Origin: Chloroflexota bacterium
GTDB lineage: Bacteria; Chloroflexota; Limnocylindria; Limnocylindrales; CSP1-4
Length of the DNA: 37,735 nt
Reading direction: 5' to 3'
NCBI GenBank assembly: GCA_015478725.1
Contig: JADMIG010000006.1
Location: 83,781-121,515 of the forward strand
Below the pieces are notes generated by a model, which saw only the letters and a list, made by a program, of their open reading frames with translations, had not been told where the DNA came from and searched no databases. Below, in pieces: positions 1-37,735 of this stretch. Positions within the stretch are counted from its first letter, which is position 1. Every line of letters starts with the position of its first letter. The translations under genes were made by a program, and so were the position numbers.

Positions 1-347
1 GTCACCTGGACGATCCCCTCGTCCGACCACGCGTCGGTCCCGGCGTCGTCCTTCGTCGCCGGCAGCCCGAAGAGGATGATCCCGCCGACGCCGAGCGTCG
101 CGAGCCGCTCCGCCTCGCGGACGACCTCGTCCGGCGAGAGGCGCGCCTGGCCCGGCAGCGACGAGATCGGCTCGCGGACACCCCGGCCCGGACGGACGAA
201 GAGTGGAGCCACGAACATCGAGGGATCGAGGCGCGTCTCGCGGACGAGGGCCCGCAGCGCCGCGTTGCGACGGAGCCGGCGCGGCCGGTCGCGCGGCCTG
301 GGCACGTCGAGCGCCGTCGCCACGTCGAGCGAGTTGGTCGTCGTCAT
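1..347 (-). CDS. hemB: Porphobilinogen synthase (delta-aminolevulinate dehydratase), N-terminal part
   Basis: Condenses two 5-aminolevulinate molecules to porphobilinogen in the cytoplasm, the second committed step of tetrapyrrole synthesis. Only about the first 115 residues are in the window; the rest lies beyond the left edge. The visible part reads RPRRLRRN, then FVAPLFVRPG, EPISSLPGQ and GVGGIILFGLP, the usual order at the start of HemB (arginine-rich arm, first barrel strand, substrate-facing loop, second strand). The active-site lysines and metal-binding residues are not in view. The ATG at 347-345 overlaps the TGA of the hemC-hemD gene in an ATGA, so the two are translationally coupled. 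It is the last visible gene of the minus-strand heme operon. The family call is secure; the reaction is known from the family. Confidence 0.9.
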   Translation of the reverse strand, partial: MTTTNSLDVATALDVPRPRDRPRRLRRNAALRALVRETRLDPSMFVAPLFVRPGRGVREPISSLPGQARLSPDEVVREAERLATLGVGGIILFGLPATKDDAGTDAWSDEGIVQV

Positions 348-2077
348 CGGGCGGCGCCGATCGGGGCGCGCAGCAGTTCGGCGGTCCGCTCGGCGAGCGC
401 ATCCGTCCGTTGCACGGACGATTCGCCGAGAACGGCGAAGCCGTGCTCGCGGGCGATCTCCGCGGTGGCCGGGCCGATCGCGACGACCGGGATCGCCCTG
501 GCACGCTCGCCGAGCGTCGGTCCCGCGAGCGACATGAGGCCGCGGACGGCGGATCCGCTCGCGAAGAGGATCGCGTCGAGGCGACCTTCCGAGAGGACCG
601 AGTGCAGGCGATCGCGCGACGTCGCCGGTCCCTCGATCGTGCGGTGGGCGACCACCTCCGCCACGCGCGCACCCCGCGCCGTCAACGCCGCCGTCAGCGC
701 GGGATCGCCGGACCCGGCGCGGATCACGACGACCGCATCGCCGACGTGGATCGGCAGGTCCTCGCCGATCGCATGGCCTCGGGCGACGCGCGGCAGCCAC
801 ACGTCGGGGATCCCGGCGGCGGCGAGGACCGCCGCGGTCGCCGTGCCGACGGCGGCCCAGCGCGCAGCGCCGAGGAGGTCCCCGAGCCGGGCCGCGCCAG
901 CCACCGCCGCGGTCGCGCCGTTCGGACTCGTCACGATCATCCAGGCGATGTTCCCACCGACCTCGATCCCTGCCCGGATCGCCCGTACGAGATCGGCCGG
1001 CGCCGCCGGTTCGATCTCGATAGTCGGGATAGGGACCGGATCGATGCCGCGCTCCCGGAGTGCCGCCACGAGCGATCGCGCCTGGCTCGCGGCGCGCGTC
1101 ACCAGGACCCGCGGTCGCGGCCCGGATCCGCTGTCGTCCGCGGGCCGGTCGCCGTGCCCGGAGCCCGTCGGACGGACCGCAACGCCGGGCACCGAGACCG
1201 AAAGGCGATCGACGAGCGCTTCGACGAGCGCCTCCCGATCGTCGATCCGCCCCTCCACCTGCTCGACCGCCACCGCCGAGCCATCCGGGAGCGCGTAGCC
1301 ACCGATGAACCGCAGGCGATCCCTGTGGATCGTCGCCAGAGCGCCGATCGGGGCGCGGCAACCACCGCCGGATCGGGCGAGGAAGAGGCGCTCGGCCTCG
1401 ACCGCGATCCGCGTCGGCCGATGATCGATCGCCTCGGCGAGCGCCGCAACCCGGTCGTCCTCTGCCCGCACCTGGACGGCGATCGCACCCTGGCCCGGCG
1501 CCGGCGGGATGGTGGACGGATCGAGCCGCTCGACGATGCGATCGTCCCGCCCGAGCCGGCAGAGGCCCGCCGTGGCGAGGACGAGCGCGTCCGTTTCGCC
1601 TTCGTCGAGCCGGCGGAGCCGCGTATCGACGTTGCCATGCAGCGGATGGACACGCAGATCGGGCCGTCGGGCAAGGAGGAACCCCGTCCGCCGCGGACTG
1701 TCCGTCCCGACCCGGCTTCCCTCCGCCAGCTCCGCCACGGAGCGGGCGGCGTCGCCGAACCGGACAACGAGCGCGTCCGTCGGCTCGGCACGCTCGAGCA
1801 TCGCGGCGATACGCAGGCGGGGATCCTCGTCCGTCGGGACGTCCTTCGCGCTGTGGACGGCGACATCCACCTCGCCAGCGAGGAGCGCCCGTTCGATGGC
1901 CGCGACGAACGCCCCCTCGCCCCACGCCGTGTCGGGTGCGCGCCGATCCCCGGCCGTCTCGATCACGACGATCTCGGCAGCCTCGCCTGCCTGTTCGAAC
2001 GCGGCGACGACGAGGCGGGCCTGGACAAGGGCGAGCTGGCTCCCGCGCGTCCCGACGCGGACCGATCCCGCGCTCAC
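344..2077 (-). CDS. hemCD: Fused hydroxymethylbilane synthase / uroporphyrinogen-III synthase
   Basis: A 577-residue bifunctional protein. The first ~310 residues are HemC, which polymerises four porphobilinogens; the rest, from about residue 330 (PRVLVTRAASQARSLVAAL), is HemD, which closes the ring. Visible HemC marks are GTRGSQLALVQ (9-19), AVHSAKDVPT (73-82, catalytic Asp79), the substrate arginines in GTDSPRRTGF and PLHGNVDTRLRRL, and GGGCRAPIGA, in which Cys240 should carry the dipyrromethane cofactor. The linker (~310-330) is Gly/Ser/Asp-rich. HemD sequence is poorly conserved in general, so that half rests on position, length (~245 residues) and the TxRxxxQ start. The start is GTG at 2077, overlapping the hemA TGA as GTGA. 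Separate hemC and hemD genes are the usual arrangement; fusions occur in several lineages. Confidence 0.93.
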   Translation of the reverse strand: MSAGSVRVGTRGSQLALVQARLVVAAFEQAGEAAEIVVIETAGDRRAPDTAWGEGAFVAAIERALLAGEVDVAVHSAKDVPTDEDPRLRIAAMLERAEPTDALVVRFGDAARSVAELAEGSRVGTDSPRRTGFLLARRPDLRVHPLHGNVDTRLRRLDEGETDALVLATAGLCRLGRDDRIVERLDPSTIPPAPGQGAIAVQVRAEDDRVAALAEAIDHRPTRIAVEAERLFLARSGGGCRAPIGALATIHRDRLRFIGGYALPDGSAVAVEQVEGRIDDREALVEALVDRLSVSVPGVAVRPTGSGHGDRPADDSGSGPRPRVLVTRAASQARSLVAALRERGIDPVPIPTIEIEPAAPADLVRAIRAGIEVGGNIAWMIVTSPNGATAAVAGAARLGDLLGAARWAAVGTATAAVLAAAGIPDVWLPRVARGHAIGEDLPIHVGDAVVVIRAGSGDPALTAALTARGARVAEVVAHRTIEGPATSRDRLHSVLSEGRLDAILFASGSAVRGLMSLAGPTLGERARAIPVVAIGPATAEIAREHGFAVLGESSVQRTDALAERTAELLRAPIGAAR

Positions 2078-3294
2078 AGGCCGAAGAGCTCCCGGGCGGC
2101 ACGGTCATGGCGCCCGTCGGCGTCCTGACCGAGGCGCTCGAGTGGCTCGCGGAGGAGGCGCTCGGCGAGGTGCCGGGTCATCCGCTCGATCTCGTCGCGT
2201 TCGGCGGTCGGCAGGTCCGGAAGGCGGCGCCACAGCTCCCCGAGCTCGGTCGCCCGGACCGCTTCCGCCCGTTCGGCCATGGCCCGGGCGGTCGCGCGGA
2301 CGGGTTCCCGCTCCGCCCACGCGAGGTATTCCGCAACCGTCGCCTCGGCGAGGGCGCGGAGCCGCCGCACGAGCCGATCGTCGGCCACCGGTTCCGGCCC
2401 GGTCGCGAGATCGTCGATCGAGATGAACCGCACGCCGAGCGCGGCCCGCAGTTGCGCCGAGGTCGCGGGCGGAGCGGACAGGTCGACGATCCACGTGTCG
2501 CCGGTGAGAAGGACGCGCTCCGTCGCCGGACCGATCGTCCACGGGCCGCGGAGCGCGACGATCACGGCCGCGGCCTCGGCGATCGTCGGGCCCGGATCGA
2601 ACGCCACGACGTCCGCATGGGCGTCGGCCGCCACCGACGCTGCCCGCTCCGGTGTCCGACTCGCCACGCCGACCCGTGCGCCGTGCCGGGCAGCCGCCGC
2701 GATCGCGAGACGACCCATGGGCCCGGTCCCGACGACGATGACGCGCTGACCGGCGAGGGATCCGGGAAGCAGGTCGAGGGCCGCATCGGCGAGCGACGGC
2801 CGGCGCGCCGGGAGCCAGCTTCGGCCGCGCCGTCCGGCCCGGAGGGCGAGATCGAGGAGCCGATCGACCTCGACCGGCAGCGGCCCGCGGCCGCGCGCCT
2901 GCTCGACGCTCGAGCGGAGCTGATGCAGCAACTGGTCCTCCGCGAGGATCGCCGATCGGAGCCCGACCGCCAGGGCGATGAGGTGCTCGGCGGCAGCCCG
3001 CTCGTCGAGGCGCCGCGCGCCCGCAGGCAGCTCGCCGGCGAACGACCCGCGGTCGTCGCCGACGCCATAGACCTCGACGCGATGGCATGTCTCGATGACG
3101 ACCGATGCCGGTGGGGGATCCGCGCGGAGACGGCGAGCGAACCGGTCCCGATCCTCCGCTGGGACGGTCGTCGCATGGGCGACGATCCCTCGGAGGCGCG
3201 GCCGATCGATGGAGGGCGACGGGGGCGCCGACGGCGCCGACGCCTCCGAGCGCCGCAGACGCCCTGAACTCGACGGCCGCCCACCCTCGGTCAT
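2074..3294 (-). CDS. hemA: Glutamyl-tRNA reductase
   Basis: Reduces glutamyl-tRNA(Glu) to glutamate-1-semialdehyde with NADPH, the first and usually rate-setting step of the C5 heme pathway. The protein is 406 residues, close to the family norm. Residues ~66-76 read VIETCHRVEVY, the nucleophilic-cysteine motif (normally TCNRxE) with Cys70; His replaces the usual Asn. A Rossmann segment RVIVVGTGPMGRLA follows in the middle, and the C-terminal third is the helical dimerisation arm. The first ~28 residues are Ser/Pro/Arg-rich and probably disordered. The frame is open further upstream, but the ATG at 3294 overlaps the regulator's TGA in an ATGA and is the best start. It lies between the regulator and hemC-hemD, with 4-base overlaps on both sides. 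Confidence 0.93.
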   Translation of the reverse strand: MTEGGRPSSSGRLRRSEASAPSAPPSPSIDRPRLRGIVAHATTVPAEDRDRFARRLRADPPPASVVIETCHRVEVYGVGDDRGSFAGELPAGARRLDERAAAEHLIALAVGLRSAILAEDQLLHQLRSSVEQARGRGPLPVEVDRLLDLALRAGRRGRSWLPARRPSLADAALDLLPGSLAGQRVIVVGTGPMGRLAIAAAARHGARVGVASRTPERAASVAADAHADVVAFDPGPTIAEAAAVIVALRGPWTIGPATERVLLTGDTWIVDLSAPPATSAQLRAALGVRFISIDDLATGPEPVADDRLVRRLRALAEATVAEYLAWAEREPVRATARAMAERAEAVRATELGELWRRLPDLPTAERDEIERMTRHLAERLLREPLERLGQDADGRHDRAARELFGL

Positions 3295-4004
3295 GCGTCC
3301 TCCCCGCCGGGGACCCGCATGCGGACCGTCCGCGCCGGGCGCTCTCCGACACCGACGAGGCCCACGCTGTGGGCGGCCATGGTCGCGACGAGGAGGCGGT
3401 CGAGCGAGCGTTCGGCACGCTCGAGGAGCTCGGTCGTCTGGGCCGTTTCGAGACCGCGGCGCGCCGACACAGCGGCGAGCTCGTGGAGGAAGGGCCGCCG
3501 GAACTGGAGGAACCCCTCGACGGACTGGCCGAGCGACAGGCCGAGTCCGGCGGCCATCCGTCCGTAGGCTGCCGCTTCGGCGGTCGCCTCCCTGAGGGCA
3601 TGGTCCACATCGACCGGCTCCGTCGGGTCGAGATGGCCGAGGAGGAGCTCGGCCATTCGCCGGCCGTGCGTGCGGAACCAGTCGCGTTGATCCGCGGTGA
3701 GCGATCCGAGCCACGGCAGCTGCTCGCCCGCCGAACCGGCCTCGCGCCGGTAGGCACGGGCGAGCCGCGCGGGCGTGAGCGCGGACCGAACGAGCGAGAC
3801 CCTCGAAGGCCGATCGCTCGGGAGGAGTCGCTCGAGGGCCGGGCGATTGAATCGGCGATGCCCGCCCGGTGTCGTGTACACCTGGATCCGGCCATCGTCG
3901 CTCCAGCGACGGAGCGTGCCCGCCGAGACCCCGAGCAGCGCGCTCGCCTCGCCGAGGGCGAGCCAGTCCGAACGACGCTCGCGGCGGATCGAAGGTCTAC
4001 TCAA
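3291..4004 (-). CDS. MerR/excisionase-type HTH regulator with helical sensor-like domain
   Basis: A 237-residue protein. Residues ~14-52 (WLALGEASALLGVSAGTLRRW, then a wing with TTPGGHRRF) are a MerR/excisionase-type winged HTH. The remainder is mostly helical (~70-215) and lacks the cysteines of metal-sensing MerR proteins; it resembles the helical sensory domains of RsbR-type proteins, but the ligand cannot be told. The start is a TTG at 4004 with GGTGAG just upstream; no in-frame ATG precedes the HTH. Its stop overlaps the hemA start, so it is the first gene of the hemA-hemCD-hemB operon and may control it. Two small palindromes lie 10-35 bases upstream. Control of heme synthesis is inferred from position only. 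Confidence 0.75.
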   Translation of the reverse strand: MSRPSIRRERRSDWLALGEASALLGVSAGTLRRWSDDGRIQVYTTPGGHRRFNRPALERLLPSDRPSRVSLVRSALTPARLARAYRREAGSAGEQLPWLGSLTADQRDWFRTHGRRMAELLLGHLDPTEPVDVDHALREATAEAAAYGRMAAGLGLSLGQSVEGFLQFRRPFLHELAAVSARRGLETAQTTELLERAERSLDRLLVATMAAHSVGLVGVGERPARTVRMRVPGGEDA

Positions 4005-4013
4005 ATCTCACCA

Positions 4014-4039
4014 GAACTGTTCATTCCTCCGACGGAGGA
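4014..4039. promoter_or_regulatory. Paired palindromes upstream of the heme operon
   Basis: GAACTGTTC (4014-4022) is a 9-base palindrome, and TCCTCC-GAC-GGAGGA (4025-4039) is a perfect 6-base inverted repeat with a 3-base centre. Both sit just upstream of the TTG start of the HTH regulator. MerR-type proteins bind dyads of this size, so autoregulation of the heme operon is a reasonable guess. No clear -35/-10 pair is seen, and the second repeat could equally form a small hairpin at the end of the preceding transcript. Confidence 0.35.
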
Positions 4040-4075
4040 TAGCGCATCTCCGGGCGGCGGGCCTTCGTCGTCCGG

Positions 4076-4435
4076 CTAGCGGATGGCGAACAGGCTGACG
4101 AGGAGGATGCCGAGGACGACGAGCGTGATCGCCGTGTACAGCCAGTCCCGCTCGGTTGCGAAGGCGACCACGGACGTCGCGACCCGCATGACCGGCGTCG
4201 CGATGAGGACGAGCAGCCCGAGCTGGGCGAACGCGATCGGGCGAAGGGCTCCGATGCCGGTGAAGACGCCCGCGAAGTCGGTCGCGATCGTCGCCGACGG
4301 CGCCTGGCCGACGAGCGATCCGTCCCAGCCGACGATCGTCGACCCCACGAGCCCGATGAGGATGAGCACGGCGCTCGCACCGACCCCGAGGATGAGGACG
4401 CCGCTCACGAGAACGCGGAACCGGGCCGGCGTCAT
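4076..4435 (-). CDS. DUF1634 membrane protein
   Basis: A 119-residue protein that is almost entirely membrane-embedded. There are hydrophobic segments at ~8-36, ~68-92 and ~97-117, a short polar loop in the middle (~38-60) and arginines near the ends. Size, layout and position match the DUF1634 family, which is typically encoded next to TauE/SafE permeases. It starts two bases after the TauE/SafE stop, in the same operon. The biochemical role is unknown; an accessory subunit of the neighbouring permease is the likely role by association. Confidence 0.8.
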   Translation of the reverse strand: MTPARFRVLVSGVLILGVGASAVLILIGLVGSTIVGWDGSLVGQAPSATIATDFAGVFTGIGALRPIAFAQLGLLVLIATPVMRVATSVVAFATERDWLYTAITLVVLGILLVSLFAIR

Positions 4436-4437
4436 CG

Positions 4438-5274
4438 TCAGAGCCCGAGACCGCGGACGAGCATCTGCAGCCCGATGATGATGAGGACCGGGATGAAGAC
4501 CCAGCGGACGTGGCGATTGGCGAGACGGGGCAGGAGGCGGGCGCCAACCGTCGCGCCGGCGAGGACGCCCAGGGCCACCGGAGTGGCGATCCGCGGGTCC
4601 ACGTCGCCGCGGGCGAGATAGATCCCTGCGGAGGCTGCCGCGGTCACCCCGATCATGAAGTTGCTCGTCGCCGACGAGACCTTCATCGGCAGCCGCATCG
4701 CGCCATCCATGGCGAGGACCTTGAGCGCTCCGGAGCCGATCCCGAGGAGCCCGGAGACGAGCCCGGCGAAGCCCATGAGGAGGAACCCGAGCGGGATCCG
4801 CTGGGCGGCATACGGCACGTCGCGACCGAGCCGCGCGTCGGGATAGGCGGAGCTCAGCCCGAGGCGGCGGGCGAGCGGCGATTCCTCGAGCGATGGCGGC
4901 AGCTCCTCGCGCAGCTTGAAGGTCTGCTGGACGGACGAGAAGAGGAGGACGACGCCGAGCAGGATGAACAGGAGGGCCGGCGCGACCACGGCCGCGAGGA
5001 GGGCTCCGGCGATCGCCCCGCTCGTCGTCGCGAGCTCCAGGAACATCCCGACCCGCATGTCCGTGAGCCGGTCGCGGACGTAGGCGGCCGCCGCGCCGGA
5101 GCTCGTCGCGATGACGCTGACGATGCTCGCCCCGATGGCGAGGTGGATGTCCACCCCGAACAGGCCGGTCAGGGCCGGGACCACGAACAGGCCGCCGCCC
5201 ACGCCGGCAAGGGCGCCGACGACGCCGGCCGCGACACTGATCGCGAAGATCCCGACCTCGGCGCCGACGGTCAT
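4438..5274 (-). CDS. TauE/SafE-family permease
   Basis: A 278-residue inner-membrane protein of the TauE/SafE (DUF81) family, members of which export sulfite, sulfoacetate or other small organic anions. The hallmark repeats are visible: GALAGVGGGLFVVPAL near residue 20 and VSGLLGIGSGALKVLAM near ~185, the two half-repeats of the fold, together with about eight hydrophobic segments. The ATG at 5274 (MTVGAEVGIF) begins directly before the first membrane helix; the open frame upstream reads Arg/Pro-rich and is not convincing. The substrate cannot be read from sequence. A sulfite-oxidase-family gene lies about 11 kb away, but nothing links the two directly. It forms a pair with the DUF1634 gene. 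Confidence 0.87.
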   Translation of the reverse strand: MTVGAEVGIFAISVAAGVVGALAGVGGGLFVVPALTGLFGVDIHLAIGASIVSVIATSSGAAAAYVRDRLTDMRVGMFLELATTSGAIAGALLAAVVAPALLFILLGVVLLFSSVQQTFKLREELPPSLEESPLARRLGLSSAYPDARLGRDVPYAAQRIPLGFLLMGFAGLVSGLLGIGSGALKVLAMDGAMRLPMKVSSATSNFMIGVTAAASAGIYLARGDVDPRIATPVALGVLAGATVGARLLPRLANRHVRWVFIPVLIIIGLQMLVRGLGL

Positions 5275-5462
5275 CGAGCGAGGATCCGGGCGCGGTCTGC
5301 AGCAGGGTGCGCCGAACGCGACGCGCCGCCCGGATGCGGACGGGACGGCGGGACCGAACCCCGAGGGCGGATCAAACCGGTGCTGACTCCTGCGGCGACG
5401 GGCGCGACGATCGCTAGGGTACGCGACCAGCGGTCGCTGCCGCTTTGCGGGGCACCTGACGC

Positions 5463-6699
5463 TCATTCGCGGCGGCGTGCATGACCCGGGCCACGGATCC
5501 GTCCGCTACAGTGCCGTGACGAGCAGCGCCCCGGGAGGACCGAGACGGACATGGCCATCGCAAGCACAGCGTCCATCTGCTCCGCCGCCGCGCGCCCGAG
5601 CGCCGGGATGACGTGGCTGTACGTGTTGAGCGTCAGGCTGATCTGGCTGTGCCCAAGCGTCTCCATGACGACTTGGGGCGAGACGCCCTGGGCGAGGAGG
5701 AGCGAGGCGCAGGCATCGCGGAGATCGTGAAACCGCTGACGGGGCAGGCCGGCGGTCACGAGGAGCGCCTCGAACCGGCGGGTCACGGCGATGCCATCCA
5801 TCGGCGTCCCGCCCGTCGTCGTGAAGACGAGGCCGCGCGGATCGTCGTGCCAGCGTGAGCCGGCGAGGAGGCGCTCCCCCCGTTGGCGGGTCCGATGAGC
5901 ACGGAGGGCGTAGAGGACGATCACCGGGAGGGCGACAACGCGGCGGCTTGTCGCCGACTTCGGTTCAACACGACGAGGGTGAGTCGGCCATTCACCCTCT
6001 GGAGTGCGTGGCGAGCGGTGAGCGTCGCGCGTTCGACGTCGATGTCGGTCCACGCGAGGCCGAGGATCTCACCCTGCCGAAGTCCCAGCCCGAGGGCGAC
6101 AAGGTAGAGGGCCTCGAGGAAGACCCGCGCCTCCTCAGGTGACAGGAGGCTCACCTCTCGGCGCGGTACCCGTGGCGGCTCGGCGAGTCGAGCGGCGTTG
6201 CGGGTCACGATCCCCCATCGCTCGGCCTGGCCGAGTGCCTGACGGAGGACGGCTCGGATGTACGCGACGGTCCGGGGCGCGAGCCGCTCAGCGGACCTCG
6301 CGTTGAGGAAGGCCTGGACCTGCTGCGGGGTGAGGCGGGCGAGGGGAGGTGGCCAAGACCCGGGGCGAGGCGAAGCCGGATGATCCCGGCGTGGCTCGTG
6401 TATGTCCGGGGCCGGACGCTCGGCCGAACTGACTCGGCGAGCCACTGGTCGAGGAACGTGCCGACCGTGAGGCGCTCAGATGGCACCGGCAGCCCGGCCG
6501 CCTCGGCCCGGAGGGCGGTCTGGAGCTTGTCGCGGACCTCGGCCCTGCTGCGGCCGAGGAGCGAGCGGCGGGTCCGCCGGCCGTCGGAGCGGGTATGGCG
6601 GGCGCTGAAGCTGGCGAGGGGAGTGGCCACCGTCCCGTTCGCGACCGGCTTCTCCCAGACCGGCCGGTGTCTCGCGATAGGGCGACGCAAGCCGCGCAA
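5463..6699 (-). pseudogene. Decayed tyrosine site-specific integrase
   Basis: Read on the minus strand, this is a phage-type tyrosine recombinase spread over three frames. The first piece (6699 to ~6345) has the arm/SAM-like start, SRAEVRDKLQ and TVGTFLDQWLAESVRPSVRP. The second (~6345 to ~5970) continues with LARLTPQQVQAFLNARS and LGLGLRQGEILGLAWTDI, which holds the first catalytic Arg. The third (~5970 to 5463) has KSATSRRVVALP, RFHDLRDACASLL (His-x-x-Arg) and LGHSQISLTLNTYSHV (His and catalytic Tyr). The joins show one frameshift near 6341-6347 and an extra five bases or so near 5966-5972. The stretch before LYLVALGLGLR also looks shortened relative to relatives. The N-terminal DNA-binding arm is poorly preserved. 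All catalytic residues survive, so the decay may be recent. Confidence 0.85.
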
Positions 6700-6804
6700 A
6701 CGAACGTCCGACGCCCGCGATCGCGGCGCGCGCGTTGCCCGGGGAGAGTCGCCCGCCGGGCGGCAGACCCGCCGCTGTGGCCTGCGTCACAGGAGCGTCG
6801 ACGG

Positions 6805-7605
6805 TCAGGCGGCGAGAGGCACCGTCGAGGTCGTCAGCGTCACCCGCTCGACGCGGAGAAGGGTCATGTTTTCGAGGGGCTGCCATGCTCCATCCGGCTG
6901 GTCGAAACCGGAGGACGCGACGATCACGGCGTCGGCGCCGGCGCGGTAGCGAAGGTCGTAGAACGCGACGTCGGTGGCGGTCGACGGATCATCCCCGCCG
7001 CTGGTCTCGCAGAGGGAGGGCGCGCGCGTCGGGTCGTGGGCGCTGACGACGTACAACGCCTCGTTCGTCAGCAGCATGGCGTTGAGGCTGGTCGGGTTGA
7101 AGTCCCGGAAGATGCGGCGCACGACGCCGCCGACGGCGTCGTCCATCGAGGCGCCGGCCTGGAGTCGTTCTGCCACCGCGAGGAAGTAGCGCTCGCTGTC
7201 GGTGCTCCCCGTCATCTGCGCCGACCAGCCGTCGGGGAGGATGTCGTCGAGACGGTCGAACGGATGGATGGCGCCGTTGTGGGCGAAGGCCATGTCCTCG
7301 TGCACGAAGGGGTGAGTGTTGGCCGGCAGCACGGCGTGACCGGGCGTCGCCCAGCGCAGGTGCACGAAGCCAGCGTCAGCGGCCGCGCTGGAGGTGAGGC
7401 CGGCGAAGGCCGGATCCTTCGCCGCGCAGGTCGTCGAGCGTTCGACGAGGGGCGGACCGTCTGCCCCCGGCTGCGACCGACGGGCCATACCCCAGCCGTC
7501 GGCGTGCTGCCGCGAGAGGGCGACGAAGCCCTCGAGCTCCTCGCGTCCGAGCGAATCGGCGAGACTGACCGGCTGCCTCGCCACCCAGCCGAGCAGACGG
7601 CACAT
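6805..7605 (-). CDS. Class II glutamine amidotransferase (EgtC/YafJ-like)
   Basis: A 266-residue protein starting MCRLLGW. Cys2 becomes the N-terminal nucleophile after Met removal and releases ammonia from glutamine, or cleaves a gamma-glutamyl amide. Further family marks are HADGWGMA (~34-41), HLRWATPG (~83-90), NTHPF and AFAHNGAI. It is a stand-alone Ntn-hydrolase domain of the usual size for EgtC/YafJ-like proteins. Its ATG overlaps the SDR stop as TGATG, and it ends the four-gene minus arm of the accessory cluster. EgtC removes gamma-glutamate from an intermediate of ergothioneine synthesis. With a GS-like ligase encoded on the opposite arm, removal of a gamma-glutamyl group is one plausible job here; ammonia donation is the other. 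No ergothioneine genes (egtB, egtD) are seen. Confidence 0.87.
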   Translation of the reverse strand: MCRLLGWVARQPVSLADSLGREELEGFVALSRQHADGWGMARRSQPGADGPPLVERSTTCAAKDPAFAGLTSSAAADAGFVHLRWATPGHAVLPANTHPFVHEDMAFAHNGAIHPFDRLDDILPDGWSAQMTGSTDSERYFLAVAERLQAGASMDDAVGGVVRRIFRDFNPTSLNAMLLTNEALYVVSAHDPTRAPSLCETSGGDDPSTATDVAFYDLRYRAGADAVIVASSGFDQPDGAWQPLENMTLLRVERVTLTTSTVPLAA

Positions 7606-8387
7606 CAGACGTACCTGCCCATCCCACCGGCGACGTCGATGGAGCTGCCGGTGAGGTAGCTGGCGCGGTCGCTGGCGAGGAAGGCGACGATGCCGCTGAC
7701 CTCATCGGCGGTGCCGAACCGACCCAGTGGCACCTCGTCTCTCACCAGTGTCGCGAAAAACTCCTCCTCGGTGGCCTCGGGCGCGCGCATGGCCTTGATG
7801 TTCTTCCACTGCGGTGTCACCACGAAGCCGATGTTGACACTGTTGACGAGGATCTTCTCCGGGCCGTACTCGAAGGCGAGCGCCTTGCTGAGGTTGAGGC
7901 AGGCCGCGCGATTGACGCTGGTGGCGAAGAACTGCGGGTTGGGATACTTGGCGTAGACCGAGTTGATGTTGATGACCCGGGGAGCGGCGCTGCGGCGGAG
8001 GTGGGGGAGGGCGGCACGGGTGCAGCGGACCTGCGAGAAGAGCTTGACGTCGAGGTCGTCCTGCCAGTCCTCATCGGCGAGCGATTCAAAATTGCCCGGG
8101 TGCGCGGCGCCGGCGTTGTTGACGAGGATGTCGATGCCGCCGAGCGCGGCGGCCGATCGCTCGACGAAATCGATGACCTGCTGTGGGTCGGTGACATCGG
8201 CCACCTCAGCGTGGATCGTCCGGCCGGCGGCTCGCAACTTCTCCGCTGCAGCCTCCACCTCGGCGGGGTTGCGCGCGCAGATGGCGACGTCGGCGCCCTC
8301 CGCCACCAACTCCTCGGCGATGGCTAGGCCGATGCCCTTGGAGCCGCCAGTGACCAGCGCGCGGCGGCCCTGCAAGTTGAGGTTCAC
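7605..8387 (-). CDS. Short-chain dehydrogenase/reductase with altered catalytic residues
   Basis: A 260-residue classical-size SDR. The nucleotide-binding TGGSKGIG is at residues 13-20, NNAG at 90-93 and the catalytic-loop Ser is Ser143. The canonical Tyr and Lys (Y-x-x-x-K) should fall at 156 and 160, but the sequence there is ATSVNRAA, giving Thr156 and Arg160. Either the enzyme uses other residues, such as nearby Tyr145 or Tyr148 in SVYAKYPNP, or it has a non-redox role. The start is GTG at 8387, one base after the cupin stop; the longer open frame upstream lies inside the cupin gene. The stop overlaps the amidotransferase ATG. The substrate is unknown; a carbonyl or alcohol intermediate of the same pathway is likely. 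Confidence 0.85.
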   Translation of the reverse strand: MNLNLQGRRALVTGGSKGIGLAIAEELVAEGADVAICARNPAEVEAAAEKLRAAGRTIHAEVADVTDPQQVIDFVERSAAALGGIDILVNNAGAAHPGNFESLADEDWQDDLDVKLFSQVRCTRAALPHLRRSAAPRVININSVYAKYPNPQFFATSVNRAACLNLSKALAFEYGPEKILVNSVNIGFVVTPQWKNIKAMRAPEATEEEFFATLVRDEVPLGRFGTADEVSGIVAFLASDRASYLTGSSIDVAGGMGRYV

Positions 8388-8388
8388 C

Positions 8389-8811
8389 CTAGCCGCCGCC
8401 GCCCGGGGCCGGCGACTGGTTCCGCGCGTGCTCGAGCAGGGAGCGCCGCGGCGGGTTGAAGACGTCGATCTCGCGGCACGAGGAGTCATGCGTGCGCGCG
8501 CCGTGCGGCACCCACGCAGGAACCACGGCGACATCGCCGACGCGCATGGTGCGGACGTCGCCGTCGAGTTCGAACTCGAACTCGCCATCGAGGACGAGCA
8601 CGATCTGCTCCTCCTCGTGGACGTGCATCGGTGCCTCGGTGTGCGGCTCGAAGGACACGAAGTTGACCATCGTCCGCTCGCCGAGCACCGGTCGGAAACC
8701 GAGGCCGGGCACGAACTCGACCGACTCGATGGCGTTGACGTCGACGTAGCGACCGGCCGCGGTGGGCGTGCCGCCGGCATCGATGGTGAAGTGTTGCGAA
8801 CTGTTGGTCAT
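8389..8811 (-). CDS. Single-domain cupin protein
   Basis: A 140-residue cupin. The first motif reads HVHEEEQIVLVLDGEFEF (~62-80), giving two His and a Glu as metal ligands. The second reads VGDVAVVPAWVPHGA (~92-106), with the third His. The overall size is that of a stand-alone beta-barrel cupin acting as isomerase, dioxygenase or small-molecule sensor. The C-terminal tail is Pro/Gly-rich. The start ATG overlaps the aminotransferase stop (TGATG) and the SDR follows after one base, so it is co-translated with both. It could handle an unstable intermediate of the cluster's pathway. The exact reaction cannot be read. Confidence 0.82.
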   Translation of the reverse strand: MTNSSQHFTIDAGGTPTAAGRYVDVNAIESVEFVPGLGFRPVLGERTMVNFVSFEPHTEAPMHVHEEEQIVLVLDGEFEFELDGDVRTMRVGDVAVVPAWVPHGARTHDSSCREIDVFNPPRRSLLEHARNQSPAPGGGG

Positions 8812-10019
8812 CAGTTCTCCAGAGCTGAGGTGATCAGTGCGCCGAGGCGGCGGATCCCCTCGTCGATGTCGTCCTCGGTTGCGAGGCTGAAGGCGAGGCG
8901 CAGCTGGTTGGCGCCGCCGCCGTGCGGATAGAAGGGACGCCCCGGGACGAAGGCGACGCCCGCGTCGCGCGCGCGGGCGGCGAGGGCGGTGGTGTCGAGC
9001 CGGTCAGGGCCGGTCAGCCAGGCGAAGAATCCGCCGTGGGGGCGGGTCCAGCTGATGCCGGCGGGCATGTGGACGCCGAGCGATGCGAGGATGCGGTGGC
9101 AGCGGCGCGCGTACAGCGCGTTCGAGGCGCGCAGCTGCGTGTCCATGTGGCCGCCGCGGAGGTACTCCTCGAGGAGCCGCTGCCCGAAAGCGCCGGCACA
9201 CTGGTCGGAGTTCTGCTTGGCCAGCACCATCTGCGCGATCACCTCCGCTGGCCCGGCCGCCCATCCCAGACGCACGCCGGGAAAGAAGGTCTTCGAGGTC
9301 GTGCCCGCTTGGACGACGATGTCGGGCCCCAGCGACCACAGTGTCGGCGGCCGCTCGTCGGTGAAGGTGAGGTCGCGATAGGCGACGTCCTCGATGATGA
9401 GCACCCCGTGGCGGCGGCATGCGTCGACCAGCGCCGCGCGGCGTTCCGCGGACATGGTGATCCCAGTCGGGTTCTGGTGATCTGGGATCGTGTAGACGAG
9501 CTTCGGCGTCGAGCCGGCGCGGCAGAGGCGCTCGAGCGCCGCGACGTCGATACCACCGTCGTCGACGGGCACACCGCGCACGTCCGCCTCGAAGCCGCGG
9601 AAGGCATCGATGGCGCCGAGGTATGTCGGCGCCTCGACGGCGACGCTGTCGCCTGCGTCGAGGAGCGCCTTGGCGAGGAGGCCAAGCGCGTCGATGTTAC
9701 CGGAGGTGACCATGAGTTCGGCGTCGGCCGGGCGGCGGCCGTCGGTGTCGGCGAGCCGGCCGGCCAGCGCGTCACGCAGCCCGGGCAGGCCGGGGGTCGG
9801 CGAGTACTGCAGGGCCACGGCGGCGTCCTCGGCGAGCAGGCAGGTGGTGAGCTCGGCGAGGATCGCGACGGGGAAGGTCTCAGGGTCGGGGAAACCGCCG
9901 GCAAAGGTGATGAGATCGCTGCCGCTCGCTAGGGCCAGGATGGCAGCGAGTTCGCCGCTGGCGCCCCGGGTGCGCCGCGCGAAGGCCGGCGACCAGCGGG
10001 CGGGCGGAAGCGTCTGCAT
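8811..10019 (-). CDS. PLP-dependent aminotransferase, class I/II (MocR/LysN-like fold type I)
   Basis: A 402-residue fold-type-I aminotransferase. It has FAGGFPDPETFP near the N terminus, QYSPTPGLPGLRDALA (~88-103), TSGNIDALGLLAKALLD, PTYLGAIDAF, YTIPDHQNPTG (cofactor Asp and Asn), TTSKTFFPGVRLGW with Schiff-base Lys243, and a C-terminal NQLRLAFS substrate-binding Arg. The pattern resembles 2-aminoadipate or aromatic aminotransferases of the LysN type. The ATG at 10019 is preceded by AAGGAG at a good distance; the open frame further upstream crosses the divergent promoter region and is not used. It is first in the minus arm and divergent from the Lrp gene, which probably controls it. The amino-acid substrate is not determined by sequence. 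Confidence 0.9.
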   Translation of the reverse strand: MQTLPPARWSPAFARRTRGASGELAAILALASGSDLITFAGGFPDPETFPVAILAELTTCLLAEDAAVALQYSPTPGLPGLRDALAGRLADTDGRRPADAELMVTSGNIDALGLLAKALLDAGDSVAVEAPTYLGAIDAFRGFEADVRGVPVDDGGIDVAALERLCRAGSTPKLVYTIPDHQNPTGITMSAERRAALVDACRRHGVLIIEDVAYRDLTFTDERPPTLWSLGPDIVVQAGTTSKTFFPGVRLGWAAGPAEVIAQMVLAKQNSDQCAGAFGQRLLEEYLRGGHMDTQLRASNALYARRCHRILASLGVHMPAGISWTRPHGGFFAWLTGPDRLDTTALAARARDAGVAFVPGRPFYPHGGGANQLRLAFSLATEDDIDEGIRRLGALITSALEN

Positions 10020-10085
10020 CCTTCGTCTCCTTGGCGAACCTTGACACTGGGTAATTGCAACCGGCAAACTTTGTCGACCTGCACG

Positions 10086-10112
10086 TGTGCGTCTGACAGG
10101 AATGGTCGCACA
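10086..10112. promoter_or_regulatory. Candidate Lrp/AsnC operator dyad
   Basis: TGTGCGTC (10086-10093) and GTCGCACA (10105-10112) form an inverted repeat with one mismatch in eight and an 11-base centre. It lies in the 136-base space between the divergent aminotransferase and Lrp genes. Lrp/AsnC regulators are usually encoded next to the genes they control and bind dyads in such spaces. A second, smaller palindrome, CAAACTTTG, is nearby at about 10064-10072. The assignment is inference. Confidence 0.4.
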
Positions 10113-10143
10113 ATCGCCGCCCAATGGCAACGTAACGACGCGG

Positions 10144-10149
10144 TATAGT
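10144..10149 (+). promoter_or_regulatory. -10 element for leaderless Lrp transcript
   Basis: TATAGT ends six bases before the ATG at 10156, so transcription should start at or next to the start codon. No Shine-Dalgarno precedes this ATG, which fits a leaderless mRNA. No good -35 hexamer is visible near 10121-10127. Confidence 0.45.
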
Positions 10150-10155
10150 TGGCGA

Positions 10156-10728
10156 ATGGCTGAAGTGACGGCGCCTTTGTCGGGTCTCGTCGATGTGGTC
10201 GCGCGGCGGGTTGCACCCGCCGCGCTCGATGTGATCGACCTCGATCTCCTCCGGCTGCTGGCGACCGACGCCCGGATGTCCCAGCGCCGGCTGGGACGCG
10301 AGCTCGGCATGTCCGCGCCGGCGGTGGGGGAGCGGATCGCGCGCTTGGAGCGATCAGGGGTCATCCGCGGCTACACCGTCGAAATCGGCTGGGCCACGGT
10401 GGGCTACCCGGTGACCGTCTACCTTGCCATCACCGCCGTCCAGGGACATGCCCAAGCGCCCGTGGTCGAGGCGCTCTGGGCCCTGCCCGAGGTTGCCGAC
10501 ATCACCGTGGTCACCGGCACCATCGACCTGCTCGCCCGGCTGCTCGTGCGCGATCACAACCATCTGCGCGAACTGCTGCTGGAGAGAGTGTGGCAGATCC
10601 CGGGCGTGCAGCGCACCGAAACGCTTGTGACCTTGGCGGAGATGCAGCCGAAGTCCTTCGCCACGCAGCTCATCGATTCCATGCGCGCCGCGGTGGACGG
10701 GCGGGACAAGCAGGGAGGCACGGCGTGA
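10156..10728 (+). CDS. Lrp/AsnC-family transcriptional regulator
   Basis: A 190-residue protein. An N-terminal HTH at ~28-70 reads VIDLDLLRLLATDARMSQRRLGRELGMSAPAV and IARLERSGVIRGYTVEI, typical of AsnC/Lrp. The C-terminal ~95 residues form the RAM effector-binding ferredoxin-like domain (TVYLAI, VVEALWALPEVADITVVTGTIDLLARLLV, GVQRTETLVTL). Such regulators usually sense an amino acid. It sits between the divergent arms of the cluster and its TGA overlaps the GTG of the GS-like gene, so it is co-transcribed with the plus arm. The chosen ATG at 10156 lies right behind a TATAGT box; an in-frame upstream start exists but would lie before that promoter. Confidence 0.9.
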   Translation: MAEVTAPLSGLVDVVARRVAPAALDVIDLDLLRLLATDARMSQRRLGRELGMSAPAVGERIARLERSGVIRGYTVEIGWATVGYPVTVYLAITAVQGHAQAPVVEALWALPEVADITVVTGTIDLLARLLVRDHNHLRELLLERVWQIPGVQRTETLVTLAEMQPKSFATQLIDSMRAAVDGRDKQGGTA

Positions 10729-12239
10729 CCAGGGCGACCCAGCGCGAAACCACGGATCACGGCATCGGCAGTCCCGGCTTTGTGGAGAAGCACGGACTGT
10801 ACAGCGAGGAACAGCGTGCGGCGGCCGGGAAAGTGGCTGCGGAGATTCGCGAGAAGATGCTTCGCACCGTCCGTGTCGTGCTCGTCGACCAGCATGGGGT
10901 GCCCCGCTCGAAGTTCCTCTCCGCCGAGGCGGCCATCGCCGCGATGCGCAACGGAGCCGACTTCTCCGGAGCCATCTACAGCCTCGACACCGCCAACAGC
11001 GTGTTCCCGCCCGCCTTCGCGGCGGGCGGCGGCTTCGGCATCGACGAGTTCACCGGCTTTCCTGACGTGCTCATCGTCCCCGACCCGGAGACGTTCCGTG
11101 TGCTGCCCTGGGCGGACCGCACCGGCTGGCTGATCTGCGACGTCTACTTCAGCAACGGTCAGCCCGTGCCGCTCGACGGCCGCGCCATCCTTCGCGAGCA
11201 GCTACGCCGGCTCGAAAAGGCGGGCTCTGCCTACATGGCCGGCCTGGAGGTGGAGTTCTACATCGTCCGCCTCGTCGACGATCGGATTGCCCTCGACCAG
11301 ACGGGTATGCCGCCGGCGACGCCGACCGTCGACGTGTTCGAGCAGGGCTACCAGTTCCTGTCGGAGTCGCGGCTCGACGGCGTCGAGGCGACGATCACCG
11401 CGCTGCGCGATGGCCTGTTCGACATCGGTCTGCCGCCGCGGTCGATGGAGGACGAGTGGGGCCCGGGGCAGATGGAATTCACCTTCAGTCCGCTGCGCGG
11501 CCTTGCCGCGGCCGACGCGATGATCATGTTCCGAACCGCCACCAAGGCGATCTGCCGGCGCCGCGGCCTGCTGGCGACCTTCATGTGCCATCCCGGGTTG
11601 CCCAACTTCTTCCCGTCCGGGTGGCACCTCCACGAGTCGCTTGTCGACGCCGAAACCGGCAGAAACCTCTTTGCCTCCAACACCGAGGTGTTGTCGACGG
11701 TCGGCCGGCACTTCGTCGCTGGGCTGATCGACCACGCCAAGCCGATGACCATCTTCACCACCCCGACGATCAACGGCTACGGGCGCTTCCGGCCATACTC
11801 CTTTGCCCCCGATCGCATCTGCTGGGCGGTGGAGAACCGCGGCGCCATGGTGCGTGTCCAGGGCGGTCCGGGCGACGAGGGAACGCACGTCGAGAACCGG
11901 CTCGGTGAGCCCTCGGCCAATCCGTATCTGTACATGGCCGCCAACGTCGCGGCGGGGCTCGACGGCATCACCAGCGGCGCGGAGCCGCCCCCGCCCGTGT
12001 CCGCAGATCCATACGCGGCTGAGGCCGAGCTGCTGCCGACGTCCATGAGCGAGGCCATCGCGGCGCTCGAGAACGACACGCTGTTCCGCCGTGAGTTTGG
12101 TGAAAGATTCATCGACTACTACCTCATGATGAAGCGCGCAGAGAACGCCCGCTACCAGGCGGCCGTGGCGGAGAACCCGACGCCGGAGGGACAGGCGGTG
12201 TCGGACTGGGAGATGCGTGAGTATTTCGAGGTCTACTGA
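10725..12239 (+). CDS. Glutamine-synthetase-like gamma-glutamyl ligase
   Basis: A 504-residue member of the glutamine synthetase superfamily. N-terminal beta-grasp: VVLVDQHGVPRSKFL. Catalytic domain: AGLEVEFYIV (metal Glu), EDEWGPGQMEFTF (metal Glu pair), SGWHLHESL (metal and nucleotide His), NGYGRFRPYSFAP, ENRGAMVRV (phosphate-binding Arg) and EGTHVENRLGEPSANPYLYMAA. The usual NxYKR loop reads NGYGR, and the adenylylation-site region is absent, which is unlike housekeeping GlnA. Relatives such as PuuA, IpuC and bacterial FluG-type proteins attach glutamate to amines. With an APC permease, a FluG-type amidohydrolase and a class II amidotransferase alongside, an amine-glutamylating role is likely; the acceptor is unknown. 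The GTG at 10725 has GGGAGG upstream and overlaps the regulator stop. TTT codons are frequent here compared with the flanking heme genes. Confidence 0.88.
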   Translation: MTRATQRETTDHGIGSPGFVEKHGLYSEEQRAAAGKVAAEIREKMLRTVRVVLVDQHGVPRSKFLSAEAAIAAMRNGADFSGAIYSLDTANSVFPPAFAAGGGFGIDEFTGFPDVLIVPDPETFRVLPWADRTGWLICDVYFSNGQPVPLDGRAILREQLRRLEKAGSAYMAGLEVEFYIVRLVDDRIALDQTGMPPATPTVDVFEQGYQFLSESRLDGVEATITALRDGLFDIGLPPRSMEDEWGPGQMEFTFSPLRGLAAADAMIMFRTATKAICRRRGLLATFMCHPGLPNFFPSGWHLHESLVDAETGRNLFASNTEVLSTVGRHFVAGLIDHAKPMTIFTTPTINGYGRFRPYSFAPDRICWAVENRGAMVRVQGGPGDEGTHVENRLGEPSANPYLYMAANVAAGLDGITSGAEPPPPVSADPYAAEAELLPTSMSEAIAALENDTLFRREFGERFIDYYLMMKRAENARYQAAVAENPTPEGQAVSDWEMREYFEVY

Positions 12240-12242
12240 GGC

Positions 12243-12596
12243 ATGACCCTGCAGCACATCGTCCTCTTCTCCTTTCCCGAGCAGCTCTCGGCGGAGGACG
12301 CTGCGGAGATGCGCGCCATGGTGGCGACGTGGCCGGCGGAGATCGGCAACATGAGCAAGTTGCGCTTCGGCACCGATCTCACCGGTGCGCGTACCAACAG
12401 CTACTCGCAGCTCCTGTACATGGAGTTCCCCGGGGCCGACGAGATGAAGGCGTACCAGCAGCACCCGGTGCACCAGGTGTTCCTGCGCTGGGTGATGGAC
12501 CGGCGATGCACCCCCTTGGCCTTCGACTACTTCCTTGGCGCGGAGACGGTGCTCATTCCTGAGCATCGCGATCACGAGACGGAGGAGAGGCAATGA
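12243..12596 (+). CDS. Dabb (stress-responsive alpha/beta barrel) protein
   Basis: A 117-residue protein of the dimeric alpha/beta barrel type. It opens LQHIVLFSFPEQLS, typical of Dabb domains, then has FGTDLTGARTNSYSQLLYMEFPGADEMKAYQQHPVHQVF, with the His-x-x-His helix, and ends with an acidic, charged tail. Dabb proteins include cyclases and small-molecule-binding proteins as well as proteins of unknown function. The gene begins three bases after the GS-like stop and overlaps the permease ATG by four bases, so it is tightly coupled to both. It may process or bind a reactive intermediate of the pathway; the sequence does not say which. Confidence 0.82.
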   Translation: MTLQHIVLFSFPEQLSAEDAAEMRAMVATWPAEIGNMSKLRFGTDLTGARTNSYSQLLYMEFPGADEMKAYQQHPVHQVFLRWVMDRRCTPLAFDYFLGAETVLIPEHRDHETEERQ

Positions 12597-14089
12597 CAGA
12601 AACACGAGTCCCGCCTGTCGAGGCGGCGGCGGGGCCGGCAGTTGTCGCCGGGGGTTCCAATCAACTGGCGCGAGGCGCGCTCAGTACCTGGGACGCCATC
12701 GCCATCTCGGTCTCGGTCCTGGCGCCGGGCATGGCCATGCTGCTCAACGTCCCAGGCGTTGCGCTGGTTGCCGGGGGCTCGACCCCGCTGTCATTCCTGC
12801 TCGGCGGCATCGGCGTGCTGGCCCTCGCCTTCGTGGTCATCGGCTTCACCCGCCGCATGGCCTCGGCGGGATACGCGTACACCTACGTGTCGCGGAGCAT
12901 CGGCAAGGAGAGCGGCTTCGTCGCCGGCTGGCTGTACGTCTTCGGGCTGTCGTCCTTTGTGCCCATGACCATGGCCGGCGTCGCCGGGCTGGCCATCAAC
13001 CTGCTCGGCCTCGACATCACGTGGTGGTTCCCGCTGTTCCTCATCGGCATGGTGCTGCTCGTCGTGCTCTCCATCATCCGGATCAAGGTGACCACCCAGG
13101 TTCAGCTGCTGGTCGGAGCCATCACCGTGGCGCTGATCCTCATCGTCGACCTGGTCGTCATCGGCAAGGGCGGAGTGAGCGGCAACACCCTGGAGCCCTT
13201 CACCTTCGGGCATACTGTCTCCGGCGGTCTCAACGGCGTCTTCTACGGGATCATCCTCGGCGTCACCTCGTACATCGGCTTTGAAACCGCCGCCGACTTC
13301 GGCGAGGAGACGGCCAATCCCCGGCGCTCGATCCCCATCGCGATCATCGCCGCCACCGGCTTTGCCATCGTCTTCTACCTGCTCACCACCTACGCGATCG
13401 TCATCGGCTTCGGCGTCGACAACGGCGCCACCGCCGGCGCGGATCCCTACGCGCTCAAGACCGTCGCCCAGAAGTTCGTCGCTGGCCCCTTCCCCGTGCT
13501 TGTCGAGATCGGCGGCATGCTGTCCGCATTCATCGTCTGCCTGGCGTGCGCCACCGCGGGCGCGCGGACGCTCTTCGCGATGGGCCGCGAGGGCGTGCTG
13601 CCACGGTGGTTCGGCAAGACCAACCCGCGCTTCCAGACGCCTGTCAATGCCACCATCACCGTGGCCGTGGTCAGCACCGCGGTGGCGGCGCTCGTCGGTT
13701 TCGTGTACGCCCAGGACGCCTTCGGTGGCGCACCGAACACCATCTACTACTTCTTCGCGACCCTCGGCACCCTCGCTGTCATCCTCGTCTACATCATGCT
13801 CTGCGTCGGCGGCATGTTCTTCTTCCGGCGCACCAAGGCGAGCTACAACCCGGTTCTGCATGCCGTCATCCCGCTCATCGGTGCGCTGGTCTTCGGCGCC
13901 GCGCTCTACGGCTCGGTCAACCCGGCGCCGCCATTCCCGCTCAACCTGACCCCGTACATCACGGTCATCTGGCTGGTGATCGGCATCGTGGCCGTCCTGG
14001 TGCTGCGCTCACAAAATCCCACCGCGGTGGAGCGGATCGGCTCCATCCTCGGCGAGGAGGGAGGCGAGGATGCCAAGCTGCTTGGATGA
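12593..14089 (+). CDS. APC-superfamily amino acid/amine permease
   Basis: A 498-residue inner-membrane transporter with about 12 hydrophobic segments. Motifs of the APC family are clear: SVLAPGMAM in TM1, FTRRMASAGYAYTYVSRSIG at TM3, FETAADFGEETANPRRSIPIAI at TM6-7, and LACATAGARTLFAMGREGVLPRWFGKTNPRFQTPVNA at TM8-9. The N-terminal ~30 residues are a cytoplasmic tail. It probably brings in the amino acid or amine that the neighbouring GS-like ligase modifies. Its ATG overlaps the Dabb stop and its TGA overlaps the amidohydrolase ATG (ATGA), so the four downstream genes are one translational unit. The substrate is inferred from context only. Confidence 0.9.
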   Translation: MTETRVPPVEAAAGPAVVAGGSNQLARGALSTWDAIAISVSVLAPGMAMLLNVPGVALVAGGSTPLSFLLGGIGVLALAFVVIGFTRRMASAGYAYTYVSRSIGKESGFVAGWLYVFGLSSFVPMTMAGVAGLAINLLGLDITWWFPLFLIGMVLLVVLSIIRIKVTTQVQLLVGAITVALILIVDLVVIGKGGVSGNTLEPFTFGHTVSGGLNGVFYGIILGVTSYIGFETAADFGEETANPRRSIPIAIIAATGFAIVFYLLTTYAIVIGFGVDNGATAGADPYALKTVAQKFVAGPFPVLVEIGGMLSAFIVCLACATAGARTLFAMGREGVLPRWFGKTNPRFQTPVNATITVAVVSTAVAALVGFVYAQDAFGGAPNTIYYFFATLGTLAVILVYIMLCVGGMFFFRRTKASYNPVLHAVIPLIGALVFGAALYGSVNPAPPFPLNLTPYITVIWLVIGIVAVLVLRSQNPTAVERIGSILGEEGGEDAKLLG

Positions 14090-15201
14090 TCGATGACCAC
14101 GTACACCCGTTTCCGCTCAGCTTCGAGCCAATGGAGCTGGCCTCCCTCACGCTCGACGCGAATGCGGGGACGGATGTCGCCCAGCGGCGGCTGACGCTGG
14201 GGCCGACGCGGCTGTCATCGGAGATGCTGCGCGTCCGCCTGGCCGATCACCTCGGGTGCGCGGCGGCGGACGTGGTCGCTGTGCGTGACGAGCGCGCCGC
14301 GGCTGCGTGGCCAGACTACGTCCGCGAGTTGTTCACGGATGCGGGCACGACGGGCATGCTGCTCGATGCCGGGTGGCGGGGCCTGCCGTCCGGCGGCGCC
14401 GAGCCGTACGCCGAGCTCGCTGGGGTGCCGGTGTGGGAGCTGGCCAGGCTGGAACCGCTGGTCGATCGCCTGCTGGAGGAAGGCGCGGGAGCGCGCGAGA
14501 CCGTCGAGGGGGTCGACACGTTGATGGAGAAGCGCGCGCGCGCCGGCGCGGTGTGCTTCAAGACGGTGCTCGCCTACCGCACCGGTCTCAGCGTCGACCC
14601 CGCGGCGACTCTCGACGCGGCCGAGCGCGGGCTCGCCGCTGACCGCGCGGCGGGCACGCCGGTCCGGCGCACCGGCAAGGTGTTGCGCGATTTGCTCTTC
14701 CGTCATGAGCTCCGGCGCTGCGCGGACCTGGGCCGTCCGCTGCAGGTGCACACCGGCTACGGCGACTCCGACATCCGCCTCGCCGAGTCCGACCCGCTGC
14801 TGCTCGAGGAGGTGCTGCGCACCCCGGAGGGGTCGGCGACGGACGTGGTGCTGATCCACGCGTCGTTTCCCTGGCACGAACAGGCCGCGTACCTGGCCGC
14901 GGTGCGCCCGCGGGTGTGGACGGAGTTCTCGCTATGCAACCTGTTCAGCCCGGCCACCACCGCCGACCGGCTGCTGCGCATCCTCGACACCGCCCCTGCC
15001 GGACGGGTGACCCTTGGCAGCGACGGCCACGGCATCCCCGAGAGTCACTGGTTCGCCACCGTCGTGCTGCGCGACGCGTGGTCGGCGGTGCGGCAGCGTC
15101 TCGCCGGCACGGTGACCGCGACCTGGCTCGACCGGACCGGCGAGGCCATCTTCGAGGGCAACGCGCGCCGCCTCTACCGGCTTCCTGAGTGCGCCAGCTG
15201 A
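14086..15201 (+). CDS. FluG-type metal-dependent amidohydrolase
   Basis: A 371-residue amidohydrolase-superfamily protein. The N-terminal metal motif is DDHVHP (His5, His7). A buried Lys follows in CFKTVLAYRTGL, then LQVHTGYGDSDIRL (metal His), LIHASFPWHEQAAYLA (second His), the late Asp in TLGSDGHGIPE, and a closing EGNARRLYRL. This set matches the N-terminal domain of FluG, in which an amidohydrolase is joined to a GS-like domain; here the two are separate genes in one operon. It is a clear homologue of the protein encoded at 15529-16737. The start ATG overlaps the permease stop. A gamma-glutamyl amide or related amide would be the natural substrate given the GS-like partner, but this is inference. 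Confidence 0.87.
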   Translation: MIDDHVHPFPLSFEPMELASLTLDANAGTDVAQRRLTLGPTRLSSEMLRVRLADHLGCAAADVVAVRDERAAAAWPDYVRELFTDAGTTGMLLDAGWRGLPSGGAEPYAELAGVPVWELARLEPLVDRLLEEGAGARETVEGVDTLMEKRARAGAVCFKTVLAYRTGLSVDPAATLDAAERGLAADRAAGTPVRRTGKVLRDLLFRHELRRCADLGRPLQVHTGYGDSDIRLAESDPLLLEEVLRTPEGSATDVVLIHASFPWHEQAAYLAAVRPRVWTEFSLCNLFSPATTADRLLRILDTAPAGRVTLGSDGHGIPESHWFATVVLRDAWSAVRQRLAGTVTATWLDRTGEAIFEGNARRLYRLPECAS

Positions 15202-15300
15202 CCGCGCCCATCAACCAGGCGGTCGCGCGCATGCAGCTGGATCGCGCCTGGGGCCGGCCCGGAGTGATCCGGCTAGAGGTGGGCGAGCCCAACTTCCCTT
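15189..15300 (+). pseudogene. 5' stump of a second class I/II aminotransferase
   Basis: A GTG at 15189 overlaps the end of the amidohydrolase gene. It opens about 37 codons that read like the start of a class I/II aminotransferase: INQAVARMQLDRAW, then PGVIRLEVGEPNFP, the usual substrate-arm and GEPxFxTP motif. After NFP, near base 15298, the expected sequence stops and unrelated Arg-rich translation follows. The rest of the gene is not found in any frame in the window. This looks like a gene cut by a deletion or insertion at the right end of the accessory cluster. Translation of a short peptide is possible; activity is not. Confidence 0.65.
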
Positions 15301-15420
15301 GCGAGACGTCCCGCGGACGTCGCGGCCGGCTGAATCCCCGCAGGGGTCGGCGCAGGGGTCAGACCGGGCGAGAAAAGGCGCAGCCGGCTACCACGGTGGA
15401 CGATCTGTGCGTGGAACAGG
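15301..15420. other. Non-coding scar between truncated aminotransferase and tRNA fragment
   Basis: This stretch has no convincing gene. It begins at the breakpoint of the aminotransferase with a perfect inverted repeat, GACGTCC-CGC-GGACGTC (15305-15321). It also holds two copies of GCAGGGGTC (15340-15348 and 15352-15360), the first overlapping CCCC-GCA-GGGG. Such short repeats would fit a decayed mobile element or recombination scar. Confidence 0.4.
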
Positions 15421-15501
15421 TGGAGCCGAGACTCGGATTCGAACCGAGGACCTGCTGTTTACGAAACGGCGAGGACGCCGTCCAGCCGGTAGTGTCTCAG
15501 C
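15421..15501 (-). tRNA. tRNA-Thr(CGT)-like fragment, 3' half intact, 5' half degenerate
   Basis: Read on the minus strand, 15470-15421 gives the anticodon loop TTCGTAA (anticodon CGT, Thr), anticodon 3' stem ACAGC, a 5-base variable loop, a perfect T-arm (CTCGG, loop TTCGAAT, CCGAG), acceptor strand TCTCGGC, discriminator T and encoded CCA. The 5' half is wrong: the anticodon stem has a C-A mismatch and no D-arm can be drawn. GCTGAGA at 15501-15495 could pair with the acceptor strand (one G-U), but this would give 81 bases with a spacing about five too long. A 3' half of a tRNA standing alone is the usual att-site leftover of tyrosine-integrase elements. The coordinates include the doubtful 5' part. 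Confidence 0.5.
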
Positions 15502-15528
15502 TGAATCGTGAGGAGCGCTGTCGTCGGT

Positions 15529-16737
15529 ATGCCGATGTCCTCTGACGCGATCGTGCCGTCGGCCGGCGGGGCGCTGGGCGTCGTGGCGGACGGGCCGCAC
15601 GCCGAGCTCGACCGGTTCATCGAGACGATCGGACTCGTGGACCACCACACCCACGGCATCGTCCGCGGAGTCGTCTCGGCAGCCGACTACGCGTTCATGC
15701 TCGACGAATCGGATCGACCGGACGCCGCAGCGGTGGCAGGTCTCGACACGCAGGTCGGGTTCGCTGTCCGTCGCTGGATCGGGCCGCTCCTCGGGCTGGA
15801 ACCGCACGCCCCCGTCGAGCACCTCCTCGAGCGACGCCTGGTGTTGACCAACGAGGCCGCCGCAGCCCTTCTCCTGCCCCCGGCCGGCATCGATCGGCTC
15901 ATCGTCGAAACAGGATTCCGCGGCGACGAGCTCGTGCCGCCGGATGAGCTCGGCCGACTCGCCGGTGCGCCCGCCTCCGTGGTCGTCCGGCTCGAGGCGC
16001 TCGCCGAGCGGATCGCGATCGGCGGTTCCACGGCTGCCGGATTCGCCGACACGGTCCGCGCCGGCATCGCCGGCGAGCTGGCCCGCGGAGCCGTCGGTCT
16101 CAAGTCCATCGTCGCGTATCGCCACGGCCTCGACATCGACCCGGGGCGTCCGTCGGAGGAGGAGATCGCCGCCCATGCCGGCGCGTGGCTTCGCGAGGTG
16201 GACGCGACGCATCGTGCGCGCCTCGTCGATCCGGTCATCCTCCGGTTCCTCCTCTGGGCGGCTGTCGACACCGGTCGGCCACTCCAGATCCACACGGGTT
16301 TCGGCGACCCGGACCTCGAGCTTCGCCGCGCGGATCCCCTCCTTCTCACGGACTTCCTCCGATCGACGGAGGGGCGCTGCGCGATCCTCCTGCTCCACAC
16401 GTACCCGTTCCAGCGAAACGCGGGCTACCTCGCCCAGATGTTCGCCCACGTCCATCTCGACGTGGGCCTGGCGGTGAACTATTCGGGCGCTCGAGCCAGC
16501 GCGGTCGTGGCCGAGTCCATGGAGCTCGCGCCGTTCTCCAAGGTTCTCTATTCCTCGGACGCATGGGGCCTCCCGGACCTCCACCTCCTCGGGGCGATCC
16601 TCTTCCGGCGTGCGATGTCGCGGGTCCTCGGCGAATGGGTCGTCGCCGGCGACTGGTCCCTCGCCGACGCGCAACGCGTGGTCCGGTTCGTCGCAGCGGA
16701 GAACGCCGAGCGCGTGTACGGTCTGCGTCGCGCCTGA
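15529..16737 (+). CDS. FluG-type amidohydrolase, second copy
   Basis: A 402-residue amidohydrolase homologous along its length to the protein encoded at 14086-15201. It has VDHHTHGIV (metal HxH), GLKSIVAYRHGLDID (Lys), RPLQIHTGFGDPDLEL, LLHTYPFQRNAGYLAQMFAHVHLDVGLAVNY, YSSDAWGLPDLHLLG (late Asp) and AENAERVYGL. Compared with the first copy it carries an extra segment after HTHG, reading VVSAADYAFMLDES. Base use is like the flanking chromosome rather than the accessory cluster. The frame opens at GTG 15508, but GAGGAG at 15510-15515 lies within that stretch and precedes ATGs at 15529 and 15535, so 15529 is preferred. No GS-like partner is adjacent. A hydrolase of small amides is likely; the substrate is unknown. 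Confidence 0.82.
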   Translation: MPMSSDAIVPSAGGALGVVADGPHAELDRFIETIGLVDHHTHGIVRGVVSAADYAFMLDESDRPDAAAVAGLDTQVGFAVRRWIGPLLGLEPHAPVEHLLERRLVLTNEAAAALLLPPAGIDRLIVETGFRGDELVPPDELGRLAGAPASVVVRLEALAERIAIGGSTAAGFADTVRAGIAGELARGAVGLKSIVAYRHGLDIDPGRPSEEEIAAHAGAWLREVDATHRARLVDPVILRFLLWAAVDTGRPLQIHTGFGDPDLELRRADPLLLTDFLRSTEGRCAILLLHTYPFQRNAGYLAQMFAHVHLDVGLAVNYSGARASAVVAESMELAPFSKVLYSSDAWGLPDLHLLGAILFRRAMSRVLGEWVVAGDWSLADAQRVVRFVAAENAERVYGLRRA

Positions 16738-16797
16738 GGCGCAGGCCACGCCCGGCGATCGCCCGCCGACACGCGACCGTCACACGTCCCTGCTTCA

Positions 16798-18426
16798 ATG
16801 GCAGCCATGCGAACCAGCGCCCCACCGGTCGCCGCCACGGATCGGCCCGCAGCGACGCCTCCACGCGATCGCCTTCGGACCATCGGCGGCCCCGCCCTGG
16901 CCGGAGCCGTCGCCGCGGGAGTCGCGATCGCGGTGGCCGAACTCATCGCCGGCCTCATCGACGGGGCGCCGTCCCTCGTCCTCGCCATCGGCGCGCTCGT
17001 CATCGACCTCCAGCCCCCGGGCGCCAAGGACCTCGTCGCCAACCTCTTCGGGACGAACGACAAGCTCGCCCTCAACATCGTCATCATCCTCGTCGCGCTC
17101 GCCGTGGCCGCGGCGGTGGGGATCGTCGGCAGTCGCGCGATCGGCCGGGCGGACACCGCGTTCGCGGTCTTCGGCTTCCTCGCCCTCTTCGCCGCCCTCC
17201 GTGAGCCGCTCGTCTCGGCGCCGCTCGCGATCGTCACGACGGTCGCGGCGGTCGCGGGCGGGATCGGCGTCCTGCACGCCCTCATCGGCCGGCTCGCCTC
17301 GCGTCCGGTCGCTGCGTCGTCTGGCGCGCGGCCCTCGTCGCCGGTCGCCGAGATGCCGGACTGGGACCGCCGCAGGTTCCTCCTTGGCACCGCCGCAGCC
17401 GCCGGAGCTGCGGTCGTCGCGGGCGGGATCGGCCGCTCCCTCCTCCAGGCCCGGGCGGCGACGGCCGCGCCCACCCCTGCGATCCCGCGCATCGCCGACG
17501 CGGTGGCGCCGCTCACCCCTGGGGAGTCGCTCGCCGTCCCCGGCATCACCCCGATCGTCATGCCGAACAACGACTTCTACCGGATCGACACGGCCCTCCT
17601 TCCGCCGCGCCTCGACGCGGGCACGTGGAGTCTCACCGTCAAGGGGATGGTGGAGCGGACCGTCAGGCTCGATTACCGCGAGCTCACGACGATGCCCCTG
17701 TTCGAGCAGTACGTGACGATCGGGTGCGTCTCGAACCAGGTCGGCGGCAACCTCGTCGGGAACGCCCTCTGGAGCGGCGTCCACCTGCGCGACGTCCTCG
17801 CCCTGGCTGGCGTCCAGTCCGGCGCCAGCCAGATCGTCGGCCGCTCGGCGGACGGCTGGACGGCCGGCTTCCCGACCGAGTGGGCGATGGATCCGGCCCG
17901 CGATCCGATGATCGCCCTCCTGATGAACGGCGCGCCGCTGCCGATCGCGCACGGCTACCCGGCCCGCCTCATCGTGCCCGGGCTGTACGGTTACGTGAGC
18001 GCGACGAAGTGGCTGACGGAGATCGAGCTGACGACGCTCGAGGCGTTCGACGGCTACTGGGTCCCGCTCGGCTGGGCGAAGCTCGGCCCGATCCTCACCC
18101 AGTCGCGCATCGACGTCCCGCGTAACGGCGCGTCCATCGCGACCGGACGGACCACGATCGCCGGGGTCGCCTGGGCCCCGGACCGCGGGATCTCGCGGGT
18201 CGAGGTATCCGTGGACAGCGGCGCCTGGCAGCCCTGCATGCTGTCCCAGGCGATCTCGAAGGCGACCTGGGTCCAGTGGGAGCTGCCGTGGGCGGCGACT
18301 GCCGGGACCCACACGATCGAGGTCAGGGCGACCGACGGGAGCGGCGCGGTCCAGACCGCGCAGCGCTCGGACCCGGCCCCCGATGGCGCCCGCGGCCATC
18401 ACACGATCCAGGTCCGGGTGGGCTGA
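16798..18426 (+). CDS. Membrane-anchored sulfite-oxidase-family molybdoenzyme
   Basis: A 542-residue protein in three parts. Residues ~30-165 hold four hydrophobic segments. Residues 191-194 read RRRF at the start of RRRFLLGTAAAAGAAVVAGG, which looks like a Tat-type signal followed by a fifth hydrophobic stretch. The rest is the sulfite-oxidase fold: QYVTIGCVSNQVGGNLVGNA, with Cys310 as the molybdenum ligand, ARLIVPGLYGYVSATKWL, and a C-terminal Ig-like dimerisation domain (ISRVEVSVDSGAWQPC, HTIEVRATDGSG). The catalytic domain should face outside the membrane. No cytochrome gene is adjacent, so the electron acceptor is unknown. ATG 16798 is used; a second ATG lies at 16807. The substrate could be sulfite, a methionine sulfoxide or another oxo compound. 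Confidence 0.87.
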   Translation: MAAMRTSAPPVAATDRPAATPPRDRLRTIGGPALAGAVAAGVAIAVAELIAGLIDGAPSLVLAIGALVIDLQPPGAKDLVANLFGTNDKLALNIVIILVALAVAAAVGIVGSRAIGRADTAFAVFGFLALFAALREPLVSAPLAIVTTVAAVAGGIGVLHALIGRLASRPVAASSGARPSSPVAEMPDWDRRRFLLGTAAAAGAAVVAGGIGRSLLQARAATAAPTPAIPRIADAVAPLTPGESLAVPGITPIVMPNNDFYRIDTALLPPRLDAGTWSLTVKGMVERTVRLDYRELTTMPLFEQYVTIGCVSNQVGGNLVGNALWSGVHLRDVLALAGVQSGASQIVGRSADGWTAGFPTEWAMDPARDPMIALLMNGAPLPIAHGYPARLIVPGLYGYVSATKWLTEIELTTLEAFDGYWVPLGWAKLGPILTQSRIDVPRNGASIATGRTTIAGVAWAPDRGISRVEVSVDSGAWQPCMLSQAISKATWVQWELPWAATAGTHTIEVRATDGSGAVQTAQRSDPAPDGARGHHTIQVRVG

Positions 18427-18428
18427 GC

Positions 18429-18442
18429 GGGCGGCGCCGCCC
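18429..18442 (+). terminator. GC-rich palindrome after the molybdoenzyme gene
   Basis: GGGCGGC-GCCGCCC is a perfect 14-base palindrome starting three bases after the stop codon. No T-run follows, so it would be an imperfect intrinsic terminator or a processing/stabilising structure. Confidence 0.35.
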
Positions 18443-18476
18443 GGGCCCGGGGTCCGTCGCGATCCGGCGTTCGGTG

Positions 18477-18482
18477 TACAGT
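18477..18482 (+). promoter_or_regulatory. -10 element for leaderless DUF3090 transcript
   Basis: TACAGT (within TGTACAGT) lies seven bases before the ATG at 18490, with no Shine-Dalgarno between. The spacing fits transcription starting on the A of the start codon. No clear -35 is seen. Confidence 0.4.
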
Positions 18483-18489
18483 CCCGGCC

Positions 18490-19047
18490 ATGCCCCGGCG
18501 GATCTTCTCCTTCGATGAACCCGAGCGCTTCGTCGCCGGGACGGTCGGCGAACCCGGCGCCCGGACGTTCTTCCTGCAGGCCCGGGACGGCCGGCGTGTC
18601 GTGAGCATCGTCCTCGAGAAGGCCCAGGTGGCGGTCCTCGCCGAACGGCTCGGGGCCCTTCTCGACGAGCTCGGCCGGCGCGGTGTCGAGCTCGCCGCCA
18701 CCGACGGACCGGAGGACACGGCCCCGCTCGACGAGCCGCTCGTCGAGGCGTTCCGTGCAGGCCCCCTCAGCCTCACCTGGGATGGCGACCGCGAGCGGAT
18801 CATCGTCGAGGCCCGCGAGCTCGCCGAGGTCGAGGATGCGGAGAGCGGCGAACCGGTCGATGTCGCGGACGACGACGAGGACGGGCCGGACCTCATCCGG
18901 GTCGTCATGCGCCCGGCCGCGGCACGAGGGTTCGCCGAACGGGCGGCGTCGATCGTCGGAGCCGGGCGCCCGCCCTGCCCCCTGTGCGGCCGGCCGCTCG
19001 AGCCTCAGGGCCACCTCTGTCCACGACGGAACGGCTACCTCAACTGA
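18490..19047 (+). CDS. DUF3090 family protein with C-terminal zinc ribbon
   Basis: A 185-residue protein of the DUF3090 family. It opens RIFSFDEPERFVAGTVGEPGARTFFLQA and continues as alternating strands and helices with a long acidic insert (~120-145, VEDAESGEPVDVADDDEDG). It ends with CPLCGRPLEPQGHLCPRRNGY, three cysteines and a His that could bind zinc. The family is known mainly from Actinomycetota and Chloroflexota and has no established function. It is normally found beside a SCO1664-type protein, as here: the next gene starts three bases after its stop. This pairing is a useful lineage hint. Confidence 0.85.
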   Translation: MPRRIFSFDEPERFVAGTVGEPGARTFFLQARDGRRVVSIVLEKAQVAVLAERLGALLDELGRRGVELAATDGPEDTAPLDEPLVEAFRAGPLSLTWDGDRERIIVEARELAEVEDAESGEPVDVADDDEDGPDLIRVVMRPAAARGFAERAASIVGAGRPPCPLCGRPLEPQGHLCPRRNGYLN

Positions 19048-19049
19048 CG

Positions 19050-19778
19050 GTGCTCGACCGAGCGACCGCGCTCGAGGTCCTCCGCGACGGCGAGCTCGAA
19101 CTCACCGCCCGGCTCGTCGCGTCCTCCAACAACGCCCTGTACGGGACCGTCACCCGGCGTTGCCCGGATCCCGAACCGGACCTCGCCCTGGCGTGCGTGT
19201 ACAAGCCGACGCTCGGCGAGCGACCGCTCGACGACTTTCCCGACGCGACGCTCTCCCGCCGCGAGGTCGCCGCCCACGCGGTCTCGGAGGCAGCGGGCTG
19301 GGACATCGTCCCGCCGACGGTCCTCCGCGACGGGCCGTTCGGTGAGGGGATGGTCCAGCTGTGGATCGATACGGATGAGGACGCCGACCCATGGGATCTC
19401 GTCGAGCGGACGGACCCGGCGCTCCGGCCGATGGCCATCTTCGACGCGGTCGTCAACAACGCGGACCGGAAGGTCGGCCATATCCTCCCGCTCGCCGGCC
19501 ACCTCTTCGGGGTCGATCACGGCATCTGCTTCGCCGTCGAGCCCAAGCTCCGGACCGTCCTCTGGGGCTGGCGCGGACGATCCCTCGGCAACGACGAGAT
19601 CGCCACCCTCGAGCGATTGCGGAACGACCTCCGGGGAGGGCTCGGCGCCAAGCTCCGGGGGCTCCTCGCGGAGGACGAGGTGGCGGCGACGGTCGCGCGG
19701 ACGGAGCGGCTCCTTCGGACGCGACGCTTCCCGCTGCCGGATCCCGATCGCCCGGCGATCCCGTGGCCGCCGTTCTGA
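19050..19778 (+). CDS. SCO1664-family protein, PI3/4-kinase-like fold
   Basis: A 242-residue protein from the GTG at 19050. It has ASNNALYGTV and ACVYKPTLGERPL, which resembles a nucleotide-binding Lys strand, then REVAAHAVSEAAGWDIVPPTVLRDGPFGEGMVQLWID. Next come MAIFDAVVNNADRKVGHIL and HLFGVDHGICF, which resemble the catalytic NxD and DxG loops of PI3/4-kinase-like proteins. The C-terminal third is helical. The family is annotated as SCO1664 and travels with DUF3090. The frame is open back to 18984, but the extra segment is the complement of the DUF3090 zinc ribbon and is not used. A small-molecule or protein kinase activity is possible; none is established. Confidence 0.82.
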   Translation: MLDRATALEVLRDGELELTARLVASSNNALYGTVTRRCPDPEPDLALACVYKPTLGERPLDDFPDATLSRREVAAHAVSEAAGWDIVPPTVLRDGPFGEGMVQLWIDTDEDADPWDLVERTDPALRPMAIFDAVVNNADRKVGHILPLAGHLFGVDHGICFAVEPKLRTVLWGWRGRSLGNDEIATLERLRNDLRGGLGAKLRGLLAEDEVAATVARTERLLRTRRFPLPDPDRPAIPWPPF

Positions 19779-19809
19779 CCCGGCCCGCCGCGAACGTCGA
19801 GCATCTTCG

Positions 19810-19859
19810 CGGAGCGGCTGGCAGAGGACGCCCGGAGCGGCTGGCAGAGGACGCCCGGA
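19810..19859. repeat. 23-base tandem repeat, 2.2 copies
   Basis: Two identical 23-base units (19810-19832 and 19833-19855), each starting CGGAGCGGCTGG and ending AGGACGCC, are followed by CGGA of a third. They lie in the 168-base gap after the SCO1664-type gene. The unit length is not a multiple of three, so it is not a peptide repeat. It is probably a slippage duplication. Confidence 0.85.
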
Positions 19860-19946
19860 AGGCGCATCATGGGCGCTTCCGGTGGCGCGCGCGCGGTCCC
19901 TTTCGCGCGGTGGGCGTCGCCGACGATACAGCCCAGGAGCGCGCCG

Positions 19947-20138
19947 GTGAATCCCAACCCGCCGAAGTCGTCCGCCACCCTCACGGAAGAGCCGCTCAAG
20001 CATGTCATCGAGACCTACGTCCACCGGCTCCAGCATGTGACCTGTGTGTGCGGCTGGCAGGGCAGCTCGGCGACGAACGACGGCCAGACCTCCGAATGGA
20101 CGGCGCATCTCCTCCTTGTGCGGGGCAAGCGCCGCTAG
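19947..20138 (+). CDS. Small Cys-containing hypothetical protein
   Basis: A 63-residue protein. The core reads VIETYVHRLQHVTCVCGWQG, then TNDGQTSEWTAHLLLVRGKRR. C-x-C-G-W followed by W-x-x-H is common in small actinobacterial and phage proteins with a half zinc-binding site; a full zinc site would need a second chain or the upstream His residues. The GTG at 19947 has GGAG about eight bases upstream and was preferred over an earlier ATG at 19869 whose translation looks random. It has no recognised family and may be co-transcribed with the flanking plus-strand genes. Confidence 0.55.
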   Translation: MNPNPPKSSATLTEEPLKHVIETYVHRLQHVTCVCGWQGSSATNDGQTSEWTAHLLLVRGKRR

Positions 20139-20150
20139 GCCGCGAACCGC

Positions 20151-21116
20151 GTGTCGGGGCATCCTTCGCGCGCCGTGACCGAACCAGCGCCGACTGCCGG
20201 TGATGCCCTCCGCGGCGTCTGGAACATCGTCCCCACGCCGTTCACCGCGGATGGCGGGCTCGATGCGGCGAGCCTCCGGCGACTGACCGAGTTCGTCGTC
20301 GAGAGCGGGGTCGACGGGATGACGATCCTCGGGTTCATGGGCGAAGCGCACAAGCTCTCGGACGCCGAACGGAACGCCGTCATCGCGGCGACGATCGCCG
20401 CCGCCGGCCGGTTGCCGGTCTGCGTCGGGGTCACCCACGGCGCCACGGACCGCGCGGTCGCGTTCGCCCGCGAAGCCGCCGCCCGAGGGGCCCATTCGAT
20501 CATGCTGGCCCCACCGGCCCTGACTCGACCCACGGACGAAGCGCTCCGCCGTCACTTCCTCGCCGTCGCCGCGGCGGTGGACGTCCCGATCGTCGTCCAG
20601 GACTACCCGGCCGGTTCCGGCGTCCCGATGTCCGTCGACTTCATCGCTGCGCTCGCGAACGAGGCGCCTGGTTGCGCCCACCTCAAGCTCGAGGACGAGC
20701 CCTCCCCGCCGAAGGTCGCCCGGGTCCGAGCCGCGGCTCCGTCGGTCCGGATCCTCGGCGGCCTCGGCGGGATCATGCTCCTCGAGGAGCTGGCGGCTGG
20801 CGCGGACGGGACGATGACCGGCTTCGGCTTCCCGGAGATCCTCGTCGACGTGGTCCGGCGGTTCCGCTCCGGTGACCGCGACGGGGCCCGCGACGCCTTC
20901 TATCGGGCGCTGCCGCTCATCCGGTTCGAGAACCAGCCCGGCATCAACCTGTCGCTCCGGAAGCACCTCTACCGCCGCCGCGGCGCGATCGCCTCCGAGC
21001 GCGTGCGGGCGCCAGCCCCCGCTCTCGACCGCGGCACGCTCGAGAGCCTCGACTCGATCCTCGCCCACCTCGGCCTGGCCACCGGACTCGGCCCGATCCT
21101 CGAACCCGCCGCCTGA
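20151..21116 (+). CDS. DapA-family (dihydrodipicolinate synthase-like) lyase/aldolase
   Basis: A 321-residue TIM-barrel protein of the DHDPS/N-acetylneuraminate lyase family, which forms a Schiff base with a 2-oxo acid. It opens LRGVWNIVPTPFTADGGLD. GFMGEAHKLS replaces the usual GxTGE carboxylate-binding loop, VQDYPAGSG holds the catalytic Tyr (~152) and AHLKLEDEP the Schiff-base Lys (~179), followed by ILGGLGGIMLLEELAAGADGTMTGF. The altered GTTGE loop suggests it is not the lysine-pathway enzyme but a sugar-acid or other aldolase/dehydratase. GTG 20151 is used; GTG 20175 is equally possible, as neither has a good ribosome-binding site. No pathway partner is evident next to it. Confidence 0.85.
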   Translation: MSGHPSRAVTEPAPTAGDALRGVWNIVPTPFTADGGLDAASLRRLTEFVVESGVDGMTILGFMGEAHKLSDAERNAVIAATIAAAGRLPVCVGVTHGATDRAVAFAREAAARGAHSIMLAPPALTRPTDEALRRHFLAVAAAVDVPIVVQDYPAGSGVPMSVDFIAALANEAPGCAHLKLEDEPSPPKVARVRAAAPSVRILGGLGGIMLLEELAAGADGTMTGFGFPEILVDVVRRFRSGDRDGARDAFYRALPLIRFENQPGINLSLRKHLYRRRGAIASERVRAPAPALDRGTLESLDSILAHLGLATGLGPILEPAA

Positions 21117-21155
21117 GACGCGGACTCGCACTCGCCCTCGCGCCGGGCCGGGCGG

Positions 21156-21185
21156 TTGACAGGAACGCGGTCCGTACCCCACACT
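21156..21185 (+). promoter_or_regulatory. Candidate sigma-70-type promoter
   Basis: TTGACA (21156-21161) is followed after 18 bases by CACACT (21180-21185). The -35 is perfect and the -10 matches three of six. It lies in the 256-base space before the small zinc-ribbon gene and could drive that gene and the class III aminotransferase. Nothing else was found in that space. Confidence 0.4.
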
Positions 21186-21372
21186 CGGGCCATCGACCGA
21201 CGTCGAGGCAGCAGGTCAGAGCACGACTCCGCTCCCGCTCCTCGGACATCGGCGAGTTCATCCGTTCCGATCCAGACCGGATCGTCATGAGCGGACCCAT
21301 CGGCCGACGCGGCCACCGGACACGAAACCGTCGCGGCGCCGGCCACCGAGAAGAAGGACTCCTGTACCCGTG

Positions 21373-21558
21373 ATGACACGATCAACGACGTCGAGCCTCA
21401 ACGGCCGGGCGAGCGCGATGCGCCGCCTCCGCCGGCGAAGCGCGGCGAGCACACAACTCTACTGCCAGACGAACGGCTGCACGAGCTTCCTCGCACTGGA
21501 TCCCGCGACGGGCCTCGCGACCTGCCAGATCTGCGGTTACGAGCGGCGCCTCTCGTAG
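21373..21558 (+). CDS. Small zinc-ribbon-like protein
   Basis: A 61-residue protein. After an Arg/Ser-rich start it reads LYCQTNGCTSFLALDPATGLATCQICGYERR, with four cysteines as C-x4-C and C-x2-C separated by about 14 residues, the pattern of a zinc ribbon. AAGGA lies 14 bases before the ATG and 11 before the GTG at 21370, so either start is possible. The protein may bind nucleic acid or act as a small adaptor; the family is not recognised. It precedes the class III aminotransferase by about 75 bases. Confidence 0.6.
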   Translation: MTRSTTSSLNGRASAMRRLRRRSAASTQLYCQTNGCTSFLALDPATGLATCQICGYERRLS

Positions 21559-21632
21559 CCGACCGTGGAGGCTCACCTCGCGCACCGGGCGCATCTCGCG
21601 GGCACGCGTCGCGCATCATCGACGCCGGCGGG

Positions 21633-23045
21633 ATGGACGAGACACCGCCGCCTTCGTCGAATCCGTCCGGAGGGATGCCCCGAGTGACCGCCGCCACCCT
21701 CGACCGCGCTCGACTCGAGCGCCTCATGGCTCGCGAACAGCAGGCCTTCGTCGACGCCCATCCGCGCTGTGCCGCCCTCTTCGAACGCGCGAAGGGATCA
21801 CTCCTTGCCGGTGTTCCGATGAACTGGATGGTGAAGTGGCCGGGGGCATTCCCACCGTTCGTCGAGTCGGCCCACGGCGCCCATTTCACCTGCGTCGACG
21901 GGCACGATCACGTCGATCTCTGCCTCGGCGACACGGGAGCGATGGCCGGCCACGGCGCCGCCGAGACCATCGCCGCCGTCGAGCGACAACTGCCGCGTGG
22001 CATCACCCACATGCTGCCGACGGAGGATGCGGCCTGGGCCGGCGAGGAGCTCCAGCGCCGGTTCGGCCTGCGGTACTGGCAGTTCGCGATGACCGCGACG
22101 GACGCGAACCGGTTCTCGCTCCGACTGGCCCGGATGATCACCCGGCGTCCGTTCGTCGCCGTCCACGAGTTCAACTACCACGGCTCGGTGGACGAGACGT
22201 TCGCCTGGCTCGCGCCGGACGGTCGCGTCGAGAGCCGCCGCGGGAATGTCGGGCCCCAGGTGGATCCGGCGCTGACGACACGGGTCGTCCCCTTCAACGA
22301 CATCCCGGCCCTCGAGGCCGCCCTCGCCGATCGGCAGGTGGCCGCGCTCCTCATCGAGCCGGCCCTGACGAACGTCGGCATCGTCCTGCCGGAACCGGGC
22401 TACCACGAGGCGGTCCGCGAGGTCACCCGGCGGACCGGCACCCTCCTCATCATCGACGAGACGCACACGATCTGCGCCGGCCCGGGCGGGATGACCAAGG
22501 CCTGGAACCTCGATCCGGACCTCTTCGTCATCGGCAAGACGATCGGCGGTGGCATCCCGGCCGCCGCGTACGGCTTCACGGCGGAGGTGGCCGACCGAAT
22601 CGTCGCGGACATCACGCTCGAGGATTGCGACGTCGGCGGCATCGGCGGGACGCTCGCCGGTTACGCGCTCGCGTCCGCCGCCATCCGGGCGACGCTGGGG
22701 CTCGTGCTGACCGAGGAAGCGTTCACCCGGATGATCCAGCTCGCCGAGCGCTGGACCGCCGGGGTCGAGGGCGTCCTTGCGGAGCACGGCGTCCCGTGGC
22801 ATGTCACCCGCCTCGGCGCTCGAGCCGAGTACCACTTCATGCCGGATCCGCCCCGGACCGGCCGCGAGCAGTGGGAGCACGGCGACTTCGAGCTCGAGCG
22901 ATTCCTCCATCTCTACGCACTCAACCGGCGGATCCTCATGACGCCGTTCCACAACATGGCGCTCATGTCGCCGGCGACGTCCGCGACCGACGTCGATCGA
23001 CACACGGAGGTCTTCGGCCAGGCGGTCGCCGAGCTCTTCGGATAG
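21633..23045 (+). CDS. Class III PLP aminotransferase, glutamate-1-semialdehyde aminomutase-like
   Basis: A 470-residue fold-type-I PLP enzyme of class III. It has HFTCVDGHDHVDLCLGD, GITHMLPTEDA, AMTATDANRFSLRLARMIT (the phosphate loop, usually TGSEA, is altered to TATDA), FNYHGSVDETF, ALLIEPALTNVGIVLP, LLIIDETHTICAGPGG (cofactor Asp) and FVIGKTIGGGIPAAAYG with Schiff-base Lys302. The layout resembles GSA aminomutase, but the altered loops and the extended start make HemL function unlikely. It is more probably a transaminase or mutase of an amino compound. Two later in-frame starts (ATG 21675 and GTG 21684) would remove a Pro/Ser-rich tail. Its neighbours give no clear pathway. Confidence 0.86.
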   Translation: MDETPPPSSNPSGGMPRVTAATLDRARLERLMAREQQAFVDAHPRCAALFERAKGSLLAGVPMNWMVKWPGAFPPFVESAHGAHFTCVDGHDHVDLCLGDTGAMAGHGAAETIAAVERQLPRGITHMLPTEDAAWAGEELQRRFGLRYWQFAMTATDANRFSLRLARMITRRPFVAVHEFNYHGSVDETFAWLAPDGRVESRRGNVGPQVDPALTTRVVPFNDIPALEAALADRQVAALLIEPALTNVGIVLPEPGYHEAVREVTRRTGTLLIIDETHTICAGPGGMTKAWNLDPDLFVIGKTIGGGIPAAAYGFTAEVADRIVADITLEDCDVGGIGGTLAGYALASAAIRATLGLVLTEEAFTRMIQLAERWTAGVEGVLAEHGVPWHVTRLGARAEYHFMPDPPRTGREQWEHGDFELERFLHLYALNRRILMTPFHNMALMSPATSATDVDRHTEVFGQAVAELFG

Positions 23046-23140
23046 AAGTGCGGGCCGTGGCTGGTGACAGGCAAGGTGGCATGCCGGTCCGCTAGGCTCC
23101 GCCGATCGCCGCCAGCTCCGCCCATCGCCCGGAGGACTTC

Positions 23141-26100
23141 GTGCAGCTCGTCGACGGGACGATCATCGTCAGCGCCACGGACCTCGTCGGATACCTCGCC
23201 TGCAACCACCTCGCGACGCTCGAGCTCGGCCGGATGGAGGGTCGCTGGGAGAAGCCGCCGCACCGCACGGATCCCGAGCTCGAGCTCCTCCAGCAGCGCG
23301 GCGACGCCCACGAGCACGCGTACCTCGAGCGGCTGCGATCGGCGGGCCGGTCGATCCACGAGATCGAGAACCGCCACCCGGCGTCACCGGCCGAGCTTCG
23401 CGCCGCGGAGGAAGAAACGGTCGAGGCGATGCGCCGCGGTGTGGACGTCATCTACCAGGCGACATTCTTCGACGGTCGCTGGCGCGGCCACGCCGACTTC
23501 CTCCTGCGAGCAGAGCGACCGAGCCTCCTCGGCCCGTGGAGCTACGACGTCGCGGACACGAAGCTCGCCCGAGGCGTGAAGGCGGGCGCGATCCTCCAGG
23601 TCTGCGTCTACGCGGAGCGGCTCGCGCAGCTCCAGGGCAGCCCGCCGGAGCGGCTCGTCATCGTCACCGGCGACGGCGCCGAGCACGAAGAACGCCTCGC
23701 CGACTTCGCGGCCTTCCATCGCACCGTCAAGGCTCGCTACGAGGCGTTGATCTTCGGGTCCGGCCCTCGCCCGGCGACGTACCCGGATCCCGTCGACCAC
23801 TGCCGGGTCTGTACCTGGTTCCCGACGTGCATGGACCGCCGCCGCGCCGACGACCATCTCTCGATCGTCGCGGGGGCAACGCGGACGTACACGCAGCGGC
23901 TCGTCGAGGGCGGTGTGCCGACCCGGCGTGCCCTCGCCGTGCTCGACCCGGAGCGGGCGATCGCCGGCATGAACCCACGACCCCTCGCCCGGCTCCGCGA
24001 CCAGGCGCGCCTGCAGGTGAGCGGCCAGGACAGCGGCAGGCTGCTCTACGAGCTCGTCGAGCCGGATCCGGAGACGCCGGGGCACGGTCTGGCTGCACTG
24101 CCCGAACCGTCATCGCTCGACGTCTTCTTCGACATCGAGGCGGACCCGTGGATGGGCGAGGCCGGGCTCGAATACCTCCTCGGCGTCGCGTGGCGCGAAC
24201 CGGACGGGCGGACCGAGTACCTGCCGATCTGGGGGCACGACCCGGCCGGCGAGAAGGCCGCGTTCGAGGGGTTCATCGACCTCGTCGTCGGCCGTCTCCA
24301 CCGCGATCCCGCGATGCACGTCTACCACTACGCGGGCTACGAATCGGGCGCCATCAAGCGCCTCATGCAACGCCACCAGACCCGCGAGGATGAGGTCGAC
24401 GTCCTCCTCCGGGGGGAGGTCCTCGTCGACCTCTACCAGGTGGTGCGGCAGGGCGTCCGCGCCTCCGTCGAGTCATATTCGATCAAGAAGATCGAGAAGT
24501 TCTACCTGCCCTCCCGGGACGGCCCGATCACCGAGGCGGGGTTCAGCGTCGTCGAATACGAGCACTGGCTCCGCGACGGTGACGAGCGCCACCTCCGCGA
24601 CCTTGCCGACTACAACCGCGACGACTGCGTCTCCACCCTGCTCCTGCGAGACTGGCTCGAGGAGCGGCGCAACGACGGCATCATCGCGCACGGCTGGGAC
24701 CTCCCACGGCCGACGCTGGCGGATGGCGAGCCCTCGGAGGCGCTGTCCGAGCGGCAGGCCGCGACCCGCGCACGCGAGGACGCATTACGCGCCGGGATCG
24801 CCGCAGATCCCACGGTGCGGAGCCCCGAGCAGGGGGCGCGCTGGCTGCTCGCCGGCCTCATCGACTGGCATCGACGGGACGCGAAGCCGGCCTGGTGGGA
24901 GTACCACCGGATCAGGCGGCTCTCGGTCGAGGATCTCCTTGGCGAGAGCGGGGCCATCGCCGGCCTCGGATATCTCGGAGTCGTCGGCGAGGAGAAGCGA
25001 TCGCTCATCCATCGCTATCGCTTCGACCCGCGGCAGGACACGAAGATCCACGTCGGCGACGACACGTGGGTCGACCCCGGGACCGGGAAGCCGGCCGGGG
25101 CCGTCGTCGCCCTCGACCTGCTCGATGGGACGATCGACCTCAAGCGCGGAACATCGAGCGGCGTACCGCACCCGGCCGCGCTCATCGAACCGCCGCCGAT
25201 CCGATCCGATCCGCTTCCCGGCGCACTCGCCGACATCGCCGACCACGTGGCCACCCACGGGATCGCTGGAGCGGGCCCCTATCGAGCCGTCCGAGAGCTG
25301 CTCCTCGGGTCGCCACCGCGCATCGCGGGCATGGTCGCTGGAGCGCCCCTGCGGCGTGACGGGGAGACCACGCTCGCCGCCGCGAGCCGGGTCGTCGGCG
25401 ACCTCGGCGAGAGCACGCTCGCGATCCAGGGGCCGCCCGGCACCGGCAAGACCTGGACCGGGGCACGGATGGCGGTCGCGCTCGTCGCGGCAGGCCGGAG
25501 GGTCGGCATCGCGGCCGGCACGCACAAGGCGATCACGAACTTCATCAACGCGGTCCATGACGCCGCCCGAGACGAAGGCCGAACGCTCCGGATCCTCCAG
25601 CGCGGCACCGCCGACGACGGCGCCGTCGGCGCCGAGGGCGTTGAGCTCACCGGCGACTCGGCGGCGGTCGGTCCGGCACTGCGGGCCGGGCGCTATGACG
25701 TCGCCGCTGGGACTGCCTGGCTGTTCGGTCGGCGGGACATGCACGATGCGGTCGACGTCCTCTTCGTCGACGAGGCCGGACAGATGTCGCTCGCGAACGT
25801 GGTCGCGATGGGCGGCGCGACGCGGTCGATCGTCCTGCTCGGCGACCCGAACCAGCTGCCGCAGGTGTCCGCAGGCACCCATCCGGACGGCGCCGGGCGG
25901 TCAGCCCTCGAGCACGTCGTCGGTGACGCGGCGACGATCGCGCCGGACCGCGGCCTCTTCCTCGAGACGACCTTCCGGATGCACCCACGCGTCAACGGCT
26001 TCGTCTCCGACACGTTCTACGCGGGCCGCCTCGCGGTCGACCCATCGACCGCACGACAGCGCCTCGAGGCGCTCGACGGCAGCGACGCGCTCGGGCTGCG

Positions 26101-26590
26101 GTACCGGGCCGTCGAGCATGATGGCGACGCCGCCCGCTCCGCGCTCGAGGCAGAAGCGGTGGCCGATGCGATCTCCCGGCTCGTCGGCGGCCGCTGGACG
26201 GACAGCCACGGCGAGACGCGCCGGCTCACCCTCGACGACGTCATCGTGGTCTCGCCGTACAACGCCCAGGTCGCGGAGATCGGTCGCTCGATCGAGCGTC
26301 GCTTCGGCCGCGCCGGCAGGGTCGGCACCGTCGACAGGTTCCAGGGACAGGAGGGCGTCGTCGCCATCTACTCGATGGCGACCTCATCACCGGACGAGAT
26401 CCCGCGCGGGATGGAGTTCCTCTACGACGGCCACCGCTTCAACGTCGCCGTGTCCCGGGCGCGCGGCCTCGCCGTCGTCGTGAGCAGCCCCGAGCTCCTC
26501 ACCGTCCGGCCCAGGACGCCGGAGCAGATGCGGCTCGCGAACGCGCTGTGCGCCTACGTCGAGCGGGCGACGGACCTCGAGCGAGCCTGA
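23141..26590 (+). CDS. TM0106-type Fe-S nuclease + DEDD exonuclease + SF1 helicase
   Basis: A 1149-residue three-module protein. Residues 1-~235 are a RecB/Cas4-like nuclease: VADTKLARGVKAGAILQVCVYAERL is the D-x-K...Q-x3-Y core, and Cys21 with CRVCTWFPTC (221, 224, 230) gives the four cysteines of a Dna2/AddB-type Fe-S cluster. Residues ~325-505 are an RNase-H-fold DEDDy exonuclease: FFDIEADP (Asp331, Glu333), YHYAGYESGAIKRL, and DYNRDD (Tyr491...Asp495). Residues ~735-1149 are a UPF1/DNA2-like SF1 helicase: GPPGTGKT (764-771), VLFVDEAGQ (Asp877/Glu878), GDPNQLPQV, TFRMHPRVNGF, GTVDRFQGQE and NVAVSRAR. GTG 23141 has GGAGGA just upstream. A DNA-repair or defence role is likely. No partner gene is adjacent and all motifs look intact. 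Confidence 0.92.
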   Translation: MQLVDGTIIVSATDLVGYLACNHLATLELGRMEGRWEKPPHRTDPELELLQQRGDAHEHAYLERLRSAGRSIHEIENRHPASPAELRAAEEETVEAMRRGVDVIYQATFFDGRWRGHADFLLRAERPSLLGPWSYDVADTKLARGVKAGAILQVCVYAERLAQLQGSPPERLVIVTGDGAEHEERLADFAAFHRTVKARYEALIFGSGPRPATYPDPVDHCRVCTWFPTCMDRRRADDHLSIVAGATRTYTQRLVEGGVPTRRALAVLDPERAIAGMNPRPLARLRDQARLQVSGQDSGRLLYELVEPDPETPGHGLAALPEPSSLDVFFDIEADPWMGEAGLEYLLGVAWREPDGRTEYLPIWGHDPAGEKAAFEGFIDLVVGRLHRDPAMHVYHYAGYESGAIKRLMQRHQTREDEVDVLLRGEVLVDLYQVVRQGVRASVESYSIKKIEKFYLPSRDGPITEAGFSVVEYEHWLRDGDERHLRDLADYNRDDCVSTLLLRDWLEERRNDGIIAHGWDLPRPTLADGEPSEALSERQAATRAREDALRAGIAADPTVRSPEQGARWLLAGLIDWHRRDAKPAWWEYHRIRRLSVEDLLGESGAIAGLGYLGVVGEEKRSLIHRYRFDPRQDTKIHVGDDTWVDPGTGKPAGAVVALDLLDGTIDLKRGTSSGVPHPAALIEPPPIRSDPLPGALADIADHVATHGIAGAGPYRAVRELLLGSPPRIAGMVAGAPLRRDGETTLAAASRVVGDLGESTLAIQGPPGTGKTWTGARMAVALVAAGRRVGIAAGTHKAITNFINAVHDAARDEGRTLRILQRGTADDGAVGAEGVELTGDSAAVGPALRAGRYDVAAGTAWLFGRRDMHDAVDVLFVDEAGQMSLANVVAMGGATRSIVLLGDPNQLPQVSAGTHPDGAGRSALEHVVGDAATIAPDRGLFLETTFRMHPRVNGFVSDTFYAGRLAVDPSTARQRLEALDGSDALGLRYRAVEHDGDAARSALEAEAVADAISRLVGGRWTDSHGETRRLTLDDVIVVSPYNAQVAEIGRSIERRFGRAGRVGTVDRFQGQEGVVAIYSMATSSPDEIPRGMEFLYDGHRFNVAVSRARGLAVVVSSPELLTVRPRTPEQMRLANALCAYVERATDLERA

Positions 26591-26604
26591 GTTCGGCGGC
26601 ACCG

Positions 26605-26622
26605 GCGGATACCGTCATCCGC
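26605..26622. terminator. Small hairpin between convergent genes
   Basis: GCGGAT-ACCGTC-ATCCGC forms a 6-base stem with a 6-base loop in the 24-base space between the convergent helicase and amidinohydrolase genes, overlapping the latter's stop codon. No T-run is present. It may serve both directions. Confidence 0.3.
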
Positions 26623-27445
26623 GGCGGATCGGCCGCGTGATGCACGTCGGGCCGCCCGACCCGTTGATTCCGATCTCCGTCGCGGCGTACGGGTGGACCT
26701 CGCAGCCCGCGGCGGCGAGCGCCCGGGCCGTGGCAGGGTTTCCGGCCGCCACCACCACGACGCCGGGTCGGACGGCGAGGACGTTGCAGCCGAGCGTATC
26801 GAACTCGTCCGGCGGCACGTCGATGAGCCGGATCCCGAAGTCGACGAGGAGCGCCCACAGCCCCACGGGTAGGAGACGCCGGTGGACGACCGCGAGATCG
26901 TCCGCGACCGGGGAGACGACCGACAGGAGATGGAGGAGCTCCGCGGGCCCCTGCCAGTACGGGACGTCGAAGATCCGGACATCGCCGCCGACGATCGCCG
27001 CAAGCTGGCGGGCACCAGCGTCGTTGGTTCGCAGTGTCCGGCCGATGCACAGCAGGTCCGGGCGGAGCCAGAACGTGTCGCCGCCGTCGACCGTCCCCGG
27101 TTCCTCGATCGTCCCGTGCGTCGGGATTCCGTGGTCGAGCGTCCATCGCTCGAGCGCGAGCTCCTCGCCCCGGCGCGTCGGCTTGCCCGAGCGGAGCGGG
27201 ATCGCGCCGGCACGGGCCACGAGGAGCGGATCGTAGGCGTAGACGAGATCGGGGCTCGCCGTCTCGATGTCGAGGTGGTGGACGGTCACCCCGAGCCGCA
27301 CGAGGATCTCGACAAACGCGTCGTGCTCGCGCTGGGCAACCGCGAGATCGACCGGGTGGCGGAATCCGCGGGCCGGGTCGTCGTACGCCCGGCCGAACGC
27401 CGCGCCCGGCCGCTTGACGAGGACCTCGCGGAGTGGCGCCGTCAT
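26615..27445 (-). CDS. Amidinotransferase-superfamily hydrolase (DDAH/arginine deiminase-like)
   Basis: A 276-residue single-domain protein of the pentein fold. Visible marks are REVLVKRPGAAFGRAYDDP at the start, EEPGTVDGGDTFWL (substrate Glu/Asp region), the mid-protein catalytic His in AELLHLLSVVSPV, LGCNVLAVRPGVVV, and GGPTCITRPI at the C terminus with the nucleophilic Cys. Size and motifs fit dimethylarginine dimethylaminohydrolase or related enzymes that split guanidino groups. It follows the ABC ATPase gene by 35 bases on the same strand, so it is probably the last gene of the uptake operon. This is unexpected beside a sugar transporter: it might act on a guanidino-cyclitol (a streptamine-like compound) or simply be a hitchhiker. 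The substrate is not determined. Confidence 0.82.
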   Translation of the reverse strand: MTAPLREVLVKRPGAAFGRAYDDPARGFRHPVDLAVAQREHDAFVEILVRLGVTVHHLDIETASPDLVYAYDPLLVARAGAIPLRSGKPTRRGEELALERWTLDHGIPTHGTIEEPGTVDGGDTFWLRPDLLCIGRTLRTNDAGARQLAAIVGGDVRIFDVPYWQGPAELLHLLSVVSPVADDLAVVHRRLLPVGLWALLVDFGIRLIDVPPDEFDTLGCNVLAVRPGVVVVAAGNPATARALAAAGCEVHPYAATEIGINGSGGPTCITRPIRRG

Positions 27446-27480
27446 GCTCTGGGCGCCGAATACGCCCGGATCGATGGTGC

Positions 27481-28449
27481 TCAGGAGGCCGATCCCGGCA
27501 TCGTCCCCGCGTCGCTGCTCGTGGCGGCCGCCTCGACGGTCGTCGCGTCGGCGTTCATGAGCGCTTCGAGCTCTGTCGCCAGCTCCGCGAGCTCATCGCC
27601 ACCGCCCATGAGGCGAAGGAGCTCATCCTGCCCGACCTCGCCACGGACGAACTCGCCGGCGAGGCGGCCATGGGAGAGGATCGTGAACCGGTCGCCGACC
27701 GGCAGTGCGTGCTGGACGTTATGGGTGATGAAGATGACCCCGAGTCCCTTGGCCCGGGCGCGGATCACGTGGCGGAGGACGATCGCGGCCTCCTTCACGC
27801 CGAGCGCGGAGGTGGGCTCGTCGAGGATGAGCACCCGGGCCCCAAAGTACTCTGCCCGCGCGATCGCGAGCGTCTGGCGCTCGCCGCCGGAGAGCGTTCC
27901 GACGAGCTGGCTCGTGTCGCGGATCCGGATGCCGATCTCGAGCATCTGCTCCGTCGCGATCCTGCCCGCGGCCGCGACGTCGAACCGCTTGAACGGTCCC
28001 CAGCCCACGGTGGGCTCCGACCCGAGGAAGAAGTTCCGGCTGACGCTCATGAGCGGCAGCACGGCCAGATCCTGGTAGACCGTCGCGACACCCCGGTCGA
28101 GCGCGTCCCGTGGCGAACGGAGTGTCACGGGGATGCCGTCCATGAGCATCGTTCCCTCATCCGGCGTGTGGACGCCGGAGAGGATCTTGATGAGCGTCGA
28201 CTTCCCGGCACCGTTGTCGCCGAGCAGGCAGTTGACCTCGCCCGGCCGAACGGAGAGTGAGACATGCTCGAGGGCGATCACCCTCCCGAAATACTTCGAG
28301 ATGTCGCGCGCCTCGAGGATCGGCGTCGCGGAGGGCGCCGGCCCCGCACCCTGCGTCCCGTAGCCCGCGATCCGGGCCGCGGTGTCGGCGGGCAGCGTGA
28401 ACGGGGCATCGTCGTGGGGCATCGGCTCGAGGCCGTGGGGCGGTCGCAT
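27481..28449 (-). CDS. Sugar ABC transporter ATPase, single-domain (FrcA-like)
   Basis: A 322-residue ATPase. An Ala/Pro-rich tail of ~45 residues is followed by one nucleotide-binding domain: [16 protein letters not shown] (Walker A), [23 protein letters not shown] (Q-loop), [16 protein letters not shown] (signature), [12 protein letters not shown] (Walker B) and FITHN (switch His). Ribose-type ATPases such as RbsA usually carry two such domains; this one resembles the single-domain FrcA type and should work as a homodimer. ATG 28449 overlaps the permease stop as TGATG; a second ATG at 28419 would remove ten residues. It energises import with the adjacent permease and binding protein. Confidence 0.9.
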
Positions 28450-29495
28450 CAGCGGGTCCCCGAGGCGCGGCGCAGGACGTACTGGTTGACGAGCGACGCG
28501 GAGAAGAGGAGCAGCCCGAGCACCGCGAGATACCAATCGGTGTTGATTCCGGCATAGAAGATGCCGAGGTTCGTCACGCCGAGGATGAATGCGCCGAGCG
28601 CGGAGCCGATGGCGGAGCCATAACCGCCGGTGAGGAGGGTTCCGCCGACGACGGCGGTGATGATCGCCTGGAACTCGAGGTTGGTGCCGACAAGGACGTT
28701 GGCGCTCCCGACCGCTGGGGTGACGATGCAGGCGTACAGCGCGGCGGACGCGGCGGTCGCCATGAACAGGATGATCTTCACCCGGTTCACCGGGACGCCG
28801 ACATAGCGGGCCGCGACCGGCGAGCCGCCGACGGCGAAGATCCAGTTCCCGAAGCGGGTCCGAAGGAGGACCCAGCTCGCCACGGCGACCACGATGATCC
28901 ACCAGACGAGCTCCATCTTGAACGAGCCGGTGTCGATCTTGAAGAGCGTCGTCGCGAACGGCGCGAAGGCCGGATCGCTCGCTGCGCCGGTCGGGAGGGC
29001 GACGATTGTCTGCTGCGTGATGGCCCGGGTGAGGGCGATCGTCGTCCCGCGAAGGACGAACTGGCTGGCGAGGGTGACGATGAACGACGGGAGCCGCGTC
29101 TTGACGACGAGCCACCCGTTGAGGGCCCCGATCGCGAGGGCGAACGCGAACGTCAGCGGGATGGCGACGACCGGCGGCACACCAAACTGGCTGATCAGCA
29201 GCGAGAGGAAGATGGACGCCGCGCCGACCATCGAGCCGATCGAGAGGTCGAACTCCCCGGCGATCATGAGAAGCGTGACGGCGGCGCCGAGGATGCCGAC
29301 CTGCGCGGCGAGCTCGAGGTAGCCGCCGAAGCCGGCCGGGCTGAGGAAACCCGAGCGTCCGCCGAGGATGGCGAAGATGGCGAAGACGAGGATCGCCCCG
29401 ACGAGGGCGCCCACCTCGGGACGCGAGGCGACCCGGCGGAGCGGACCCTCTGCCCGGAGCCGGCTGGGCGGTGCCGCCGGGGCGACGACGGTCAT
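28449..29495 (-). CDS. Sugar ABC transporter permease (RbsC/FrcC-like)
   Basis: A 348-residue inner-membrane protein with about nine hydrophobic segments. Family motifs are [18 protein letters not shown] (the GxDLSxG segment), [41 protein letters not shown] (cytoplasmic coupling loop) and [25 protein letters not shown]. These are shared by ribose, xylose, fructose and inositol permeases. The ATG at 29495 has GGAGGG eight bases upstream. A strong hairpin separates it from the binding-protein gene, and it overlaps the ATPase gene. The substrate is probably a cyclitol or monosaccharide given the iol-type neighbours. Confidence 0.92.
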
Positions 29496-29516
29496 CGGTT
29501 CGACCCTCCGAGACGC

Positions 29517-29546
29517 GAGGGGCCGGCCGTCTCCGGCCGGCCCCTC
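29517..29546 (-). promoter_or_regulatory. Strong intercistronic hairpin between binding-protein and permease genes
   Basis: GAGGGGCCGGCC (29517-29528) and GGCCGGCCCCTC (29535-29546) form a perfect 12-base stem with a 6-base loop. It falls just after the binding-protein stop and before the permease ribosome-binding site. No T-run follows in the direction of transcription. In other ABC operons such hairpins protect the binding-protein mRNA and lower expression of the membrane genes, a likely role here. Confidence 0.7.
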
Positions 29547-29568
29547 AGAGCGACGAACGAGCTGCGGA

Positions 29569-30555
29569 CTACCGGGTGGTGCCGGTGTTCGCGATCACGG
29601 TCGCGACGTTCGTCTTGTCGACGACGCCGGGGCCGGTGAGGACGGGCTGCCCACCGCCGGGCATGAGCCCGTAGAGGTGATAGTAGGTGAGGAAGACGAC
29701 CGGCAGGTACCCCTGCAGCCACTGCTGCTGGTCGATCGCGAAGTCGACGGTACCGGCCTGGATGGCGGCGAGGACGTCCTTCGAGAGGTCGAAGGTCGCG
29801 AGATGGACCTTGCCGGCGAGGTTGAGGGCGGTGATCGCCTTGAGGGCCGGCGCAGCGCCGGTGGGGCCGAGGGCCATGACGCCGTTGATCGTCGGATCGG
29901 CCTGCAGGGCCGCCGTGATCTTCTGCTGAGCGCCGGACTGGTCGTTGAGGTCGACCTGGAGGACGGTGGACTTGCCGCCGAGACCGGTGGCGAAGCCCTT
30001 GCACCGGGCGTCGAGGCCGGCGTTGCCGACTTCCTGGTTGATGCAGATGGCGTTCGTCACGCCGGCCGCCTTCATGAGCGAGCCCGCCTTCTGGCCCGCG
30101 ATCGACTCATCCTGGCCGACGTGGGTGAGGACGCCGAGCTTGGCGTACACGTCTGAACCGGAGTTGGCGGAGATGACCGGGATCCCGGCCGCGACCGCGG
30201 CCTGGATGTGGGGGCCGAGGGCCGTCGCATCCGGGATCGAGACGACGAGGCCGGCCGGCTTCTTTGCCACCGCAGCGTCGATGAGCTGACCCATGGCGTT
30301 CATGTCGAAGGTCTGCGGGGCGTTGTACTCGACCTTGACGCCCATGTCCTTGGCGGCCTGGTCGACACCGTTCTTGAAGATGCTCCAGAACGGATCGGAC
30401 GCCTGACCGTGGGTCACGACCTCGATGAGGATGCCGGATCGGTCGGCACTTCCACCGCCGCTCCCGCTCGACGGGGCGGGCGTCGCCGCACTCGAGCAGG
30501 CGCTCGCGACGAGCGCGACGCTCCCGGCGAGCGCCAACAACTTCGGGACTCTCAT
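29569..30555 (-). CDS. Periplasmic-type sugar-binding lipoprotein
   Basis: A 328-residue substrate-binding protein. The signal peptide [20 protein letters not shown] gives lipid-anchored Cys20, followed by an Ala/Ser/Gly linker to ~37. The mature part is a peripla_BP_4-type sugar-binding fold: [92 protein letters not shown] and [20 protein letters not shown]. Relatives bind ribose, inositol and other sugars. ATG 30555 follows GGAGGAG at good spacing; the open frame upstream is ignored. It lies 90 bases after the dehydrogenase gene and begins the transporter part of the operon. Confidence 0.92.
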
Positions 30556-30645
30556 GTGCTCCTCCTCTGACTGGCGGCCGCCGCGAGGCGGTGAGTCGCG
30601 GACATTCTCGCGCATCGGGGAACCCCGCTGCACATGTTCGCCTGA

Positions 30646-31638
30646 CTAGATCTCGGTCACCAGGACCGGGCGCTGTTCGCGACGGGAGCGGTCGGCGGCG
30701 ATCGCCGTCCGCAGGGCGGCGATCCCGTCGCGTCCGGTGCACGGGCTCGGTGCGTTCCCTGCCGCGACGGACAGGAAGGCGTCGAGCTCGGCTCGGTACG
30801 CTTCCGGGAACCGATCGAAGAAGTTCGGCCAGGCGGGACCTGCCGGCGCCGGGACCCCCGGCTCGGCGGACCGGAACGGGCTCCGTGGTCCGAGACCGAC
30901 GACGACGCTGTCCCGCGATCCGTACACCTCGGCCCGGATGTCATAGCCGAGCGGATCGTGGCGGGTCGTCATGAGGGTGGCGAGGACGCCGTTCGTCATC
31001 CGCAGTGACGCCACCGCGGTGTCGACGTCGCCGTACTTCGCGAAGACGTCGAAGCCGCGCACGCTGCCCATCGCGTAGATCTCCTCGACGTCCGCGCCGA
31101 CGAGCCAGCGGACGATGTCGAAGTCGTGCACGCTGAAGTCGCGGAAGATCCCGCCCGACGTCGGGATGTATGCCTCGTGCGGTGGCTCGGGATCGTGGCC
31201 GTGGAGAGCGACCGCATAGATCGTGCCGAGCTCCCCGCTCGCGATGAGCCGGCGGGCCTCGAGGTAGCCCGGGTCGAAGCGGCGCTGGAACCCGAGCTGG
31301 AGAGGGATGCCGGCGCGCTCGACGTGCTCGACGACGGCGACGCTCTCGGCGAGGTCTTTCGCGATCGGCTTCTCGCAGAATGTCGGCAGGCGCCGGTCCG
31401 CGGTCGCCCGGATGAGCTCCGCATGGGCGTCCGTCGCGGCGGCGATGACGACCGCCTCGGCACCGTCCATCGCCGCGTCGATCGTGGGGCTCGGGGCCGC
31501 TCCGACGCTCCGTGCGACCTCGGCGGCGCGGGCCGTGTCGACGTCCGCGACGAGGAGCTCGGTGACGCCCGCGCAATCGACGAGGTTGCGGGCGTGCATC
31601 GCTCCGATGCGGCCGGCGCCGATGAGGGCGACCCTCAT
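30646..31638 (-). CDS. Gfo/Idh/MocA-family dehydrogenase, IolG-like
   Basis: A 330-residue NAD(P)-dependent oxidoreductase. The N-terminal Rossmann fold reads MRVALIGAGRIGAMHARNL, and FCEKPIAKDLAESV (~91-104) carries the catalytic Lys of the EKP motif. The catalytic Asp/His region is GGIFRDFSVHDFDIVRWLVG. In iol clusters this family oxidises myo-inositol to scyllo-inosose, and the position, directly ahead of a sugar ABC transporter and under the shared iol operator, supports that. Other cyclitols or sugars are possible. ATG 31638 overlaps the stop of a 9- or 16-codon leader frame, with GGAGG nine bases upstream. It is the first large gene of the minus-strand operon. Confidence 0.88.
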   Translation of the reverse strand: MRVALIGAGRIGAMHARNLVDCAGVTELLVADVDTARAAEVARSVGAAPSPTIDAAMDGAEAVVIAAATDAHAELIRATADRRLPTFCEKPIAKDLAESVAVVEHVERAGIPLQLGFQRRFDPGYLEARRLIASGELGTIYAVALHGHDPEPPHEAYIPTSGGIFRDFSVHDFDIVRWLVGADVEEIYAMGSVRGFDVFAKYGDVDTAVASLRMTNGVLATLMTTRHDPLGYDIRAEVYGSRDSVVVGLGPRSPFRSAEPGVPAPAGPAWPNFFDRFPEAYRAELDAFLSVAAGNAPSPCTGRDGIAALRTAIAADRSRREQRPVLVTEI

Positions 31639-31685
31639 CCGATCTCGCCTCCTCGGACCCGCATCCTGCCTCCTCGGACCCGCAT
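31635..31685 (-). CDS. Short leader peptide overlapping the dehydrogenase start
   Basis: A 16-codon frame, MRVRGGRMRVRGGEIG, or its last nine codons from ATG 31664. Its TGA overlaps the dehydrogenase ATG as ATGA. The inner start has GGAGG five bases upstream. The peptide exists because a 21-base unit, carrying both the ribosome-binding site and the ATG, is duplicated. It may only enhance or couple translation of the dehydrogenase; function and translation are unproven. Confidence 0.35.
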   Translation of the reverse strand: MRVRGGRMRVRGGEIG

Positions 31686-31688
31686 CCC
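31647..31688. repeat. 21-base tandem duplication at the dehydrogenase ribosome-binding site
   Basis: 31647-31667 and 31668-31688 are identical except for the last base (T or C). On the plus strand each begins GCCTCCTCGGACCC. Read on the minus strand each unit carries a GGAGG and an ATGCGGGTCC start, so the leader of the operon has two start-site copies in tandem. Confidence 0.9.
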
Positions 31689-31733
31689 GAGCGACCGGAT
31701 CGTCGCGCTTCGGGTGCGGCTGGGTTGCCTGAC

Positions 31734-31745
31734 GTAATCGATTGC
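31734..31745. promoter_or_regulatory. LacI-family operator, copy 1
   Basis: GTAATCGATTGC: the core AATCGATT is a perfect palindrome with a central CG, as in LacI-family sites, and ten of the twelve bases are symmetric. The same 12 bases recur at 35011-35022. It lies about 11-22 bases downstream of the predicted start of the minus-strand dehydrogenase/transporter transcript, where a bound repressor would block elongation. Confidence 0.72.
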
Positions 31746-31762
31746 TCGACCGACGCGGGCGC

Positions 31763-31790
31763 ACCATACCACGCGGGCCATCGCTGTCAA
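31763..31790 (-). promoter_or_regulatory. Sigma-70-type promoter of the dehydrogenase/transporter operon
   Basis: On the minus strand, TTGACA (31790-31785) and TATGGT (31768-31763) are separated by 16 bases. The -35 is a perfect match and the -10 matches four of six. Transcription should start near 31756, followed by the operator and a leader of about 120 bases before the dehydrogenase ATG. Confidence 0.65.
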
Positions 31791-32111
31791 TCGGCGGCGC
31801 CGGAGCCGGGGCGCCCAGGGCGAGGCCGGGCCAGGGGCGAGGGTCGGGCCAGGGGAGCCCAGGTGAGACTGCCCGCATTCGTCGCCACCACCCTCGCGCG
31901 TCGGGTACGCGCGGACTGCGTACTGGACGCAGCGCACGGTGGATGGCGTGTGCCGGCCGCCGCCCACCGAGCGTGCGCCCGTGGCCGTCGGCCCGGATCC
32001 GACGACCAAGCACGCACCGGGAGCGTAGGTGGCACACGATGCGGCGAGATGAGCGACGTCGGACGTTACCGAAAGGACTTGGGCGACCTTCGGCCCGCAT
32101 CGGCAGCCCGA
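31791..32111. other. Gene-free stretch between the iol promoter and the LacI gene
   Basis: About 320 bases between the predicted promoter and the end of the LacI-family gene. Open frames here translate to Arg/Pro-rich sequence without family resemblance. Several GGGCCAGG-type G-rich words occur at ~31820-31860. No RNA gene, terminator with T-run or further operator was recognised. Confidence 0.4.
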
Positions 32112-33152
32112 TCACCGAGGTCCGGCGGCGGGGCCGGTGGATCCGCGGACGACGAGCCGGACCGGGAGTCGCACGATCTCCGCGATCTCCGTGACCTCCG
32201 CTCTCGTCGGTGTCGCCGCGTGCTCGTCGATCCGCTCGATGAGGCGCCGGACGGCCCACTGGCTCATCGCGACCGTCGACTGGGCGACCGTCGTGAGCGG
32301 CGGGTCCATGTACCCGGCGAGCGAGAGTCCGTCGAAGCCGACGACGCTCACGTCCTCGGGCACTCGCCGGCCGGAGGCCCGCAGCGCACGGAGCGCTCCG
32401 ATCGCCGTGAGGTCGTTGTAGCAGATCACGGCACTGAGATCCGGCGAGCGGCGGAGGAGTCGGGCCATCGCCCGCTCGCCCTCCGCGACGTGCCCGTCGC
32501 CGACGGCGAGACGGAGCGTCCCCACGCTCCGCCCGGCCCCCACCAGCCCGTCGCGGATCCCGGCCAGCCTCGGCCGCGCCGCACCGTGGACGGCCGGCGC
32601 CCCGATGTGCCCGATCGTCCGGTGACCGAGCCCCACGAGATGCTCCGCGGCGAGGCGGCCGCCCGCTCGATTGTCCGAGAGGATCGTCGGCACGCCCGGC
32701 ACGGACAGCTCGGAATTCATCATCACCACCGGCAACGGCGCCCTCGCGAGCCAGCGTGCGTGCCGCTCGCCCACCCCGCCGCTCGCCACGATGATCCCAT
32801 CGACGCGCCGCTCGGCGAGGATCTCGAGGTAGGCGGCCTCCCGTTCCGGATCGTCGGCGCCGTTGCAGAGGACGACCGCGTATTCCGAGCCGACGGCCGC
32901 ATCCTCGACGGCCCGCACGATCTCGGCGAAGAACGGGTTCTCGACGTCCGTGATGATGAGGCCGATCGTCCGCGTCCGTTGAAGCTTGAGAGAACGGGCG
33001 ACGCCCGACGGGCGATAGCCGAGCTCCTCCACGACGGCGAAGACGCGGGCCCGGGTCTCCGGGCGGGCCCGGAGCGCCCCGGAGAGGATCCGGCTCACCG
33101 TCGCCGTCGAGACGCCGACGCGGGCCGCCACGTCCGCCATGGTGGCACCCAT
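32112..33152 (-). CDS. LacI-family transcriptional regulator of the cyclitol locus
   Basis: A 346-residue LacI/GalR protein. Residues 1-60 are the DNA-binding head: MADVAARVGVSTATVSRILSG, then the hinge helix region YRPSGVARSLKLQRTRTIGLI. The rest is the sugar-binding-protein-like sensor (ENPFFAEIVRAVEDAA, RVDGIIVASGG, ICYNDLTAIGALRALR, VSVVGFDGLSLAGYMDPPLTTVAQ). It lies 36 bases after the IolD-like gene on the same strand, so it is probably expressed from that promoter. The two matching GTAATCGATTGC palindromes at the locus are the likely binding sites. Repression relieved by an inositol-pathway metabolite is the usual scheme in such clusters, inferred here. Confidence 0.92.
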   Translation of the reverse strand: MGATMADVAARVGVSTATVSRILSGALRARPETRARVFAVVEELGYRPSGVARSLKLQRTRTIGLIITDVENPFFAEIVRAVEDAAVGSEYAVVLCNGADDPEREAAYLEILAERRVDGIIVASGGVGERHARWLARAPLPVVMMNSELSVPGVPTILSDNRAGGRLAAEHLVGLGHRTIGHIGAPAVHGAARPRLAGIRDGLVGAGRSVGTLRLAVGDGHVAEGERAMARLLRRSPDLSAVICYNDLTAIGALRALRASGRRVPEDVSVVGFDGLSLAGYMDPPLTTVAQSTVAMSQWAVRRLIERIDEHAATPTRAEVTEIAEIVRLPVRLVVRGSTGPAAGPR

Positions 33153-33188
33153 CAGCGTGAGTCCGGTCCGCTCACCATCCGCCTGCGT

Positions 33189-34997
33189 TCACCGCTGCTG
33201 CTCCTCCGCGAGGCCGGCGAGGTATCGGGCCCGCTCCTCGGGGTGGTATTCGGGGCTCGGGGCATCCCACCAGCCGGTCTTCTCCGGCCCGGCCACGGCG
33301 AGATCGCGGTCCACCCGGACATGCACGAGCGACGGGCCGCCGGACGCGAGCGCCCGCTCGACCGCAGGGCGGACCTCGTCCGGCCGTGTCGCCTGTTCGG
33401 TGTGGACGCCGAACGCTCGGCCGATCGCGGCGTAATCCGGCTGGTAGAGCTCCCCACGACGGAGGAAGTCGGTGGCCGCGCTGCGGCCGAAGAATGTCCG
33501 TTGGCCGCCCTTGATGCTGATCCAGCCGCTGTTGTCGAGGACCACCATGCAGACCGCCACGTCGAGCATCGCCGCAGCGGCGAGCTCCTGCATCGTCTGG
33601 AGGAAGCTCCCGTCGCCGCCGATCGCGAGGACCTGCCGGTCCGGCGCCGCGAGCTGGCAGCCGATCGCGGCCGGCAGCTCGAAGCCCATCGTGGAGAACC
33701 CGCCCGACGTGATGTGGGTCCTCGGCCGGCGCGTCACCCAGCGTTGCTTGACGATCCCCTGGGGCAGTCCCGCGCCCGTGACGACGATGGCATCCGGCCG
33801 GGTCGCCGCCTGGATCTCGCGGGTCGCCCTGGCCATCGTCATCGGGACCGCGTCGGATCCGGAGAGGCGCTCGAGGCTCGCGAACCAGGTCGCCGTGCGA
33901 CGCTGGATCTCCTCAAAATAGGCGCTGTCGCGGTACACGGTGGGGCCGCCTCCGGGTCCCAGCGCCGCGAGGAGGTCGACGAGGACCGCCTTCGCGTCGC
34001 CGACGAGCGACGCCTCGACCGGATAGTTCTTGCCGATCTCCCGCGGATCGATGTCGATCTGGACGAGCCGGGAGGGCGGGATCGAGAACGTCACGCCCTT
34101 GCGGTACGACGAAGCGCTCCAGTCCGTGAAGCGGTTCCCGACGGAGATGACGACGTCGGCGCTCGCGGCGAGTTCGTTGCCGCAGGTCGAGGCGGTGTCG
34201 CCGATCGTCTGGCCCGCGAGCTCGTGGGTCTCGTCGATCGCGCCCTTGCCCTGCCACGTCGTGACGACCGCTGCGCCGAGTCGCTCGGCGAGTGCGGTGA
34301 GCTCGGCGGCCGCGTCGGCGAGGATGACCCCTCCCCCGGCGACGATGACCGGCCGTCGGGCGCCGCGGACGAGTGCCGCCGCCCGCTCGACATCGTCGGC
34401 AGCAGGGCGGAGACGGCCGCGAGCCTCGCGGGCGGCCGGATCGGGGAGGACGACGTCCGCGGACTCCGCCTGAAGGTCCATGGCGAGATCGAGGAGGACC
34501 GGTCCGGGACGCCCGGAGACCATCTGATTCCACGCCCGATGGAGGACGAACGGCAACTCGTCCACTCTCGACGGCTGCCACCACTCCTTCACGACCGGCT
34601 CGAAGACCCGCGGGTTGTCGGCAGCGTGGCGGCGCTCGAACTCCTGGAACAGGCCGTGACCGCGCATGTACGTATGGGCCGAACCCACGGCAAGGAGGAC
34701 GGCCGTCGAATCCACATACGCGGTGCCCATCCCGACGACGGTGTTCATCGCGCCGGGACCGATGCTCGAGAACGCGAGCATCGGTCGGCCGCTGACCCGG
34801 TACCAGCCGTCGGCGAGGTGGACCGCCGACTGCTCGTGCATCACCTGAACGGTCCGGATCGCGTCGCTCCGATCGATGAGCGCGTCGACGATCGCCCAGC
34901 AGCCGTGGCCGGGGATGCCGGCGGCGTGGGTGACGCCCTGGCGGACGAGGTATTCGACGAGGATCTGCGCGCCCGACAGGCGCACCGGCTCGGCCAT
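33189..34997 (-). CDS. ThDP-dependent enzyme, IolD-like (trihydroxycyclohexane-dione hydrolase candidate)
   Basis: A 602-residue member of the acetolactate-synthase/IolD family. Its N-terminal ThDP domain has IPGHGCWAIVDAL and VMHEQSAVHLADG with the activating Glu; the middle FAD/dehydrogenase-like domain has RRPVIVAGGGVILADAA; the C-terminal cofactor domain has GGDGSFLQTMQ followed by VVLDNSGW (the GDG...N metal-binding motif). The closing GWWDAPSPEY resembles the WWDVP end of IolD. IolD opens the ring of the diketone intermediate of inositol breakdown; length and neighbours (IolB, IolE-like, IolG-like) fit, but similarity to general acetolactate-synthase-type proteins leaves room for another decarboxylating or C-C-cleaving role. 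ATG 34997 lies 14 bases inside the operator of the divergent promoter. Confidence 0.75.
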   Translation of the reverse strand: MAEPVRLSGAQILVEYLVRQGVTHAAGIPGHGCWAIVDALIDRSDAIRTVQVMHEQSAVHLADGWYRVSGRPMLAFSSIGPGAMNTVVGMGTAYVDSTAVLLAVGSAHTYMRGHGLFQEFERRHAADNPRVFEPVVKEWWQPSRVDELPFVLHRAWNQMVSGRPGPVLLDLAMDLQAESADVVLPDPAAREARGRLRPAADDVERAAALVRGARRPVIVAGGGVILADAAAELTALAERLGAAVVTTWQGKGAIDETHELAGQTIGDTASTCGNELAASADVVISVGNRFTDWSASSYRKGVTFSIPPSRLVQIDIDPREIGKNYPVEASLVGDAKAVLVDLLAALGPGGGPTVYRDSAYFEEIQRRTATWFASLERLSGSDAVPMTMARATREIQAATRPDAIVVTGAGLPQGIVKQRWVTRRPRTHITSGGFSTMGFELPAAIGCQLAAPDRQVLAIGGDGSFLQTMQELAAAAMLDVAVCMVVLDNSGWISIKGGQRTFFGRSAATDFLRRGELYQPDYAAIGRAFGVHTEQATRPDEVRPAVERALASGGPSLVHVRVDRDLAVAGPEKTGWWDAPSPEYHPEERARYLAGLAEEQQR

Positions 34998-35010
34998 CCC
35001 ACACCGTCCC

Positions 35011-35022
35011 GTAATCGATTGC
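35011..35022. promoter_or_regulatory. LacI-family operator, copy 2
   Basis: GTAATCGATTGC, identical to the site at 31734-31745. It lies between the divergent IolD-like and transaldolase genes, at the expected -35 position of the plus-strand promoter and just downstream of the likely minus-strand start. One bound repressor could therefore silence both directions. Confidence 0.72.
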
Positions 35023-35039
35023 TTCGCGATGCCGAGCGG

Positions 35040-35045
35040 TATTAT
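35040..35045 (+). promoter_or_regulatory. -10 element of the transaldolase-iolB promoter
   Basis: TATTAT, five of six consensus bases, is rare in this GC-rich DNA. TTGCTT at 35019-35024, overlapping the operator, is a possible though closely spaced -35. The reverse strand reads CATAAT over the same bases and may serve the IolD-like gene. Confidence 0.5.
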
Positions 35046-35051
35046 GCCCCT

Positions 35052-35073
35052 GCCCGCCGACCGCTCGGCGGGC
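35052..35073 (+). promoter_or_regulatory. Perfect 5'-leader hairpin ahead of the transaldolase gene
   Basis: GCCCGCCGA (35052-35060), loop CCGC and TCGGCGGGC (35065-35073) give a perfect 9-base stem with a tetraloop. It would sit at the very 5' end of the transaldolase-iolB mRNA. No T-run follows, so mRNA protection is more likely than termination. Confidence 0.55.
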
Positions 35074-35111
35074 CATCCCGATCGCGACGACCGCCGGTCG
35101 CCGAGGAGGCC

Positions 35112-36209
35112 ATGGACGTCCTCACCGACACTCCCCTCGCCCGCACGGTCGCCGCGACGGCGACCGACATCTGGAACGATTCGTGTTCCGTCGAGGAGCT
35201 CGAGTACGCCGTCGCGAATGGCGCCGTCGGCGCCACGGCGAACCCGACCATCGTCAGCGACGTCTGGCGGTCCGACCCGGGCCGCTGGCGTGCGACGACC
35301 CGTGAGCTCGCGCAGGCCCACCCGACATGGACGGAGGTGGACCTCGCCTGGAGCATCGTCGAAGCGATGTCGCTCCGGGCGGCCCCGCTCCTCCTGCCCG
35401 CGCACGAACGGACCGGCGGCCGGCAGGGCCGACTCTCGATGCAGACCGATCCGACGTTCTGGCGAACCCCCGAGCGGATGCTCGCCCAGGGCGTCCATTT
35501 CGCCGGACTCGCGCCGAACATCATCGTGAAGTTCCCGGCCACCGCGGCCGGGATCGGCGTCATGGAGGAGGCGACATATCGCGGCGTCAACGTCAACTGC
35601 ACGGTGAGTTTCAGCGTCGCCCAGGCGGTCGCCGCGGCCGAAGCGGTCGAGCGGGGGCTTCGTCGGCGAGAGGTCGAAGGGCTGCCCGTGCACCGGATGG
35701 GCCCGGTCATCACGCTCATGATGGGCCGGATCGAGGACTGGCTCCGCGTCCAGACCGAGCGCGACGGGATCGTCGCGGACCCGCTGGCGCTGCCCTGGTC
35801 CGGCGTCGCGGTCTTCAAGCGAGCGTACGCTGTGTTCCGCGAACGGGGCCTTCGGGCCCGCCTCCTCGGCGCCGCGGTCCGCCATCACTACCACTGGAGC
35901 GAGCTCATCGGCGGCGACGTCGTCATCACCCTGCCGGCGATCTGGCAACGGCGGTTCAACGCCTCGGACATCGACGTGCGCCCGCGGATGGACGATCCGG
36001 TCCCGGCGGCGATCATCGCGGATCTCGAGCGGCACTTCCCGGACTTCGTTCGCGCCTATGAGCCGGACGGCCTGTCGCTCGACGAGTTCGACACGTTCGG
36101 GCCGACGGTCCGGACACTCCGCGCGTTCATCGGCTCCTACCACGATCTCCTCCACCAGGTCACGGACGCGGTCCTGCCGAATCCGGACGTCGCGACCTCC
36201 CGCGCATGA
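35112..36209 (+). CDS. Transaldolase-family protein
   Basis: A 365-residue TIM-barrel protein of the transaldolase family. It has DIWNDSCSVEELEYAVANGAVGATANPTIV (the TxNPT start), RLSMQTDP, NIIVKFPATAAGIGVMEEATYRGVNVNCTVSFSVAQAVAAAEA with Schiff-base Lys140, and a C-terminal part (HHYHWSELIGGDVVITLPAIWQRRFN) that resembles the usual phosphate/product loop. Transaldolases move dihydroxyacetone units or cleave related sugar phosphates. ATG 35112 has AGGAGG two bases upstream, rather close. Its TGA overlaps the iolB ATG, so the two are coupled. In an inositol pathway this enzyme could replace the IolJ aldolase or process a side product; this is inference, and no IolJ or IolC is in view. Confidence 0.85.
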   Translation: MDVLTDTPLARTVAATATDIWNDSCSVEELEYAVANGAVGATANPTIVSDVWRSDPGRWRATTRELAQAHPTWTEVDLAWSIVEAMSLRAAPLLLPAHERTGGRQGRLSMQTDPTFWRTPERMLAQGVHFAGLAPNIIVKFPATAAGIGVMEEATYRGVNVNCTVSFSVAQAVAAAEAVERGLRRREVEGLPVHRMGPVITLMMGRIEDWLRVQTERDGIVADPLALPWSGVAVFKRAYAVFRERGLRARLLGAAVRHHYHWSELIGGDVVITLPAIWQRRFNASDIDVRPRMDDPVPAAIIADLERHFPDFVRAYEPDGLSLDEFDTFGPTVRTLRAFIGSYHDLLHQVTDAVLPNPDVATSRA

Positions 36210-37183
36210 GTGGCTCGTCGGCCGGCGGCGATCCGCCGGTCGCGGCAGTCGCGCCGCCGAACCGCCTCGCCGTGGACGCGCTCCACCTGAGGCCGGAGGG
36301 CGACGGAGCGGTCGGCCTCGATCCGACACGAGCTGGCTGGCGGTATCTGTCGTTCGAGACACGGACGCTCGGCGCGGGCGCGGAGCTCGCGATCCCGTCG
36401 GACGGGCGGGAGACCGCCATCGTCGTGCTCGGCGGAGGCGGTGTCGCGGTCAGGCCCGGCGACGACCGGGGTGCCCTCCTCGAGCTCGCCGGCCGACGCT
36501 CGGTCTGGGATGGTCTCCCGTGGGCCGTCTACCTGCCGGCGGCGATCGGTGCGACCGTCGTGGGCGTTCCGCTCGATCACCATGGAAGCGTGGATCTCGC
36601 GATCGCCCGCTCTCCGATCGCCGCCCGGGCGAAGGCCACCGGGCGGCCGGTCGTGATCCGCCCGGAGGACTGCCGGATCGAGAGCCGCGGTGCCGGGAAC
36701 GCGACGCGACAGATCACCCACATCATCGCTCCCGAGTTCCCGGCCGATCGGCTGCTGCTCGTCGAGGTATATACGCCGTCCGGGAACTGGTCGAGCTGGC
36801 CGCCGCACAAGCACGACGTCGACGCGATGCCCGACGAGGCCGTCCTCGAGGAGATCTATTGCTACCGGTTCCGGCGGCCCGAGGACTGGGCGATCCAGCG
36901 GGTCTACCGGCGTCCGGGTACGCCCCTGGAACGATCATCCGGGCCACGCGACGCGCTCTGGGAGGTGCGCTCGGGGGACGTCGTCATCGTCACGGACGGC
37001 TACCACCCGTTCGTGACGAGCCACGGCGCGGACGCCTACTACCTCAACGCCCTCGCCGGCGACCGGCGGACGATGGCCTGCTCGTTCGACCCGGATCTCG
37101 ACTTCGTCCGGGCGGCGTGGGCGACCATGCCACCGGATCCGCGGGTCCCGCTCGTCGATGCCGGCGGACCGCGGAAACGTTAG
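36206..37183 (+). CDS. iolB: 5-deoxy-glucuronate isomerase
   Basis: A 325-residue bicupin, slightly longer than the usual ~270-300. The first cupin has GWRYLSFETRTLGAGAELAIPSDGRETAIVVLGG. The second holds the IolB signature: GNWSSWPPHKHD, then LEEIYCYRF, GDVVIVTDGYHPF and YYLNALAGDRR, giving His, His, Glu and His metal ligands. IolB converts 5-deoxy-glucuronate to 5-deoxy-5-keto-gluconate in inositol breakdown. Its ATG overlaps the transaldolase stop (ATGA). It ends 19 bases from the convergent IolE-like gene; no obvious terminator lies between. The first ~18 residues are a disordered-looking extension. The family call is strong and anchors the interpretation of the whole locus. Confidence 0.9.
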   Translation: MSGSSAGGDPPVAAVAPPNRLAVDALHLRPEGDGAVGLDPTRAGWRYLSFETRTLGAGAELAIPSDGRETAIVVLGGGGVAVRPGDDRGALLELAGRRSVWDGLPWAVYLPAAIGATVVGVPLDHHGSVDLAIARSPIAARAKATGRPVVIRPEDCRIESRGAGNATRQITHIIAPEFPADRLLLVEVYTPSGNWSSWPPHKHDVDAMPDEAVLEEIYCYRFRRPEDWAIQRVYRRPGTPLERSSGPRDALWEVRSGDVVIVTDGYHPFVTSHGADAYYLNALAGDRRTMACSFDPDLDFVRAAWATMPPDPRVPLVDAGGPRKR

Positions 37184-37202
37184 GCGATCGTCCGGGCGGC
37201 CC

Positions 37203-37735
37203 TCAGATGCCGAGCGTCGCGAGGTATCCCCGGTTCCTACCCTGGGCGGCGACGACGGCGTCGAGCGTGTCGCCCGTCCGCAGGTAGCGGTCCTGCTCCA
37301 CGACGACCCAGCCGTGGTAGTCGTGGCGACGGAGGGCGGCGACGACGTCGGCGATCCGGGCGTCACCTCGGCCGAGCTCGCAGAAGGCGCCGGCGCCGGT
37401 GAGCGCCTCGAAGTCCTCGCCGCGATCGCGGCCGGCAGCGAGGACCGCCGACGACACGTCTTTCAGGTGGACATGGCGGATGAGCTCGTGGTACGCCTCG
37501 ACGAGCGTCACCGGGTCGGCGCCGCCGAAGCGGGCGTGCCCGGTGTCGAGGCACAGGCCGAGGAGCGACGGGTCCATCGCCTCGAGGACCCGCCGGATCT
37601 CGTCAGCGGTCTCGACGTACGTCGCGGCGTGGTGATGGAGGACCGGCTCAAAGCCGGTCGAACGGCAGATCTCCGCCGCACGGTGCGGATTTCGCTCCAA
37701 TCCGATCACCCGTTTCGCTCCAATCCGATCAGTCG
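37203..37735 (-). CDS. Sugar phosphate isomerase/epimerase, IolE-like (inosose dehydratase candidate), C-terminal part
   Basis: The last ~177 residues of a xylose-isomerase-like TIM-barrel protein; the frame is still open at the right edge. It has VLHHHAATYVETADEIRRVLEA, LGLCLDTGHARFGGADPVTLVEAY, IRHVHLKDVSSA, GAFCELGRGDARIADVVAALRRHDYHGWVVVEQDR. The HHH, DTGH, HVHLKD and GxG...E residues are the metal and substrate ligands of IolE and IolI. IolE dehydrates scyllo-inosose, the step between IolG and IolD, so an inosose dehydratase is the best guess; IolI isomerase is the alternative. It converges on iolB. A 19-base repeat at the very edge (37690-37731) crosses the frame. Confidence 0.8.
   Translation of the reverse strand, partial: TDRIGAKRVIGLERNPHRAAEICRSTGFEPVLHHHAATYVETADEIRRVLEAMDPSLLGLCLDTGHARFGGADPVTLVEAYHELIRHVHLKDVSSAVLAAGRDRGEDFEALTGAGAFCELGRGDARIADVVAALRRHDYHGWVVVEQDRYLRTGDTLDAVVAAQGRNRGYLATLGI
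37690..37731. repeat. 19-base direct repeat at the right edge
   Basis: TTTCGCTCCAATCCGATCA occurs at 37690-37708 and 37713-37731, a 23-base period. It lies inside the IolE-like frame, and because 23 is not a multiple of three the two copies are read in different frames. This could be a real duplication or an artefact of the sequence end. Confidence 0.85.

Follow-up and report, generated by a model that had tools for sequence, protein, structure and literature searches.

A Gln-type transaldolase in inositol operons of uncultured Chloroflexota, where it largely replaces iolC: a probable kinase-free route for inositol breakdown

INTRODUCTION

In the classical pathway of Bacillus subtilis, inositol is broken down by the successive action of IolG, IolE, IolD, IolB, IolC, IolJ and IolA. 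The system described here shares with that pathway the steps leading to 2-deoxy-5-keto-D-gluconate (DKG), as well as the malonate semialdehyde that is expected to result. However, a single transaldolase is proposed to take over the IolC and IolJ steps, and most of the gene clusters concerned carry no recognised kinase. Cleavage of the DKG skeleton by means other than IolJ is likewise attributed to a DUF2090-IolC fusion (PMC9007349) and to a LacD-like aldolase encoded beside IolC, as on contig C4 of the genome studied here. Both of these aldolases act after IolC, whereas the present transaldolase is found mostly where IolC is absent.

The closest enzymatic parallel is SftT, which takes a C3 unit from sulfofructose and passes it to glyceraldehyde 3-phosphate, and in sulfofructose transaldolase (SF-TAL) a WAR motif orients the sulfonate (PMC11659671). 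The likeness lies in a transaldolase-family enzyme, encoded in a catabolic operon, that moves an unphosphorylated C3 unit of a C6-acidic ketose and leaves an acidic aldehyde (PMC11659671). SftT differs in its sulfonate substrate and in its length of 218-226 residues (PDB entries), whereas the protein described here has 365 residues, is akin to the longer transaldolases, and is only ~19% identical to SftT in a structural alignment. Furthermore, it is encoded in an inositol operon and carries Gln in place of Glu relative to the longer transaldolases. Searches of the open-access literature yielded no account of inositol being broken down with the help of a transaldolase, and no such enzyme is mentioned in an extensive survey of inositol clusters (PMC9430895). 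The findings presented below suggest that a group of uncultured Chloroflexota probably passes three carbons of the inositol-derived sugar acid to another sugar with no prior phosphorylation.

RESULTS

Organization of the inositol operon

The window, by which we mean the whole stretch of 37,735 nucleotides that was analysed, stops at a contig end, and the inositol genes occupy its last part. The transaldolase-family gene (35112-36209, plus strand) was assigned as a Gln variant from Pfam and NCBIfam matches, alignments, an AlphaFold model and its codons. It opens with an ATG preceded by the Shine-Dalgarno sequence GAGGAGG. Its stop codon shares the letters ATGA with the start codon of iolB (36206-37183, plus strand), which encodes 5-deoxy-glucuronate isomerase (TIGR04378, 231.5 bits; cut-off 205). 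The original prediction had drawn attention to this overlap and had proposed a survey of transaldolase-iolB pairs, and a 4-bp RTGA overlap was indeed found in 10 of the 14 pairs examined, the window included. The overlap is therefore not a chance junction.

On the minus strand, iolE for inosose dehydratase (37203-37733) is truncated by the contig end and matches positions 134-267 of the 290 in its model (TIGR04379, 122 bits). Divergent from the transaldolase gene is an IolD-like gene for a thiamine diphosphate enzyme (33189-34997, minus strand). This gene had been called iolD, and only the likeness stands, as its TIGR04377 score of 303 bits falls short of the cut-off (715), and so does its score of 369 bits with an acetolactate synthase model (cut-off 538). 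The IolD-like genes of transaldolase operons, far below the model as they are, are nevertheless 74-87% conserved among these operons. Further minus-strand genes encode a LacI-family regulator (32112-33152), an iolG-like inositol 2-dehydrogenase (30646-31638; TIGR04380, 305 bits, cut-off 355), a sugar ABC transporter substrate-binding protein whose closest family is that for rhizopine (29569-30633; NF052284, 317 bits, below the cut-off of 420), an ABC transporter permease (28449-29495) and an ABC transporter ATPase (27481-28446).

A LacI-type operator, GTAATCGATTGC, resides between the IolD-like gene and the transaldolase gene (35011-35022), 91 bp upstream of the transaldolase start, and its position is conserved in relatives. 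The second copy of GTAATCGATTGC lies upstream of iolG (31734-31745) and is supported both by this recurrence and by relatives. The core AATCGATT occurs twice in the window against an expectation of 0.18, and two occurrences were reached in 0 of 100 shuffles. In other genomes, the same site precedes the transaldolase gene, an iolD-type gene or iolB, in line with the original prediction, which had placed both the transaldolase gene and iolB after an iol operator. A AATCGATT site also precedes a split transketolase in one further locus (L073, 1-1730).

A transaldolase subfamily with an altered active site

The window protein matches the Pfam family TAL_FSA (PF00923) with 118.6 bits (cut-off 27), and this is its sole Pfam match; neither an IolJ-type class II aldolase domain (PF01116) nor DUF2090 was found in it. 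The best score with the NCBIfam transaldolase models is 88.8 bits, below the cut-off of 367 for canonical transaldolases. Its AlphaFold model (pLDDT 94.8) has the TIM-barrel fold of transaldolases. The closest solved structure is that of Neisseria gonorrhoeae transaldolase (Z 39.4, rmsd 2.0 Å, 321 residues), followed by that of Corynebacterium glutamicum (Z 38.4, rmsd 2.3 Å), with 321-333 residues aligned. These two enzymes are 23-24% identical to the window protein and, unlike it, carry the catalytic Glu in their native form. Members of the subfamily are 50-82% identical to the window protein, whereas the canonical, Glu-bearing transaldolases of relatives are only ~30% identical to it.

Catalytic roles were assigned by way of TalB, in which E96 is the catalytic Glu. 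The Schiff-base residue Lys140 (codon at 35529) is shared by every sequence in two alignments, of 30 and 28 subfamily members, and the equivalents of TalB Asp17, Asn35, Arg181 and Arg228 are kept in all aligned members. In the window protein, the alignments place these at Asp23 (codon at 35178), Asn44 (35241), Arg206 (35727) and Arg257 (35880), so that both phosphate-site arginines are invariant. In contrast, the position at which canonical transaldolases of the same class have Glu is occupied throughout the subfamily by Gln (Gln111, codon at 35442), and its invariance in relatives rules out a sequencing error. We found no base that would replace the catalytic Glu lost in the Gln variant. The defining feature of fructose-6-phosphate aldolase is a Gln and Tyr pair in the active site. 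Here the Gln is present and the Tyr is missing, the position of TalB Phe178 being taken by Met203. Another transaldolase-like subfamily, encountered in three loci (L110, L111 and L113), also has Gln at the Glu position and is marked by IVTEVF and PITGI motifs.

Exchange of transaldolase and iolC across genomes

We surveyed 151 genomes of the class, most of which are incomplete metagenome-assembled genomes (MAGs), and counted iolC at scores of at least 200 bits. In a first count, the 69 genomes with iolB comprised 40 with the transaldolase only, 17 with iolC only, 4 with both and 8 with neither (Fisher p = 6e-7, shared ancestry ignored). One genome, G102, was then moved out of the last group because its iolC had been reported by the search as two matches. 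The recounted numbers are 40, 18, 4 and 7, respectively (p = 1e-7, shared ancestry again ignored), and the same table by genus majority yields p = 2e-4. The remaining seven genomes with neither gene all belong to one genus. Thus, the transaldolase and iolC largely exclude each other among iolB-bearing genomes.

The strongest single case for this exchange is the G102 locus itself. Its contig C203 shares the layout of the window, with iolG, iolE, a divergent iolD (76% identical), the operator and iolB (59%). Between operator and iolB, iolC fills the transaldolase slot and runs onto iolB through an ATGA overlap.

Compact clusters that unite iolG, iolE, an IolD-type gene and iolB with the transaldolase gene, and that hold no IolC-type kinase, were found in loci L087, L088 and L094. 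When the IolC model was run against the three whole genomes, the best score was 104 bits, below the cut-off of 300. Beside the L094 cluster lies a protein with a weak PfkB domain match (36.5 bits). Across the 50 loci scanned, an IolC-type kinase occurs near the transaldolase in three, a count that is valid for IolC-like kinases only, as two of the seven seeds of the PfkB profile were mis-framed. A true iolC (354-396 bits) stands beside the transaldolase gene in L096, L109 and L100, clusters in which no other aldolase was recognised, and the transaldolases of these loci have the same active-site residues as the kinase-less members.

Several genomes of genus g3, including those of L126, L127 and L149, carry a divergent iolB (about 159-219 bits), and most of them have neither iolC nor the transaldolase. 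A short-chain dehydrogenase (SDR) gene is located near iolB in L126, L127 and L149. These genomes possibly represent yet another pathway variant.

Classical components elsewhere in the source genome

The source assembly comprises 3.4 Mb, is 96% complete and contains three iolB genes. The original prediction had noted that iolC was not in view, which holds for the window, although the genome has the gene elsewhere. A second inositol region on contig C4 contains iolD at full strength, a kinase gene resembling iolC (261 bits; the cut-off is 300) with iolB and the gene for a LacD-like aldolase, and further a split transketolase, iolG and one more iolB, which rules out the notion that classical genes are absent from the source genome. 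The other genes that had been proposed for inspection gave mixed results: a gene for MMSDH/IolA resides on contig C12, whereas the search for an IolJ-type class II aldolase returned a single weak match of 39.7 bits. The genome also has two PFK genes and, on contig C8, a separate transaldolase gene in which the catalytic Glu is retained.

A complete, co-regulated classical iolC/iolJ set elsewhere had been named as evidence against a variant pathway. The C4 genes do weaken the claim that the organism lacks the classical route. They leave the proposed role of the operon standing, since the transaldolase occurs in 40 iolB-bearing genomes in which no iolC was detected. Given the separate cluster of iolC and LacD-like aldolase, the source organism may possess both inositol routes, one through the kinase and one through the transaldolase.

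Other features of the C4 region merit mention. Its full-strength iolD coexists in one genome with the divergent IolD-like gene of the window. The order of genes in one part of it (L010, 6436-13430) is iolD, a DegT/LegC-type aminotransferase, iolC, iolB and the LacD-like aldolase, followed by unknown genes, and this cluster possibly serves the use of inosamine or rhizopine. The rhizopine family is also the closest family of the ABC binding protein of the window. A split transketolase is found beside the C4 inositol genes (L010, 15506-17397) and beside the transaldolase elsewhere (L064, 6678-8428; L073).

DISCUSSION

A proposed kinase-free route

We infer the substrate, acceptor and products of the window transaldolase from its family, its operon and operator, its retained and changed active-site residues, the near-exclusion of iolC, the in-place swap with iolC, and the adjacency of MMSDH genes described below. 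The reading that we favour, and consider somewhat better than even, is that the enzyme moves dihydroxyacetone from unphosphorylated DKG to glyceraldehyde 3-phosphate, with malonate semialdehyde and fructose 6-phosphate as products. Inositol would be converted to DKG by IolG, IolE, the IolD-type hydrolase and IolB. Lys140 would then form a Schiff base with the C5 ketone of DKG, a step that would replace phosphorylation by IolC. Numbered from C6, DKG has the same configuration as D-fructose at C3 and C4, and hence transaldolase chemistry would break the C3-C4 bond such that malonate semialdehyde leaves and the dihydroxyacetone unit stays bound. Transfer of this unit to glyceraldehyde 3-phosphate would yield fructose 6-phosphate, whereas malonate semialdehyde would pass to the IolA/MMSDH dehydrogenase. 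Phosphofructokinase and then aldolase would act on fructose 6-phosphate and regenerate the acceptor glyceraldehyde 3-phosphate. Because the acceptor would be regenerated in glycolysis, the overall balance of one ATP, one triose phosphate and one malonate semialdehyde would match that of the IolC/IolJ route. The precedent of SftT favours this reading, as do the two PFK genes and the separate Glu-bearing transaldolase of the source genome.

Against this reading stands the Glu to Gln change, which takes away a catalytic residue of transaldolases. More speculatively, the carboxylate of DKG, which is beta to the C3 hydroxyl, could serve as the base in place of Glu.

Alternative readings

The original prediction had suggested that the transaldolase could act on the phosphorylated keto-acid. 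The enzyme would then replace IolJ, cleaving DKG 6-phosphate to DHAP and malonate semialdehyde after the action of IolC or of an unrecognised kinase. The three loci in which a true iolC is present but no aldolase was recognised are what would be expected of such a 6-phosphate aldolase, and they count against our favoured reading, as do the iolC and LacD-like aldolase retained on contig C4 of the source genome. The aldolase step is moreover variable elsewhere, being assigned to IolJ or to a DUF2090 domain (PMC9007349). However, IolC is undetected in 40 iolB-bearing genomes with the transaldolase, an IolC-type kinase lies nearby in only 3 of the 50 scanned loci, and the slot that the gene has taken is that of the kinase rather than that of the aldolase. 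In transaldolases, phosphate is bound at the opposite end of the ketose, an arrangement that suits the free C6 hydroxyl of DKG. Because most clusters are without a recognised IolC-type kinase and the transaldolase sits in the kinase slot, the unphosphorylated acid is the likelier substrate and replacement of IolJ appears rather unlikely. The broader idea of a variant inositol pathway is thus strengthened by the exchange with iolC and by the G102 locus, whereas its phosphorylated substrate is disfavoured.

Two further readings were weighed. An enzyme of the fructose-6-phosphate aldolase kind would split unphosphorylated DKG into malonate semialdehyde and free dihydroxyacetone, the latter being phosphorylated later. 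Gln111 has its counterpart in the PDB variants E96Q/F178Y of TalB and E60Q/F132Y of the T. acidophilum enzyme, which we take to have been engineered to gain aldolase activity. We nonetheless regard this as improbable, in view of the Met that stands where the variants have Tyr, of the two invariant arginines that would be expected for a phosphorylated acceptor, and of the fact that no dihydroxyacetone kinase was recognised among the genes scanned in inositol clusters. An ordinary pentose-phosphate transaldolase, placed in the iol operon by happenstance, would account for the family membership and for the retained Lys. It would not account for a separate subfamily with ~30% identity to Glu-bearing transaldolases and an invariant Gln111, for the conserved operator and overlap, or for the exchange with iolC, and the same genome encodes another transaldolase. 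Happenstance is thus very improbable, and the distinct subfamily and the separate Glu-bearing enzyme rule out a pentose-phosphate role as the main reading.

If the transfer from unphosphorylated DKG is correct, it would add a route, liable to be misjudged in surveys based on iolC, for the use of a sugar alcohol that is common in plants and soil. It would also represent a further recruitment of transaldolase chemistry to an acidic unphosphorylated ketose, and a natural test of Glu to Gln replacement in a transaldolase. Since the same slot holds iolC or the transaldolase depending on the genome, the purification of two or three enzymes would suffice to test the question directly.

MMSDH adjacency and a second gene setting

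An MMSDH gene lies within 300 bp of the transaldolase gene in 16 genomes. In seven genomes the order is iolB-transaldolase-MMSDH, with MMSDH on the transaldolase strand in six of the seven, and the transaldolase is thereby placed between the enzyme that makes DKG and the enzyme that uses malonate semialdehyde. Several other MMSDH-adjacent cases belong to a second setting without iolB.

This second setting, which occurs in many genomes with no iolB nearby, includes genes for a GntR regulator, a dehydrogenase of the molybdenum hydroxylase type, MMSDH, an SDR most similar to gluconate 5-dehydrogenase, a hydrolase of the metallo-beta-lactamase fold and a split transketolase (around the transaldolase in L063, L064, L067, L073, L131, L140 and L144; also L105). 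PEP-synthase-like phosphotransferases are also found in these clusters. The gene content suggests that a 2-deoxy sugar may be oxidised to this same 5-keto acid by a seemingly undescribed route, for which the oxidative breakdown of deoxyribose offers an analogy (PMC6365646). The presence of the subfamily in clusters without iolB counts against our favoured reading. The suggestion that the enzyme recycles a sugar phosphate from another cyclitol is unlikely because the product of iolB is fixed, yet a non-inositol setting for the same subfamily does exist. A kinase-free route may exist in which a Gln-type transaldolase acts on the unphosphorylated acid, perhaps with help from its carboxylate, and enzymes of this type may also take part in a second sugar pathway, oxidative in nature, that leads to the same intermediate. 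We put this combined proposal forward tentatively, with rather less confidence than the transfer reaction itself.

Records that bear the labels Lokiarchaeota, Clostridia and other phyla contain single relatives of the subfamily. In a contig labelled as a Lokiarchaeota MAG (L099, 7046-10077), an iolG gene (450 bits) adjoins a Gln-type transaldolase gene, which could reflect either real transfer or mis-binning.
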